DNA from: Bacteroidetes bacterium HGW-Bacteroidetes-1
GTDB lineage: Bacteria > Bacteroidota > Bacteroidia > Bacteroidales > F082
NCBI GenBank assembly: GCA_002842755.1
Contig: PHDU01000015.1
Span: forward strand, 1 to 62,136
DNA: 62,136 nt
Reading direction: 5' to 3'
Shown here: piece by piece, positions 1 through 62,136 of the stretch
How the letters are laid out: every line of letters starts with the position of its first letter
How positions within the stretch are numbered: the first letter of the stretch is position 1
The notes under the pieces: model-generated
What the model was told of the DNA's origin: nothing
Database searches by the model: none
Seen by the model: only the letters and a program-made list of their open reading frames with translations
Translations under genes and position numbers: made by a program

Positions 1-1
1 T

Positions 2-85
2 GTTGCTGATAATTCTGAAACATTAGAAAACTATAGAGAAATTCAATTACGGTACGAAAAATTGATTAACCTACAATATTTTTAA
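2..85 (+). CDS. C-terminal tail of a protein starting outside the window
   Basis: A frame is open from the left edge for 27 codons and ends at a TAA at 83-85. The visible residues are hydrophilic and end in RYEKLINLQYF. This is too short to assign a family. Its place beside polysaccharide genes makes a glycosyltransferase tail conceivable, but nothing in the residues proves it. The frame points toward the minus-strand asparagine-synthase-like gene, so the two would be convergent. Confidence 0.35.
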   Translation, partial: VADNSETLENYREIQLRYEKLINLQYF

Positions 86-357
86 ACAGAACCTTTTCTA
101 TCAAGAGTTTGGGCAACATTACAGATGTTTCAAAAAGTGATGATTGCATTAGGTTGTTAAAATTGTAATGAAAAGGCTCAAGCCCAAAATTTGCTAAATC
201 TGCGATACCTATTTTGATAACTCCTGACATCGGTTGCCAAAAATCGTAGAAAAGCAAGGTTTTAATTGTAGATATGTATGAACCGATTTTCAATTAGATT
301 AAAGCTGCTTCCAACAATTCATCGGGGTTCTATATTTTATCAAATTATCGTTAACAG
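86..357. other. Gap without an assigned gene
   Basis: This 272-base A/T-rich stretch lies between the end of the left-edge frame and the stop of the asparagine-synthase-like gene. A minus-strand frame of 75 codons (66-293) exists. It opens with TTG directly after a stop codon, has no recognisable domain and overlaps the left-edge frame, so it is not called as a gene. No clear terminator hairpin or promoter was seen. Confidence 0.4.
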
Positions 358-2070
358 TTACATCACATCAACCAGACCTAAAACTCTGAACCATGTTTCA
401 GACGAGAGTTTCATGGACATTGTTTTGTGTAGATTCATTTTTTCTAATTCTTCTGATAGGGCTTTCCGCAATTGAAAACCAAAAATGAAATCATCTATTC
501 CCATCACGGTTGAATTCACTTTTCTGAGATTACTTATCATAAAGTCTGGAAGCATATAATAAAGTTTTTGCTTTGCATAAACTTTCTCAATATCCTTTTG
601 CGAAGAAAGAGGGGTATTCCAGTTTGGATTATTAACATCTTCAAGCTTTCCTTTCAGTAGTTGAAACATGGAGAGGAAAACCTTTCCAGAAGCCTTTTCT
701 CTCATGGGTAGACCCATAGCCAGGTCAAAGAAACCAGGGTGATAAAATGGTGTTGTTGACCAACAAAAATAGCGGTTGCGATCTTCTCCCTCAAACAACC
801 ATTTCATTGCCCTCTCCCTGATCATAAACTGCGCATGCTGTTCTTCAAACGAATTTGCTTCATAGCTCTCCAAAACCATCCTGATGGAACTAAGGAGCTC
901 TGAGGGAGATATTCCACAGAGCATTGCAGCAGTTCTGGGTTGAATTTGAACGTGCTTACGTAAAAGGTAATGCAGCATTTGCCTTTGAGAACTTATTTTT
1001 ACCAAAGGGCGAAGATCGGCAAGTACTTTATCACCACCATCACCGGTAATCATTGTAAAATTATCGTTTCTGAAAAACTTGAGAAAACGAATCAAAAAAG
1101 CCATATCAGGTCCGTTCAGTCCTTGCTTGATTCGCATCAATTCACGCATTTGCTTTTCACCGGCCTCAGGAAGTTTGATAAATTGATGTCTCTTTTTGAT
1201 TTCGAGCCGAAAAAGAATTTCTTCTACTGCTTTTATATCAGATTTGGCAGAACCAGATGCATCATCATAAGTGAAAAAAGGAACAGATGGCTCACTTTCA
1301 GCCACTACAGCAGCAATCAGTCGTGAATCGAGCCCCCCACTTAAGGATATTGCAGGATTGGATAACTTTTGAATACGATTGGAAGTTGCTTTTCGAAACA
1401 AATCGAGCAAACAATCCGTTTCATTACTTGTTAATGTAGCGGCTTGTTGTTGTGGCCATTTAAAATAATCCCACTGCTTGCATCTTCCATTTATTAAATC
1501 AATTTGAAACTGGGCAAAAGGCGAAAAACGCTTTACATTCTTCCAAAGCGTCCGATCACCCAAAGCAAAACCAAAAAGAAGCGTTTGTGCACTGGCAAGA
1601 GAATCAGTATCCGCACTTTCCATTATCATTCTAGCAAAACGGATCTCACGGCTCACCACAACTCTTCTTCCTTTCTGAATAACATATAAAGGTAATCTTC
1701 CGAAACGATCGTTAACAAAAAGTGCTTGTTGCAATTTCAGATCAAACAGTAAAAACAAAAACTCCCCGTCAGCTTTTTCTACCCATTGAGCAATTCTCTC
1801 ATGTCGAAACCCATCTGTTGAGAAAAACTGGTCAAACAAATGCTCCGCCTGAAGTACTTCTTTTGAGTACACCATTCCTTCCATGAGGATAATCTGATCT
1901 CCTTTGCGATAAACATGAAAAGGATAGCTTTCGTAAGCGTAATTGGCAACAAAACAATCTTTGACCCTTAAAGATATCTGTTTGACATGATAGCCAATAT
2001 CTTGCAGTTGCATCAGTGCTCCCTGCAGAAGATTCTCAGATGGATTGAGTACAAATAGTATTCCAGGCAT
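358..2070 (-). CDS. Asparagine synthase-like protein lacking the amidotransferase cysteine
   Basis: The protein is about 570 residues. The N-terminal third resembles a class II glutamine amidotransferase domain (NDRFGRLPLYV is the usual end-of-domain signature). The rest is an asparagine synthetase ATP-binding domain, with the PP-loop SLSGGLDS near residue 240 and TGDGGDK further on. Class II amidotransferases need Cys directly after the initiator Met; this protein begins MPGILF, so the glutaminase half should be dead. An upstream in-frame start would add 32 residues without restoring a Cys-2. Homologues without the cysteine occur in surface-polysaccharide and lasso-peptide clusters. Next to a formyltransferase-like gene and a flippase, modification of a sugar or an attached amino acid is a reasonable inference; the substrate is unknown. 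Confidence 0.8.
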   Translation of the reverse strand: MPGILFVLNPSENLLQGALMQLQDIGYHVKQISLRVKDCFVANYAYESYPFHVYRKGDQIILMEGMVYSKEVLQAEHLFDQFFSTDGFRHERIAQWVEKADGEFLFLLFDLKLQQALFVNDRFGRLPLYVIQKGRRVVVSREIRFARMIMESADTDSLASAQTLLFGFALGDRTLWKNVKRFSPFAQFQIDLINGRCKQWDYFKWPQQQAATLTSNETDCLLDLFRKATSNRIQKLSNPAISLSGGLDSRLIAAVVAESEPSVPFFTYDDASGSAKSDIKAVEEILFRLEIKKRHQFIKLPEAGEKQMRELMRIKQGLNGPDMAFLIRFLKFFRNDNFTMITGDGGDKVLADLRPLVKISSQRQMLHYLLRKHVQIQPRTAAMLCGISPSELLSSIRMVLESYEANSFEEQHAQFMIRERAMKWLFEGEDRNRYFCWSTTPFYHPGFFDLAMGLPMREKASGKVFLSMFQLLKGKLEDVNNPNWNTPLSSQKDIEKVYAKQKLYYMLPDFMISNLRKVNSTVMGIDDFIFGFQLRKALSEELEKMNLHKTMSMKLSSETWFRVLGLVDVM

Positions 2071-2194
2071 TGGGCAAATTATTTTACAAAATAAACGAAT
2101 ATACACGACCTGATGATTGGAAACCGAAAAAATACGATATTTGCGAAATAGGATAAACGGAAACAATTCCTAGGATTCCATCTCATTTAAGAAA

Positions 2195-3877
2195 ATGCTT
2201 GACATTCCTGATAAAAAATCAAAGCAAAAAACACTTCGATTTGGCCTTCTGGTCAACAGTTCGGTTGTTGAGCAATGGCAGTCAGACGTTATTGACATGT
2301 TGATTAAAGATGGTCATATTTTATGTATTGTTGTTGTCAATGGCAATAAAAATCGAAAAAAAAATCTTTTTACCCGATTGTTTAACTATCCATATAGCAG
2401 GTTTATTTTCAGAATGTGGAATCGCTTTTTTTTCCAACCCAAATCAAAAAAGCCTGTCAGCATATCCATTTATATTGATCAGACTAAGGTTATGGTTTGT
2501 GAGACAGACAGAAAAGGGCTGTCTCAATTTTTTTCAAAAGAAGATGTAAGTGCCATAAAAAACCTGAATCTGGATTTCCTTTTGCGCTTCGGGTTCAATA
2601 TTATCCGTGGAGATATACTTGAAGCAGCAAATTATGGGGTATGGTCCTTCCATCACGATGATGAGGAAGTTATTCGTGGAGGACCACCAGGTTTTTGGGA
2701 AGTTTACAACAAGAGCATCATCAACGGTGTTATATTACAGCAACTTACTGATAGTCTTGACAAAGGAATAATTCTTAAAAAGATATGGCTACCGGTAATA
2801 CGTCATTCCTTCAAAGCACATCTTGATCAGATTTATTTTGAAAGCCGAAGGCTTCCTATACAAGTATGCCGAATGATTCAAAGTGGAAATTACCGACCAA
2901 TTCCCTCGGCTTCAAAAGCACCTATATTCCATCCTCCCAAAAATTATAAGATGATTCTTTTCTTCTGTGTCATGATTTCGCGAAGAATATTTTTTCATCT
3001 CAAAGATATTTTCCTTCAGGAGGACTGGAACATCAGCCTTATCCACGCATCAGCTGATGAGATAATTGAAAACCCAAAAGAACATATCTCAAAAGCCAAT
3101 TGGTTTCCTAAAAAAAAGAAATCCATTTATCTTGCCGATCCTTTCCTTTTAGAGTCACCCAATGAAATCTGGCTCTTTACTGAACAATTTGACTATCAAA
3201 TTGGAAAAGGAAAGCTGGTTGTTGCACGTTCAACAGAAAACTTCGCCCAATTCCGGCCATTGTTAGATCATGGGCATCACTTTTCTTTTCCGTTTCTATT
3301 TCATTTTAGTGGAAAAATATATTGTATCCCTGAATGTTTCCAATCGGACGGAGTGCAGCTTTATAGCTTTGATACCCATTCCGGCAAATTAAATTACGAG
3401 CTCTGTCTCCTTGAAGGGTATAGGGCCGTTGATCCTGTTTTGTTTGAACACGAAAAGTTTTGGTGGCTGATGTTTACGACAAAAGAATTGCCAAGTGTAC
3501 ATCTTTATGCTTTTTATGCGGAAAGTCCATTTGGGCCCTTTCAACCCCACAATAACAACCCAGTAAAATCAGACATTCGGTCGGCACGCAATGCAGGAAC
3601 ACTAATTCTTCACAAAAAGAAGCTTCTTCGACCTTCACAGGATTGCTCAGGTGATTACGGGCGCTCAACCTGGATAAACCACATAACAAAACTAACCAAA
3701 GATGTTTTCGAAGAAGAGCCTTTTCTCAACCTTGAACCCGATTTAGAGTCAGCATTCAGAAAAGGGCTTCATACCTTCAACAGCGCAGCAAAACTAAGTG
3801 TAATAGATGGAAAACGATATTCATTTACCTTTGCTGGCTTCAAACATCAGCTGCTTCTAAAACTTAAAAAAAGATGA
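2195..3877 (+). CDS. Formyltransferase-like N-terminus fused to a beta-propeller-like glycan domain
   Basis: This 560-residue protein seems to have two halves. Residues about 20-240 resemble the formyltransferase fold (methionyl-tRNA or sugar N-formyltransferase): LLRFGFNIIRGDIL, then FHHDDEEVIRGGPPGFWEV in place of the usual HxSLLPxYRG, then LTDSLDKGIIL. The second half (about 300-560) has ADPFLLESPNEIWLFTEQ and repeated short beta-rich blocks. It resembles the five-bladed propeller seen in GH43-like and glucosamine inositolphosphorylceramide transferase-type proteins. The gene overlaps the next start by four bases (ATGA), so it is translationally coupled to the flippase. The role is probably formylation or transfer on an amino sugar of a surface glycan. 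The catalytic His-Asp pair is altered from the tRNA enzyme, so it is not fmt, which lies at 22762. Confidence 0.7.
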   Translation: MLDIPDKKSKQKTLRFGLLVNSSVVEQWQSDVIDMLIKDGHILCIVVVNGNKNRKKNLFTRLFNYPYSRFIFRMWNRFFFQPKSKKPVSISIYIDQTKVMVCETDRKGLSQFFSKEDVSAIKNLNLDFLLRFGFNIIRGDILEAANYGVWSFHHDDEEVIRGGPPGFWEVYNKSIINGVILQQLTDSLDKGIILKKIWLPVIRHSFKAHLDQIYFESRRLPIQVCRMIQSGNYRPIPSASKAPIFHPPKNYKMILFFCVMISRRIFFHLKDIFLQEDWNISLIHASADEIIENPKEHISKANWFPKKKKSIYLADPFLLESPNEIWLFTEQFDYQIGKGKLVVARSTENFAQFRPLLDHGHHFSFPFLFHFSGKIYCIPECFQSDGVQLYSFDTHSGKLNYELCLLEGYRAVDPVLFEHEKFWWLMFTTKELPSVHLYAFYAESPFGPFQPHNNNPVKSDIRSARNAGTLILHKKKLLRPSQDCSGDYGRSTWINHITKLTKDVFEEEPFLNLEPDLESAFRKGLHTFNSAAKLSVIDGKRYSFTFAGFKHQLLLKLKKR

Positions 3878-5166
3878 TCCTGCGCAAAATTATTGGAACT
3901 TCCGGTGTCCGAATCCTGAATGCGATATCCAGTTTGATTTTGCTATGGATGGCTACCAATGCGCTTGGAAGTGAAGCCTGGGGACTTGCCGGACTCATTC
4001 TTCTCGATATTTCGCTTATTTTACTCATCACAGATATGGCTGGTAACGCACTTATATATTACAGTCCCCGACGAAATCCTTACAGCCTTTACCGTATTGC
4101 AACCGGTTGGTCATTCCTTGTAGTTTTGTTAACAGGATTAACTTTTTACATATTGCATTTTTTTCCTACACTCTACCATCTGATTATTCCTGAAGGTTAT
4201 GGTCTTCATATTTTGCTGCTTGTACTTCTCAACAGTCAGCATGGATTCAATATGTACCTTCTTCTGGGAAAAGAAAAAATCAAAGCTTTTAATAGTCTTT
4301 TCACCCTTCAGTTCAGCTTGATGCTCATCAGCATGGCTCTTTTCATTTATGGTTTTAAAATAACTGATGAGCGTGCATTTGTTGGCGCATTGTATTGCTC
4401 TTACGCCATCCCGTTAATTGTAGGTTTTCTTCTTGTTCATAAAGCTCTAGATCAAAAAGATGCCTCCAAGCCGGCTGCATCTGTGAAGGAACTGCTTAAC
4501 TTTGGTAGCATGACACAACTTTCGAGTATTGCACATATGCTTAATAAAAGACTGAGTTTTTATGTTATCAGACAGTTTACAGGCCTATCTGCTTTAGGTG
4601 TTTATAACTCAGGAGCTCAGCTTACTGAGGGTCTCCGGTTAATAGGTCAGAGTATTGCCCTTGTACAGATTTCGAGTCTGAGCAACAGTGAGAATAGGTA
4701 TTATGCCAAGATTCTGAGTCTTCAACTACTCAAATTTTCTGTTGTGCTAACAGCCATTGCTATTGCAATAATTGCATTGATCCCAACCATTGTTTTTGAA
4801 ACAGTATTCAGCAAAGATTTTGGCGAAATCAGAATAGTGATTATTAGCCTGAGCCCTGGCGTTGTTGCATTGGCCGCGAACGCTATTTTTAGTCACTATT
4901 TCTCCGGAACAGGACGTCCAAAATACAATCTATATGCTTCTCTGGTGGGTTTGTCTGTAACATTTCCTGCCGTTTTTTTCCTGATTCCTGCTTATGGCCT
5001 TGTAGGCGCAGGTGCGGGAGCTTCACTGGCCTATACAGCGGCTGTCGTTTATCAGTGGACAGTTTTTAAAAAAATGACAAACACACGTACTTATGAACTT
5101 CTTATTAATAAGGAGGATATAAGGGTAGCCAAAGCTGCAATCAAATCCTTAAAAGGAAAACGATAA
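3874..5166 (+). CDS. Polysaccharide flippase (Wzx/MATE-like)
   Basis: A 430-residue integral membrane protein with about twelve hydrophobic segments spread over the whole length. It starts MILRKIIGTSGVRILNAISS, as in oligosaccharide flippases of the MOP superfamily. Members move lipid-linked glycan units across the inner membrane. The start overlaps the stop of the preceding formyltransferase-like gene by four bases. No polymerase or ligase is visible in the window, so the locus must continue to the left. A run of lysines and arginines closes the C-terminus. The gene is convergent with the Phe/Tyr operon; the 146 bases between them contain no convincing terminator hairpin. Confidence 0.8.
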   Translation: MILRKIIGTSGVRILNAISSLILLWMATNALGSEAWGLAGLILLDISLILLITDMAGNALIYYSPRRNPYSLYRIATGWSFLVVLLTGLTFYILHFFPTLYHLIIPEGYGLHILLLVLLNSQHGFNMYLLLGKEKIKAFNSLFTLQFSLMLISMALFIYGFKITDERAFVGALYCSYAIPLIVGFLLVHKALDQKDASKPAASVKELLNFGSMTQLSSIAHMLNKRLSFYVIRQFTGLSALGVYNSGAQLTEGLRLIGQSIALVQISSLSNSENRYYAKILSLQLLKFSVVLTAIAIAIIALIPTIVFETVFSKDFGEIRIVIISLSPGVVALAANAIFSHYFSGTGRPKYNLYASLVGLSVTFPAVFFLIPAYGLVGAGAGASLAYTAAVVYQWTVFKKMTNTRTYELLINKEDIRVAKAAIKSLKGKR

Positions 5167-5312
5167 GCTAAGTCCAATTGAAAAATGCTATAGATTCACT
5201 GATTCCAGTCTATTCATAGTATGGATGTATCATAATTTTACAAGTAAATCCCGGGGGTCCGGAAAAACTGGATGTAAACCAAAACGAAAAACCCATACGA
5301 ACATTATAATGT

Positions 5313-6089
5313 TTAAGCCAATAAATTGTTTCTGATTTGGTGAAGAAAACCCTTCATTCCTGCACTGTTTCTTTCTTTAATCAATGCTATAAGATGTTCA
5401 AGTTCAGCACTTATACTTTCTAACTGAGGCACCGTATAAGGATTAAACAAGATTTCACTCAGCAAGTGATCGTCTTCCGAAAGCAGACCTCTGGCAATAT
5501 TAAAATGCTTTTCGAACGTTGTTCCGGGAGCTTCCTGCTTTTTCATACATGCGCCAAAAACAAGGGTAGAAGCAAAAGGTACAGAAAGAGAATAGGCAAT
5601 GGTTCGATCATGCTCATCAAAGGAATAATCATGTAAATGAATGCCAAGTGATAAGAAAAAACTCCGGAAGAAAGATTTTCCCTTTTCACACGACTCACTA
5701 ATGATGACTGCATGATGATTGCTTAGATTATTCAGGCTTGCAAACGTTGGTCCAAACATCGGATGTACCGAAACAAAATCATGTTCAATACTTTGATAAT
5801 AATCTTTTAATCCGTTTTTAACTGATGCTATATCAGCAACAATGCAGGACTTGGACAATGAAGGCAGCACCTGTTCAAAAGCCCCGCGTGTATGCTGAAG
5901 ATCAACTGCATTGATAAGTATATCAGGATTAAAAGCCACGATTTCGTCAACATTCACCAACCTGATGGTATTAAAAACGTATTTCAGCCGGTTAATATCG
6001 TGGTCAATGACAGCCACTTCATGTTGCAGGCAAAGCGCATCACTCAGCCATACACCCATTTTTCCGGCACCCATAATCACTATCTTCAT
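5313..6089 (-). CDS. tyrA: Prephenate dehydrogenase
   Basis: 258 residues. The N-terminus KIVIMGAGKMGVWLSDAL is an NAD(P)-binding Rossmann fingerprint, followed by an acidic residue after the second strand (AVIDHD). VSVHPMFGPTFASL contains the conserved HPMFGP of the TyrA/arogenate dehydrogenase family. It oxidatively decarboxylates prephenate to 4-hydroxyphenylpyruvate for tyrosine. It is the last gene of the operon and overlaps the DAHP synthase-chorismate mutase gene by four bases. No ACT domain is visible, so feedback control probably acts on other steps and on transcription through the upstream attenuator. Confidence 0.88.
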   Translation of the reverse strand: MKIVIMGAGKMGVWLSDALCLQHEVAVIDHDINRLKYVFNTIRLVNVDEIVAFNPDILINAVDLQHTRGAFEQVLPSLSKSCIVADIASVKNGLKDYYQSIEHDFVSVHPMFGPTFASLNNLSNHHAVIISESCEKGKSFFRSFFLSLGIHLHDYSFDEHDRTIAYSLSVPFASTLVFGACMKKQEAPGTTFEKHFNIARGLLSEDDHLLSEILFNPYTVPQLESISAELEHLIALIKERNSAGMKGFLHQIRNNLLA

Positions 6090-7201
6090 GGTTGTTGTTT
6101 GTATATGAATGAACCATTGCTTTTGCTATTCATTACAATGCTTTGCAATTGAACGGATTCCTCATGAATGGTCTCAAAAATCTTGCTGACAAATTCTATG
6201 TTAAGTCCTTTGCGATTCGCCTTCTCATTCCGGTCGCGGATTACCTCATTATAGCGTCGTGATTGCAAAATAGTGATGTTATTCTCGAGCTTATAAAGTC
6301 CTATTTCTTTTGAAATTTTCATCCTGTCCTTCAATAAATCAATCAGTTGGTTGTCAATATCATCAATTTTTACACGCAGATCATCAAGTACAGTACGTGG
6401 AACATCTTCAATCTTAGGTTTTCTGTATTGGAGGGAATCCACCATTTCATGCAGCTGCTGAGGCGTGATTTGCTGCTTGGCATCACTCCAGGCTTCATCA
6501 GGACGAATATGCGTTTCAACAATAAGACCGTCAAAATTGAGATCCATTGCCTGCTGACTAACTTCACGCAGAAGGCTTCTGTTTCCTGAAATGTGACTAG
6601 GGTCAGTGATAATGGGAATTTGAGGCATCCTTCGGCGAAGCTCCATCGGAATAAGCCATTGCGGGTGGTTTCTGAATTCTGAAGGAGCATACGTGCTAAA
6701 GCCCCTGTGTATTGCAGCCAATTGTTTAATTCCCGACCTGCTTATTCGCTCGATAGCACCTACCCACAAATCCAGATCAGGATTAATGGGGTTTTTAACC
6801 ATTACCGGAATATTTGCGCCTTTCAAAGCGTCGGCAATTTCCTGCACCGCAAAAGGATTTGCTGTGGTTCGAGCACCAATCCATAAAACATCTATTCCAT
6901 ATTTCAGAGCTTCAAAAACATGATTTGCATTGGCTACCTCAACACCAACATACATTCCTGTTTCTTTTTTAACTTTCTGAAGCCATGGGAGGCCTGCTAC
7001 CCCAACTCCCTCAAAAGCACCAGGCCTTGTTCGTGGTTTCCATAAACCTGCACGAAATATCTTTATACCGAAAGCAGCAAGTTCCCGGGCTGTTTGCAGC
7101 GTCTGTTCTTCAGTTTCAGCACTACATGGCCCGGCTATAATGATAGGTCTTTTCATATCAAAACCTTCTAACTTCCATGGAATTACTTCTATATTTTTCA
7201 T
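6086..7201 (-). CDS. aroF: DAHP synthase (type I beta) fused to a C-terminal chorismate mutase
   Basis: 371 residues. Residues about 1-260 are the KDPG/KdsA-related DAHP synthase: IIAGPCSAET, FRAGLWKPRTRPGAFEG, GARTTANPFAVQ, VKNPINPDLDLW and DPSHISGNRSL. Residues about 270-350 are an AroQ-type chorismate mutase, with LRVKIDDIDNQLIDLLKDRM followed by KEIGLYK. The fusion therefore carries both the first committed step of the shikimate pathway and the branch step to prephenate. The mutase lies at the C-terminal end, the arrangement common in Bacteroidota and opposite to the Bacillus enzyme. It sits 2 bases after the aminotransferase gene and overlaps tyrA by four bases. Confidence 0.92.
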   Translation of the reverse strand: MKNIEVIPWKLEGFDMKRPIIIAGPCSAETEEQTLQTARELAAFGIKIFRAGLWKPRTRPGAFEGVGVAGLPWLQKVKKETGMYVGVEVANANHVFEALKYGIDVLWIGARTTANPFAVQEIADALKGANIPVMVKNPINPDLDLWVGAIERISRSGIKQLAAIHRGFSTYAPSEFRNHPQWLIPMELRRRMPQIPIITDPSHISGNRSLLREVSQQAMDLNFDGLIVETHIRPDEAWSDAKQQITPQQLHEMVDSLQYRKPKIEDVPRTVLDDLRVKIDDIDNQLIDLLKDRMKISKEIGLYKLENNITILQSRRYNEVIRDRNEKANRKGLNIEFVSKIFETIHEESVQLQSIVMNSKSNGSFIYKQQP

Positions 7202-7203
7202 TA

Positions 7204-8400
7204 TTATCGTGTTTTATTAAATTTTATAATGCGCTGTATTGCTTCTCCGAGCAAAGATTCAGGAGTGCATAAAGAGATGCGTAAATAATTCTTTCCATTT
7301 TTGCCAAAAATATGACCTGGCGTAACAAATAAATCTACTTCGTTTAATAGTCTTTCCGACAATTTCTCTGCATCAGAATAAACTTCTGGAATTTTTGCCC
7401 AAACGAACAACCCCGTCTGGCTTTTATTATAGGTGCAACCTAAAAGGTCGTATATTTTCCAAACAAAAATCCTTCTTTTTTCATATATTTCGTTCATGCT
7501 CTTGTACCAATCGGTTCCCAAAGCCATCGCTACTACTGATGCATCCTGTATTGGCCTGAACATGCCTGAATCCATATTGCTTTTAACTTTGAGGATATAT
7601 TCAATAAAAACACGATTTGAAACAACCATTCCCATACGCCATCCAGCCATACGATGCGATTTGCTAAGCGAATTGAGTTCTATTGCAATATCCATACTTC
7701 CTTCTACACTTAAAATGCTTTCTGGATGTTCATTTAATACAAGTGAATAGGGATTATCGTTACAAATTAAGATTTTATTACGCTTTCCAAATGCAATAAG
7801 TTTTTTGTAAAATCCTTTTCCAGCTATTGCACCACTTGGCATATGAGGATAATTAACCCACATCATCTTTACTTTGCTTAGGTCAGTCTTCTCTATACTA
7901 TCAAGATCCGGCAACCAGTCCGTCTCTTCCTTTAAATCATAAAATACGATTTCTGCACCAATTAAGTTTGCGACAGCAGCATAAGTCGGATAGCCAGGAT
8001 CAGGAATGAGTACTCTATCGCCTGGATTGAGGAATGCCATTGAGATATGCATGATTCCTTCTTTTGAACCCATGAGAGGAAGAATCTCATTTTCAAAATT
8101 CACATTGACTTTAAAATAGCGATTATACCAATCCGCGAAACTTTGACGTAACTCATTGGATCCACGATAACTTTGATATCCGTGATGATCAGGGTTTGCT
8201 GCTGAAGATTGCAGCTTTTCGATCACTTGAGGCGAAGGGGGCAGATCGGGACTCCCGATGCCCATATTGATTACTTTCTTACCTTCCGAACGCATCTTAC
8301 TAATCTGATGCAGCTTAACCGAAAAATAATATTCATTTACTAAAGTGGTTCGAAAAGCAGGTGTAATCATTTCGATAGAGGATTCTGTTGCTTCAATCAT
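7204..8400 (-). CDS. Class I/II PLP-dependent aminotransferase, probably aromatic
   Basis: 398 residues with the fold type I aminotransferase signatures: INMGIGSPDLPPSP, YQSYRGSNELRQSF, PDPGYPTYAAVANLIGA, NDNPYSLV and the PLP-lysine region LNSLSKSHRMAGWRMG. Position inside a pheA-aroF-tyrA operon implies that it transaminates phenylpyruvate and 4-hydroxyphenylpyruvate to Phe and Tyr, though residues alone cannot separate this from aspartate or LL-diaminopimelate aminotransferases. The start overlaps the pheA stop by four bases (ATGA), which favours the first Met over MITPAF ten residues later. Confidence 0.87.
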   Translation of the reverse strand: MIEATESSIEMITPAFRTTLVNEYYFSVKLHQISKMRSEGKKVINMGIGSPDLPPSPQVIEKLQSSAANPDHHGYQSYRGSNELRQSFADWYNRYFKVNVNFENEILPLMGSKEGIMHISMAFLNPGDRVLIPDPGYPTYAAVANLIGAEIVFYDLKEETDWLPDLDSIEKTDLSKVKMMWVNYPHMPSGAIAGKGFYKKLIAFGKRNKILICNDNPYSLVLNEHPESILSVEGSMDIAIELNSLSKSHRMAGWRMGMVVSNRVFIEYILKVKSNMDSGMFRPIQDASVVAMALGTDWYKSMNEIYEKRRIFVWKIYDLLGCTYNKSQTGLFVWAKIPEVYSDAEKLSERLLNEVDLFVTPGHIFGKNGKNYLRISLCTPESLLGEAIQRIIKFNKTR

Positions 8401-9296
8401 GCTGTATGTTTAGTTTCATGTGTGATTTGAGTTCTGCTTTCAAAGGTTTGATATTCTCCTAAATTCTGGAGGCCGATGCTCAGAGGCCGGATAGCATCAA
8501 GCGATTGACGGTAACGTTCATAATTGTCAAAAGTAAGATCAATATAAAATAAATATTCCCATTCCCTGCCGAGCACAGGCAACGATTGGATTTTTGTAAG
8601 ATTGATGCCATAAAAAGATAGAACACTTAATATCCTCGCCAAGCTTCCAGCCTCATGAGGTAGTGAAAATACCAAAGATGATTTATTAATTTGGTATTTA
8701 TTTGGTTGATACTTAGAGGCTGCCTTGCTTGATAAACCGATCAACTGAAACCTTGTAAAATTATGGGGATTGGTTTCTATGCCACTTTTAAGAATCTCAA
8801 GATCATAAATTTGTGCTGCAAGATGAGAGGCAATTGCCGCTTTACTTTTAGCTTTTTGATCCCGAATTTGCTTTGCACTCAATGCAGTATCTTCACTCTC
8901 AACAAGCTGAATTGCAGGATATTGAAAAAGAAAATCTTCGCATTGCGCCAATGCCATAGCATGTGAATGAACTTCAGCTATTTGATTCATCGACTGACCA
9001 GGTAATGCCAATAAGCAGTGGCAGATGCGCATTTTGTGCTCACCAAGTATCATAAGTCCCGACTTGCGCAAAAGTGTATAATTAGCCAAAAGACTTCCGG
9101 CCAGAGTATTCTCCATAGCCACTAAACCCAGATTTTCAGGTTGGGAAGCAAGTTTCAGAAACTGTTCCCGGAATGTATGACAAGGAACAATCTCAACATG
9201 TTCTTCTTTAAAATATTCATTTACAGCCAGATGATGATAAGAACCTTCAATTCCCTGAATCAAAATCTTTCTTTTTATATCAACCATTTCAATCAT
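8397..9296 (-). CDS. pheA: Prephenate dehydratase with ACT domain
   Basis: 299 residues. The N-terminal catalytic domain has IQGIEGSYHHLAV, the conserved VAMENTLAGSL and NPHNFTRFQLIG (the TRF motif). An ACT domain follows (SLVFSLPHEAGSLARILSVL, then KIQSLPV in place of KIESRP), which in the family binds Phe for feedback inhibition. It converts prephenate to phenylpyruvate. First gene of the operon. Two starts are possible, at 9296 (MIEMVD) and at 9287 (MVDIKRK). The U-run of the attenuator terminator ends only 8 bases before the first, so the second gives more room for ribosome binding. Confidence 0.92.
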   Translation of the reverse strand: MIEMVDIKRKILIQGIEGSYHHLAVNEYFKEEHVEIVPCHTFREQFLKLASQPENLGLVAMENTLAGSLLANYTLLRKSGLMILGEHKMRICHCLLALPGQSMNQIAEVHSHAMALAQCEDFLFQYPAIQLVESEDTALSAKQIRDQKAKSKAAIASHLAAQIYDLEILKSGIETNPHNFTRFQLIGLSSKAASKYQPNKYQINKSSLVFSLPHEAGSLARILSVLSFYGINLTKIQSLPVLGREWEYLFYIDLTFDNYERYRQSLDAIRPLSIGLQNLGEYQTFESRTQITHETKHTA

Positions 9297-9304
9297 ATTA
9301 TTTT

Positions 9305-9340
9305 AAAAAAAAATCCCACCCCGAGGGGGTAGGATTTTTT
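9305..9340 (-). terminator. Attenuator terminator of the Phe/Tyr operon
   Basis: Read on the minus strand, ATCCTACCCC pairs with GGGGTGGGAT around a CTC loop. The ten-pair stem has one G-U pair and is flanked by A and T runs that lengthen it. It ends in a run of nine T. It lies between the leader peptide and pheA, with its U-run 8 bases from the first pheA start codon, so it can only serve premature termination of the operon's own transcript. Confidence 0.88.
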
Positions 9341-9376
9341 ATGTTTTCTTTTAAGCCCAAACACTATCTACCCCCC
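9325..9376 (-). promoter_or_regulatory. Antiterminator pairing of the Phe/Tyr attenuator
   Basis: On the minus strand GGGGGGTAG (9376-9368), at the end of the leader-peptide frame, is complementary to CTACCCCCT (9332-9324), the left arm of the terminator: eight Watson-Crick pairs and one G-U. The two structures exclude each other. A third, weaker hairpin, TTGGT (9392-9388) with ACCAA (9381-9377), extendable by U-G pairs into the G-run, would act as the 1:2 pause hairpin. A ribosome stalled on the Phe codons covers arm 1 and frees the G-run for antitermination. A ribosome reaching the stop codon covers the G-run and lets the terminator form. Confidence 0.8.
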
Positions 9377-9432
9377 TTGGTTTGAATACCAAAAAAGAAA
9401 TAATAAAAATAAAAAGAGGCAGATGCATTCAT
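9364..9432 (-). CDS. Phe/Tyr leader peptide (22 residues)
   Basis: An ATG-started frame of 22 codons ends in TAG just before the terminator arms. Codons 7-14 read FYFYYFFF, giving five Phe and three Tyr codons in a row, directly before the sequence that forms the alternative hairpins. The operon makes both Phe and Tyr, matching the mixed codon run. This is the layout of classic leader-peptide attenuation (pheA, pheST, trp and his leaders of Proteobacteria). The T-rich strand makes some Phe codons likely by chance. The alternation with TAT, the ATG, the stop placement and the pairing geometry together make chance unlikely. Confidence 0.82.
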   Translation of the reverse strand: MNASASFYFYYFFFGIQTKGGR

Positions 9433-9452
9433 TTTCTCGTCAATTGAGGGCG

Positions 9453-9460
9453 TAAATGTA
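9453..9460 (-). promoter_or_regulatory. Candidate promoter of the Phe/Tyr operon
   Basis: The minus strand reads TACATTTA, a seven-of-eight match to the Bacteroidota -7 element TAnnTTTG. It lies 20 bases before the leader-peptide ATG, placing a start site about 14 bases upstream of it. The -33 region (TTTC) is a weak match. Confidence 0.4.
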
Positions 9461-9599
9461 AAATGATTTTCCTTTTACTTAGAAATAAATTTATTAGAAA
9501 AATCACAATTATTTTTATCTGATTGAAATAATGAAAGTTAACAACCAATATTTTTAATTTAAAGAAACGAAATGAAGTCATTTTACGGTTAACAAAATC

Positions 9600-9628
9600 C
9601 TTGTGAATGCTTGGTTTTAGTATTTTTG
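9600..9628 (+). promoter_or_regulatory. Promoter of the thioredoxin-like gene
   Basis: TATTTTTG at 9621-9628 matches TAnnTTTG exactly. CTTG at 9600-9603 is a -33 candidate with a 17-base spacer. Transcription would start about 15 bases before the ATG at 9650. Confidence 0.55.
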
Positions 9629-9649
9629 CAAACATATTTCAAAAAAATA

Positions 9650-11050
9650 ATGATTAAACCGTCTGATATGACATCAATCAGTTCAAAGCCAATTCCTGTT
9701 TTTCTCTACCTGATTTTATTGATTTTTCCAGTACTCTCTTTAAAAGCACAACACAAAATATCTGGAACAATTCGTGATTATAATAACCAATCCATCACCC
9801 TTCAACTTTTACATGGAGATGTAAAAATTCCAGTTGATTCAATTAAAACAGATGGTGATGGTCATTTTTCATTTGATGTAACAGACAAAATGAAAGCAGG
9901 TATGTATTTATTGAAAATCCCTGATGGCAATAGTTTTCCTATTCTTTTTAATCATGAAAATGTGCAGCTAATATCAGCTGGCACCGATGAAAATGCTTTT
10001 GTTGAGTTTGTCGAATCCGATGAAAATAAATGGTGGTATGACTACTTTCTTTTAAAGGGAGCAACCCAATACAAACAAGATTTACTTAAACCTATCCTTC
10101 AGCAATACCCTGAAAATGCACGTTTCTATCAATTGGCCGTACAGGAATACGACACTATTCAGTATCAACTGTATCAGAAAGCAAATGCAATTGTAAGCAG
10201 TCACCCACAATCTTTGGCGGCACGATTTATTAAAACCGACATTAATCCTCTTATTAACCTTAGCCTTGGTTTTGACGAGCAACGTCTTCAATTAAAAGAA
10301 CATTTCTTTGATCAAACAGATTTTGCTGATACCGTACTTATTTACTCGGATATTCTAACCCGAAAATTAATCGACTTTTTGTCTTTACATCAACGTCCAG
10401 ACATGAGCATGGCTGAAATGCAACTCGAATTTATACGAGCATTAGATGTGGTGCTAAAAAAATCCTCAGTTGATAATAACATGTATTTATTTGTAATTGA
10501 ATACTTTATTGAAGGATTTGCCCGAATGGGATTCACTGGCGTGAGCGATTATTTAAGCTCATTGCCACATCTCAACGGCGATTGCATGGATATTGAAACA
10601 CTCATCAAAATTGAAAGAATTGTAGGGGCGCATCGAAAAATTGTGATAGGTTCATCAGCTCCTCCCATACAAGCAGAAGATATTGAAGGTCGGGTCTTTG
10701 ACTTGAGTTTGTTGCAGGCAAAAAAAAACATTGTTCTTTTCTGGTCTGTTACTTGTCCTCATTGCCTTGAACTTTTACCTCAACTAAAGCAATTCGCAGA
10801 TGAACATCCGGATGCGACTGTTGTTTCGATTGTACTTAGCCCAAACAACAGCACTTTGAAAAATTTGATCGATCAGGAGCAGTTAAACTGGATTCATATT
10901 GCTGATGGTAATGGGTGGAACAGCCCATTTGTGGAATCGTATATGGTTTATGGGACACCAACATTGTTTCTCCTCGATGAAGAAAAACATATCCTTTCTA
11001 AACCGTCAGGCATTGCCGAACTAAAGGCAGTGTATGAATTAAAGCAATGA
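9650..11050 (+). CDS. Exported TlpA-like thiol:disulfide protein with DUF4369-type N-terminus
   Basis: 466 residues from the ATG at 9650; an upstream TTG in the same frame lies inside the promoter and is not used. A signal peptide (VFLYLILLIFPVLSLKAQ) is followed by a beta-rich region of the DUF4369 type (HKISGTIRDYNNQSITLQL). A helical middle part follows, then a C-terminal thioredoxin fold with FWSVTCPHCLELLPQL, whose CPHC is the redox motif, and the cis-Pro segment YGTPTLFLLD. Members act in the periplasm on disulfides or cytochrome maturation. This combination is common in Bacteroidota. The physiological partner is unknown. Confidence 0.82.
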   Translation: MIKPSDMTSISSKPIPVFLYLILLIFPVLSLKAQHKISGTIRDYNNQSITLQLLHGDVKIPVDSIKTDGDGHFSFDVTDKMKAGMYLLKIPDGNSFPILFNHENVQLISAGTDENAFVEFVESDENKWWYDYFLLKGATQYKQDLLKPILQQYPENARFYQLAVQEYDTIQYQLYQKANAIVSSHPQSLAARFIKTDINPLINLSLGFDEQRLQLKEHFFDQTDFADTVLIYSDILTRKLIDFLSLHQRPDMSMAEMQLEFIRALDVVLKKSSVDNNMYLFVIEYFIEGFARMGFTGVSDYLSSLPHLNGDCMDIETLIKIERIVGAHRKIVIGSSAPPIQAEDIEGRVFDLSLLQAKKNIVLFWSVTCPHCLELLPQLKQFADEHPDATVVSIVLSPNNSTLKNLIDQEQLNWIHIADGNGWNSPFVESYMVYGTPTLFLLDEEKHILSKPSGIAELKAVYELKQ

Positions 11051-11076
11051 GGCTTTTGTTCAATTAATTTTATTAA

Positions 11077-11109
11077 TTGACCTTAACTGAGACAGATTAT
11101 CTATTTTTG
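11077..11109 (+). promoter_or_regulatory. Promoter of the GH3/beta-lactamase fusion gene
   Basis: TATTTTTG at 11102-11109 is an exact -7 element, with TTG at 11077-11079 and a 22-base spacer. The TTG lies in the right arm of a small inverted repeat, CAATTAAT-TTT-ATTAATTG (11061-11079), which follows the preceding gene but has no T-run. Confidence 0.5.
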
Positions 11110-11134
11110 ACATTCACAAAACAGCCCTTTAGCG

Positions 11135-14107
11135 ATGCTTTCAAATTATAAAATCTTAGTTTTCATCGTATTACAATTGATATTACTTACAGGTTTAAAA
11201 AATACATTATCTGCTCAGGAAGCATTTCTTGTCTCCGATTCCGAAAGTCGTTGGGTTGATTCTGTATATAAAAGTCTCACGCAAGAACAAAGAGTAGCTC
11301 AGCTGATGATCGTCAGAGCCAATCTACCAGGCGAAGCTTACGATCCACGCATAGAGGATTATATCAGAAAATATAATATTGGAGGAGTCACCTTTTTTAA
11401 AGGAAAACCTACGGAACAACTTATTCAAACCAACCGTTGGCAACAATTATCAAAAACACCTTTGTTTGTGAGTATTGATGCTGAATGGGGATTGGCAATG
11501 AGACTATCTGGAACAATTTCCTATCCCTTACAGATGACCCTTGGTGCAGTTAGAAATAATGATTTGATTTACAGCATGGGCCGACAAATTGCTGAACAAT
11601 GTGTCAGAATGGGAATTCATATCAATTTTGCGCCTGTAATCGATGTAAATAACAACGACGCAAACCCTGTTATTGGAATGAGAAGTTTTGGAGATTCTCC
11701 CGAAACTGTCGCATTGAAAGGAAGTATTTATGCTGCTGCCTTAAAAGATGGAGGCATCATTGCTACTGCAAAACATTTCCCTGGCCATGGTGATACTCAA
11801 AATGATTCACACTACACCCTTCCCATTATTCTGCATTCGCGAGCTCACCTCGACTCAACCGAACTATGGCCGTTCAAACAACTTGTTTTGCATGGTTTGG
11901 ATGGGATAATGACAGCACATCTAAACATTCCAACACTCGATACCATTTCCAATCTACCTTCCAGTTTATCAGAAAAGATTGTCACCGGAATTCTAAAAAA
12001 TGAAATTGGTTTTAAAGGACTTATCGTCACCGATGGTCTCGACATGAAAGGTGTAACTTCTGTGCAACCTTCCGGAAAAATTGAGCTTATGGCACTTGCA
12101 GCTGGCAACGATTTGCTCTTGCTTCCGGAAAATATTCCTCTTGCCATTGAAACATTTTTAAAAGCAATTGAGAACGGGACACTGCCAGAAAGCCGGATAG
12201 AAGAAAGTTGCAAAAAAGTTCTCAGATACAAATACAGGGCAGGATTGCATACTTACAGACCTTCTTTTACCGAAAATCTTGTAAAAGACTTAAACAGAAA
12301 AGAGTATGATGACCTTGTGGAGCAATTGTTTGCAGAGGCAGTGACCCTTGTAAAAAATGATAATATATTACCTTTGAAGAACGACTCGGTTCAATGGGCA
12401 GCACTTACCATTGGAAGTGACAAAGCATCAGCTGTTGATAATTATCTTTCCAAAGCAGGCATTTCAGTCAAAAGTTTTTCCCTTCCAAAAAAAGCAAGTA
12501 AAGAGCAAATCGACCTACTTAACAATCAGCTAAATGCTTACCAACACATTATCGTTAATATTCAAAACACCAACATTCTTGCAACAAAAAAATTTGGTAT
12601 CGAAGAACAGTCCATTGCGTTTATAAATGAACTTTCAAAAAATAAATCCCTAATTATCAACCTCTTTTCTTCTCCCTATGCCCTTGATTACTTCAAAATA
12701 AATGAAAATATCAAAGCAATTCTTATCGCCTATCAGGATCGTCCCGAAGCTGAAAAAGCTGTAGCCCATATACTCTTTGGTAAAAGGCAATCGCTTGGAT
12801 CACTGCCAGTTTCTCTACATAATGGCTATCATGCAGGACACGGTCTTATTTTAAATTCGGAAAAAGCATTGATGGAAATGCCATCTCCTGTTTTGCAGGA
12901 ACAAAATACTGATAAGCGAATAAATAATGTGATTACGCGTAAAATTGACTCCATTGCAAAGTTTGGTATATTGAAAAAAGCATATCCAGGCTGTCAGATC
13001 GTTGCATTATTAAACGGAGATATTATTTTTCAAAAATCGTATGGATATCTGACTTATGATTCGATTGAACCGGTAACAGATTCTACTATTTATGATCTAG
13101 CTTCTCTTACCAAAATACTTGCAACAACTTTAGCTGTGATGAAACTTTATGAAGAGGATAAACTTGCATTAGATCAAACTTTGGGAGATTTTTTTCCTTT
13201 TTTGAAAAACACAGACAAAGCACCCCTGAAACTAATCGATATTCTCACGCATCAATCCGGATTGGATGGGTGGATTCCATTTTATCTGAAAACAATTGAT
13301 AAAGATGGCCCCCTTAAAGAAATATACAGTACAAAATCCGATTTAGATCATCCGTACCGTGTTGCTGAAAACTTATATCTTAATCGTGCCTACAAACATA
13401 AAATCTATGATGAAATTGCCAAGAGTAAGTTAAAGTCGAAAGAATACCGATACAGCGATCTGGGGATGTATTTTGTTCCAGAGATAATTGAAAATCTAAC
13501 CAACGAGGAATTTGATCAGTATGTTGAGCGCGTTTTTTATGAACCTATTGACCTTAAATATATATTATTCAGACCTTTGACAAGTTTTCAAAAATCATTA
13601 ATTGCTCCAACTGAAAATGATACTGAATTCCGGATGCAACTATTGCGGGGCGATGTTCATGATCCGGGTGCAGCGATGATAGGCGGTATTTGTGGCCATG
13701 CCGGCCTTTTTGGAAATGCAAAAGATGTTTCACAACTGATGCAGATGCTACTTAACGAAGGAAATCTTAACGGGAAGAATTTTTTTAAACCAGAAACAAT
13801 TAATTTATTTACAACAGCTCCATTTACCAAAACGAAGAATCGACGTGGTATTGGTTTTGATAAACCTCCGCTTGATCCAAAGGACAAAACCAGAGGTATG
13901 GCGGAGAGTGCTACTTCAAAAAGTTTTGGACATACAGGTTTTACAGGCACTTTTGCATGGGCCGACCCAGAATACAAACTTGTAGTAGTTTTTTTATCCA
14001 ACCGTGTTTATCCTAGCAGTAAAGTTAATTTGTTAGCCAATTTAAATATTCGCACAAAAATACATGAGCTTTTCTACGATTTAGCCAAAACCTCCACCGT
14101 TAACTGA
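11135..14107 (+). CDS. GH3 beta-N-acetylglucosaminidase fused to a serine beta-lactamase-family domain
   Basis: 990 residues with an N-terminal export signal. Residues about 45-380 are a glycoside hydrolase family 3 (NagZ-like) domain: FVSIDAEWGLAMRL, the His-containing loop KHFPGHGDTQNDSHYTLP near 212, and VTDGLDMKGV near 298. A linker resembling the GH3 C-terminal domain follows. Residues about 615-985 are a class C beta-lactamase/DD-peptidase-like domain with DLASLTK (SxxK near 655-658), YSDLGMYF near 773 and GHTGFTG near 930. Each half can act on peptidoglycan, releasing GlcNAc or cleaving a peptide or ester bond. The fusion recurs in Bacteroidota. Together with anmK and the lytic transglycosylase in this window it points to cell-wall recycling. 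Confidence 0.87.
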   Translation: MLSNYKILVFIVLQLILLTGLKNTLSAQEAFLVSDSESRWVDSVYKSLTQEQRVAQLMIVRANLPGEAYDPRIEDYIRKYNIGGVTFFKGKPTEQLIQTNRWQQLSKTPLFVSIDAEWGLAMRLSGTISYPLQMTLGAVRNNDLIYSMGRQIAEQCVRMGIHINFAPVIDVNNNDANPVIGMRSFGDSPETVALKGSIYAAALKDGGIIATAKHFPGHGDTQNDSHYTLPIILHSRAHLDSTELWPFKQLVLHGLDGIMTAHLNIPTLDTISNLPSSLSEKIVTGILKNEIGFKGLIVTDGLDMKGVTSVQPSGKIELMALAAGNDLLLLPENIPLAIETFLKAIENGTLPESRIEESCKKVLRYKYRAGLHTYRPSFTENLVKDLNRKEYDDLVEQLFAEAVTLVKNDNILPLKNDSVQWAALTIGSDKASAVDNYLSKAGISVKSFSLPKKASKEQIDLLNNQLNAYQHIIVNIQNTNILATKKFGIEEQSIAFINELSKNKSLIINLFSSPYALDYFKINENIKAILIAYQDRPEAEKAVAHILFGKRQSLGSLPVSLHNGYHAGHGLILNSEKALMEMPSPVLQEQNTDKRINNVITRKIDSIAKFGILKKAYPGCQIVALLNGDIIFQKSYGYLTYDSIEPVTDSTIYDLASLTKILATTLAVMKLYEEDKLALDQTLGDFFPFLKNTDKAPLKLIDILTHQSGLDGWIPFYLKTIDKDGPLKEIYSTKSDLDHPYRVAENLYLNRAYKHKIYDEIAKSKLKSKEYRYSDLGMYFVPEIIENLTNEEFDQYVERVFYEPIDLKYILFRPLTSFQKSLIAPTENDTEFRMQLLRGDVHDPGAAMIGGICGHAGLFGNAKDVSQLMQMLLNEGNLNGKNFFKPETINLFTTAPFTKTKNRRGIGFDKPPLDPKDKTRGMAESATSKSFGHTGFTGTFAWADPEYKLVVVFLSNRVYPSSKVNLLANLNIRTKIHELFYDLAKTSTVN

Positions 14108-14109
14108 GT

Positions 14110-15021
14110 ATGCACATTAAAAAAGAACTTCTTTCAACCTCACGGGAACAACACAATTTACTAATAACAGTTTTGATCAATGTTTTTATTTCGCTGGTTG
14201 AATTAATAGGCGGTTTACTTTCGAATAGCCTCGCATTAATTTCTGATGCACTTCATAATTTTAGTGATGGGCTAGCCCTTTTTATCACTTATATCACCCT
14301 CAAAATCAGCAAAAAAAACGCCAATCCCAAAAATACATTTGGATATAAAAGAATCCAGATTCTGGCTGCTCTTTTTAATGCAGTTACGTTAATTGCTATC
14401 TGCATCTACCTCATTTTTGAGGCATGGGAACGAATGATTAACCCTCAGGAAGTGAAAGGATTCTCAATGCTGGTTGTTGCAGGCATTGGCCTTGTGGCAA
14501 ATATAGTAGGGGTTATACTGCTCAAAGATTTTTCTTCAGCCAATTTAAACATTAAAGCCGCCTATCTTCACCTGATCGGGGATACCTTATCGAGTGTCGC
14601 AGTGATTATTGGAGGTATTCTTATATACTTCTATAATATTTTTTGGATCGACCCCGTTATTACTCTTTTAATAAGCATCTATATTATACGTGAAACCTGG
14701 CAGGTTCTTAACGAAACTTATAATATTCTGATGCAGGCGTCACCAGCAAACCTTGATGTAAAGACAATACGTGATCGATTGATGGAAGTGGCAGGAGTAA
14801 AAAACATTCACCATGTCCATATTTGGCAGCTAACAGACCAGGAAATTCATTTTGAAGGACATATTGAGCTTGAAGAGGATCTGCTGTTGAGTAAAGTTCA
14901 GAAAATTCAGGAGAAAATAAATAAGATTTTAATAAAAGATTTTTTAATAAATCATATCACACTACAGTCCGAATACCGCAGATGTGATAATGCAGAGTTA
15001 ATTTCAGGTAATAAATGCTAG
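14110..15021 (+). CDS. Cation diffusion facilitator (Zn/Co/Cd exporter)
   Basis: 303 residues with six transmembrane segments and the two metal-site motifs of the family, SDALHNFSDGLAL in helix 2 and HLIGDTLSSVAV in helix 5. The cytoplasmic C-terminal domain has HHVHIWQLTDQEIHFEGHI. Members exchange cytoplasmic Zn, Co or Cd for protons. The ATG at 14110 lies two bases after the preceding stop, so the gene is probably co-transcribed with the fusion hydrolase. Metal specificity cannot be read from the sequence. Confidence 0.9.
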   Translation: MHIKKELLSTSREQHNLLITVLINVFISLVELIGGLLSNSLALISDALHNFSDGLALFITYITLKISKKNANPKNTFGYKRIQILAALFNAVTLIAICIYLIFEAWERMINPQEVKGFSMLVVAGIGLVANIVGVILLKDFSSANLNIKAAYLHLIGDTLSSVAVIIGGILIYFYNIFWIDPVITLLISIYIIRETWQVLNETYNILMQASPANLDVKTIRDRLMEVAGVKNIHHVHIWQLTDQEIHFEGHIELEEDLLLSKVQKIQEKINKILIKDFLINHITLQSEYRRCDNAELISGNKC

Positions 15022-15032
15022 TAACAACAAAA

Positions 15033-15869
15033 ATGAAGAAACAAAAAAGTACTTCGATAATTTTATGGATTTTATCCGTTTTACTTATGGCCTCACTTGC
15101 CATATATCAGCGCACAACCGGACCAACTTATCCCGTAAGTGGGAAAATTGCACTGGGAGGAACATTCATAAAATACAAACTTTTCAGAAGTTATGACACC
15201 GGCAGTGATGCTCTGATAGAAATATCAGTACCAGAAGGCGTAAAGGCTGTTTATAAATACAAACGATTTAAAAGCCATGATGAATGGACGAATATTGAAC
15301 TCGTACCTGACAACGGTAAGATTATTGCAAATATACCCCATCAACCGGCTGCAGGAAAAGTTGAATACCAAATTGCGCTTATTGATGGTGTAAAAGCCTA
15401 TCCTCTAACAGAAGAACCTGTGGTCATTCGCTTCAAAGGTTCAGTGCCTGATTATGTCCTAATCCCACATATTTTCTTTATGTTTTTTGCAATGGTTTTC
15501 AGTCTTCGAACCGGTTTGGAAGCATTGCTTAAAAGACCAAATACCTATTATTTCACTACTGCAACCTTACTCCTTTTTACTGCAGGCGGGCTTATTCTGG
15601 GGCCAATCGTTCAAAAATATGCTTTTGATGCCTATTGGACAGGCTGGCCATGGGGTCATGATCTGACAGATAATAAAACACTTGCAGCGTTTATTTTTTG
15701 GTTTATAGCATGGCTTGTTTTACGACGCAATCATGAAAACCGTCTATGGCCCGTGGTTGCTATGTTTGTTATGTTAGCGGTTTATTTGATACCTCACAGC
15801 GTTCTTGGGTCGGAAATTGACCATACAAAAATTGAAAACCAGATTAATAAAACAGAACAACAAGAATGA
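15033..15869 (+). CDS. Conserved membrane protein of unknown function
   Basis: 278 residues from the ATG at 15033; an ATG at 15015 overlaps the previous stop and is also possible. There is an N-terminal anchor, an extracytoplasmic beta-rich part of about 110 residues, then four C-terminal membrane segments. Between segments the protein has YWTGWPWGHDLTDNK, aromatic-rich with His and Asp, which faintly recalls the WWD region of cytochrome c assembly proteins. That resemblance is only visual. The start of the rhomboid gene overlaps its stop by four bases, so the two are coupled. Function not assigned. Confidence 0.7.
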   Translation: MKKQKSTSIILWILSVLLMASLAIYQRTTGPTYPVSGKIALGGTFIKYKLFRSYDTGSDALIEISVPEGVKAVYKYKRFKSHDEWTNIELVPDNGKIIANIPHQPAAGKVEYQIALIDGVKAYPLTEEPVVIRFKGSVPDYVLIPHIFFMFFAMVFSLRTGLEALLKRPNTYYFTTATLLLFTAGGLILGPIVQKYAFDAYWTGWPWGHDLTDNKTLAAFIFWFIAWLVLRRNHENRLWPVVAMFVMLAVYLIPHSVLGSEIDHTKIENQINKTEQQE

Positions 15870-16474
15870 CAATTATCATTATACTTATCACTGCGATTAT
15901 ATCGCTCATTTCTTTTAATAATGCAGATTTATTCAACCGGCTGAAATTTAATGCATGGCTTATACATGAACGGAAACAAAGCTGGAGGTTTCTTAGTTAT
16001 GCACTTGTTCATGGTGGATGGATGCACCTTTTTATAAACATGTTTGTTCTTTATTCATTTGGAACAAACATTGAAGAAAGTTTCAATTATTTATTTGGAA
16101 TCCCTCAGAGTTATATTTATTATGGCCTTCTCTATATTGGAGGTGTATTGTTTGCAACCCTATTTGATTATGGTAAGCATAAAGATGATCCTTACTATGA
16201 TGCTGTCGGGGCTTCGGGCGCCGTAGCCGCTGTACTTTTTGCTAGCATTTTAATTTCACCCACTTCATCCCTATTCATCTTTCCAATACCCTTCCCTGTA
16301 CCAGCTTATATTTTTGGGGTGTTATATCTTATATATTCAGTTTATATGGGAAAACAAGGCAAGGACAATATAGGACATTATGCACACTTTTTTGGTGCTG
16401 TTTTTGGAATTGTATTTACGCTACTTCTCAAACCCTCATTGGCAGAAAATTTTCTACATCAGTTACTAAACTGA
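15866..16474 (+). CDS. Rhomboid-family intramembrane serine protease
   Basis: 202 residues, strongly hydrophobic. HGGWMHLFINMFVLYSFG is the helix 2 signature. GASGA in DAVGASGAVAAVLFA carries the catalytic Ser, and the His of GHYAHFFGAVFG in the last helix completes the dyad. Rhomboids cut transmembrane segments within the membrane. The substrate is unknown; the tightly coupled upstream membrane protein, with which it shares an ATGA overlap, is a candidate partner. Confidence 0.88.
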   Translation: MTIIIILITAIISLISFNNADLFNRLKFNAWLIHERKQSWRFLSYALVHGGWMHLFINMFVLYSFGTNIEESFNYLFGIPQSYIYYGLLYIGGVLFATLFDYGKHKDDPYYDAVGASGAVAAVLFASILISPTSSLFIFPIPFPVPAYIFGVLYLIYSVYMGKQGKDNIGHYAHFFGAVFGIVFTLLLKPSLAENFLHQLLN

Positions 16475-16554
16475 AATAGTTTCTATAATGAGGACAAACT
16501 GATTGAGATTTATACGGCCCAACAAGTAGAACAAATATTGCTTTATGAAAACCC

Positions 16555-17136
16555 CTAGTTCATCTCAGGATTAACTGGGAAACCTCTCCAAAGGTCATAG
16601 GAAGGTCCCATTCGCTGAAGAAAAGAGTTCCACATTTTTTCAGGTTTAGTATGAAGCAACAGTTTTGAACTGGTTTCTGAAATTACCCATGCATTGCGTT
16701 TCAATTCACTTTCAAGTTGTTTGGGAGACCAGCCTGAGTAGCCGAGAAAAAAACGGATCTGATCCTTTTTGAGTATTCCAAGTGTCATCATTTCACGTAC
16801 TGATTCAATATCTCCACCCCAATACAATCCTGGCACTATTTCACTACTTTCAGGTATTTCGTTCCCAAGAGTATGAATAAAGAACAGTTTATCCGTTTCA
16901 ACAGGTCCACCAATATAAACCATCGCATCAAATTCAGGAAAATCAGTCACGATGGCATTAAACAGTGCTCCGGAAGGCTTGTTCATAACCATACCAAAAG
17001 TACCGTCATCGTTATGCTCTATCAACAAGATTACAGCACGTCCAAAATAGAATTCATCCATTAACGGTTCTGCTATCAATGCCCTTCCCTTTATCGGTTG
17101 CAGGTCATTGCTTTTTATTTGAATCAGTTTTTCCAT
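16555..17136 (-). CDS. YqgE/AlgH family protein
   Basis: 193 residues from the Met at 17136; two earlier in-frame Met codons exist up to 17157. GRALIAEPLMDEFYFGRAVI, GMVMNKPSG and YIGGPVETDKLFFIHT are characteristic of the UPF0301 (YqgE/AlgH) family. SGWSPKQLESELKRNAWVIS is also typical. The family's biochemical role is not established. It is divergent from murL; their starts are only 69 bases apart, so their promoters must overlap. Confidence 0.88.
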   Translation of the reverse strand: MEKLIQIKSNDLQPIKGRALIAEPLMDEFYFGRAVILLIEHNDDGTFGMVMNKPSGALFNAIVTDFPEFDAMVYIGGPVETDKLFFIHTLGNEIPESSEIVPGLYWGGDIESVREMMTLGILKKDQIRFFLGYSGWSPKQLESELKRNAWVISETSSKLLLHTKPEKMWNSFLQRMGPSYDLWRGFPVNPEMN

Positions 17137-17205
17137 TTTAATCATTTTTTGAGTCACATGAGGTTCATATCATTCAAAACTCTATTTTTACAAATCAATC
17201 AAAAA

Positions 17206-18600
17206 ATGTACCACGCATTGACAATACCTGATTTCAATAAGCAGTTCAAGGCTTTACGCATTGAATTTACTTTCTTCGAATATCAAAGTTATGCCATAAT
17301 TGAGGAATATGATTGCTTTAAACTCATTTTTAACTTTAATTTAGGAAATAGATTCTATTTTAAGCCTGAATGGAAAATTCCCAAAATGAATTTCTTTGTG
17401 GAAAAACCAAACAAAGAAATTCTTAACATACTTGCTTTTCACATTGGCATGGTTGAATTAATCAGCTACTGGAAAGCTGCATGCCCTCAGCAAGTAATTA
17501 TCAAACCTTTCAAACTTTCAAACGAACAGATTAATTGGTGGAAAAAGCTCTATTTTAATGGGTTAGGAGAATTCTTTTTCGTCAATGGAATTCAAGCCAC
17601 GCCGGATGATTTCATGCTTATAACTTGTGATTCAGATACATTTTTCGAACCTGTTGATAAAACATACAATGAAACAGTAATAGTTCCGGTTGGCGGAGGA
17701 AAAGACTCCGCAGTAAGTCTTGAACTATTAACAAGGAATGGATTCTCAGTGGTTCCCCTCGTTGTCAATCCGCGTGCTGCAACCAACGATTGTATCATTG
17801 CTGCTGGTTTTTCTGATCAGGATTCACTTCTTATGTACCGGACAATCGACCCTGAACTGATAAAGCTGAATCAAGCAGGATTTCTGAATGGCCATACACC
17901 ATTTTCTGCTTTACTCGCTTTTGTTTCAGCCTTTGGGGCTACTTTAGCCGATGCCCGGCATATTGCCTTATCCAACGAATCAAGTGCAAGTGAATCAACC
18001 GTTCACGGCAGCAATGTAAACCATCAATACAGCAAATCCTTTGAATTTGAGCAAGATTTCAGATACTATCTAAATCGGTTTATTACATCAGGGATGGGTT
18101 ATTTCAGTTTTTTAAGGCCCTTGAATGAACTCCAGATCGCTTCGCTTTTCAGCAAATTCTCTGCATATCACAAATCATTTAAAAGCTGTAACGCAGGAAG
18201 CAAAACCGATCAGTGGTGTTGTAATTGTCCGAAATGCCTTTTCACTTACATCATGTTGTCACCCTTTGTTCCATCCGACAAGTTAGAGTCTATCTTTGGA
18301 GAAAATTTGTTGGATAAAGAAAATTTGAAAAACACGTTGGATGAATTGCTTGGAAAAACGATTGCCAAGCCTTTTGAATGTGTTGGAACAACAGAAGAAG
18401 TCCGGACAGCGGTAAACTATATCGCTCAACAAATCCGAACAGATGAAATTCCTTTTCTGATCGAAACGTTAGAAATTGAAAATAACAGCATTCTTTTAGC
18501 TGACAAAGCGATGAAAAATGCACTTCTTCAATTTGATGACCAACATTTCCTTTTGCCTGAATTTGAAATGCTAATTAAACAAGCTATCGATGAGAAATAA
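17206..18600 (+). CDS. murL: UDP-MurNAc-L-Ala-L-Glu epimerase (MurL)
   Basis: About 464 residues; a start at 17158 would add 16. The centre has the PP-loop-like VPVGGGKDSAVSLELL near residue 165. It is followed by a Ser-rich SNESSASESTVHGSNVNHQYS stretch in two parts and a Cys cluster (WCCNCPKCLFTYI). This is the pattern of MurL, the ATP-dependent enzyme described in Xanthomonas that converts the terminal L-Glu of UDP-MurNAc-L-Ala-L-Glu to D-Glu. The next gene, overlapping by 11 bases, is a MurD homologue, exactly the murL-murD2 pairing of that pathway. The identification rests on motif recall and context. Confidence 0.84.
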   Translation: MYHALTIPDFNKQFKALRIEFTFFEYQSYAIIEEYDCFKLIFNFNLGNRFYFKPEWKIPKMNFFVEKPNKEILNILAFHIGMVELISYWKAACPQQVIIKPFKLSNEQINWWKKLYFNGLGEFFFVNGIQATPDDFMLITCDSDTFFEPVDKTYNETVIVPVGGGKDSAVSLELLTRNGFSVVPLVVNPRAATNDCIIAAGFSDQDSLLMYRTIDPELIKLNQAGFLNGHTPFSALLAFVSAFGATLADARHIALSNESSASESTVHGSNVNHQYSKSFEFEQDFRYYLNRFITSGMGYFSFLRPLNELQIASLFSKFSAYHKSFKSCNAGSKTDQWCCNCPKCLFTYIMLSPFVPSDKLESIFGENLLDKENLKNTLDELLGKTIAKPFECVGTTEEVRTAVNYIAQQIRTDEIPFLIETLEIENNSILLADKAMKNALLQFDDQHFLLPEFEMLIKQAIDEK

Positions 18601-19906
18601 GATTGCTGATATGTTAAGAGGCAAAAGCGTACTCATTTTAGGTTTTGGTCGTGAAGGTCATTCTAGTCTTCAATTCATTCTCAGTAATAAAATCAATTGT
18701 AAGATTGGTATCGCTGATCAATTTGCTCAGGAAGAGGAAAAACAAATGTTTTCGGAACACCCTGAGATCGCTTTTCATACAGGACCCGATTATCTTGACG
18801 CAGTTCATTATTATGATTTTATTCTGAAAGCACCGGGCATACCTGGCCGAAATTTAAGTCAAGGCATCATGGGTGAAATATCTTCTCAAACAGACCTTTT
18901 TTTAGCTGCCTATCACCATCAAACAATTGGAATTAGTGGAACAAAAGGGAAAAGCACTACCTCAAGCCTTGTTCACCATTTACTAATACAATCCGGCAAA
19001 AAAAGTATTCTTACAGGCAATATCGGCATACCATGCTTTGATATTATTCCACAAATTGAACCTGATACCATCATCGTTTTCGAGCTTTCAGCCAATCAAT
19101 TGGAATATGTACATCATTCACCTCATATTAGTGTACTCCTAAATATTTTTGAGGAGCATCTGGATCATTTTGGGACTTTCAAAGCCTACAAAGAAGCAAA
19201 AAAACAATTGTTAAAATTCTGCAAACCAAAGGACCTTATTGTTATTCATGAGTCATTAAATACTGAAATTAATAATTCATCACACAATGTATCAGTTTTT
19301 CCTCAGAAGGACTATTTTCCAGATTTGCAAACCCATCTCATTGGGTTGCACAATGTATGGAATATGCAGGCAGCAACGATGGCTGTTGTTGGAATAGGTA
19401 TAAAAAAAGAGGAGGTCTTGAAGCACCTTCTCTCATTCAAGGGGCTGCCTCATCGTATTGAATATTTGGGACAATTTGCAGGAATTGAATTTTACAACGA
19501 TAGTATTGCTACCATACCGGAAGCCACCGTAGCAGCCATTAAATCCCTGAGAAAGGTCAATTTTTTGATTCTCGGTGGTTTTGATCGTGAGATTCACTAT
19601 GAATTTCTAACAGACTTTTTGAGTACGAATCCAATTGAAAATATACTTTATACAGGCAAAGCTGGTCATAGGATAGCAATGCAAATGAAGGAAAAAGATT
19701 TTTCAATGCAATTAATTGAATTCAAAACCCTTAGCGATGCTTTTGATATTATTCTTAAAAAGGCCAAAAATGGAGATGTTTGTCTTCTTTCGCCTGCTGC
19801 AGCAAGTTATGATCAATATAAAAACTTTGAACATCGTGGAGATGTTTTTAAAGAGATGGTGTACAGCTTGAAAAAAACAAAGCTTAATAATCTGAGTTCG
19901 ACATAA
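18590..19906 (+). CDS. murD2: UDP-MurNAc-L-Ala-L-glutamate ligase (MurD2)
   Basis: 438 residues with the Mur ligase order of domains: a Rossmann-like UDP-binding start (KSVLILGFGREGHSSLQF), the ATP loop GISGTKGKSTTSS near 120, FELSANQLEY, and NIFEEHLDHFG. The C-terminal domain carries LGGFDREIHYEF and LSPAAASYDQYKNFEHRG. In the murL pathway this ligase adds L-Glu, where ordinary MurD adds D-Glu. The first codons overlap murL by 11 bases. The final codons, reading NLSST and the stop, lie at the left end of an insertion sequence: CTGAGTTCGACATAA belongs to the element, so the original C-terminus has been replaced. The conserved domain is complete, so the protein is probably functional. Confidence 0.85.
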   Translation: MRNKIADMLRGKSVLILGFGREGHSSLQFILSNKINCKIGIADQFAQEEEKQMFSEHPEIAFHTGPDYLDAVHYYDFILKAPGIPGRNLSQGIMGEISSQTDLFLAAYHHQTIGISGTKGKSTTSSLVHHLLIQSGKKSILTGNIGIPCFDIIPQIEPDTIIVFELSANQLEYVHHSPHISVLLNIFEEHLDHFGTFKAYKEAKKQLLKFCKPKDLIVIHESLNTEINNSSHNVSVFPQKDYFPDLQTHLIGLHNVWNMQAATMAVVGIGIKKEEVLKHLLSFKGLPHRIEYLGQFAGIEFYNDSIATIPEATVAAIKSLRKVNFLILGGFDREIHYEFLTDFLSTNPIENILYTGKAGHRIAMQMKEKDFSMQLIEFKTLSDAFDIILKKAKNGDVCLLSPAAASYDQYKNFEHRGDVFKEMVYSLKKTKLNNLSST

Positions 19907-19910
19907 GCAA
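19892..19910 (+). repeat. Left terminal inverted repeat of the IS
   Basis: CTGAGTTCGACATAAGCAA matches the reverse complement of the right end at 18 of 19 positions (C versus T at the eleventh). It contains the murD2 stop codon. Confidence 0.85.
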
Positions 19911-20133
19911 TAATCAATCAATTGGATACCTTTGAAAAACACCTATTTTCTTGATATACCAAGATTAGAAATCTCTTAAAGCTTCATGCAAGTATTAATG
20001 AGGAAAAGCGATGTAAAGCGCATGGTCCTCCGTCTTAATGCCTGAAGACTTTTTCTTTTATGTTAAGGATAATGTCACAAAGTATCATAGTAAAAAGTTC
20101 AGAGGAAAAACCTGAATTATGTGATATATTAAG

Positions 20134-20846
20134 ATGTTTAATGTCAATTATTTACAAAAACATTTGATAGATTATTTTCCTGAAACTGTATCTTACAATA
20201 GATTTGTTGAACTGCAGCAAAAGGCGTTATTGCCCATGACCATATTCTTGAAGACAATGCGCCTTGGCAAAAGCACGGGTATCTCTTTTGTTGATTCAAC
20301 CGCCGTGAGCGTTTGTAAGAATAAACGAATTTTTAATCACAAAGTATTCAAAGGTATTGCTCAACGAGGCAAGTCAACAATGGGCTATTTTTTGGTTTTA
20401 AACTACATATCGTAATTAATGATAAAGGTGAAGTTATCGATTTTGTAATTACACCTGAAAATGTGGACGATAGGCAACCATTGCAAGACACCAATTTCTT
20501 GAATAAAATTGCAGGAAAACTATTCGCTGATAAAGGGTACATTTCACAAAAGCTATTCGAGAACCTTTTCATTGACGGAATACATCTTATCACAGGCATT
20601 AGAAATAATATGAAAAATCAATTTATGTCGATGTATGATAAAATAATGCTCCGGAAACGATCTATAATAGAGACAGTTAACGATGAACTTAAAAATATTT
20701 GTCAGATCGAACATTCTAGGCATAGAAGCTTTGCCAACTTCATATCCAACATGATTTCAGGATTGTTAGCCTATTCATTCCTGCCCAAAAAGCCTGGTAT
20801 TAAGTACGAAACGGTAAACAATAATGGTCAACTTACTCTTTTTTAG
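20134..20846 (+). pseudogene. IS982-family transposase, frameshifted and N-terminally degraded
   Basis: The sequence reads as one IS982 transposase only if a base is added in the T-run at 20388-20393. Before it the frame gives VSYNRFVELQQKALLP, GISFVDST (first Asp) and HKVFKGIAQRGKSTMG. After it the frame gives FGFKLHIVINDKG, ENVDDRQP, LFADKGYISQKLF (second Asp), MLRKRSIIETVNDELKN (Glu) and ICQIEHSRHRSF. The DDE residues are all present. About 70 N-terminal residues normally preceding HLIDYFP cannot be found. Family members normally use a single frame, so this is best read as a mutation. Confidence 0.85.
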
Positions 20847-20850
20847 CGAT

Positions 20851-20870
20851 TTGCTTATATCGAACTCAGG
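20851..20870 (-). repeat. Right terminal inverted repeat of the IS
   Basis: Read on the minus strand this is CCTGAGTTCGATATAAGCAA, the partner of the left end. It is immediately followed by the right copy of TTAATAAT. Confidence 0.85.
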
Positions 20871-21773
20871 TTAATAATTATTTTGGCGTTGATCGTATGT
20901 ATCTTTCAAAAACGGAGAAGGGACTATGTTCTTTAATTGTGGACTTTTCGGGAGAGAACCTTCAGATGGATTTATTTCATTTGTATCACCCATCATAATT
21001 CCTACAACTTCTGTGATTCCAATGCTGCGATAATCTGGAGGGGCATCAAAAAAATCAGGAGGTATACCGGCTTCCCTTACCCGCTCAACGTGCATAACAC
21101 TATTACCGAAGGAATCAGGAATTACGGATTTCATTACCAGTCCATGCTTCAAGAGCCCAATCCATTCACTACTTTCACGAAAAATTGATAAAGGAGTGGG
21201 TTTACTGAATGTACGCATCATTTCATTTAACTGGCTCATCTCCAAGGTAAGATATGGCTGAACCTGCTCTGTAATCCAAAGCTCTTCCATCACAACTGTA
21301 TCCATCACAAAAAGATACTTTCTACAAGAATAACCCCCAAGATCAAGCAATGAATCTGTCACTTCTATCTTAAAATTTTCAGGCAAAAGGCTATCTGGTT
21401 GAACAGTCTTTAAGATCTGTAGCATTTGATCGAATTCGGCTCCTACTTGATTTCTTTCTCCCTCAGGAAGTTGCTCAATCATAACCAAAACCTGACGTTC
21501 AACAGTTCGGAAAAGTTCTGCTCTAAGTGAATCATGTGATCCTGTCCAAAAGCTCATCTGTTTTGGAAAGATAATTGTAGTTGATTTTGTGTCAAGATGA
21601 AAAATATAAGTAGAGGTTATATTCTCAACCCTGACTTTCTGATCAAGGATAAAAACACTTTGCGTAGAAAAGTTACCAAAACGATCCTCTCGTTTTTCAA
21701 CGATGAGCCATCCGGCCATCATCTGTGATGATAACAGAATCAAGAAAACCAACCCAATTACAAAACGCTTCAT
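20871..21773 (-). CDS. Exported protein with DUF4412-like C-terminus
   Basis: 300 residues with a clear signal peptide (MKRFVIGLVFLILLSSQMMAG). The mature part alternates beta strands and has the closing pattern of DUF4412-type proteins (GLVMKSVIPDSFGNSVM and FFDAPPDYRSIGITEV). It is probably periplasmic or surface-anchored; its function is unknown. The stop codon TAA comes from the target-site duplication at the IS right end. Because the duplication repeats the original sequence, the C-terminus should be native. It has its own promoter, with a hairpin in the 5' untranslated region. Confidence 0.7.
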   Translation of the reverse strand: MKRFVIGLVFLILLSSQMMAGWLIVEKREDRFGNFSTQSVFILDQKVRVENITSTYIFHLDTKSTTIIFPKQMSFWTGSHDSLRAELFRTVERQVLVMIEQLPEGERNQVGAEFDQMLQILKTVQPDSLLPENFKIEVTDSLLDLGGYSCRKYLFVMDTVVMEELWITEQVQPYLTLEMSQLNEMMRTFSKPTPLSIFRESSEWIGLLKHGLVMKSVIPDSFGNSVMHVERVREAGIPPDFFDAPPDYRSIGITEVVGIMMGDTNEINPSEGSLPKSPQLKNIVPSPFLKDTYDQRQNNY

Positions 21774-21810
21774 AGCAAATCCTATTCAATACCAAAATTT
21801 CTTATCAACA

Positions 21811-21842
21811 ATATGTTTTTCAGCGCTTTACAAAACATATTA
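21811..21842 (-). repeat. Hairpin in the 5' leader of the DUF4412-like gene
   Basis: The arms AATATGTTTT (21811-21820) and AAAACATATT (21833-21842) are perfectly complementary over ten bases around a 12-base spacer containing AGCGCT. It lies between the predicted promoter and the start codon and has no adjacent terminating T-run on the minus strand. Confidence 0.45.
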
Positions 21843-21850
21843 TACATTCG

Positions 21851-21858
21851 CAAAATTA
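21851..21858 (-). promoter_or_regulatory. -7 element of the DUF4412-like gene
   Basis: The minus strand reads TAATTTTG, an exact TAnnTTTG match, with upstream TTG triplets at spacings of 17 and 22 bases. The implied leader is about 70 bases. Confidence 0.5.
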
Positions 21859-21928
21859 GCAAATTAATTCATAAACAATTCAAAGATAAAAATTTACAAT
21901 ACCATCAGGTTTATAAAAGAAAAAAAAC

Positions 21929-21936
21929 TACTTTTG
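21929..21936 (+). promoter_or_regulatory. -7 element of the TPR protein gene
   Basis: TACTTTTG is an exact TAnnTTTG match 24 bases before the ATG at 21961. The -33 position is weak (TTTA). Confidence 0.5.
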
Positions 21937-21960
21937 CACCTCTAAAAATATGTACATATC

Positions 21961-22656
21961 ATGGCTAAATACAAAGGCACTGAAAAAGGGGACGAAAGAC
22001 TCGAAGTTGTAGAAGAGGCATTGAGCAAGTCTGAAAAGTTTATTGAAAACAATCAAAAGCTAATCACAATCACTGTGTTGGTTTTAGTAGCAATTGTTTT
22101 GGGTTATTTTGGTTTGAATAAATACTATTTGGAACCCCGTGAAAAGGAGGCTCAGCTGCAAATTTTTATGGCTGAAAAATATTTTGAGTCCGATTCACTC
22201 AACAAAGCATTATATGGCGATGCCAACAATCCTGGTTTTTTAGATATTGTTGATGAATTTGGTTCAACCAAAACAGGAAATCTTGCAAAATATTATGCAG
22301 GGCTGTCTTATCTCAAGTTAGGAGAGTATAACGAAGCAATCACTTACCTTCAAAATTTCAAAGGAAAGGATCTTATTATATCTGCACTTGCCATTGGCGC
22401 TACTGCTGATGCTTACGTCGAACTCAATGATAACGCAAAGGCTGCTGATCTTTATCTAAAAGCTGCAAAAAAAAGCAACAACGAGCTAACAAAACCAATG
22501 ATGCTTTTCAAAGCTGGAAGAGCATATGAATTGAATGGAAATTATAAAAAAGCTACTGAATTATACGAGTCTATTCAGAAAGAATACCCTACTTCTACTG
22601 AAGGAAGAAACATAGATAAATTTCTTTCCAGAGCAAAGTCTTTGTCAGGAAATTAA
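21961..22656 (+). CDS. Membrane-anchored tetratricopeptide repeat protein
   Basis: 231 residues: about 35 hydrophilic residues, one transmembrane helix (LITITVLVLVAIVLGYFGL), then TPR-like helical pairs (AKYYAGLSYLKLGEYNEAI and AGRAYELNGNYKKATELY). The topology resembles YfgM-type proteins associated with the Sec translocon. That link is only an analogy; a scaffold role at the inner membrane is all that can be stated. It is a single gene with its own promoter and terminator. Confidence 0.8.
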   Translation: MAKYKGTEKGDERLEVVEEALSKSEKFIENNQKLITITVLVLVAIVLGYFGLNKYYLEPREKEAQLQIFMAEKYFESDSLNKALYGDANNPGFLDIVDEFGSTKTGNLAKYYAGLSYLKLGEYNEAITYLQNFKGKDLIISALAIGATADAYVELNDNAKAADLYLKAAKKSNNELTKPMMLFKAGRAYELNGNYKKATELYESIQKEYPTSTEGRNIDKFLSRAKSLSGN

Positions 22657-22676
22657 AATAATTGAATAGAATTATA

Positions 22677-22712
22677 AAATACCTGACAGTTATCTGATCA
22701 GGTATTTTTTTT
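22677..22712 (+). terminator. Terminator after the TPR gene
   Basis: AAATACCTGA and TCAGGTATTT form a perfect ten-base stem around an 11-base loop, followed by a run of T. Confidence 0.85.
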
Positions 22713-22761
22713 CATTTTTGAATAATTTGCAAGAATAAAATTTCAATTATACAGGTCATTA

Positions 22762-23736
22762 ATGATAAATAGAAAAGTCAGGATCATATTTTTTGGAACA
22801 CCAGAGTTTGCTTCAAAACAATTAGACAACCTCATTTTAAATGGTTATGATGTGGTTGCAGCCGTTACAGCACCTGATAAGCCAGCCGGAAGGGGGAAAA
22901 AAAATAGTGTTTCGGCACTAAAAACAATGGCTACGATGCACCATATCCCAGTTTTACAACCTGAAAAACTGAAAGAGGAGTCTTTTATCAACACATTAGA
23001 AAGCTTACAGGCAGACTTGTTTATTGTGATTGCTTTTCGCATGATTCCTGAAAAAGTTTGGAAAATGCCTCCTCTTGGCACAATTAATCTGCACGCTTCT
23101 TTGCTACCACAGTACCGGGGTGCGGCTCCAATCAACAGAGCAATTATAAATGGTGAAAAAGAGACAGGTATTACAGCTTTTTTTATCAATGATCAGATTG
23201 ATACCGGAAATATTATCTTACAAAAAAAAATCTTAATCACCAATGATGATACGGCCGGATCGCTGCATGACAGAATGATAGTTGAAAGTAAAGATTTGCT
23301 GTTTCAAACTATTTCCAAAATTACAAGTGGGGACATAAAAATAGTAGTACAGCAGGGACTGATATCAAATGAGGCAACTTTGAAAGTAGCTCCAAAGATA
23401 TATAAGGCTGATTGTAAAATTAACTGGCTGAAGCAAGGACAAGAAATTTATAACCATATCAGAGGACTCAGCCCCTATCCTACCGCCTATACTGAAATGA
23501 TCTCAGATACAGGCAAGGATTTAGATCTAAAGATATTTGAAAGTAGTTTTGAAGCTTGTAAAGTTAAAGAAGATATATTTACCCTTTTGACAGACAACAA
23601 AACTTCATTAAAAGTTGCTTTACATGATGGGTATATTCACTTACTAAAAGTACAACAAGCTGGAAAGAAAGCAATGTCCTCAAAAGAATTCCTAAAAGGC
23701 TTCCATTTTGAAGGCTTCTGGAAAACAATTGTGTGA
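22762..23736 (+). CDS. fmt: Methionyl-tRNA formyltransferase
   Basis: 324 residues, the usual length. IIFFGTPEFASKQLDNL opens the formyl-donor domain. INLHASLLPQYRGAAPINRA carries the catalytic Asn/His region, and FINDQIDTGNIILQKK the Asp. The C-terminal tRNA-binding domain has YNHIRGLSPYPTAYTEM. It formylates initiator Met-tRNA with 10-formyltetrahydrofolate in the cytoplasm. The usual neighbour def is not next to it. It is monocistronic between two hairpins. Confidence 0.95.
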   Translation: MINRKVRIIFFGTPEFASKQLDNLILNGYDVVAAVTAPDKPAGRGKKNSVSALKTMATMHHIPVLQPEKLKEESFINTLESLQADLFIVIAFRMIPEKVWKMPPLGTINLHASLLPQYRGAAPINRAIINGEKETGITAFFINDQIDTGNIILQKKILITNDDTAGSLHDRMIVESKDLLFQTISKITSGDIKIVVQQGLISNEATLKVAPKIYKADCKINWLKQGQEIYNHIRGLSPYPTAYTEMISDTGKDLDLKIFESSFEACKVKEDIFTLLTDNKTSLKVALHDGYIHLLKVQQAGKKAMSSKEFLKGFHFEGFWKTIV

Positions 23737-23831
23737 AATATAATTGGGCACAGAAGATACCTAAACAAAGACTTTCAGAGGGTAAAACACATTTCTTTGA
23801 AAGAAAAAGACAAAGAATCACTTCATTTATG

Positions 23832-23871
23832 AATAAAAGTGAAAAAAAATGTATTTTTTTTCACTTTTATT
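23832..23871 (+). repeat. Perfect 19-bp A/T-rich palindrome, probable terminator after fmt
   Basis: Bases 23832-23850 and 23853-23871 are exact reverse complements over 19 positions, with only GT between them. Each arm contains AAAAAAAA or TTTTTTTT and AGTG or CACT. Lying between fmt and the HU promoter it could end transcription in either direction. The internal runs also make it able to extrude as a cruciform. Confidence 0.6.
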
Positions 23872-23881
23872 ACCGATAAAG

Positions 23882-23912
23882 CTTGCATTTGATAAATTAT
23901 AGTTTATTTTTG
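23882..23912 (+). promoter_or_regulatory. Promoter of the HU gene
   Basis: TATTTTTG at 23905-23912 is an exact -7 element, and CTTG at 23882-23885 stands 19 bases before it. The leader to the ATG at 23954 is about 35 bases. Confidence 0.6.
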
Positions 23913-23953
23913 TGCGTTATTCAACCAATATATTCTAACTAATATCCAAAAAG

Positions 23954-24226
23954 ATGAACAAAGCTGAATTAATCGATGCAATGGCTTCAGAAGCCGGACT
24001 AGCAAAAGCAGATGCAAAGAAGGCATTAGACGCTTTCATTGATGCAACATCAAAAGCACTTAATGGTGGCGACAAAGTTACTTTGGTAGGTTTTGGAACT
24101 TTTTCGGTTTCTGAAAGATCAGCCAGAACAGGCCGTAATCCTCAGACAGGAAAAGAAATTAGCATTGCTGCAAAAAAAGTAGTAAAATTTAAACCAGGTG
24201 CTGAGCTAGCCAAAAACGTAAAATAA
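23954..24226 (+). CDS. HU-family DNA-binding protein
   Basis: 90 residues, the standard length. [16 protein letters not shown], then [20 protein letters not shown] and [20 protein letters not shown], are the dimerisation helices and the DNA-embracing beta arm with its Asn-Pro tip. It bends and packages chromosomal DNA. It is monocistronic with a strong promoter and terminator, as expected for an abundant protein. Confidence 0.95.
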
Positions 24227-24251
24227 TTTTTTTACGTTAAAAGAATCTCGA

Positions 24252-24290
24252 TAAAAAACGCTTCGAACTTAATTTGAAGCGTTTTTTTTT
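24252..24290 (+). terminator. Terminator after the HU gene
   Basis: AAAAACGCTTC and GAAGCGTTTTT pair perfectly and a T-run follows. The A-run on the left lets it serve the convergent ctaB transcript as well. Confidence 0.88.
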
Positions 24291-24296
24291 GCAATT

Positions 24297-25163
24297 CTAC
24301 TTTAAAAAGGGATCGATGGAAAGGGAAATAATCATGACCAATACAAAGTAATTGATCCGCATAAAATAAAAAAATGGGTTGAAAACCTTTTCACTTTTGC
24401 GAAGAAGGCCCGCAAAAACATAGATGAGCCAAAATACAGCAAGAATAATCATTAGGGTAATAACATTCGAACTGACAATGTTAAAAAGTGGCATCATCAA
24501 AGCAGCTACCGCAGTAGCGAATGTCCAAAGGAACGTCAAATAACGAATCTGTTTTTCATCAAAAAGCTGGGTTATCGAAGGATAACCTGCTTCTACATAT
24601 TCATCGCCATATTTTAGCATAAGCAGCCAGAAATGTGGCACTTGCCAAATAAAGAAAAAGAAAGCTAAAATAAGAGCCTGCGGATCAAAAACAGAACCTC
24701 CACCTGCAACCCAGCCTACCACGGGTGGAATAGCACCAATCACTGATCCTGGAATAACAGCAAAAGCAGTTTTACGCTTCAAGGGAGTATAAATACCATT
24801 ATACCATAGTAAAGCGAGCAACCCCAGCTGAAAGCCAACAAAATCAGAACCAAGATAGATCATTCCTGATCCAATTGAAATCAGAATGAATGCTATCAAC
24901 AATACCTCATTTTTGCGAATACGACCTGAAGGAATAGGACGATTAAACGTACGTTTCATCAATTGATCCCTATCGCTGTCCTGATAGTGATTCAATGCTG
25001 ACGAACCACAAGCGAGAATAAAAATCCCAAAAGTAGGTAGAATCAAACCCGAATCGAAACTTCCTTTGGCTATCAGATACCCCGCGATGGTCGTGAGGGC
25101 AACAGCAAAGGTTATTTTTACTTTGCTTAACTCGGCCAATAAATACAAATTTCTTTTGAACAT
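24297..25163 (-). CDS. ctaB: Protoheme IX farnesyltransferase (heme O synthase)
   Basis: 288 residues, about eight to nine membrane helices. SALNHYQDSDRDQLMKRT holds the Asp-rich prenyl-diphosphate motif, and RPIPSGRIRKNEVL is a family hallmark. It attaches a farnesyl group to heme b to give heme O, the precursor of the oxidase cofactor. Last gene of the sco-cox operon. No ctaA (heme A synthase) is in the operon, so whether the oxidase carries heme A or O is not settled here. Confidence 0.93.
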   Translation of the reverse strand: MFKRNLYLLAELSKVKITFAVALTTIAGYLIAKGSFDSGLILPTFGIFILACGSSALNHYQDSDRDQLMKRTFNRPIPSGRIRKNEVLLIAFILISIGSGMIYLGSDFVGFQLGLLALLWYNGIYTPLKRKTAFAVIPGSVIGAIPPVVGWVAGGGSVFDPQALILAFFFFIWQVPHFWLLMLKYGDEYVEAGYPSITQLFDEKQIRYLTFLWTFATAVAALMMPLFNIVSSNVITLMIILAVFWLIYVFAGLLRKSEKVFNPFFYFMRINYFVLVMIISLSIDPFLK

Positions 25164-25224
25164 ATTTCTAATTCAATAAATATTGAATAATTATGAAGGT
25201 GAATAGATACTTTTAAAATCGATT

Positions 25225-26142
25225 CTATTTTAATTTTTTCAAATAATCGGTAATCTCAGCAATCTGATCATCTGACAGGACAGTTTCATAGGATACCATT
25301 AATCCCTTCATATACCCTTGGACGATATCTGCGTTGGGTTGTTTGATTGATCGGGCAATGTACTCTTCATCTATCAAAATTTCACGCTCTAGTCCATCTG
25401 TTTCAACGATCTCAGTTCTGCCAAAAATACCTTTAAAGGATGGTCCGATAATTTTACTTCCATCCTGAGAATGGCAAGTAAGGCAGGCGTTTTGTTTTAA
25501 AAGAGACAGACCAGGGTGCTCATCAGAAATATTCGGCACATTGGCAAGCCAATGCAAATAATCTGCTTCTGAAAGAACAGTAACAGAAGAAAGCATATAA
25601 CTATGCAATTGTCCGCAGTATTCCGCACAAAGAATGTCAAAACGTCCCTCCTGGGTCGCTTCGAACCATAAAAAATTATTTTTTCCGGGGACCATATCTT
25701 CTTTCATTCGGAAGGCAGGAATAAAAAAACTATGTAAAACATCACGGGAATGCAAATTGATTTTTACAGGCTTTCCAAAAGGGACTACAAGTGAATCGGT
25801 TAAACGACCATCAGGATATTCAAATGAAAACTTCCACATCTGTCCATAGGCATCTATTACAATTGCATCATCAGGAGCTTTTAATAAAGGTTTATAACCC
25901 ATCCATCCAAAATAAAACATCACCATGACCAGCAGAACAGGTATAACTGTCCAAAGCACTTCAAGTGTATTGCTACCTTCGATATTTGTCGGCACAGGGT
26001 TTCTTTTCTTACTATATCGGAAAACAAAATAAACCATCACCACAGTGATTCCTATCAAAAAGAAAACGGAAATTCCTGTGATTACATACAATGAAAAATC
26101 AACGCCTTCGGCAAAAGTTGAAGCAGAGGTTCTCATATTCAA
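25225..26142 (-). CDS. coxB: Cytochrome c oxidase subunit II with C-terminal cytochrome c domain
   Basis: 305 residues. Two N-terminal membrane helices are followed by the cupredoxin domain with the CuA site CAEYCGQLHSYM. The C-terminal domain has one heme-binding motif, ACLTCHSQDG near residue 220, and a Met-containing segment (GYMKGLMVSY). A fused c-domain marks a caa3-type enzyme, which accepts electrons from cytochrome c and can do without a separate soluble cytochrome. The gene begins one base before coxD ends. Confidence 0.93.
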   Translation of the reverse strand: MNMRTSASTFAEGVDFSLYVITGISVFFLIGITVVMVYFVFRYSKKRNPVPTNIEGSNTLEVLWTVIPVLLVMVMFYFGWMGYKPLLKAPDDAIVIDAYGQMWKFSFEYPDGRLTDSLVVPFGKPVKINLHSRDVLHSFFIPAFRMKEDMVPGKNNFLWFEATQEGRFDILCAEYCGQLHSYMLSSVTVLSEADYLHWLANVPNISDEHPGLSLLKQNACLTCHSQDGSKIIGPSFKGIFGRTEIVETDGLEREILIDEEYIARSIKQPNADIVQGYMKGLMVSYETVLSDDQIAEITDYLKKLK

Positions 26143-26460
26143 TTAGCGATTTATATATTCAATGGCTGTTAAAACTGTAAATGCAACAAACAAAACGATC
26201 ACAAGCAGAACAAGCCATGAATATAGTTTCAGATCGTATTTGAGATGCATGAAATAATAAGCAACAACAACAACTTTTACCGTTGCAATCAGAAGAGCAG
26301 TGGCAACTGACAATGTTGCAAGATTGGCTCCAAAAACAGATACAACTACGGTTACAAAAGTAAGCAGAAGCAGGGTGACGAGAGTGCCAAAATGCTCTTT
26401 ATAGCTACTGATATGATGAGTAGTGGGCTGATTATCTTTATTTTTTTCAGGATGTTCCAT
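26143..26460 (-). CDS. coxD: Cytochrome c oxidase subunit IV
   Basis: 105 residues with a hydrophilic His-containing start and three membrane helices; ATVKVVVVAYYFMHLKYD is the conserved core of the bacterial COX4 family. It is a small accessory subunit of heme-copper oxidases. It sits between coxC (6-base gap) and coxB (adjacent). Confidence 0.85.
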   Translation of the reverse strand: MEHPEKNKDNQPTTHHISSYKEHFGTLVTLLLLTFVTVVVSVFGANLATLSVATALLIATVKVVVVAYYFMHLKYDLKLYSWLVLLVIVLFVAFTVLTAIEYINR

Positions 26461-26466
26461 ACTATC

Positions 26467-27096
26467 TTAATGAATAAGGTAAAATAAAGGGAAAAGATAA
26501 ATCCAGATCAAATCAACAAGATGCCAGTATAAACCGGCATTCTCATTGAGTGAATAGTTGTCAGAAGTCAGAAGACCTTTTTTTGTTTTTGAAATTACGA
26601 CGCCAATAAAAATGACACCTATAATAATGTGAAAAGCATGAAGACCGGTCATGAAGAAATACAGAAAGAAAAAGAGAGCTTCTCCTTTCGGGAGATTTGT
26701 GTAATGTTCCATGCCTGGAAATAATCCATGATGTATCTTAGCACTCCATTCAAAATATTTAATAACCAGAAAAACAAATGCAAGAAATACTGTTAAGGAC
26801 ATCAGCTTGATCGCTGTCTTGGTGTTTCCTTTTTGAATTGCAGTGATAGACATGGCGATTGTCATGCTGCTTACCAACAGCACAATTGTATTTATTGTCC
26901 CCATTACAGGACTCAACTCGAAAGAAGACATCAGAAAGGCGTCATGGTTCATATAGCGATAAACCATATATACAATAAAGAGGCCTCCAAATAATAGTAA
27001 TTCGGTAAATAGAAATAACCACATTCCTAATTTAGAAGCCTCAGCATCACGATTATGCCCTGAATTAGGCAAAACGAATCCAGTATGATGTTCCAT
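26467..27096 (-). CDS. coxC: Cytochrome c oxidase subunit III
   Basis: 209 residues from the ATG at 27096. A longer frame runs upstream into coxA but lacks family similarity. KLGMWLFLFTELLLFGGLF is the typical opening, and FMTGLHAFHIIIGVIF and YWHLVDLIWIYLFPLFYLI close the family pattern. Five helices are visible. The start lies four bases after the coxA stop. Confidence 0.93.
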   Translation of the reverse strand: MEHHTGFVLPNSGHNRDAEASKLGMWLFLFTELLLFGGLFIVYMVYRYMNHDAFLMSSFELSPVMGTINTIVLLVSSMTIAMSITAIQKGNTKTAIKLMSLTVFLAFVFLVIKYFEWSAKIHHGLFPGMEHYTNLPKGEALFFFLYFFMTGLHAFHIIIGVIFIGVVISKTKKGLLTSDNYSLNENAGLYWHLVDLIWIYLFPLFYLIH

Positions 27097-27100
27097 ATGA

Positions 27101-28726
27101 TTATTCTTTAATACTTGGTTTATTTTCGTAATCGTAAGGGCCATTTTTTGGCAAAACCGGCATTCGGTCAAAGTTTTGTAAGGGTGGTGGTGAAGTTGTC
27201 TGCCACTCCAGCGTAATACCATTCCATGGATTACGGCCAATCTTCCTTTTGCTTGTATAAAAACCAGAAATAAGATTACCAAGCATCAAAAGCAGTCCGG
27301 TTGCAAGCACCCAGGAACCATAAGTACTGATCATGTTTGGCAGATGAAATTCTGGCAAGTAATCATAGTAACGACGAGGCATCCCCATCAAACCAACAAT
27401 GAGCATCGGGAAATAGAGCATATTGAACCCAATAAAGAATATAGTGAATGCAACGTTTGCCACTTTGACGTTATACATTTTTCCCCAAATTTTCGGATAC
27501 CAATAATGCAAAGCTCCAAAGAAAGCAAAACCAGTACCACCAAACATCACATAATGGAAATGGCCAACAACAAAATGAGTATCATGAAGATGAATATCCG
27601 TTGCCAAAGCCCCTAAAATCAAACCAGTAAAACCTCCGATCATAAACTGAAAAATAAAAGCAAGGGCGTAGAGTAATGGAGGTTGAACATTAATTGAGCC
27701 TTTATAAAGGGTTGCAACCCAATTAAATACTTTGATAGCAGTCGGTATGGCAACAAGGAAAGTAAGCATTGAGAAAATAAATCTGGCAGTTCCACTCATT
27801 CCGGAAGTAAACATATGATGTCCCCAGATAAAGTAGCCAACAAAAGCAATGGCTAAACTAGAGAAGGCAATGGCCTTGTAACCAAAAATAGTCCTTTGTG
27901 TGAAAGTGGGAAGTATTTCTGATATTATACCAAAAGCCGGGAGTGCCATTATATAAACTGCAGGATGAGAATAAATCCAGAAAAGATGTTGATAAAGAAT
28001 TGGATCTCCTCCAATTGAAGGATCAAACAAGCCAACACCAAGCATACGTTCTGCTGCAATCATCAAAAGTGTAATTCCAATGATTGGGGTAGCAAGAACC
28101 TGAATCCATGAGGTAGCATACAATGCCCAGGCAAAAAGTGGCATTTTTAAGAAACTCATTCCGGGAGTTCTTAGTCGATGTATCGTAACAATGAAGTTAA
28201 GACCAGTTAGGATGGATGAAAATCCGAGCACAAAAGCTGCAAGCACAGCCATACTTACATTTGTACCTGTTCTTACACTGTACGGAGCATAAAATGTCCA
28301 TCCGGTATCTGCCGGCCCATCACCGTAAACAAGCGTTGAAAGAGCCATTATTGCACCCAAGATATATATCCACCATGAAAGCAAATTTAAACGTGGAAAG
28401 GAGACATCATCAGTACCAAGCATAATAGGCAGAAAAAAGTTTCCAAAAACAGCAGGAATACTGGGAATTATAAATAGGAAAATCATGATCACACCGTGAA
28501 GCGTGAATAACTGATTGTATGTTTTTGCTTCAACCAAGTCTTTTCCCGGATTGAGCAATTCATATCGCATGAGCAATCCGAGTGTCACACCAACAATGAA
28601 GAAAGTCATCAAAGAGTATAGGTAGAGCAAACCAATTCGCTTGTGATCCACACTAAATATCCAGGAAAAAAGGCCCTTCTTCCCCTGAAAAAAATTAGTG
28701 TTTGCAACGAGTGTTGTCATATACAT
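27101..28726 (-). CDS. coxA: Cytochrome c oxidase subunit I
   Basis: 541 residues with twelve helices. The heme and CuB ligands are visible: FTLHGVIMIF (low-spin heme His), WIYSHPAVYIMALPAFGI (CuB His and the cross-linked Tyr region), WGHHMF (CuB His pair) and HFVVGHFHYVM (heme a3/CuB and low-spin heme His). It reduces oxygen and pumps protons. It begins immediately after the sco stop codon and is followed closely by coxC. Confidence 0.96.
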   Translation of the reverse strand: MYMTTLVANTNFFQGKKGLFSWIFSVDHKRIGLLYLYSLMTFFIVGVTLGLLMRYELLNPGKDLVEAKTYNQLFTLHGVIMIFLFIIPSIPAVFGNFFLPIMLGTDDVSFPRLNLLSWWIYILGAIMALSTLVYGDGPADTGWTFYAPYSVRTGTNVSMAVLAAFVLGFSSILTGLNFIVTIHRLRTPGMSFLKMPLFAWALYATSWIQVLATPIIGITLLMIAAERMLGVGLFDPSIGGDPILYQHLFWIYSHPAVYIMALPAFGIISEILPTFTQRTIFGYKAIAFSSLAIAFVGYFIWGHHMFTSGMSGTARFIFSMLTFLVAIPTAIKVFNWVATLYKGSINVQPPLLYALAFIFQFMIGGFTGLILGALATDIHLHDTHFVVGHFHYVMFGGTGFAFFGALHYWYPKIWGKMYNVKVANVAFTIFFIGFNMLYFPMLIVGLMGMPRRYYDYLPEFHLPNMISTYGSWVLATGLLLMLGNLISGFYTSKRKIGRNPWNGITLEWQTTSPPPLQNFDRMPVLPKNGPYDYENKPSIKE

Positions 28727-29518
28727 TTATAATTTATTGGTTTCTGATTTGCGTTTGTTTGAAACAATCAAATAGGATAGAAAAGACAACGCCAGCAAAA
28801 GAATGACTGTTCCGGAAATTTTAGTTACATTAAACACATATTTTTGTCCTTCAGCATCATAACTGAAACAGAACTTAAGGACTTTGTTAATAGTTGGGCC
28901 TGATTTTCCCATTCCAGCCTCAACGACAGCCATTTTCAGATCGAAAGGCAATACATAAGTTCCATGAAGGTATCTGGTAATTTTACCATCGGGACTTAAT
29001 ACCACCAATGTTGCAGGATGAATGTAATCAGCACCTTCCTGTTTGATCTGATAGCCGATATTATCAAGAAAACGATGAATATTGATACTATCACCTGTAA
29101 AGAAACGCCAGCCATTATCTGTATCTCCTTTCCCAACCAGATTGGAATAGGTACGTTTTTTATTTTGAGCAAGGACAGTTTTTTCTATAGGGCTGAAACT
29201 AATTGTAAAAACCTGATAGTCTTTATTTAGAACAAGATCAGATTTTTTCATTACCTCTGCAAGCCCATTCATAAGTGGGGTACACAAACCAGGGCATTCA
29301 TAATAAACCATTGCAATTACTGTTGGCATTTGTACTGCATCCTTGATGTTGACAAGATTGAAGTTGTCATCCGTAAAATAGATATCATCTTCAATGGACC
29401 GATCGAGCTGCTCGTACACTCCTAATTTTTCATCAGCAGCCAGAAGAATGGGAGAAATGAGCAGAATACTGAACAGGATAATAAAAGTCAAGAAAAAATA
29501 AATTTTTAAATACTTCAT
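28727..29518 (-). CDS. SCO1/SenC-family copper chaperone
   Basis: 263 residues with an N-terminal signal or anchor, a thioredoxin fold with the copper motif ECPGLCTPLM (CxxxC), and a distal His in YIHPATLVVL. A C-terminal membrane helix lies near the end (ISGTVILLLALSFLSYLIV). SCO proteins deliver copper to, or reduce, the CuA site of subunit II, consistent with its place at the head of the oxidase operon. Confidence 0.9.
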   Translation of the reverse strand: MKYLKIYFFLTFIILFSILLISPILLAADEKLGVYEQLDRSIEDDIYFTDDNFNLVNIKDAVQMPTVIAMVYYECPGLCTPLMNGLAEVMKKSDLVLNKDYQVFTISFSPIEKTVLAQNKKRTYSNLVGKGDTDNGWRFFTGDSINIHRFLDNIGYQIKQEGADYIHPATLVVLSPDGKITRYLHGTYVLPFDLKMAVVEAGMGKSGPTINKVLKFCFSYDAEGQKYVFNVTKISGTVILLLALSFLSYLIVSNKRKSETNKL

Positions 29519-29560
29519 TTACAATTATTTAAAGATTTAGAATCGGTTTTTTTTCAAAGT

Positions 29561-29586
29561 GCTAATTTAGAACAAATCTAAATAGC
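29561..29586 (-). promoter_or_regulatory. -7 element inside an inverted repeat, sco-cox promoter
   Basis: The minus strand reads TAGATTTG at 29580-29573, an exact -7 match about 55 bases before the sco ATG. It is enclosed by an imperfect inverted repeat (GCTAATTTAGA and TCTAAATAGC, with one bulged base). No TTG stands at a normal -33 distance, so an activator may be needed or a repressor may occupy the repeat. Confidence 0.45.
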
Positions 29587-29754
29587 AAACAATACTTTTA
29601 AAGGAATGTTTTTAACTCCATTAGAATAAATCGTTGATGAAGCGTTGTTAACGCTGTATGGTTGTTAAATCAAGTAAATATTTTTTTTCTATTTTAAGAA
29701 CAGAAAAAAAATGAATAATTATTTGGATTCAGGTGTAAATTATTTATTCATAGC

Positions 29755-29772
29755 CTTTGATCTACATCAAAG
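29755..29772. promoter_or_regulatory. FNR/CRP-type palindrome
   Basis: CTTTGATCTACATCAAAG is an 18-base palindrome apart from its central bases. It contains TTGAT-N4-ATCAA, the exact FNR consensus of other phyla. It lies about 240 bases upstream of sco, the first gene of the aerobic oxidase operon, a sensible target for an oxygen- or redox-sensing Crp/Fnr protein. The distance to the visible -7 element (about 180 bases) is larger than usual for direct activation. Confidence 0.5.
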
Positions 29773-30026
29773 CTAATGGCAATTAGCATTACAGAGATTC
29801 TGAGCCTTCTTTTTGTCCATTACTCCAAAATTTACATCCCATAAAAAATACATTTGATTAAAAAAAGGAAAATGTAAAAGAATAAGAGTGTGAACAAAAT
29901 TTAACCCCATCTTAAAATAAGAAATTTACAGAATTTTATTGCTAACCAATAGAAATGGTATTTTGGCATGTTAATTGTTATAACAGCATCGTAATTTTCT
30001 ATTAGAGTATTGGTTGGTTAAAAAGG

Positions 30027-30063
30027 AAAAGCCCGGGCGAGTGAATCTCAAACGGGCTTTTTT
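30027..30063. terminator. Terminator after uvrA
   Basis: AAAAGCCCG and CGGGCTTTT pair over nine bases around a 17-base loop. It lies 25 bases beyond the uvrA stop on the minus strand, where the exit sequence is T-rich (CTTTTCC). The plus-strand side also ends in a T-run, so it may work both ways. Confidence 0.75.
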
Positions 30064-30087
30064 AAAGAAACTATTTCTTTTTTTTTT

Positions 30088-32931
30088 TTACGATTCTAGT
30101 TCTTTGGACAAATAGGCGGCTGTATAACTGTACTTATCCTTTGCAATTTGCTCCGGTGAACCTTGACAGAGAATATATCCACCTCTTTCACCTCCTTCAG
30201 GACCAAGATCGATAATATGATCCACAACCTTGATAACTTCCATATTGTGTTCAATAATAAGGACAGTATTTCCCTTATCGACCAGTTTATTAAGAACTTC
30301 CAGTAATACTTTTACATCTTCAAAATGCAACCCTGTTGTTGGTTCGTCGAGGATATAAAGTGTCTTTCCTGTATCTTTCTTCGATAACTCAGTGGCAAGT
30401 TTTACACGCTGCGCTTCTCCGCCTGAGATAGTAGTTGAAGGTTGTCCAAGACTAAGATATCCTAATCCAACATCTTTTAAAGTTTTGATTTTATGTTGAA
30501 TGGAAGGAATATTCTCAAAAAAATCAATGGCATGGTCAATTGTCAGGTTAAGAATATCATTGATTGATTTACCTCTGTAACGCACTTCCAATGTTTCGCG
30601 GTTATAACGTTTTCCGCCACACTCCTCGCAAGGTACAGAAACATCCGGAAGAAAATTCATCTCAATGATTCTAACACCAGCACCCTTGCATGTTTCGCAT
30701 CGACCACCTGTAACATTGAATGAAAAACGACCGGGTTTATAACCTCGTATCTTTGATTCTGGCAGATCGCCAAAAAGCTTTCTAATCTCATCAAAGATCT
30801 TGGTATATGTTGCCGGGTTCGATCGAGGTGTTCTTCCAATGGGTGACTGATCAACTTCAATTACCTTGTCTAAATAATTCAGTCCGTCAATACTATCATA
30901 AGGCAATGGTTCTTTTAATGAATTATAAAAAAACTGGCTTAATATAGGATAAAGTGTTTCTTTGATTAGACTTGATTTTCCTGAGCCGGAAACGCCGGTG
31001 ATACAAACCATCTTGCCCAAAGGCAATTCTAAAGTAACATTTTTTAGGTTATTACCTCTTGCCCCTTTCAGTACAACAGACTTCCCCTTATGTCCTTTTC
31101 TTCTTTCAGAAGGCACTTCAATTTTCTTTTTTCCGCTTAGGTAATCACAAGTTATGCTGTGGCAATCGATCATCTGTCCAGGTTTACCTTGTGCAACAAT
31201 ATGTCCGCCATGAATACCAGCACCCGGGCCAATATCCACCACGTAATCAGCTGCAAGAATGGTATCTTTGTCGTGCTCGACAACAATAACTGAATTCCCA
31301 ATATCACGTAATTGCTTTAAGGATTCAATCAGGCGGTGATTGTCCCGCTGATGCAAACCTATACTTGGCTCATCAAGGATATAAAGAACTCCGGTAAGTT
31401 GTGATCCAATCTGTGTTGCAAGACGAATACGTTGTGATTCACCGCCTGACAATGTATTTGAAGGCCGGTTCAAATTGAGATAGTCGATACCTACCTCGAG
31501 TAAAAAATCGATTCGCTTTTCTATTTCGCGCAATACTTCACGGCCAATTTGCAACTGCTTCTCAGATAACTTCTCAGGCAGATTCTTAACCCATTCGGAT
31601 AGATGGGTTATATCCATGGCAGCAACCTCAGCAATATTTTTTCCATCCAATAAGAAAAATCTTGATTCTTTCTTCAGTCGGGTTCCTTCGCACGTTGGGC
31701 AATTCACGTGGTTCATAAATCCTGAAGCCCAGCGCCTGATAGCAGGAGACGCTGTTTCATTGTTTTGATTTGAAATAAAGTTTATTATCCCTTCAAAATT
31801 AAGCGTATAAGAAGAAATAATTCCAAGATATTCTTTTTTTACTTCAAAACTTTCGGTGGAACCGTAGAGGAGCGTGTTAATGGCTTCATCTGAAATTTCA
31901 TTGATGGGTGTATTCAATGTAAAGCCATATTTGAGTCCTATGGCCTCAATCTGTCCAAATATCCAATTATTTTTGTATTCACCCAAAGGTGTAAGCCCTC
32001 CTTTTTTGATGCTCAATGTATCATCCGGGATAATTTTTGCTAGATCAATCTCCGTAATTTCACCAAGCCCATTACAATTGGAACATGCCCCATAAGGTGA
32101 ATTGAAGGAGAAAGTATTGGGTTCGGGTTCGTTGTAAGAAAGTCCGGTGGAAGGACACATGAGCATTTTACTATAAAAGCGCAAGACTTTCTGATCAGGT
32201 TCCCAGAGTTGAAGTAGTCCTTTGCCATGTTTCATTGCTGTTTGCACTGATTGCGAAAGTCTGTTTCTGTCGGAATGGTTCAAGTCAATTCTATCGATAA
32301 CTATTTCAATGTCGTGGACTTTGTACCTATCCAATTGCATACCAAAAGTGATGTCGCGCATCTCACCGTCAACACGAACTTTAAGAAATCCTGTTTGACG
32401 AATCTGCTCAAAAAGTTCTCGATAGTGTCCTTTTCGTGCTCTGACAACTGGTGAAAGAAGCACAATCCGATGATTTTGATACTGTTGTAGAATCAAATCC
32501 ACGATTTGATCTTCAGAGTAACGAACCATTTTTTCACCAGTTTCATATGAAAAGGCTTCAGAAGTTCGGGCATAAAGCAACCGCATGAAATCGTAGATTT
32601 CAGTAATAGTACCTACAGTTGATCTCGGATTTCGGTTTACAGATTTCTGCTCAATAGAAATAACAGGACTCAAGCCTGTTATTTTATCCACGTCAGGACG
32701 CTCCATGCTCCCTATAAACTGACGCGCATATGCCGAAAACGATTCCATATATCTTCTTTGACCTTCAGCATAGATGGTATCAAAAGCAAGAGAAGATTTT
32801 CCACTTCCACTCAAGCCAGTAATTACAACCAACTCATTCCGGGGTATTTTAAGATCGATATTTTTGAGATTATGCACGCGTGCACCTAAAATCTCAAGGT
32901 ATTTATCTTCAGCAAAAGTATTTTCAGTCAT
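30088..32931 (-). CDS. uvrA: Excinuclease ABC subunit A
   Basis: 947 residues, the normal length. Two ABC ATPase modules are present: [14 protein letters not shown] and [14 protein letters not shown] for Walker A, with [14 protein letters not shown] and [14 protein letters not shown] as the two signature motifs. The zinc sites [22 protein letters not shown] and CETCKGAG with [10 protein letters not shown] are all intact. It recognises bulky DNA damage together with UvrB. It lies 45 bases downstream of the lytic transglycosylase gene on the same strand. Confidence 0.96.
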
Positions 32932-32976
32932 GAATTAATTCAGAATTATGACAACAGAGGAATTCTGATAACCTCA

Positions 32977-33942
32977 TCATTCTTCACTTTTTGATTTGAT
33001 AAAAGCATGGGTCATTTTGAACGAACCTTCAGGTAATTTTATAATATAGCGCTTTCCTGCTGCTACTATCAGCTGGTTCGACCTGAGCCATGGATTATAC
33101 ATTTTTAATAATTTATAGGTAATTCCTTTTTCTTTTGAAAACTCAGCCAGATTGTTTATTGAGGTATCAGCAATAAAATCACTGGACGACAAAGGCTGGT
33201 ACAGTTTTTCAAATTCCGGATAAAAACCATACTTATTCGGGTCAGTTATTATCATTTTCATTGCAATCATTCTGAATAGATAACGTTCTGTTTCTTCGGC
33301 CATCAGCATATCAAAATATGAATCTGCCATCTGATCATTCATAAAACCATCAATACGGCGGCTTCCGGCATTGTATGCAGCGGCAACCAATGCCCAATTT
33401 TTGTACTTATCAAAAGCTTTTAGAAAATATCGGCAGGCCGCTTCGGTTGATTTTTCGACATGGTACCGCTCATCAACATCAGTATTGATCTCAAGACCAA
33501 ATTCCTTCCCTGTAGTTTCAAGAAATTGCCAAAATCCAACGGCACCAGCAGAAGATTTACTATTGGTGAGATTGCTCTCAATCATACTGAGGTATTTGAA
33601 ATCTTCAGGAATTCCATTTGCTTTCAAAATAGGTTCAATTACAGGAAACCATCTACTGGCACGCTTAAGCAACAAGAGTGTTGAACTATGCCAATAGGTG
33701 TTAACGATAAGTTCGCGTTCGAGGTTTTCCGTCACATAAAATAGCTCGACTGGTACTTTCTCGCCCGCAAAAACCAATTCATCAGGGATATTAAAACTGA
33801 CAATCCTATAATTCTGACTGCCAACAATTATATTTTCATCAGATTGAGCCACTACATGGGTCCTTTCGCCAATAACAAAAAATAGCAATCCCAGAAAACT
33901 GGCAACACCCAGAAAAATAATTGAAATTATGTGCTTTTTTAA
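32977..33942 (-). CDS. Membrane-bound lytic transglycosylase with LysM-like C-terminus
   Basis: 321 residues from the Met at 33942; another Met is six codons earlier. An N-terminal hydrophobic segment precedes an SLT (family 1, MltD-like) domain: YLSMIESNLTNSKSSAGAVG with the catalytic Glu, then FWQFLETTGKEFGL and WALVAAAYNAGSRRI. A C-terminal piece (FSKEKGITYKLLKMYNPWL) resembles a LysM repeat. It cleaves peptidoglycan strands to anhydromuramyl products, the substrates of AnmK encoded at 54277. Confidence 0.88.
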   Translation of the reverse strand, partial: LKKHIISIIFLGVASFLGLLFFVIGERTHVVAQSDENIIVGSQNYRIVSFNIPDELVFAGEKVPVELFYVTENLERELIVNTYWHSSTLLLLKRASRWFPVIEPILKANGIPEDFKYLSMIESNLTNSKSSAGAVGFWQFLETTGKEFGLEINTDVDERYHVEKSTEAACRYFLKAFDKYKNWALVAAAYNAGSRRIDGFMNDQMADSYFDMLMAEETERYLFRMIAMKMIITDPNKYGFYPEFEKLYQPLSSSDFIADTSINNLAEFSKEKGITYKLLKMYNPWLRSNQLIVAAGKRYIIKLPEGSFKMTHAFIKSKSEE

Positions 33943-34038
33943 CATAGAACTGAGAATCAAAAATGAAAGATAATTATTTAGAAGCCCTCAAACAAAATAT
34001 TAAAATTTTTAGGTGTCTATATTCTCACAAAGAGAACT

Positions 34039-34581
34039 TTAAAACGGACTGATGAAATCTCTAAACAGAGGAGCGTGTTGATCTTTTTCTGATAAAACCG
34101 GAGATTCAATTCCCCAATCAATATTCAGGTCGGGATCATTCCAACGAATACTGCCTTCAGATGCTTTATTGTACAAATTCGTGCATTTGTAAAAAAATAC
34201 TGTGTTATCCTCCATTGTAACAAATCCATGAGCAAACCCTGGTGGCACCCAATACATCCATTTATTTGACTCAGTTAGCAAAATAGAAGCCCATTCTCCG
34301 TAGGTAGGTGAGTTTTTTCGTATATCAACGGCAACATCAAGAACTGCACCTTTCATAACCCGTACTAATTTTCCCTGTGCATAAGGAGGGGCCTGAAAGT
34401 GTAGTCCACGTAAAACTCCTTTCACTGATTTCGATTCATTATCCTGAATAAAGTTGTGATCAATGCCATGCTGAGAAAACTTATCCTTATTATATGATTC
34501 GAAAAAATAGCCACGGTTGTCTTCAAATACAACGGGCTTAACAATGAGCAGATCGGAAATTTTAGTTTCAATTATTTCCAT
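34039..34581 (-). CDS. rmlC: dTDP-4-dehydrorhamnose 3,5-epimerase
   Basis: 180 residues. GVLRGLHFQAPPYAQGKLVR with the catalytic His, DVAVDIRKNSPTYGEW and WVPPGFAHGFVTMED are diagnostic of RmlC. It epimerises the keto-sugar intermediate of dTDP-L-rhamnose synthesis for surface glycans. The other rml genes are not in the window, so it stands apart here from rmlA, B and D. Confidence 0.93.
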   Translation of the reverse strand: MEIIETKISDLLIVKPVVFEDNRGYFFESYNKDKFSQHGIDHNFIQDNESKSVKGVLRGLHFQAPPYAQGKLVRVMKGAVLDVAVDIRKNSPTYGEWASILLTESNKWMYWVPPGFAHGFVTMEDNTVFFYKCTNLYNKASEGSIRWNDPDLNIDWGIESPVLSEKDQHAPLFRDFISPF

Positions 34582-34664
34582 AATATACTAATAATATAAT
34601 TAATTGAATGAATAGCAAAGCAAAACTGATTGAAACAATAGACTACAACCTTTATCTTAGTTTA

Positions 34665-36056
34665 CTAAAGATGAATTACTTCACCATATGCATCCGCAGT
34701 AGCTTCCATTATGGCTTCAGACATTGTTGGATGAGGATGAATTGTCTTAATAATTTCATGGCCTGTTGTTTCAAGTTTGCGGGCAGCAACAGCCTCTGCA
34801 ATCATTTCCGTTACATTGTCACCGATCATGTGGCAACCAAGCCATTCTCCATATTTTGCATCAAAGATTACTTTCACGAAACCGTCCTTATTACCGGCTG
34901 CACTGGCTTTACCAGAGGCTGAAAACGGGAATTTCCCAACTTTGATTTCATATCCGGCATCTTTCGCTTGCTTTTCTGTCATCCCCACAGATGCAACCTC
35001 AGGATTGGTATAAGTACAGGAAGGGATATTACCATAATCAATTGGATCTGGGTTGAGTCCACAAATAGCTTCTACGCATGTGATGCCTTCATGAGAGGCT
35101 GTATGAGCAAGTGCAGGTCCATGAACTATATCGCCAATGGCATAAACACCATCAACATTGGTGCGATAAAAATCATCTACAATTACTTTTCCTTTTTCTG
35201 TTTTAACGCCTGTATCTTCCAATCCCAAACCTTCAAGATTGGTTACGGTGCCAACCGCTGACAAAACAATCTCGGCATCCACCACTTCTTCACCTTTCTT
35301 GGTTTTGATGGTAACTTTGCACAAGTCACCATTGATTGCAACTTTCTCGACAGATGCATTGGTCATCACCTTAATCTTTGCTTTTTTAAAAGAGCGTTCT
35401 AATTGTTTTGAAACTTCTTCATCTTCAATTGGAAGTATATTTGGAAGAAACTCAACCAAAGTAACATCCACTCCCATTGAATTATAGAAGAAAGCAAACT
35501 CACTTCCTATTGCTCCAGAACCTACTACAACCATTGATTTTGGAAGCTGAGGCAACACCATAGCATCCCGATAACCAATAATTTTTTTCCCGTCCAGTTT
35601 CAAGTTGGGTAACTCACGAGAACGTGCACCAGTAGCAAGAATAACGTGATCTGCTTCAAAAACCGTTTTCTCCTTTTTGCTATCTGTCACTTCAACTTTC
35701 TTCCCTTTTAAGAGTTTTGCGGTTCCGGATATCAATTCAATTTTATTCTTTTTAAACAGGTATTGAACCCCTTTACTCATTCCTTCTGCAACACCTCTGC
35801 TACGTTTAACAATTGCATCAAAGTCGGGTTTGGGTTCTGTTTCAAGAAGGATTCCATAATCTGCGGAATGTTTCATATAATTGAAAACCTGTGCGCTTTT
35901 CAGTAGTGCTTTTGTTGGAATGCAACCCCAGTTGAGGCAAACACCACCAATTTCAGCCTTTTCAATTACGGCCACTTTTTTTCCAAGTTGTGAAGCTCTT
36001 ATTGCAGCCACATAACCTCCCGGGCCGCTTCCAATTACTATAATATCGTATTTCAT
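34665..36056 (-). CDS. lpdA: Dihydrolipoyl dehydrogenase
   Basis: 463 residues from the second Met. YDIIVIGSGPGGYVAAIRA binds FAD, GGVCLNWGCIPTKALL holds the redox disulfide, VVGSGAIGSEFAFFYNSMG is the NAD site, and HPHPTMSEAIMEA gives the catalytic His-Glu pair. It is the E3 component of 2-oxoacid dehydrogenase or glycine cleavage complexes. No E1 or E2 gene is adjacent. Confidence 0.94.
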   Translation of the reverse strand: MKYDIIVIGSGPGGYVAAIRASQLGKKVAVIEKAEIGGVCLNWGCIPTKALLKSAQVFNYMKHSADYGILLETEPKPDFDAIVKRSRGVAEGMSKGVQYLFKKNKIELISGTAKLLKGKKVEVTDSKKEKTVFEADHVILATGARSRELPNLKLDGKKIIGYRDAMVLPQLPKSMVVVGSGAIGSEFAFFYNSMGVDVTLVEFLPNILPIEDEEVSKQLERSFKKAKIKVMTNASVEKVAINGDLCKVTIKTKKGEEVVDAEIVLSAVGTVTNLEGLGLEDTGVKTEKGKVIVDDFYRTNVDGVYAIGDIVHGPALAHTASHEGITCVEAICGLNPDPIDYGNIPSCTYTNPEVASVGMTEKQAKDAGYEIKVGKFPFSASGKASAAGNKDGFVKVIFDAKYGEWLGCHMIGDNVTEMIAEAVAARKLETTGHEIIKTIHPHPTMSEAIMEATADAYGEVIHL

Positions 36057-36284
36057 AAACAATTAATTTTTAATTGGGAATTTTTCATTGCAAAAGTACA
36101 AAAATCCAGTTTGTAACTTCCGGATTTGAAAGTTAGAAAAACATCCTCTGAAAAGCAAGTAAATAGAATGTTGTGTAAATCATAACATTCATCTGTTTTA
36201 AACAAGATACATAATAAAAAGTTGAATCGTTTCTTTAATAAAAGACCAAAATTTTAATAATCGGAACAAGTAGAAAAAAAATAG

Positions 36285-36313
36285 TTGGTATGAGCCTCAC
36301 TTAATTATCTTTG
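36285..36313 (+). promoter_or_regulatory. Promoter of the structured leader and methyltransferase-like gene
   Basis: TATCTTTG at 36306-36313 is an exact -7 match and TTG at 36285-36287 stands 18 bases before it. Transcription would start at about 36318-36320, the first bases of the structured element. Confidence 0.6.
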
Positions 36314-36317
36314 TGGC

Positions 36318-36385
36318 GAACTTCCGGTATTTTAACTCTCTACTTGCATAAACCGCCGGTAAGGAGACCGGCAATCCGGGAGTTC
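36318..36385 (+). ncRNA. Structured 5' leader, possible riboswitch or RNA thermometer
   Basis: GAACTTCCGG (36318-36327) and CCGGGAGTTC (36376-36385) pair over ten bases with one G-U pair. Inside, GCCGGT and ACCGGC (36355-36360, 36367-36372) form a perfect six-base hairpin whose loop is AAGGAG. CTCTCT in the long 5' internal strand could pair with part of that loop, giving a pseudoknot. The element begins at the predicted RNA 5' end and finishes 18 bases before the ATG. It is much more GC-rich than its surroundings. It does not match a riboswitch class I can recall; the consensus and ligand are unknown. Confidence 0.5.
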
Positions 36386-36403
36386 ATTTTAAATAATCAA
36401 CAT

Positions 36404-36844
36404 ATGAATTCAAGATACTGGGCCTATTTATTTGTACTGGTTCAATTTTCTTCATTATTTTTTATTCTAACAACGGCACCTGTTTTTGCAAGTTCTGATT
36501 GGGGAATTTTAGTAGAGATGGCGGGTGTTTTCGTTGGTCTGTTAGCCATTTACCAAATGCAAATTGGTAATTTTAATATTGCACCTTTGCCGAAGGCAGG
36601 CGGAAAACTTGTGACATCGGGCCTTTATAAATACGTTCGTCATCCAATGTATATGGCACAGCTTTTAGCTGCACTACCACTTATTGTAGATTACTTCAGC
36701 ATGATACGTCTTGCTCTTTGGCTGGCTCTGTTTATCAATTTGATCTTTAAACTTTACTATGAAGAAAGAAAACTCACGAATCAGTTTTCTGCTTACAAAG
36801 CATATATGGAAACAACATGGCGTCTCATACCTTTTGTTTATTAA
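36404..36844 (+). CDS. Isoprenylcysteine carboxyl methyltransferase-family membrane protein
   Basis: 146 residues from the ATG at 36404; an upstream in-frame extension would run through the structured leader and is rejected. Four membrane segments are visible. The C-terminal half has SGLYKYVRHPMYMAQLL and YYEERKLTNQFSAYKAYMET, the conserved RHPxY and EE core of ICMT and phospholipid methyltransferases, which use S-adenosylmethionine. The substrate in bacteria is generally unknown. It is a single gene with its own promoter and leader. Confidence 0.75.
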   Translation: MNSRYWAYLFVLVQFSSLFFILTTAPVFASSDWGILVEMAGVFVGLLAIYQMQIGNFNIAPLPKAGGKLVTSGLYKYVRHPMYMAQLLAALPLIVDYFSMIRLALWLALFINLIFKLYYEERKLTNQFSAYKAYMETTWRLIPFVY

Positions 36845-36983
36845 AACTGATTTGATATTGATTCGCAAACATTTTTAAGGAATTACATAAAATACAGATC
36901 TTATTAAAAATTTACAATTGAGAACAGGATAATACGCTTCTAAATCTCTTCAGCCGAATTGCAGTCAATACAGGTTAAAATAC

Positions 36984-36991
36984 TACATTTG
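36984..36991 (+). promoter_or_regulatory. -7 element of the tamL gene
   Basis: TACATTTG is an exact match; TTG at 36959-36961 lies 22 bases upstream. The start site would be at about 36997, only a dozen bases before the first possible non-ATG start codons. Confidence 0.5.
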
Positions 36992-37008
36992 TCAAGCTAA
37001 AATTTCTT

Positions 37009-39504
37009 TTGCACACAGTGATTTCGAACAATAAGTGGATACTTAAACATTTTACAACGCTTTTACAATGCGAAGGCCTTGATACATCTTTCGTGTTGAT
37101 TGCAAACCATTTTAAAATAAAAAATAACATCAACTTAGGTATTCAATCTTTCTTAAGTAAACGGATCTATCGATCCCTGTTTATTTTTATAACTATTGCC
37201 TTTATCCTATCGGGATGCACAGCTAAAAAATTTATTCCGAAAGACAAAATTCTTCTGCATAAGAATATCATTTCGATTGACGCAAAGCAAACCACTTTTG
37301 CAAAGTCAGACATTGCAATTCTGGCGGCTCAAAAACCCAATAAACATATTTTAGGTATGCGATTCAGACTTTGGGCCTATTATTTTTCTGAACCAAGAAC
37401 TGAAAAGAAATTTTGGAATTGGGTCAATACAAAGGTTGGAAAACCGCCCGTATATTATGATGCCCTTCTTACAAAAACCGCATCACAGCAAATGTCACGT
37501 TACTTGCATAATGTGGGGTATTTTAATAACAAGGTTGAATTTGAACTTATAAACAATAAGCATGTTAAGTACCTTATTAGCCCTTCACTGCCTTACCGTA
37601 TCGACTCCATAAGTTATTCTATACCTGACACTTTACTTGCTACATTCGTCAAAGAAGTTGAAAGCGAGTCTCTAATAAAAAGCGGAAAAGTTTACAATGC
37701 CTACACTCTGGATGATGAACGAGACAGAATCACCACTCACCTAAAAAATAACGGATATTATTTTTTTACCAAAGATTATATTCTTTTTGAGGTTGACAGC
37801 AATTTACAAAACAATCTAATCAACATCAATCAAAGAATTGAAAATCCGAAATCCAACAGTTTTAGTTTGGGAAGCCAATCCTCTGATAAACTTCATCAAC
37901 GTTATTTCATCAATCAGGTAAAATTATTTCCAACATACAATCCTTTTGTGAATACAAGCACTCCTTTTGATACAACAGTATTACTGGTAAAAAGAGAGGA
38001 CAAAAAAGAAAAATCAGTTCTTTATCTTTATTCTCAGGGTGACCCCCGTATAAAACCCGGCACTTTCAGTCAAGTGGTTCAAATATATGAAAATGAGGCT
38101 TTCAGTATCAAGAAGCTTCGACAAACCTACAAAGGACTGACCAACCTTAAACTCTATCGCGCCTCCAACATTACTTTTGATACAGCAGTTAACCGCATTA
38201 CATCAATTCATGATCCTGGAAACTGGATAGACTGCAACATTTACCTTCAGCGCAACAAAGTACACGCTTATTCAATAGAAATGGAAGGAACCAATTCAGG
38301 CGGTGATCTTGGAATTCGGGGGAGTCTGATCTATTCAAACACTAATTTATTCAGAGGAGCAGAGGTGCTCAGAATAAGGCTGAATGGTGGTATTGAGGCG
38401 CAGCGCCTTTCAGCTGTTTCGCTTGATAATCCTGAACTGGCAGGCTCCATATTCAATACTACTGAAGCAGGTATTGATGCCAATATCTATTTTCCTCGCT
38501 TTTTAAGCCCAATAAGACTTAGAAATTTCATTTATGATTATCAGCCAAAAACAAATTTAAATATCGGTTTTAGTTCACAAAACAGAATTAATTATCAACG
38601 TTATCTAATTAAGGGTGCTTTTGGTTATGACTGGATGACAAGCAATACAGTCAATCATATTTTAACCCCGATTAGCTTAAATTCTGTAAAGGTAAACCCA
38701 TCTGTGGCATTTCAGAAAATTCTTGATCAGGAAATCAATCAACGATATAAAGATCAGTATTCTGATCATTTGATTTTTAGTGCACGTTATAGTTTCATAT
38801 ACAATAATCAGAACATCAATAAATTAAACGATTTCTTTTATTATAGAATCAATGTTGAAAGTTCAGGAAATCTGGTTTCATTAATAAATAATACCCCGCT
38901 CCTGAAAAACAATGGAGAATATTACGAATTGTTTGGAATTCGTTATGCACAATTTTTCCGTGTAGATCAGGATTTCAGATACTACCATGTCATAAACCAA
39001 AACAATAAATTAGTTTTCAGAGCAGTTTTTGGAGCCGGCATTCCTTTTGGAAACTCAAGTGACCTGCCGTTTGAACGGAGTTTTTATTCAGGGGGAGCAA
39101 ATGGAATGAGGGGCTGGCAATACCGGCAATTAGGACCTGGCTCATTCAGTGACAGTATCAACATCGAACGAATCGGAGATTTACAGCTTGAGTTTAATGC
39201 AGAATATCGTTTTCCCATTTATGGATACCTTCAGGGAGCATTGTTTGCAGACGCTGGTAATATCTGGACACTGCAGGAAAAACCATACCTGAAAGATGGG
39301 GTTTTCAAAATCGATCAATTCTACAATGACATCGCAATCGATGCAGGATTCGGATTGAGATTAGATTTTTCTTTCTTCATTTTCCGACTTGATGCTGCTG
39401 TTCCTATTCATGACCCTGAAAAACCATTGAATGAACGCTGGCAATTTAACAATATCAAGCTGAAGAGATTCATTTGGAACTTTGGTATAGGATACCCATT
39501 TTGA
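37009..39504 (+). CDS. TamL-like outer-membrane lipoprotein of the BamA/TamA family
   Basis: About 831 residues. A lipoprotein signal, FIFITIAFILSGCTAKKF, puts the acylated Cys near residue 69. POTRA-like repeats follow. The C-terminal half is the 16-stranded BamA-type barrel, with GGANGMRGWQYRQLGPGSF (the RGF-type loop region), LEFNAEYRFPIYGYLQGALF, DAGNIW and GFGLRLDFSFFIFRLD. Bacteroidota carry such lipidated TamA relatives. No ATG occurs in frame before the lipobox, so translation must start at TTG 37009, GTG 37018 or a later TTG or GTG. The long segment before the hydrophobic core favours one of the later ones. The helicase start overlaps its stop. Confidence 0.82.
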   Translation: MHTVISNNKWILKHFTTLLQCEGLDTSFVLIANHFKIKNNINLGIQSFLSKRIYRSLFIFITIAFILSGCTAKKFIPKDKILLHKNIISIDAKQTTFAKSDIAILAAQKPNKHILGMRFRLWAYYFSEPRTEKKFWNWVNTKVGKPPVYYDALLTKTASQQMSRYLHNVGYFNNKVEFELINNKHVKYLISPSLPYRIDSISYSIPDTLLATFVKEVESESLIKSGKVYNAYTLDDERDRITTHLKNNGYYFFTKDYILFEVDSNLQNNLININQRIENPKSNSFSLGSQSSDKLHQRYFINQVKLFPTYNPFVNTSTPFDTTVLLVKREDKKEKSVLYLYSQGDPRIKPGTFSQVVQIYENEAFSIKKLRQTYKGLTNLKLYRASNITFDTAVNRITSIHDPGNWIDCNIYLQRNKVHAYSIEMEGTNSGGDLGIRGSLIYSNTNLFRGAEVLRIRLNGGIEAQRLSAVSLDNPELAGSIFNTTEAGIDANIYFPRFLSPIRLRNFIYDYQPKTNLNIGFSSQNRINYQRYLIKGAFGYDWMTSNTVNHILTPISLNSVKVNPSVAFQKILDQEINQRYKDQYSDHLIFSARYSFIYNNQNINKLNDFFYYRINVESSGNLVSLINNTPLLKNNGEYYELFGIRYAQFFRVDQDFRYYHVINQNNKLVFRAVFGAGIPFGNSSDLPFERSFYSGGANGMRGWQYRQLGPGSFSDSINIERIGDLQLEFNAEYRFPIYGYLQGALFADAGNIWTLQEKPYLKDGVFKIDQFYNDIAIDAGFGLRLDFSFFIFRLDAAVPIHDPEKPLNERWQFNNIKLKRFIWNFGIGYPF

Positions 39505-40946
39505 TGAACAGACTGGAAGTAACGCAGCAGCTGAAACAGTCCTTTGGTCATGTGCCTACAAAAGGACAAGAAATAGCGATGCAACAACTTTCAGCGTTTC
39601 TATTGTCCTTAAAACCAAATCCATTGTATTTACTGAAAGGATATGCAGGGACAGGCAAGACATCACTCGTTTCAGCGCTCGTTAAAACACTTCCATCCAT
39701 TCAAATGCGATTCATTCTTTTGGCTCCCACCGGAAGGGCAGCCAAAGTTTTAAGCGCTTACAGCGGATTCTTTGCCTCAACAATTCATAGAAAAATATAC
39801 TTACAAACACAATTACCCGACGGAAGCCGAAAAATTGTTTGTGGAAACAATAAACATAAGCATACTGTTTTCATTGTGGATGAGGCTTCCATGATTGCTG
39901 ACAACACCTCTGAAAACGGTTCGTATGGAGGCAGAAATCTCCTTGACGATCTTATGCAATATATAGCAGAAGGAGAAAATTGCAGATTATTACTCATCGG
40001 TGATCATGCACAACTCCCGCCAGTAGGACTGGATATCAGTCCGGCACTTGATCTCCAATTGTTGAAAGCAAGCTACGCTGTCACCGCTGCATCCTTTGAA
40101 TTAACAGAGGTTATGCGACAAGCACTCAACTCTGGTATTCTTTACAATGCCACACAATTAAGAATTAAACTCGCAAACGGAGACTTTTCGCTGCCTTTGC
40201 TTGATGTGAATAATTACAACGATGTAAAAAAAGTTGATGGTGATCAACTTGAAGATTTGATGCACGAAGCATTTGGAAACAGAGATTTTAGCAAGGCTGT
40301 AATCGTATGCCGGTCAAACCGGCGGGCCAATATGTATAATCAGGCCATAAGACAGAGAATTCTTGGTATGGAGGACGAATTATCTTCAGGAGATTTATTA
40401 ATGGCTGTAAAAAACAATTATTTCTGGCTTGAGCAGAATGAAGGAGGTGGATTCATTGCCAATGGAGATATTTTCGAAGTGACACGCATCAGTCATTTTG
40501 AAGAAATGTATGATTTTCATTTCGCAGATGCAGAAGTTCGTTTTCTCGATTATCCTGATCAACCAACTTTTCAGCTAAAAATTTTAATGGAAACCCTGAT
40601 GCTGGATGGACCTTCCCTCAGCGAGGCTTCATTTCGTCAATTAGCATCAAAAATTGAGGAAGACTATTTTGATGAGTCTAACCGAAAAAAGCGTTACGCC
40701 TTAATGAAATCAAACCCTTATTTCAATGCATTGCAGGTTAAGTTTGCTTATGCCCTTACTTGTCACAAAACACAAGGAGGACAATGGCCTACAATTTTCC
40801 TCGATTCAGGAATCAATAATTTGGAACAACTCGACATTAGTTACTTAAGATGGCTTTACACGGCTATAACGCGTGCCTCTGAACAAGTTTACCTGCTCAA
40901 TTTCATTGATGATTTTTTCAAAGAAGAATCCATTTCAGAAGCATAA
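39504..40946 (+). CDS. RecD-like ATP-dependent DNA helicase
   Basis: 480 residues from the ATG that overlaps the tamL stop by one base (TGATG). Motifs in order: LLKGYAGTGKTSLVSALV (Walker A), LAPTGRAAKVL, FIVDEASMIAD (Walker B), LLIGDHAQLPPVG, FELTEVMRQ, and near the end YALTCHKTQGGQWPTIFLD and YLRWLYTAITRASEQVYLL (UvrD/RecD C-terminal motifs V and VI). It is shorter than exonuclease V alpha subunits and has no RecB or RecC neighbour, as in RecD2-type or stand-alone helicases. Confidence 0.88.
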   Translation: MNRLEVTQQLKQSFGHVPTKGQEIAMQQLSAFLLSLKPNPLYLLKGYAGTGKTSLVSALVKTLPSIQMRFILLAPTGRAAKVLSAYSGFFASTIHRKIYLQTQLPDGSRKIVCGNNKHKHTVFIVDEASMIADNTSENGSYGGRNLLDDLMQYIAEGENCRLLLIGDHAQLPPVGLDISPALDLQLLKASYAVTAASFELTEVMRQALNSGILYNATQLRIKLANGDFSLPLLDVNNYNDVKKVDGDQLEDLMHEAFGNRDFSKAVIVCRSNRRANMYNQAIRQRILGMEDELSSGDLLMAVKNNYFWLEQNEGGGFIANGDIFEVTRISHFEEMYDFHFADAEVRFLDYPDQPTFQLKILMETLMLDGPSLSEASFRQLASKIEEDYFDESNRKKRYALMKSNPYFNALQVKFAYALTCHKTQGGQWPTIFLDSGINNLEQLDISYLRWLYTAITRASEQVYLLNFIDDFFKEESISEA

Positions 40947-40978
40947 AAAAGGAGTCATTTCTGAATGACTCCTTTTTT
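40945..40978. terminator. Bidirectional terminator between the helicase gene and porV
   Basis: Fifteen-base perfect arms (40945-40959 and 40964-40978) containing AGGAGTCATT surround a TCTG loop. An A-run starts and a T-run ends the structure, so it can stop both the plus-strand helicase and minus-strand porV transcripts. Its first base overlaps the helicase stop codon. Confidence 0.88.
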
Positions 40979-41029
40979 ATATTTCAAACTGAAAAGTTGC
41001 TAAAGTCGATATAATTTTGAAAAAAAGCT

Positions 41030-42250
41030 TTACTTCTTTGCTTTTGTTGCAGCATCGAGATCAAACGTGAGTGCAAAACGTAAAGTATTCTGAAGCGGGT
41101 TATTTCTTGAATCGATTGGAATCAAATAAGAAAAGTCAAGTCCGAAAACATTATATCTTAATCCGGCACCAAGTGTAAAGAATTTTCTATTTCCTTTGGT
41201 TTTGTCTTCATAAAAAAATCCGCCACGGATTGCAAATGCCTGATTGTACCAGTATTCTGTTCCGATGGAATAACTCAATTCGCGCATTTCTTCGGGAAAA
41301 CCACCTGGAGCATCGTAAAAAGATTGTAACATTCCGGCTACAACAGAAACCTCATTATCCATTCCATCTAAAATTTCATATTTATCAGTCCCAGGAACCA
41401 AAATTGGTTGTCCGGTGATAGAATCACGTTTATAGAGCGGAGGAGTTGGCACTAGTAATTTATTAACATCAATGGAGAAAGATATTTGATTATACTCATC
41501 AATATCAAGTTTGAGTGTTGGCCCAAATCTAAGGCTGGTTGGAATAAAATCTTTTTTAATACTGGCTGAGCTATAACCTAATTTGTTCCCGATGTTAGAA
41601 ATATTAATACCCCATGCAAAACTGGACTCGATATCCCTAAACCAAACAACTTCTCTTTCATAATAAACAGCCACATCGGCTGCAACTGAAATACCAGCAG
41701 AAGTTGATGCTCCTCCAACACTCTGACCCAATGTCAGATTCGAATAAATAAACCGGCCAGCCACAGCTCCGGAAAGATAATCAGTAAGTTTTCGTGAATA
41801 GGTTGCGTCAAGCGCCCATTCGCTGGGACGGTAAGTTCCCAGATCACCTCCCTGGTCATTCGTAAATTGAATATCACCAAGTGTAAAAAAACGCAAAGTG
41901 GCTGCCACGGATGACATATTATCGATCCTTTTTGCAAATGCTAAATAAGCAAGATTCATGTCAGGAACAAGGTTTCTCAACCAGGGACTGTATGACAACC
42001 CAACACTCATATCTGATGACATTACAGCATATTTTGCCGGATTCCAATGCATTGAGTAAACATCAGGCTCTGATGAAACACCAACATCACCCATTGAACC
42101 GGCCCTTGCATCAGGTGCAATCATTAGAAAAGGAACTGAAGTAGTGATAACGTTAAGTGTGTTGCGTCCTGACAATTCCTGATAGGTTTGAGCCTCAGTA
42201 AATGTACTTATGGCAATCAGCATAGCCAATAAAATTGCTTTAAACTTCAT
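41030..42250 (-). CDS. porV: Type IX secretion outer-membrane protein PorV
   Basis: 406 residues from the Met at 42250 (an earlier frame start adds 16 residues without signal-peptide character). The signal peptide MKFKAILLAMLIAISTFTEA is followed by FLMIAPDARAGSMGDVGVSS and YSMHWNPAKYA, the PorV hallmark, then a FadL-like beta barrel ending FDLDAATKAKK. PorV shuttles cargo proteins from the translocon to the PorU sortase. It lies 82 bases downstream of the second porU, on the same strand. Confidence 0.9.
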   Translation of the reverse strand: MKFKAILLAMLIAISTFTEAQTYQELSGRNTLNVITTSVPFLMIAPDARAGSMGDVGVSSEPDVYSMHWNPAKYAVMSSDMSVGLSYSPWLRNLVPDMNLAYLAFAKRIDNMSSVAATLRFFTLGDIQFTNDQGGDLGTYRPSEWALDATYSRKLTDYLSGAVAGRFIYSNLTLGQSVGGASTSAGISVAADVAVYYEREVVWFRDIESSFAWGINISNIGNKLGYSSASIKKDFIPTSLRFGPTLKLDIDEYNQISFSIDVNKLLVPTPPLYKRDSITGQPILVPGTDKYEILDGMDNEVSVVAGMLQSFYDAPGGFPEEMRELSYSIGTEYWYNQAFAIRGGFFYEDKTKGNRKFFTLGAGLRYNVFGLDFSYLIPIDSRNNPLQNTLRFALTFDLDAATKAKK

Positions 42251-42332
42251 ACGAATTTGCGTGATATTGTGATTTAATATGGATGCTAAACGAAACATAA
42301 TTTAGTTTATTGTTTACAAAAAAAACAGAAAA

Positions 42333-45300
42333 TTAATTCTTCGAAAAAATAAAACGTTGATAAACGGATGCTGTTTTCCCCTGAGCGTCCCTTACACTAA
42401 GCCTATAAACATACAAACCAGGAGAAAGTTTTCTGCCCGATGCATCTTTTCCATCCCAGCGAACAGGTTCCGATCTACTTCCTTCTGTAATCGACTTTTC
42501 ATTCAGGCTTGTAACCCAACCTCCCATTTGATTAAAGATATCAATTTGAATATCAAGTAATTCATTTGGTTTATTATGAGAAAAAACAAACTTGGTTTCC
42601 TCAGCAAAAGGGTTTGGATAATTTATTACTTCCCTTATGGAAACACCAGCATTTTGATCAACTACAAACCAAATCTCTTTTTCAGATGAGTTGTTATGCA
42701 GGTCCCATGCTTTAATTTTTATTTTATGAACACCGTTTTCCAGATCAATCAAAGGAAAAATAAATGAACCTGAATTTGAATTATCGAAAGAAGTTTCAAA
42801 CAGATGATTTACAATAAATTTCTCAATCACTTCACTTTCATGCGTCAAAACAATGTCTCTGCCAATGCTGGTTCCAAGAAAGTGAATTCCTTGCGGGTCT
42901 GAAATCTGAACATAGATAACCGCATCTGATGAAGCATAATCACCATTTTCAAAATTTTTATCATTTGCAAAAAGGATAATTTCGGGACCAGTGGCATCGA
43001 GTGCAACAGTTTCATCAAATCCTCCAACAACCATTTTGTCATAATAACCTCCGGCATCCCTGAAATCGACTGTATCTATCGCATAGAAACTGATTTTTGA
43101 TTTTCCGAATTGATATGCAATATCCCTTGGTAGTTTAAAAGTCAGCTCAAAACGTCCGTTTATTACAGTGACTCTGCCACGGTAAAGAAGTTTATCGAAG
43201 TAGGTAAACAATGCCACCTGACTTGATTGATCATTCGCCAATGTTTTGTAAGAGGTTTTTTTATCAAACATCTTAGGGAAAAGATGCCCGTTAAATCCTT
43301 CCAAAATTGTTCCATCTCTGTCGTTAATATAGCCTTCAAGTTTTACTTCAGCCATGGCTCCCAGTGTATCGGTGGGAGCGGGTAAAATCTGACTATTAAA
43401 TTTTGTAACTGTAACTTCATACTTGGGATAGGTAAGTCGCAGGGCAGGATCACCGAGTAAAACAAAATTATAAACATAAGTGCTTGTAGGATTTTTACTG
43501 GCACGTATGATATCGCCTAATCGATTAATTTCACTTTTATCGGAAGAAAACATGGTTGCATATACTCTTCTGTTGATAGCAAAGTTAGAATGAGCAAATG
43601 CAAGGCGTGTGGTCGTCATAAGGGCAATGCCACCCCCGTTGGAATTAAGCAACAACTGTTCTCCGGCAGAAACAAAGGCAGGATTATCAAAACGGCTGAA
43701 CTCGCAAGTTGCCGTAATAAAAAAAGGCATCCGATCAAAATTATTCAAATTCTCGATCTCAGATATTGTAAAAACTTTTTCGTCAGAAAGGCCTGTAATT
43801 CCTCCATGACCCGTATAATTAATGATGAGAGAGCCATCATGAATCTCACTCAGAAGTGTAGTGTTGGCATCAGGATACCTGTATCCACCCGGAACAGAAA
43901 TTCGCTTGTAAGAATCAAGATATATTTTTCTGATATTAAGATTTACATAGGCCGTATCAACTTGTTTGGCTAGAGTCTCCGCCTGATTTAAATGCAGATT
44001 TGTGTCTTTATCATCTGCCACGAATGTAATTTTGTTCCTCCATTCACCCATTTGAGACCTTTGTTCATCAAGATAATGCTGTACTTTTTTAACCATTATG
44101 TCAGCATCATGAGCATTTGCCACTGGGAAACGGCCAATGCCTAAATCGAGAATCCCGTCCATTTCATTCCCTTCATTTGGACCCATGAGTCCAAAATAAT
44201 CATCGCTGACAAAGCTTTGAGTTTCAACCAGTGAACCCGTCCCTTGATAAGTTGGAACAAAATTAGCTTTATTAAACAAAATATTTTTATAGTCGTAGGA
44301 AGCATCTCCAAATAGCAATACATATTTTAGTTGTTGATCACTACGAAGGTAAACCATTCGTATGAAGTCACGAATTGCAGTTACATCGGGAATTCCACTG
44401 CCAAATTCATTGTAAATTTCATTCACATTGATAACCGTGCTTACCAGTCCGTCGTCCTCATAATGCGTTTGTGCAAGCTCGTGTGCGTTATCAATAAAAT
44501 CAGGATGTGCGATGATAAGCATGTCACAACTTTCTATAGCATGCAGGTTTTGATTGGTTATCATCTCGAATGAACCAATGTCTTTGGTGTCAGAAATGCT
44601 AAATAATATATATTCCCGCAATGAATCGGTAGCAACTTTGAAGTTGATTTGCCCCTCTGAATAATCGAATTCCTGTTTTTTTACCATTAATGGATCCGTA
44701 ACATCCCAAAGAAATAAATTCTCATTGCAATCTGAGATTCTGAAAAGACTAATCACTTCTGAACCGACAGATTCCGGGTTTCTGAATTTTAGGTGTACAT
44801 TTTCATAATTGAGATAACGCCAGCTGTTCAGGCGAATATAATTCAGCCAGCCCATTGAGTTGTCATTTTCTGCCTGAATTGAAACTTCAACATCTATCTG
44901 ATCACTATCTGTTAAAAAGCTTGCAGACTGGTAACTATCCCGTGCATGAACAGCATTGGTTGGTCCAAGCTGAAGTAACATCGTTGGATTTACAAGTTGC
45001 TGCCCATTGGCCTGAGCGCTAAAATAAAATGATTCACTGATGGACCTGCCAGCAAAATGAATATCAAAGTAAGCAGGACGTTCAATTACCCTATTCGGAA
45101 AATTGAAAATAAAATTTCGATTGGGATGGTTCTTTGTAAACTCTTCTCCAAACCATTCTTTACCAGACTTTATAAGATTTTCTAAATCCCTCTCATGATA
45201 TTGCCGATCTAAAAAAGTTGTAATTTCTCTTGAAGAAGCAAGATTCGACTGAGGTTTGGATTGAATACGCTTCCCCTGTGCATCCGACTTTACATTTAGA

Positions 45301-46199
45301 AAATAGAAGGTTGTATCAGAATAATAGTTGACTGCGTGTTTGAAGCGGGTGTTATACTGCACATAACTCCACTTTATTGGGCTTTCAGCATAAAAATAGA
45401 TTGCGTCTTCAGAATCGAAACTGCCGTCTGATTCTCCAGCTACCATGATGCTATTTTCAAACAAATCATCATAACGGGAAATACTGTTCTGTTCAGGCAA
45501 CATATAACCGCCATTCCCAAAAATTCCAATATTGCGTGGATCAATTTCATCAGGTTGTAAACCCATAAGTGCTAAATCATCATAGCCAATTTTATAAACG
45601 CCGCTTTCTGTAACTCCTATCCTAATCCATTGTCCCTCGCTCAGTACTGACTGGTCAGCAAACAATGGAGGTGAATCACCATCAATGATGGGTTCAGGAA
45701 AAGCCTTAAAAACGATCGTTGCGTCTATCAGACGTTCGAATTGATTGTTTGCACTTCGCAATGGCAAAAGTTGTAACTGATAAATAGCAGTACCATTGCT
45801 GACATTTTCAAACATTCTCCAAATAAACTCTTTTTGCGCTGAGAAAAGGTCAACAGGCTCATTTCCTGCTTCATAATACAATGTATCAAAACTTCTTACT
45901 ATAACCTGAATCTCATCTGGTCTGAACCCATTCGGTAAATCAAGAGGAATAGCAATCCATGGCAGTAAACCTGTTTGTGGACGTGTGACGGCATCTTCAA
46001 TCCAAAGCGTTTCGATTGTTGCACCACTACTCAGATTGACCTGATTGTTCTGTTCCCATTTTACATGAATTGGGATAGTATCATTTTCTGCTGTCAAATA
46101 AAACGGACTAAGGCAAAATAAAATCATTGCAACATTTCTTAGCCGCCAGAAAAATCCAGCAGAAAAAAAGTTAAAAAACAATGATAAATATAATTTCAT
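42333..46199 (-). CDS. porU: PorU-type sortase, second tandem copy
   Basis: 1288 residues. The gingipain-like C25 peptidase core carries the catalytic His in INYTGHGGITGLSDEK (about 795) and Cys in FITATCEFSRFDNP (about 832). It ends with an FlgD-like domain and sorting region (NYPNPFAEETKFVFSHNKP, then WDGKDASGRKLSPGLYVYRL). PorU removes the C-terminal signal of type IX cargo and attaches the cargo to the surface. Its start codon directly abuts the stop of the upstream paralogue, so they are one transcript with porV. Both catalytic residues are present, so it is not a decayed copy. Confidence 0.88.
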   Translation of the reverse strand: MKLYLSLFFNFFSAGFFWRLRNVAMILFCLSPFYLTAENDTIPIHVKWEQNNQVNLSSGATIETLWIEDAVTRPQTGLLPWIAIPLDLPNGFRPDEIQVIVRSFDTLYYEAGNEPVDLFSAQKEFIWRMFENVSNGTAIYQLQLLPLRSANNQFERLIDATIVFKAFPEPIIDGDSPPLFADQSVLSEGQWIRIGVTESGVYKIGYDDLALMGLQPDEIDPRNIGIFGNGGYMLPEQNSISRYDDLFENSIMVAGESDGSFDSEDAIYFYAESPIKWSYVQYNTRFKHAVNYYSDTTFYFLNVKSDAQGKRIQSKPQSNLASSREITTFLDRQYHERDLENLIKSGKEWFGEEFTKNHPNRNFIFNFPNRVIERPAYFDIHFAGRSISESFYFSAQANGQQLVNPTMLLQLGPTNAVHARDSYQSASFLTDSDQIDVEVSIQAENDNSMGWLNYIRLNSWRYLNYENVHLKFRNPESVGSEVISLFRISDCNENLFLWDVTDPLMVKKQEFDYSEGQINFKVATDSLREYILFSISDTKDIGSFEMITNQNLHAIESCDMLIIAHPDFIDNAHELAQTHYEDDGLVSTVINVNEIYNEFGSGIPDVTAIRDFIRMVYLRSDQQLKYVLLFGDASYDYKNILFNKANFVPTYQGTGSLVETQSFVSDDYFGLMGPNEGNEMDGILDLGIGRFPVANAHDADIMVKKVQHYLDEQRSQMGEWRNKITFVADDKDTNLHLNQAETLAKQVDTAYVNLNIRKIYLDSYKRISVPGGYRYPDANTTLLSEIHDGSLIINYTGHGGITGLSDEKVFTISEIENLNNFDRMPFFITATCEFSRFDNPAFVSAGEQLLLNSNGGGIALMTTTRLAFAHSNFAINRRVYATMFSSDKSEINRLGDIIRASKNPTSTYVYNFVLLGDPALRLTYPKYEVTVTKFNSQILPAPTDTLGAMAEVKLEGYINDRDGTILEGFNGHLFPKMFDKKTSYKTLANDQSSQVALFTYFDKLLYRGRVTVINGRFELTFKLPRDIAYQFGKSKISFYAIDTVDFRDAGGYYDKMVVGGFDETVALDATGPEIILFANDKNFENGDYASSDAVIYVQISDPQGIHFLGTSIGRDIVLTHESEVIEKFIVNHLFETSFDNSNSGSFIFPLIDLENGVHKIKIKAWDLHNNSSEKEIWFVVDQNAGVSIREVINYPNPFAEETKFVFSHNKPNELLDIQIDIFNQMGGWVTSLNEKSITEGSRSEPVRWDGKDASGRKLSPGLYVYRLSVRDAQGKTASVYQRFIFSKN

Positions 46200-49100
46200 C
46201 TACCTATAATATAATAGCTTAGAGCGCTTTTCTGTTTGCTTGCCCTGAGTATTGGTTACAATCAGGCGGTAAATATACAAACCTTTTGGAATATGTTGTC
46301 CCGAATCATTCGTGCCATCCCACAGAATGGGTTCGTTTCGTGAGCTGGTACTAAAATTGTTTTTCTTAATGATTGACCTCACCAATGATCCATTTACATT
46401 ATAAATTTTTATTTCTACATCGAGGTTTTCACTTTGCTGGTTGTGATTAAAAACAAAGTAAGTTTCATTTACAAAAGGATTAGGATAGTTCATAAGATTA
46501 TCAATCGTGATCTGGCTACCGGGTATAACCTCAAATTCAATTGAAACAGAACTCGAATTATTCAAAATATCCCATGCCTTTAAAGTAAGAGTATGGTGAC
46601 CAGGATTCAGGTTAAAAAACGGATAAGTCACAACGCCCTCAGAGCTTTTATTAAGAGTAGCTGAATAAAAATCATTCAGAACAGCATATTTTTCTGTTGC
46701 ACCACTCAAAACTGCAACAATATCGTGTCCAATTCCTGCACCTGTTGTATTGATTCCGCTTTCGTCAGCGAGAACCGCAATTAAAACAGGGTTTTCGCTT
46801 GTGAACCCTCCACTCTTAAAAGTATTATCACCCATAAAAAGTCGGATTTGTGGTCCATTTTCATCATTCACTATATTGTTGCTATAGCCTCCGATAATAA
46901 AATCCTCATAGTGACCCTGGGCATCACGCTCAAAATCGGTAGCATAGTAACTTATTCGACCACCACCAAAACGATAGGCAATGTCTTTAGGCATCATGAA
47001 TGAAAAATCAAATTGTCCATCCTTAACTTCAACTTTACCTTTATATATAATACTGTTGCGAAGGCTAAAAGTTGTTACCGGATTTTGGTCTCCAAGCGTA
47101 GTAATTGTATTTATTTTATCAAACACAGTAGCATATACAATGCCATTGTAGTCACTTAAAGGAATATCATACTCATCTGTAATAAATCCATTTATCGTAA
47201 TATTATCAAGCGCCTTTAAGGTATCAGGCACTGATCCAACCGGTTGTCCATTGATGTGGGATGTTTTAACCCGCAGTTTAGGAAAGGTAAGTGAAAGTCC
47301 GGGATCGCCAAGAAGCACGAATTTTCGGTCGTTGGCATCGCCCGTTAGTTTTGATCGGCGAATAACATCACCAAAACGGGGATATTCACCACCTTCTTTT
47401 AAAAAAATATTATCTTTAAAAATAGCTTTGTTCAAGCGAAGATTGGTAGCAGCATAGGTAGCGCGAGCGGTTGTAAACATAGCAATTGCTCCACCGTTTT
47501 GATTGAGAAAAACCATTTCTCCTGCAGAAAGACGCGTTGGATCATCATACCGCGAAAATTCGCAAGTTGCTGTTATAAATACAGGCATTTTATTTCTATT
47601 TCTCCAACTGATAATATCTGCAATTTCAAGAATCCGTTCTTCTGTCCAGCCTACTTCTCCCCCATGACCTGAATAATTCACAAAGAGCGAACCTCTTTCC
47701 ATGCGTTTATTGATGGCTTCATTCACGTCTGGCGCCTTTTGTCCGCCAGGTGTTGCTACTTGGCGGTATGCATCCAGGTAAATTTTATTAACGTTAAAAT
47801 CAGGATAATCTTCATCTATGAGTGATGCAAGATTTTCTGCATCTCTAAGATGGCCATTTGTGTCGCCATCATCGGCAACCAAAGTTATATCGTTTCTCCA
47901 GGGCCCCATTGTCTCATCGTTATTATCCAAATAACGTACAATTTTATCCACCATGAAGGCGGCCTGTTCTGGTGTTGAGACAGGAAAACGGCCAATACCA
48001 ATATCGAGCAGGCTATTTGCCCCACCACCTTCATTGATGTCAAGGTAACCGAAATAGTCATCGGTAGCAATGGAGTAGACAAGATTCAGAGAAGTTTTAG
48101 TTTCATACGTTGGAACAAAATTAGTATTGGAGGGGAGCTTGTCTTTATAATCGAAAGATGCGTCACCAAAAAGCAGTAAATACCTCAGCTTTCTTCCAGG
48201 ATTACTTTCAGAGAATAACATCCGGGCAAAATCGCGGATGCCTGTAACATCCTGAGCTCCTGACGAGAATTCATTGTAAATTAATTCAGGTATTGTTACA
48301 TAAACAACCAATCCACTTCGCTCGCGATGCAACTCAGCCAGGCGATTGGCTTGTTCAAGAAAATCAGGGTGTGTGATGATGAGATAATCGACATCTCTAA
48401 CACTATGAAGGTTTTGGTTGGCGACCATCCCAACACTTTCTGCAGTTAAGAAAGAACTTTTATCGAAGGCAATAAAACTTCGACGAATATTTCCGACAGC
48501 TTTAAACGTTAAAACTGAGCCCTGAAGTGAAGTCTGCATTCGCTCTGTTTCAGTAGGATCTGTTACATCCCATATTTCAACCTGTGCGTCAGAACCGGAA
48601 AGTTTATATTCAAAAAAATTGTTTTCGGGTAAAAAGCTAAAATTTCGAAAGTGCATCTGCGGGCCAGAAAAAATCAGATTACGCCAAATATTGACACTAA
48701 TATAATCAAGCCATCCACGCGCAGATGCTATTGAACGATTGTATTTAAGATTTACCGTTATAAGGTCACCCCCTGGATAAAAATCGACAATGGTTTGTGC
48801 ACCTTTGGCATAATCGTAGCCTGTTGCTTGTGTTGCATCGATACTTAAAGTTCGAACCAATTGACCATCAATTGAAAGCTGAAAATTGGAGGCTCCGAAT
48901 GCCCTTCCCGCAACTTCTGTCGACAAGCGGGCATTTCGGGATGGAATAGCATTTGGAAAATCAAAAACAAAATCTCTGCTCAGTTGTGCATCAAACAATT
49001 CTCCAAACCATGTGCGTCCAGTATTTGAAAGATTTTCCAAATCCTGTTCATGAATCTGGGAATCTAAAAATTCAGTAATTACTTCTGATGCAACTCCTGT

Positions 49101-50000
49101 TGATGTATTTGTTTGGATTCGCTTACCTGATCCATGATCTGTTGTGATAAAAAAGTAAGCATAGTCATCATAATAATTATTGGTGTGCTTATAAGTACTC
49201 GATGCAAGGTCATAAGACCACTTGACAGGACCTTGACCATAAAACAAAATATAATCCGCTGAATTAAAAACACCATCTTCCTCACCTACAACAACAATCG
49301 CATTTTCGGCAAGATCATCATGGCGAAAATCGGAATTACTTTCAGGAAGTGTCCCTCCACCATTTCCAAATAACCGAATATTTCTTGGGTCAATGGCGCC
49401 AGGGTTGATGCCAAAAGCTTGTAGCTCAGCATAGGAAATCTTGTACACACCACTTTCACTGATCCTAATTTTTGTCCAGTTTCCAGTCGCTAAAACAGAA
49501 TTATTAACAAAACCCGGTTCATCGCTCTTAAGAAAAGGTGCGTTTTCAAAAGATAAACTGATTTTGAATGATCGTAGTTTTTCAACAACTCCGGATACAG
49601 GATGAATACGCAATGTATTCACAAGCAAACGCATCATAGGTTGCTCCCTTGCTGTAAGAATGGCTGTTCTGGCGACAAAAAAAGTATCAAGTTCAGAGAT
49701 ATCTATGAGTCCCAGTGATGAGATTTCGAGCGTTTCAACCTGGACAGGATGAACAATAACAGATGCTGAAATCCGATCATCATGAACAGGTATTAAATCA
49801 TGAAACACTGGTACAACATCCAATTCGTTTTCAAACCAGGCATCCTCAAAATACAATCGTTCTATCCTGTTTTTTCCATCATATTCAAGGTAGTCGTTGG
49901 CCAACCATGAAATTTCATAAGTCTTGGTTTCGATCGAATGTTGTGCTAAAATACCTTTAAAAAGCACCGTCAGAATTATAAGTAAAAATATCCTTTGCAT
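46200..50000 (-). CDS. porU: PorU-type sortase, first tandem copy
   Basis: 1266 residues with a short signal peptide (IFLLIILTVLFKGILAQ). It has the same architecture as the following gene, including SGVYKISYAELQAFGINPGA near the front and LLGDPGLSLTFPKLRV in the middle. The catalytic His is in VNYSGHGGEVGWTEER (about 775) and the Cys in FITATCEFSRYDDP (about 811). The WTEERIL context is close to PorU sequences I know, so this copy may be the housekeeping sortase. The end is NYPNPFVNETYFVFNHN followed by a typical C-terminal domain. It is the first gene of a porU-porU-porV operon, divergent from the PorP/SprF and gldJ genes. Confidence 0.9.
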   Translation of the reverse strand: MQRIFLLIILTVLFKGILAQHSIETKTYEISWLANDYLEYDGKNRIERLYFEDAWFENELDVVPVFHDLIPVHDDRISASVIVHPVQVETLEISSLGLIDISELDTFFVARTAILTAREQPMMRLLVNTLRIHPVSGVVEKLRSFKISLSFENAPFLKSDEPGFVNNSVLATGNWTKIRISESGVYKISYAELQAFGINPGAIDPRNIRLFGNGGGTLPESNSDFRHDDLAENAIVVVGEEDGVFNSADYILFYGQGPVKWSYDLASSTYKHTNNYYDDYAYFFITTDHGSGKRIQTNTSTGVASEVITEFLDSQIHEQDLENLSNTGRTWFGELFDAQLSRDFVFDFPNAIPSRNARLSTEVAGRAFGASNFQLSIDGQLVRTLSIDATQATGYDYAKGAQTIVDFYPGGDLITVNLKYNRSIASARGWLDYISVNIWRNLIFSGPQMHFRNFSFLPENNFFEYKLSGSDAQVEIWDVTDPTETERMQTSLQGSVLTFKAVGNIRRSFIAFDKSSFLTAESVGMVANQNLHSVRDVDYLIITHPDFLEQANRLAELHRERSGLVVYVTIPELIYNEFSSGAQDVTGIRDFARMLFSESNPGRKLRYLLLFGDASFDYKDKLPSNTNFVPTYETKTSLNLVYSIATDDYFGYLDINEGGGANSLLDIGIGRFPVSTPEQAAFMVDKIVRYLDNNDETMGPWRNDITLVADDGDTNGHLRDAENLASLIDEDYPDFNVNKIYLDAYRQVATPGGQKAPDVNEAINKRMERGSLFVNYSGHGGEVGWTEERILEIADIISWRNRNKMPVFITATCEFSRYDDPTRLSAGEMVFLNQNGGAIAMFTTARATYAATNLRLNKAIFKDNIFLKEGGEYPRFGDVIRRSKLTGDANDRKFVLLGDPGLSLTFPKLRVKTSHINGQPVGSVPDTLKALDNITINGFITDEYDIPLSDYNGIVYATVFDKINTITTLGDQNPVTTFSLRNSIIYKGKVEVKDGQFDFSFMMPKDIAYRFGGGRISYYATDFERDAQGHYEDFIIGGYSNNIVNDENGPQIRLFMGDNTFKSGGFTSENPVLIAVLADESGINTTGAGIGHDIVAVLSGATEKYAVLNDFYSATLNKSSEGVVTYPFFNLNPGHHTLTLKAWDILNNSSSVSIEFEVIPGSQITIDNLMNYPNPFVNETYFVFNHNQQSENLDVEIKIYNVNGSLVRSIIKKNNFSTSSRNEPILWDGTNDSGQHIPKGLYIYRLIVTNTQGKQTEKRSKLLYYR

Positions 50001-50339
50001 TATTGAGGGGGTTGATAGTCAGATGTTTTAACAATTTTTAATCGGCCTTCACAACAATCAAACCATAGCATTGTTGTTGTAGAAGTGCCTGTTTCTAAAT
50101 ACAATCTAAAATAACAAGCAATTTTTTCAAAACTGAAACGTGAAAAGAAAACATTTATTGCCAATGCAAAAATCAAAGCTATGGTTCACTAATAGAGAAG
50201 TTAATATTGACGTCATCCTAAAATAGCGATAATTAAACCCAAAAATTATAAGTTCAGGCAAATATTCCATTTTCAATGGCGTTAACTCAGAAAAAAACCG
50301 TATCATTGCAGCGAAAAAAAGCGCTCTTTTCTTCAAGAA
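50001..50339. other. Divergent control region of the type IX secretion genes
   Basis: This 339-base A/T-rich gap separates the minus-strand porU operon from the plus-strand PorP/SprF and gldJ genes. Near matches to the -7 element are present (TATCATTG on the plus strand around 50306) but none is exact with a proper -33 box. No gene is recognisable. Confidence 0.4.
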
Positions 50340-51344
50340 ATGGACAAAACTTTTACTGCATTTTTACTCCTTGCAATATCAATACTGCCACTGCTGATTT
50401 ATTCGCAGGACGCATCATTTACGCAGTTTTATGCCAATCCGCTTTATTTAAACCCGGCCTTGTCAGGCAGTACAGAATGTGGACGCTTGCATCTAAATTA
50501 TCGCAATCAATGGCCTTCTCTGGATAATGCTTTTGTTACCTATAGTATTGCATACGACCAAAATTTACCTTCCATTAACAGCGGGTTTGGAGTGATGGTT
50601 ATGAATGACCAGCAAGGAAATGGCAGTTTCAATCGCACTATGGCAGGAGGGTTCTATTCTTATCATCTTAGTGTTTCAGAGGAATTATCTGTTTTTTTTG
50701 GTATGAAGGCAGCTTTTTATCAGGAAAGCATCAATTGGAGCAAATTGATTTTTGCAGACATGATCAATCCTGCCACAGGGAAAATTAACCCAACCGGTGG
50801 TGGCGAAACCCAGCCAGACAATACTTCCATCGCTGTTTCGGATTTTGGAGCAGGCATTGTTGTAGGCTACAGCGATAAAATGTTTTTTGGCTTTGCTGCG
50901 GATCACCTTAGCCAACCTCAGCTTGATTTTTATACCAAGTCTGACAACCAATTAAATATGAAATTTACTACGCATGGAGGTCTGAACTTCAATGCCAGCA
51001 ATGGTTCTATGGGGGATATGTCAGAACGTGATTTAATAATTCAGCCGAACCTGCTTTACTTACAACAAGCCGATTTCAAGCAAATTAATTTAGGTATATA
51101 TGTAAGTAAAGCACCTTTTATTACCGGTGCATGGTTCCGTCACAGCTTTCAAAATGCCGATGCTTTGGTTGTATTGTTAGGTCTTAGTCACAATAATTTC
51201 AGGTTTGGTTATAGTTACGACTATACAGTTTCACAATTAGCCGGACGCAGTGGAGGAGCACACGAATTATCTATTGCATGGCAATTTTGTGTTTATACCA
51301 ATCAAAAGAGGGTCATACGTACAATAAAATCCCCTGTTTTTTAG
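50340..51344 (+). CDS. PorP/SprF-family type IX secretion membrane protein
   Basis: 334 residues. A signal peptide ends before QDASFTQFYANPLYLNPALS, the family's N-terminal signature, and GRLHLNYRNQWPSL and SGFGVMVMNDQQGNGSFNRT continue it. The protein is an outer-membrane beta barrel. PorP-family proteins belong to the translocon ring or anchor particular adhesins. Many paralogues exist per genome, and a linkage to gldJ favours a core role without proving it. gldJ follows 15 bases after its stop. Confidence 0.88.
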   Translation: MDKTFTAFLLLAISILPLLIYSQDASFTQFYANPLYLNPALSGSTECGRLHLNYRNQWPSLDNAFVTYSIAYDQNLPSINSGFGVMVMNDQQGNGSFNRTMAGGFYSYHLSVSEELSVFFGMKAAFYQESINWSKLIFADMINPATGKINPTGGGETQPDNTSIAVSDFGAGIVVGYSDKMFFGFAADHLSQPQLDFYTKSDNQLNMKFTTHGGLNFNASNGSMGDMSERDLIIQPNLLYLQQADFKQINLGIYVSKAPFITGAWFRHSFQNADALVVLLGLSHNNFRFGYSYDYTVSQLAGRSGGAHELSIAWQFCVYTNQKRVIRTIKSPVF

Positions 51345-51346
51345 TT

Positions 51347-51352
51347 AAGGAG
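51347..51352 (+). promoter_or_regulatory. Shine-Dalgarno-like sequence before gldJ
   Basis: AAGGAG lies seven bases before the ATG at 51360. Such sequences are rare in this genome, and it supports this start over the Met ten codons later. Confidence 0.5.
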
Positions 51353-51359
51353 AACAACA

Positions 51360-52856
51360 ATGGTAAAAAGTATTCAACAGCTTATAAAAATGAAGAGAAC
51401 GCACATTATTCTCACTATGTTAGCCGCCGGACTTCTATTCACGTCCTGCCGGAAAGAAGTATCTAAATCAACAGGCTGGAACTTCAATGATCCTAAGTTT
51501 GGTGGATTTGAGGTTGCTCAAACCAAAGAGCAAAAAATTGGCCCGGGGCTCGTAGCTATCGAAGGTGGAACTTTCCTCATGGGAGCAACGCAGGAAGATC
51601 TGCTTTACGAGTGGAACAACATTTCCCGCAGGGTTACTGTCGCATCCTTTTTCATGGATCAGACAGAAGTTAGTAACCTGGATTATCTGGAATACATTTA
51701 CTGGTTAAACCGTGTTTACGGCGAAGATTACCAGCAGGTTGTTCAAAGAGCCTTACCTGATTCCCTTGTTTGGCGAGACAGGCTTTCCTACAATGAACCA
51801 CTTGTTGAACTTTATTTTCGCCACCCCTCTTATCAGGATTATCCTGTTGTTGGCGTATCATGGCTTCAGGCCAACGATTATGCCAATTGGCGTACTGACA
51901 GGGTGAACGAACTTTTGCTCATTGAAGCTGGGGTACTCGATTTTGATCCTGATCAGAAAAATGAAAACAATTTCAATACAGAAGCCTACTTGGCTGGACA
52001 GTATGAGGGTTTGGTGAAAGAAGGTAAAGCAAATCTTGATCCAAGCAGCACTGGTATTAGAAATGTCCGTTTTGAAGATGGCATTATGCTGCCTAAATAT
52101 CGCCTGCCCACAGAAGCCGAATGGGAATATGCAGCATTAGGCCTTGTAGGAAATACCATCAATGAACGCATTGTGGAAAGAAGAGTTTATCCCTGGAACG
52201 GAGATGGTTTACGTACCGATCATAAAAAATATATGGGAAGTTTTGTTGCCAATTTCAAACGTGGTCAAGGCGATTATATGGGCGTTGCCGGAAGTCTCAA
52301 TGATGGTTCTGCACTTCCTGCTCCTGTTGGCTCTTATTGGCCAAATGATTATGGGCTCTACAATATGGGCGGTAACGTAGCGGAATGGGTACTTGATGTT
52401 TATCGTCCACTCTCTTTTGAAGATGTTGCAGACTACAACCCGTTCAGAGGAAATATCTTTGAAAATAAAGCAAGAGATGCTGATGGTTCTGTTGCTCAAA
52501 AAGATTCACTTGGACGTCTGAAATATGTTGAAATAAGCCCTGAGGAAGCTGCCAACAGAAAGAATTATCGCAGAGGTTATGCTGTTAATTATCGTGATGG
52601 AGACTATTCTTCAACAATTCAACAGGACTGGACAAATTTGGATGAAGATCCTAATTCCACATCCAAAATGTATGATTACGGTCAAACAACATTAATTTCT
52701 GACAAAGCCAGAGTTTACAAAGGTGGATCATGGGCCGACAGAGCTTACTTTATGAGTCCTGGTGTCAGGAGATACCTCAATGAAGATGAAGCCTCCAGCA
52801 CTATTGGTTTCAGGTGTGCCATGAATAAAGTTGGAAGTTCTATTACTCCAAAGTAA
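51360..52856 (+). CDS. gldJ: Gliding motility/type IX secretion lipoprotein GldJ
   Basis: 498 residues. The lipoprotein signal ends in LLFTSC. The body is a formylglycine-generating-enzyme/C-type-lectin-like fold: VAIEGGTFLMGATQED, MDQTEVSNLDYLEYI, PVVGVSWLQANDYANWRTDR, LPTEAEWEYAALG and GGSWADRAYFMSPGVRRYL. The fold is used structurally, not as an active oxidase. GldJ is an essential outer-membrane lipoprotein of the type IX machinery. Clustering of gldJ with porU and porV, here in divergent orientation, agrees with the arrangement in other Bacteroidota. Confidence 0.9.
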   Translation: MVKSIQQLIKMKRTHIILTMLAAGLLFTSCRKEVSKSTGWNFNDPKFGGFEVAQTKEQKIGPGLVAIEGGTFLMGATQEDLLYEWNNISRRVTVASFFMDQTEVSNLDYLEYIYWLNRVYGEDYQQVVQRALPDSLVWRDRLSYNEPLVELYFRHPSYQDYPVVGVSWLQANDYANWRTDRVNELLLIEAGVLDFDPDQKNENNFNTEAYLAGQYEGLVKEGKANLDPSSTGIRNVRFEDGIMLPKYRLPTEAEWEYAALGLVGNTINERIVERRVYPWNGDGLRTDHKKYMGSFVANFKRGQGDYMGVAGSLNDGSALPAPVGSYWPNDYGLYNMGGNVAEWVLDVYRPLSFEDVADYNPFRGNIFENKARDADGSVAQKDSLGRLKYVEISPEEAANRKNYRRGYAVNYRDGDYSSTIQQDWTNLDEDPNSTSKMYDYGQTTLISDKARVYKGGSWADRAYFMSPGVRRYLNEDEASSTIGFRCAMNKVGSSITPK

Positions 52857-52876
52857 AACATTATTTTGCTAAATTT

Positions 52877-52912
52877 AACCCCGTCAACTTTTCTTGATGG
52901 GGTTTTTATTTT
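52877..52912 (+). terminator. Terminator after gldJ
   Basis: AACCCCGTCAA and TTGATGGGGTT pair over 11 bases with one G-U pair, loop CTTTTC, followed by a T-rich tail. Confidence 0.85.
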
Positions 52913-52987
52913 CAAGAAAATACGCTGTTAACAAAGTTATTCTCATTTTTGATATCAGTTTTGTTACAATTAAAAGTCTGAGTTAGA

Positions 52988-54280
52988 ATGGTCACCATTG
53001 AAAACCTTTATCAGCTTTACTTAAAAAATCCCAATTGTTCAATCGATACAAGAAGTATCCGGCAAGGGGATCTGTTTTTTGCATTAAAAGGCCCAAATTT
53101 CGATGCCAATAAACTCGCTCTTCATGCCATTGAATCAGGTGCCTTATATGCAATCGTTGATGATGAGAGTCTTCCGAATGACCCACGCATTATCAAGGTT
53201 AATAATGTTTTACAGACCTTGCAACAACTCGCTTCTCTTCATCGGAGTAAAATGAAAGCAGTTGTTATAGGTATTACTGGATCAAATGGAAAAACTACAA
53301 CAAAGGAATTGACAGCTAAGGTTTTATCTAAAAAATACAATACATTGTTCACTCAGGGCAACCTGAATAATCATATTGGTGTACCCTTAACCCTGTTGAA
53401 AATAAAACCTGAAACAGAAATAGCCGTTATTGAAATGGGAGCAAATCATATAGGTGAAATTCGTCAGCTTTGCATGCTGACCCATCCCCAATATGGAATA
53501 ATCACCAATATAGGCAAAGCCCATCTGGAAGGCTTTGGCAGTTATACCGGAGTCATTAATGCGAAGAGTGAACTTTATTCTTATATCGATGATCATGAAG
53601 GAATGGTTTTTGTAAACAGTGACAATGAATTGCTCAACCGTCTTTCAGTAAATATACGCCGTTTTACTTTTGGCAGCGAGCTTACAAACGATCTCTTTGG
53701 AGAACTTGTTGCAGTTGATCCAAATCTACATTTAGCCTGGGAATACAAGGATATGCAATCTGTTACCGGGACAAAAATGATAGGAGCATATAACAGCGAA
53801 AATATATTAGCAGCCATCGCCTTTGGTTGTTATTTTAGTGTTGAAGAACACGATATCAACGATGCAATCAGTTCTTACGAACCTTCCAATAGCAGGTCTC
53901 AGTTAATAATGACTGCTAAAAACAGAATCGTAATGGACGCATACAACGCCAATCCTGTAAGCATGGAAGCTGCTATCCGGAACTTTCATCAGATGAGAGG
54001 CACTAAAGCCTTGCTTATTTTAGGAGATATGCTCGAACTTGGTGAGGAAAGTGACCACGAGCATGCCATGATCCTCAAGTTGATAACTGATCTGGATTTT
54101 GAAGAAGTAATTATGGTTGGCCCATTGTTTGAGCGCATCTACGGTGGTGATGATTGGCTATCATTTAAAGACAGTGAAGTGCTTGGTCAATATCTTAAAA
54201 AAAATCCTGTTCGTAAATATGACATTCTAATTAAAGGTTCAAGGGGGATGCAAATGGAAAAAGCACTTCCTTTCTTATGA
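52988..54280 (+). CDS. murF: UDP-MurNAc-tripeptide D-alanyl-D-alanine ligase
   Basis: 430 residues. The N-terminal substrate domain has DTRSIRQGDLFFALKGPNFD. The ATP loop is GITGSNGKTTTKELTA, then FTQGNLNNHIGVPLTLL and IEMGANHIGEIRQL. The C-terminal domain carries DAYNANPVSMEAAIRNF. It adds D-Ala-D-Ala to complete the cytoplasmic muropeptide. It sits outside a classical division/cell-wall cluster and overlaps anmK by four bases. Confidence 0.95.
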   Translation: MVTIENLYQLYLKNPNCSIDTRSIRQGDLFFALKGPNFDANKLALHAIESGALYAIVDDESLPNDPRIIKVNNVLQTLQQLASLHRSKMKAVVIGITGSNGKTTTKELTAKVLSKKYNTLFTQGNLNNHIGVPLTLLKIKPETEIAVIEMGANHIGEIRQLCMLTHPQYGIITNIGKAHLEGFGSYTGVINAKSELYSYIDDHEGMVFVNSDNELLNRLSVNIRRFTFGSELTNDLFGELVAVDPNLHLAWEYKDMQSVTGTKMIGAYNSENILAAIAFGCYFSVEEHDINDAISSYEPSNSRSQLIMTAKNRIVMDAYNANPVSMEAAIRNFHQMRGTKALLILGDMLELGEESDHEHAMILKLITDLDFEEVIMVGPLFERIYGGDDWLSFKDSEVLGQYLKKNPVRKYDILIKGSRGMQMEKALPFL

Positions 54281-55353
54281 AAGATATCGATCAAACCTAT
54301 ACTGCCATCGGAGTTATGTCGGGAACATCTCTCGATGGTCTGGATTTAGTCTGCTGCAAGTTTCATTGCAGAGATCATAAGTGGTCGTTTGAGATTCTTG
54401 CTTCAGACTCTATCCCCTATTCTGCTTTTTGGAAAAACCTGCTATCTCAGGCTTTTTATTCTGGTATTAGCGAAGTTGAGCAACTTCATATTAAATACGG
54501 ACATTATATTGCAGATCAATTAAATGTTTTCATTCGCACCTATCAGCTTCGACCTGATGTTATTTCATCTCATGGGCATACCATTTTTCATGCTCCTGAG
54601 AAGGGTATTACGTTACAAATTGGGGATGGAAAAATAATTGCAAATAAAACCGGCATTATTACAATCAATAATTTCAGAGCTCTTGATGTTAGTAAAGGTG
54701 GTCAGGGGGCACCTTTGGTTCCTATTGGTGATCATCTTTTATTTTCGGCTTATGAGATTTGTCTGAACATTGGAGGGATTGCCAATGTATCATTTGTTAA
54801 AGATGGAAAAAGAGTGGCTTTTGATGTTGGCCCGGCCAATCAGGTACTGAATTATCTTGCACACAAAATAGGTTTAGATTTTGACAACGATGGTGAGATT
54901 GCAAAAACAGGCACTATCGATGTTAATCTGTTAAATGCTTTCAATGAGCTGGATTATTATTCAAAGTCCTATCCAAAATCATTAGGTCGCGAATGGGTTG
55001 ATTCTGTTTTTATTCCCCTGTTAAATCTTTCTAAATCAAATATTTCATCGTTACTCCGCACAACAACTGAACACATTGCATTGCAGATTCATAAAGCAAT
55101 CCGAGAAATCCCCGCTTCACACCTCCTTGCAACAGGAGGAGGAGCGCTCAATAATTTTCTTATTTCAAGGCTTCAGGCACATAGTATTCATAAAATAGTA
55201 GTTCCTTCGCGTCAAGTTATTGAGTTTAAAGAAGCGATTGTTTTTGCATTTTTAGGATTACTTCGTTTTAGAAATGAAATCAATTGTTTTGCCAGCGTCA
55301 CGGGAGCATCGGAAGATAGTTCTTCAGGAGATATTCATCTGGTTCAATCGTAA
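54277..55353 (+). CDS. anmK: Anhydro-N-acetylmuramic acid kinase
   Basis: 358 residues. GVMSGTSLDGLDLVCCKF is the family start. DVISSHGHTIFHAPEKG, NIGGIANVSFV, FDVGPANQVLNYL and LLATGGGALNNFLISRL follow in order. It phosphorylates and opens 1,6-anhydroMurNAc released by lytic transglycosylases. Coupling to murF joins recycling to synthesis. A downstream MurQ etherase is not in the window. Confidence 0.94.
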   Translation: MKDIDQTYTAIGVMSGTSLDGLDLVCCKFHCRDHKWSFEILASDSIPYSAFWKNLLSQAFYSGISEVEQLHIKYGHYIADQLNVFIRTYQLRPDVISSHGHTIFHAPEKGITLQIGDGKIIANKTGIITINNFRALDVSKGGQGAPLVPIGDHLLFSAYEICLNIGGIANVSFVKDGKRVAFDVGPANQVLNYLAHKIGLDFDNDGEIAKTGTIDVNLLNAFNELDYYSKSYPKSLGREWVDSVFIPLLNLSKSNISSLLRTTTEHIALQIHKAIREIPASHLLATGGGALNNFLISRLQAHSIHKIVVPSRQVIEFKEAIVFAFLGLLRFRNEINCFASVTGASEDSSSGDIHLVQS

Positions 55354-55391
55354 ATTGATCAATGAAATATCCTCTTGATTGCCAATTATAC

Positions 55392-55399
55392 TAAATTTG
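55392..55399 (+). promoter_or_regulatory. -7 element of the exbB-exbD-tonB operon
   Basis: TAAATTTG is an exact -7 match 58 bases before the exbB ATG. Upstream TTG triplets are not at the usual distance, so the -33 box is uncertain. Confidence 0.4.
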
Positions 55400-55457
55400 G
55401 GAAAAACAAGTTAATAACTCAGGATTTAAACAATAAAACATTCTAATTAAGAAAAAC

Positions 55458-56165
55458 ATGTTCAACGGAATCTTACTGCAACTACAAACAGTTACTAACG
55501 ATTTAAGTGGCGCGGCCCAAACAACGGGACAACAGGGAGAAATCAGTCTTTCGATCCTTGATCTGGCCATGAAAGGAGGATGGATCATGGTTATACTTGG
55601 CGTTTTCTCAATAATTGCAGTCTATATTTTTATAGAGCGCTATCTAACCATTTCGAAAGCAACTTCCAGTGATAAAAATTTCATGAACAACATCAGAGAG
55701 TATATTCACTCCGGACGACTTGATGCGGCCATGGCACTTTGCCGAAGTACAGAAACACCAAATGCCCGCATGATTGAAAAAGGACTTGCACGGCTTGGAA
55801 AACCACTTAACGACATCAATGCAGCAATTGAGAATGTCGGTAAACTTGAAGTCAGCAAATTAGAGAAAGGAGTAGCTGGCCTTGCTACCATTGCCGGAGC
55901 AGCGCCCATGCTCGGTTTTCTTGGAACAGTCATCGGGATGATAAGGGCATTTTATGATATGTCGATGGCAGGCAATAATATTGACATTGCATTACTTTCT
56001 TCCGGCATTTATCAGGCAATGATAACCACTGTAGGTGGTTTGATTGTAGGTATTCTTGCATTTATCCTGTACAATATTTTGGTTTCAAGAATTGAGAAGG
56101 TCGTGTACATGCTTGAAGCGCGTTCCACAGAATTTATGGATGTACTGCACGAGCCAGCACGCTAA
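55458..56165 (+). CDS. exbB: ExbB/TolQ-family proton channel
   Basis: 235 residues with three membrane helices. The conserved TolQ/ExbB/MotA region is GVAGLATIAGAAPMLGFLGT, then VIGMIRAFYDMS and GIYQAMITTVGGLIVGI. With ExbD it uses the proton gradient to energise the TonB-like protein encoded two genes on. Confidence 0.92.
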   Translation: MFNGILLQLQTVTNDLSGAAQTTGQQGEISLSILDLAMKGGWIMVILGVFSIIAVYIFIERYLTISKATSSDKNFMNNIREYIHSGRLDAAMALCRSTETPNARMIEKGLARLGKPLNDINAAIENVGKLEVSKLEKGVAGLATIAGAAPMLGFLGTVIGMIRAFYDMSMAGNNIDIALLSSGIYQAMITTVGGLIVGILAFILYNILVSRIEKVVYMLEARSTEFMDVLHEPAR

Positions 56166-56192
56166 ATGTTTTTCATCCTTTAAAAAAATATC

Positions 56193-56606
56193 ATGGCAAT
56201 ACAAACCCGGAATAAAAGAAGCGCAACATTCAGCATGGCTTCTATGTCTGATCTCGTTTTCCTGTTACTCATTTTCTTTATGCTTACCTCCACATTGGTA
56301 GCACCAAATGCAATAAAACTCCTATTGCCTGCAAGTACGAGTAAAACAATGGCAAAACAAACTGTAACTATTTATATCAATGATAATTATGACTACTTTC
56401 TTGGAGAGGTCCTTGTGAATGAAAGTGAACTTTCCAATTTGCTTCAATCACAATTAGCAGGTGAAGTCGAAGGAACTGTTGTACTTCGATCAGACAAGTC
56501 GGTACCAGTGCAGTACATTGTTAATGTCATTGACGCGATTAATGAAGTTAATAACCGGACACAAGCGAAACATAAAGTAATTTTGGCAACGTCTCCGAAG
56601 AAATAA
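56193..56606 (+). CDS. exbD: ExbD/TolR-family protein
   Basis: 137 residues with one membrane helix, SMSDLVFLLLIFFMLTS, carrying the proton-relay Asp. A periplasmic domain follows (YFLGEVLVNESELSNLL and VVLRSDKSVPVQYIVNV). It lies 27 bases after exbB and its stop touches the tonB start. Confidence 0.92.
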   Translation: MAIQTRNKRSATFSMASMSDLVFLLLIFFMLTSTLVAPNAIKLLLPASTSKTMAKQTVTIYINDNYDYFLGEVLVNESELSNLLQSQLAGEVEGTVVLRSDKSVPVQYIVNVIDAINEVNNRTQAKHKVILATSPKK

Positions 56607-57413
56607 ATGCATTACGTGGAAAAAAATAAGAGAAAGGGAATAATAGGAACGCTTCTGTTCCATCTACTCTTGCTGATCGCATTGTTTTTCCTTGCCTTGC
56701 GCACTCCGCTTCCCCTTCCTGGAGAAGAAGGTGTTGAAGTTGATCTTGGTTATAGTAATCAGGGAATGGGATTGATTCAACCTGATGAAACTGCAGAAGC
56801 ACAACAAAAGCCCATACCAAAACCACTGCCTGAAGAGGTTAAACAAATCGAAAAAGAAGAGATAATTACGCAGTCCGTTGAAGAAGCTCCTGCACTGCCC
56901 AAGCAAGAAAAGCCAAAACCAGTTGAGAAACCAAAAACTGAGCCTGCAAAAAAAACTGAACCTGAAGTTATTGAACCACCTCAACCCAAAGTAAATCAGA
57001 AAGCATTGTTTAAAGGTTCCTCAACGGGCACTGCAAATGCAGGTTCAGAAGGAATTACCGGGCAATCCGGTGATCAGGGTAAACCTGAAGGTTTGCGCGA
57101 CGTGAAGCGTTACGAAGGTCAGGGAGGTCAAGGTAATGGCCCATCATACAGCCTTGGCGGGCGGGGAGCTAAATATCTCGCCAGTCCGAGCAGTAATTTT
57201 GTTGAACAAGGTGATGTTGTTGTCGATATCTGGGTTGACCGTAATGGAAAGGTAGTCAGGGCTGAGGTGAGCGTTCGTGGTACTACCATACTCGATTCCA
57301 ACCTCAGAAACCTTGCAGTAAAAGCAGCTCTTAACTCTGTTTTTGCTGAAGATCCACAAGCCACTACGCAACAAAAAGGAACCATTACCTATACTTTTAT
57401 CATCAGAAGCTAA
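56607..57413 (+). CDS. tonB: TonB-family energy transducer
   Basis: 268 residues: an N-terminal helix (IIGTLLFHLLLLIALFFLA) and a Pro/Lys/Glu-rich spacer from about 65 to 130 (KPIPKPLPEEVKQIEKEE, KPKPVEKPKTEPAKKTEPE). A Gly-rich stretch comes next, then a C-terminal TonB domain with VVVDIWVDRNGKVVRAEV and a Tyr-Thr-Phe end. It is the third gene of an exbB-exbD-tonB operon with no gap after exbD. It may be devoted to a particular receptor or process, since Bacteroidota carry several TonB proteins. Confidence 0.88.
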   Translation: MHYVEKNKRKGIIGTLLFHLLLLIALFFLALRTPLPLPGEEGVEVDLGYSNQGMGLIQPDETAEAQQKPIPKPLPEEVKQIEKEEIITQSVEEAPALPKQEKPKPVEKPKTEPAKKTEPEVIEPPQPKVNQKALFKGSSTGTANAGSEGITGQSGDQGKPEGLRDVKRYEGQGGQGNGPSYSLGGRGAKYLASPSSNFVEQGDVVVDIWVDRNGKVVRAEVSVRGTTILDSNLRNLAVKAALNSVFAEDPQATTQQKGTITYTFIIRS

Positions 57414-57462
57414 ACAGTCAAAACATTAGTAGCCATAGTACAATTCTACTTTTAGATCCATA

Positions 57463-58749
57463 ATGAACTACAAAGAAACCATAGAATGGATGTTCAATAA
57501 GCTGCCCATGTATCAACGCATTGGAAGTGCAGCTTACCGTTCCGACCTTAACAATACTATCCAACTTCTTGAACTTTTAAATCAACCCCATAACTTATTC
57601 CGTTCAATTCACGTTGCTGGCACGAATGGCAAAGGATCGGTATCTCATATGTTGGCTTCAGTACTTCAGGAGGCAGGATACAAAACCGGGCTCTACACCT
57701 CACCTCATCTTAAGGATTTTAGAGAGCGTATTCGCATCAATGGCGAAATGATCAGCCCTGAAAATGTTGTTCGTTTCATTGAAAAAAATTATGATGCCTT
57801 TGAAACAATGGATTTATCTTTCTTTGAGATGACGGTTGGAATGGCATTTGACTATTTTGCAGAACAAAAAGTAGATATAGCCATCATTGAAACGGGTATG
57901 GGCGGAAGGCTCGACTCAACGAATCTGATTGACCCGCTTGTAAGCATTATCACCAATATTGGCTTTGACCATACACAGTTTTTGGGTGATACCTTGTCGA
58001 AAATTGCTTTTGAAAAAGCAGGTATTATTAAGAAAAGTAAACAGGTAATTATTGGGGAAACTCAATTGGAGGTTAAAGATGTTTTTTTGCAAAAGGCAGA
58101 AAAAACAGGATCTCCCATCCTATTTGCCGACTATGTTTTTGATGCCAACAAGATTCAAAATGCAAACCCGCAAGTGCAGTGTTTCGATATCTGGAAAAAC
58201 AGCAATCAGTATATTGAAGAACTTGAGATTCCTTTGCTGGGAACATACCAGAAAAAAAATATCATTACTGCAATTGCTGCAATTGCCCATATACAAGCTT
58301 ATTTTGAGATCAGTGAAAAAAATATCCGGGATGGCATGGAAGCCCTAATAAGAAACACTGGTTTTTCAGGTAGATGGCAGATTTTAAGCCGTAACCCGCT
58401 TACAATAGCCGATACAGGCCATAATGTTGATGGTTTGCGGGAGATTGTATTTCAATTGCGCCTGATGCAATTCAACCATCTACATTTTGTTTTAGGAATG
58501 GTGGGCGACAAAGCAATTGATGCTATGCTTCAACTACTTCCACGACACGCAACCTATTATTTTTGTAAAGCAGATATTCCACGTGCAATGCCTGCAGACC
58601 AATTAGCTGCCAAAGCATTTGAACTTGGTCTCCGCGGAAACGTTTACAGTTCAGTCCGTGATGCCTATTTTAGCGCTATCAATGCAGCCCGTTCAGAAGA
58701 TTTAATTTTTGTTGGTGGCAGCACCTTTGTTGTTGCCGAAGTTGTATAA
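57463..58749 (+). CDS. folC: Bifunctional folylpolyglutamate synthase/dihydrofolate synthase
   Basis: 428 residues. HVAGTNGKGSVSHMLAS is the ATP loop, YTSPHLKDFRERIRINGE the folate-binding segment, and IIETGMGGRLDSTN and ITNIGFDHTQFLGDTL complete the Mur-ligase-like core. The C-terminal domain has DTGHNVDGLREIV. It adds glutamate to dihydropteroate and to folates. It lies 49 bases after tonB and may be part of the same transcript. Confidence 0.93.
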   Translation: MNYKETIEWMFNKLPMYQRIGSAAYRSDLNNTIQLLELLNQPHNLFRSIHVAGTNGKGSVSHMLASVLQEAGYKTGLYTSPHLKDFRERIRINGEMISPENVVRFIEKNYDAFETMDLSFFEMTVGMAFDYFAEQKVDIAIIETGMGGRLDSTNLIDPLVSIITNIGFDHTQFLGDTLSKIAFEKAGIIKKSKQVIIGETQLEVKDVFLQKAEKTGSPILFADYVFDANKIQNANPQVQCFDIWKNSNQYIEELEIPLLGTYQKKNIITAIAAIAHIQAYFEISEKNIRDGMEALIRNTGFSGRWQILSRNPLTIADTGHNVDGLREIVFQLRLMQFNHLHFVLGMVGDKAIDAMLQLLPRHATYYFCKADIPRAMPADQLAAKAFELGLRGNVYSSVRDAYFSAINAARSEDLIFVGGSTFVVAEVV

Positions 58750-58797
58750 TTTTGTTTGGAAAAATGAAATTCTTTTTAACCATCAAAATGTCCAAAT

Positions 58798-59250
58798 ATG
58801 AAAGCAAATCTTAAACAAATTCAGGATTTTCTTGCAAACAAAAAAATTGGTTTTGTGGGAGCTTCACGCGACTCAAAGAAATTCGGGAACCAGGTAATCA
58901 AACAATTACAGAAACTAGACTATCAAATTATCCCCGTGCATCGAACGGCAAGTTCAATAGAAGAATTGCCTTGCGTAAAAAACATTCAAGATCTCCCGAA
59001 TGATTTTCAAGCAGTTTGTTTGGTAGTTCCAAAACAGCAAACTGATGTACTGTTGCATGAGGCGATTGAAAAAGGTATTAAAAATATTTGGATTCAACAA
59101 TTCTCGGAAGGGCCTGAAACATTATCAATCGCAAAAGAATCAGGTGCAAACATCATTACAGGTCGTTGCATTTTTATGTACACTCAACCTGATGGAATTC
59201 ACAAATTTCATCAAAGCTTAAATAAACTATTTGGTGTACATGCCCATTAA
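58798..59250 (+). CDS. CoA-binding domain protein (YccU type)
   Basis: 150 residues consisting of a single CoA_binding_2 Rossmann domain: KKIGFVGASRDSKKFGNQVI, then YQIIPVHRT and VCLVVPKQQTDVLLHEAIEKG. The conserved Gly-Arg-Cys (ITGRCIFMY) is near the end. The family binds CoA in structures but its cellular role is unclear. Confidence 0.85.
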   Translation: MKANLKQIQDFLANKKIGFVGASRDSKKFGNQVIKQLQKLDYQIIPVHRTASSIEELPCVKNIQDLPNDFQAVCLVVPKQQTDVLLHEAIEKGIKNIWIQQFSEGPETLSIAKESGANIITGRCIFMYTQPDGIHKFHQSLNKLFGVHAH

Positions 59251-59254
59251 ATCC

Positions 59255-59282
59255 AATACTTTAAAATAATTAATAAAGTATT
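59255..59282. terminator. Hairpin between the CoA-binding gene and purA
   Basis: AATACTTTA (59255-59263) and TAAAGTATT (59274-59282) pair over nine bases. The T-content downstream is moderate. Because the neighbours are convergent it may end both transcripts. Confidence 0.45.
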
Positions 59283-59356
59283 TCAGTTTTACTACTTCTT
59301 TAAAAAGATAGAGGAAAGTGGTTTATACACTTCCATTCTTTCATCCTGCAAATATT

Positions 59357-60682
<1,326 letters not shown>

Positions 60683-60824
60683 TTAATGTCCAAATATTGA
60701 ATTGTTTTCTGAGTAAAAAAACAGATAATACGTATCCTTTAATGAAGGGACAAAGTTAAGCGAAAAGAAATGAAAGTGAATTAAAACCAATAAAAAAGGC
60801 AGCTGATTGAATGGAAAAATTAGT

Positions 60825-61292
60825 TTAAACGGTTTTGGCCTCAGGATTTAAATCTTTTACTCTACCGAAAAAAGTCAGTGAATGGTGTGTTATCTCAACC
60901 CCAAGAATTTCTTCAACAGACTTTTGAATTTCAGCGATGCGAGGGTCACAAAATTCGAGCACAGAACCATCATCAATACTCACAAAATGATCGTGTTGCC
61001 TGAACTTAAATGAGCGCTCAAATTGAGCACAATTATTACCAAACTGATGCTTGGTAACAAGGGAACAATCCAGCAGCAATTCAATGGTATTGTATAGAGT
61101 GGCCCGGCTCACCCTGTATTTATTGTTTTTCATCCTGATATAGAGCGTCTCAATATCAAAATGGCCCTCTGTGGCATAGATTTCCTTTAAAATGGTGTAA
61201 CGTTCAGGTGTTTTCCGATGCCCTCTTTTTTCGAGGTAATCTGTAAATATTTTTTTTACAGTCTCAAAAGTATCTTTTCTGCTATCTTTCAT
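60825..61292 (-). CDS. Fur-family transcriptional regulator lacking the first CxxC
   Basis: 155 residues. The winged-helix DNA-binding part has [20 protein letters not shown] and [18 protein letters not shown]. The dimer domain has [20 protein letters not shown], where most family members carry CxxC in place of SIDD, so the usual structural zinc site is missing. His-Asp-His and the Glu-Phe that form the regulatory metal site remain. It could be a Fur, Zur or PerR relative. A palindrome in the upstream region (61436-61448) is a possible operator. Confidence 0.87.
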
Positions 61293-61435
61293 AAAACCTG
61301 CTAGTTGTCAATCGATTTTGATTTTTTTCTTTTGGTTTTGAATCAAAATACATGACGTTAATTAATAGGCAAATTTTTTATTTATATCCTGACTAAGGGT
61401 ATTCACCCTATTAAGTCGTAAAATTACAACTTTTG

Positions 61436-61448
61436 TTCTAATTTAGAA
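61436..61448. promoter_or_regulatory. Possible Fur/PerR-type operator
   Basis: TTCTAATTTAGAA is a 13-base palindrome with a single central base, flanked by G and T. It lies in the region between the Fur-family gene and the divergent gene at 61584, 145 bases before the regulator's start. The size and symmetry fit a Fur-family box, while the bases match the classic consensus only partly. Confidence 0.35.
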
Positions 61449-61558
61449 TAAATAAAAATAAAAAAAACATCTGCTACAAATTCATGCATAGAATTACATG
61501 TAAAATACCCCATTCTATCCAAAAAATAGTAAAATCCAAATATCTCATTAACTCTTAG

Positions 61559-61566
61559 TAGTTTTG
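61559..61566 (+). promoter_or_regulatory. -7 element of the gene at 61584
   Basis: TAGTTTTG is an exact -7 match 17 bases before the ATG. No TTG stands at the normal -33 distance. Confidence 0.45.
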
Positions 61567-61583
61567 CGGAAATTACCTTGCAA

Positions 61584-61997
61584 ATGATTCACGCTTTACT
61601 AAAGAACATCTTTGTTCAAATTGCATCTGCTGACGAATCGGTTCAACCAGATGATAAAAGTATATCAGAATTACTTCAACTGATTGCTGAAAAAAATGAA
61701 TCTCTGGCAAAAAAGTTAATGAATTTCAAAAACGCTTATGAAGCATACCATTTCATACAAAGCGATCATGAATTGAGAAGCAAAGTAAAGGATATCTGGG
61801 AAATACAGCTTCACAGAACTAAAAGAGATATGGATGAAACCGCATTATTGCTCATATACTTCCGGCTCCCTGCAGTATGGATCCTGTACAACATGTTCCA
61901 TCATCATTCCATGGGATATATACCCGCCGTCAACTCCCGGACAGGTGCCCCACATACCCCGGATACCCGTCTTTTTCCGGTAAGGCCGGGGTCCTGA
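61584..61997 (+). CDS. Hypothetical protein whose frame crosses a composition break
   Basis: 137 residues from the ATG. The first 90 or so are hydrophilic, helical and Lys/Glu-rich (KNIFVQIASADESVQPDD, FKNAYEAYHFIQSDHELR), in the base composition of the rest of the window. From about base 61855 the DNA becomes GC-rich and the residues change to Pro, Arg and Gly-rich (PHTPDTRLFPVRPGS). The natural protein was therefore probably interrupted at the break and the last 45 residues are read through foreign DNA. No family recognised. Confidence 0.45.
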   Translation: MIHALLKNIFVQIASADESVQPDDKSISELLQLIAEKNESLAKKLMNFKNAYEAYHFIQSDHELRSKVKDIWEIQLHRTKRDMDETALLLIYFRLPAVWILYNMFHHHSMGYIPAVNSRTGAPHTPDTRLFPVRPGS

Positions 61998-62051
61998 GGT
62001 TTTGCGGTACCGGGACAAAACCCCGGTAATTGCGGGTTTACTCATTTTCAT
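61845..62051 (-). CDS. Small GC-rich frame at the right edge, uncertain
   Basis: 68 residues, Arg and Gly-rich. The start overlaps the stop of the frame to its right (ATGAAAATGAGTAA), a typical operon coupling, but its last codons run across the composition break. It could be a truncated gene of a mobile element. No similarity recognised. Confidence 0.3.
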   Translation of the reverse strand: MKMSKPAITGVLSRYRKTSGPRPYRKKTGIRGMWGTCPGVDGGYISHGMMMEHVVQDPYCREPEVYEQ

Positions 62052-62136
62052 CGCGTCCCGCCGTTCGTTTTTTCACCCAGAAAATCCGTGAGAGTTCTTC
62101 GTGATCGAGTTCTTCGTCGAAACTGCGTACCGCGAG
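62038..62136 (-). CDS. C-terminal end of a protein from beyond the right edge
   Basis: The last 32 codons and stop of a minus-strand frame open to the window edge. The visible residues are acidic then basic (FDEELDHEELSRIFWVKK). The DNA is GC-rich, unlike the chromosome to the left. Family unknown. Confidence 0.45.
   Translation of the reverse strand, partial: LAVRSFDEELDHEELSRIFWVKKRTAGRDENE

Follow-up and report, generated by a model that had tools for sequence, protein, structure and literature searches.

The window, by which we mean the whole 62,136-nucleotide stretch of contig PHDU01000015.1 from Bacteroidetes bacterium HGW-Bacteroidetes-1 analysed here, carries on its minus strand an operon of four genes in the order pheA, aminotransferase, aroF-CM and tyrA, with neighbouring ends that overlap or lie 2 nt apart. 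The start of pheA is assumed to be the ATG at 9296. Upstream of it lies a short leader frame, the stop codon of which is 67 nt from pheA with an intrinsic terminator in between (Table 1). The leader frame, its run FYFYYFFF, the terminator and their coordinates all hold as they were first described.

Table 1. Features of the pheA operon and its leader region (positions of the window)
Feature	Position	Strand	Remark
-7 box TACATTTA	9453..9460	(-)	predicted; Bacteroidota sigma-A type TAnnTTTG, 5/6 fixed positions
Leader ORF MNASASFYFYYFFFGIQTKGGR	9364..9432	(-)	22 codons + TAG; no Shine-Dalgarno
Region 1, 5' part of leader	9415..9430	(-)	can pair with 9359-9375, masking region 2; kept partly in relatives
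Control codons FYFYYFFF	9391..9414	(-)	5 Phe + 3 Tyr
Region 2, antiterminator arm GGGGGGUAG	9368..9376	(-)	at leader end
Intrinsic terminator hairpin (regions 3:4)	9308..9340	(-)	15 pairs
Region 3, left arm of terminator core CUACCCCC	9325..9332	(-)	alternative partner of region 2
Nine-T run	9305..9313	(-)	expected 3' end of attenuated transcript
pheA, prephenate dehydratase	8397..9296	(-)	PDT domain; ACT match below cut-off
Class I/II aminotransferase	7204..8400	(-)	
aroF-CM, DAHP synthase fused to type II chorismate mutase	6086..7201	(-)	
tyrA, prephenate dehydrogenase	5313..6089	(-)	

The density of aromatic codons in the leader is unlikely to arise by chance. When the 300 nt upstream were dinucleotide-shuffled 1000 times, one shuffle reached eight Phe/Tyr in nine residues, and among the 51 window ORFs of at least 100 aa, pheA alone is preceded by a frame with at least six. 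Region 2 begins 14 nt past the last control codon and abuts the stop codon on its 5' side.

Folded alone, the terminator reaches -21.1 kcal/mol (z = -4.5), a stability that none of 200 shuffles attained. Its left arm had been proposed to pair alternatively with the G-run at the leader end, and the corresponding 2:3 duplex of GGGGGGUAG with CUACCCCC does form in calculation at -18.5 kcal/mol, with a borderline p of ~0.05 against shuffles for the window. Folds of the window exchange the two structures in the expected manner: the stalled state gives 2:3 at -17.3 kcal/mol, and masking of region 2 gives 3:4 at -22.1 kcal/mol. The 1:2 pairing was described less accurately. The weak hairpin that overlaps the last Phe codon sits inside the minimum-energy fold, but the main pairing there joins leader codons 1-6 (9430-9415) to 9375-9359 instead.

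The check set beforehand was a comparison of the pheA upstream regions of relatives, scored for leaders with at least six Phe/Tyr in nine residues. Such a leader precedes pheA in 125 of 159 relatives' loci; under nearly the same rule, an equally high score was found upstream of 5 of 659 other ORFs in these loci. Matches to PheA occur in 80 of 198 genomes of the order and matches to PF00800 in 172 of 198 genomes of the phylum. The 159 loci comprise the best 80 of 299 stretches, 32 same-class genomes (the better-scoring of 44 with PF00800 outside the order), 20 of 127 genomes from other classes, and 27 of the 79 other genomes of the order with PheA (8 plus 19 chosen from among the more divergent). 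The leader is present in 75/80, 27/32, 2/20 (L120 and L134) and 21/27 of these sets, respectively.

The 34 misses fall into several groups. Eighteen belong to other classes of the phylum. Four are short of upstream DNA, with at most 140 nt before the match in L062, L066 and L075 and none in L136. In nine, no aroF-CM was seen behind pheA (L045, L060, L085, L091, L095, L099, L114, L149 and L150), although L045 and L060 were judged on 2 kb behind pheA, where L060 shows no aminotransferase either. For L151 the downstream DNA is too short to judge aroF-CM, and a looser look at L153 finds a weak frame, MKNINKFYFYIHHPAT, and a terminator. The last, L158, has its leader farther off, at -502, as found on a wider look. 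In this locus some 200-300 nt with two similar repeat-like pieces (AACAnTAAAACCAA...) lie between attenuator and pheA.

An in-depth set of 112 leaders (the window, 75 and 36 further), of which each analysis used 110, was assembled for the signals that flank the leader and for its pairings. Start signals were counted in the 110 leaders with the required 60 nt upstream. In the window the -7 box TACATTTA, which has one mismatch, ends 20 nt before the leader ATG, and transcription would start near 9444-9449; no -33 box is convincing by eye. A scan with the sigma-70 consensus gave no promoter beside the leader and missed the terminator on the minus strand, and the phylum's own -7 box was used instead, which has the consensus TAnnTTTG at positions -12 to -5 (PMC9723704). 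Of the 110 leaders, 83 have a perfect TAnnTTTG in the 60 nt before their start, compared with 4.4 expected from shuffles, and 79 of these 83 boxes stand 16-46 nt before the start. Shine-Dalgarno 4-mers precede the leader start in just one of 110, where 8.5 were expected and 200 shuffles gave a minimum of 2; adenine makes up 48% of the 20 nt upstream. Given the promoter boxes and the near absence of Shine-Dalgarno sequences, the leader is in most cases the first frame that follows the promoter, and initiation on it has to proceed without Shine-Dalgarno pairing. This agrees with reports for the phylum, and ribosomes of the class do not recognise such sequences (PMC9976891, PMC6847099). The rarity of Shine-Dalgarno-like 4-mers below the shuffle level suggests avoidance, beyond mere disuse.

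A terminator of -8 kcal/mol or better follows the leader in 110 of 112 cases. Across these 110 leaders the distance from the end of the last control codon to region 2 has a median of 12 nt (interquartile range 9-15), which is about the front half of a ribosome, itself 12 nt (PMC4833913). The stop codon overlaps or lies past region 2 in 97 leaders and before it in 13. This spacing of control codons and stop codon is the geometry of ribosome-mediated attenuation.

Conservation of the pairings was assessed in several ways. On a MAFFT alignment of 42 of 69 sequences, the terminator keeps 96.6% of its cells paired, with 62 double-changed cells compared with 7-11 in slid controls. For 2:3 the same count gives 74.2% paired and 24 double changes, and sliding by +1 or +3 gives 66.5% and 24 or 49.4% and 25, respectively. 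Region 2 stands in more than one register in the alignment, and we tentatively blame the poor separation of 2:3 on this misregister. As the alignment count failed to separate the true 2:3 register clearly, duplex energies of matched and swapped partners were used, which require no alignment. For 75 non-redundant sequences of the 110, from which those with the same region 2 start had been removed, matched 2:3 duplexes come to -16.0 kcal/mol and swapped ones to -10.1, and none of 10,000 permutations is as good. The matched duplex beats the swap mean in 73 of 75 and is the best of all in 14. Against shuffled spacers, tested on 69 of 76 leaders (for five of the other seven the first routine gave no terminator, and for two a very weak one), 2:3 gives p <= 0.05 in 58 and a higher value in 11. 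The 1:2 pairing is weakly conserved: it shows a smaller difference (-9.2 matched, -7.7 swapped) and beats the swap mean in 45 of 75, although again 0 of 10,000 permutations reach it. The comparison foreseen by the original prediction came out in its favour, with terminator and antiterminator varying yet staying paired, the latter more weakly by alignment count.

At least two Phe and at least two Tyr occur in the control run of 108 of 112 leaders, and synonymous codons are mixed (TTT 426 and TTC 116; TAT 215 and TAC 173), which points to selection on the amino acid. Among the 32 same-class genomes outside the order, all 27 that carry aroF-CM behind pheA have the leader and none of the five that do not, these five representing two families. 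Outside the class, L120 and L134 have both aroF-CM and leader; L121 (aroF-CM behind pheA) and L131 (aroF-CM before pheA) have no leader despite the gene. Natural variants also show a change of control codons. The stand-alone pheA of G038 (L161) has the leader MITINNSFFFFFFRSDPEKGL, with six Phe and no Tyr, together with terminator and antiterminator, and the separate tyrA of this genome has the mixed leader MAPVHTYYAWSFFFFYFQNKRGHAV. In G395 (L070) the leader is Phe-only although aroF-CM follows pheA; no TyrA is detected there by Pfam, and the TyrA profile yields a marginal partial match of 18.2 bits in a 688-aa frame.

Genomes in which PheA is not detected provide the reverse case. Seventeen genomes have TyrA but no PheA match, and the 11 above the TyrA cut-off were taken; PF00800 is absent from 11/11 and present in both controls. 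Seven of the 11 have a credible leader, before tyrA or before aminotransferase-tyrA-aroF-CM. None was found in G005, and in G016, G146 and G137 the readable stretch is too short or the arrangement is missing. Two of the seven control runs are Tyr-only and hold no Phe, TYYYYYQ in G162 (L194) and YHTYWYYYRYR in G040 (L196). Both of these leaders stand before aminotransferase-tyrA-aroF-CM operons. The median Phe/(Phe+Tyr) is 0.25 in the seven PheA-less operons compared with 0.56 in 126 pheA-led leaders (one-sided Mann-Whitney p = 4e-5, a guide only, as related species are not independent). No pheA-led leader lacks Phe and three lack Tyr.

Exceptions exist. The leader of L006 is Phe-only despite the aminotransferase and aroF-CM downstream, and G047 and G058, both fragmented assemblies, have Tyr in their leaders though no TyrA is detected. 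A strict rule that genomes without TyrA always have a Phe-only leader was discarded, holding in one of three genomes (G395, but not G047 or G058). With these exceptions, leader codons largely track downstream gene content, and the claim that codon identity in the window fits both end products of its operon, Phe and Tyr, extends in this measure to its relatives.

Our results support a molecular model in which the window element acts as a ribosome-mediated attenuator of transcription and senses the charging of tRNA-Phe and tRNA-Tyr. Its parts are conserved, spaced and co-varying, and its codons match the pathway approximately; we place the probability of this reading at about 0.93. Promoter use, translation of the leader, stalling and a response to amino acid supply are what we infer from this architecture. 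RNA polymerase would start ~15 nt upstream of the leader, on which a ribosome would initiate without a Shine-Dalgarno sequence. With both tRNAs charged, the ribosome would reach the stop codon and cover region 2, leaving 3:4 to form the terminator and transcription to end near 9305. Should either tRNA run short, the ribosome would stall on the Phe/Tyr codons with region 2 just past its front edge. Regions 2 and 3 would then pair before region 4 is made and polymerase would read through into pheA-aminotransferase-aroF-CM-tyrA. If the leader is left untranslated, region 1 can hide region 2 and termination would be expected to win. Leader conservation, the pairing of terminator and antiterminator and the match of codons to pathway thus speak for the reading as an attenuator that was originally put forward, on the evidence that sequence comparison affords.

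Read-through might instead be set by another factor, such as an RNA-binding protein, a riboswitch or a constitutively leaky terminator, with the Phe/Tyr frame incidental. The terminator is indeed the best conserved part, and translation of the leader is deduced rather than observed. However, 125 of 159 loci have a Phe/Tyr frame in a similar position, with a spacing to region 2 close to half a ribosome footprint, and in these frames synonymous codons mix while the amino acids shift with pathway content. Nor does any Rfam riboswitch or T-box reach gathering level in the 20 loci scanned. We consider an incidental frame improbable. Much the same standing is given to a second possibility, that the leader responds to slow translation in general, whether caused by antibiotics or by any starvation, rather than specifically to Phe and Tyr. 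A stall of whatever cause on the control codons would release region 2, and an upstream ORF described for E. coli senses several antibiotic classes (PMC12121999). Against this, Phe/Tyr identity would have no need to track the downstream genes, and the same genome would not be expected to carry His-, Trp- and Thr-rich leaders, each on its own operon. Least probable of all is that the short ORF encodes a small hydrophobic peptide with its own function or raises pheA translation through reinitiation. The peptide is indeed aromatic and of a conserved type, and leader genes near structural genes have been proposed to aid reinitiation (PMC4833913). Yet the stop codon is 67 nt from pheA with the terminator between, amino acids other than those of the control run differ widely although the RNA that encodes them keeps pairing, and the Phe:Tyr ratio differs with the products of the operon.

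The pheA leader has candidate counterparts elsewhere in the same genome. The His, Trp and Thr leaders described here are drawn from the window's own genome. Upstream of hisG, a His-rich leader, MNFLFHHTHHRSRYLLGACALYCI (L143 2195-2269, minus strand), has a TACTTTTG box upstream and a terminator AATCCCGCCTGACA...GGCGGGATTTTTTTT before hisG, with a clear 2:3 pairing of -15.3 kcal/mol. Upstream of trpE, the Trp leader MANRNLNNWWWHHFSKLQS (L144 2935-2994, minus strand) is preceded by a TACTTTTG or TACATTTG box and followed by a terminator, and its 2:3 pairing is weak (-8.2). The Thr leader MLTSGTTFTTTTTTTGDGKGRFCLKLQAV of thrA (L168 700-836) has a TACATTTG box, a terminator and again a clear 2:3 pairing (-14.4 kcal/mol). 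IlvD (PF00920) was not found in this genome (G000, 98% complete), a hint that this organism may lack the usual route to branched-chain amino acids.

For the class as a whole, we lean towards a broader proposal: that leader-peptide attenuation is a general habit for amino acid operons, with leader starts free of Shine-Dalgarno sequences and control codons re-tuned (Phe-only, Phe and Tyr, or Tyr-only) with the gene content of the aromatic operon. If true, translation in these bacteria would have to become tightly coupled to transcription while polymerase is still within a few tens of nucleotides of its start site. The pheA leader arrangement itself is widespread in this class, whose ribosomes ignore Shine-Dalgarno sequences. 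The leaders represent ready-made reporters for how tightly translation trails polymerase and for how a short leader starts without Shine-Dalgarno pairing. As leaders of Phe-only, mixed and Tyr-only type occur in nature, codon sensing can be tested directly.

In enterobacterial pheL-pheA, a Phe-rich leader peptide lies upstream of pheA together with mutually exclusive pairings and a terminator before the gene; the leader of E. coli pheL is Phe-only. The window element shares the Phe-rich leader, the exclusive pairings and the position of the terminator, but differs in its interspersed Tyr codons, in an operon that makes both amino acids and in the lack of a Shine-Dalgarno sequence. Sensing of several amino acids by one leader is known from the E. 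coli ilvGMEDA and thrABC attenuators, which the present element would resemble in this respect, although the amino acids and the phylum are different. Rfam does not recognise the element. Its Phe_leader family (RF01859) scores the window at 32.1 bits, below the gathering score of 55, which none of 20 relatives reached either; Thr_leader matches the window weakly, and a scan of 20 loci for leader families, riboswitches and T-boxes returned nothing at gathering level except a tRNA. Bacteroid-trp RNA (RF01692), a putative cis-regulatory RNA of Bacteroidetes, belongs to the same phylum and is linked to trp genes by name, but its published account, as far as it bears on this, describes no mechanism (PMC2864571), and it has no match in the window's genome.

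The original prediction knew of little experimental work on such attenuation in this phylum, and this needs qualification, as the phylum is not blank. A 2021 transcriptome paper on Flavobacterium presents hints of leader-peptide attenuation ahead of amino acid operons; it also describes conserved structured elements in front of pheA and hisG in Flavobacteriaceae (PMC9723704). The element upstream of pheA thus concerns the same phylum and the same gene as here, although the passages concerned in that paper give no leader sequence, analysis of Phe/Tyr codons, alternative pairing or spread outside the family. Leader-like small ORFs have also been reported in B. thetaiotaomicron, in passages that do not name pheA (PMC7366714). 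The literature searched yielded no account of the mixed Phe/Tyr leader, of its class-wide spread or of its re-tuning; the comparative work on attenuation that Lopatovskaya and others published in 2010 may already list Bacteroidetes cases. The type of mechanism is that of textbook attenuation, here in an element that Rfam does not recognise and for which hints in Flavobacterium are already in print.
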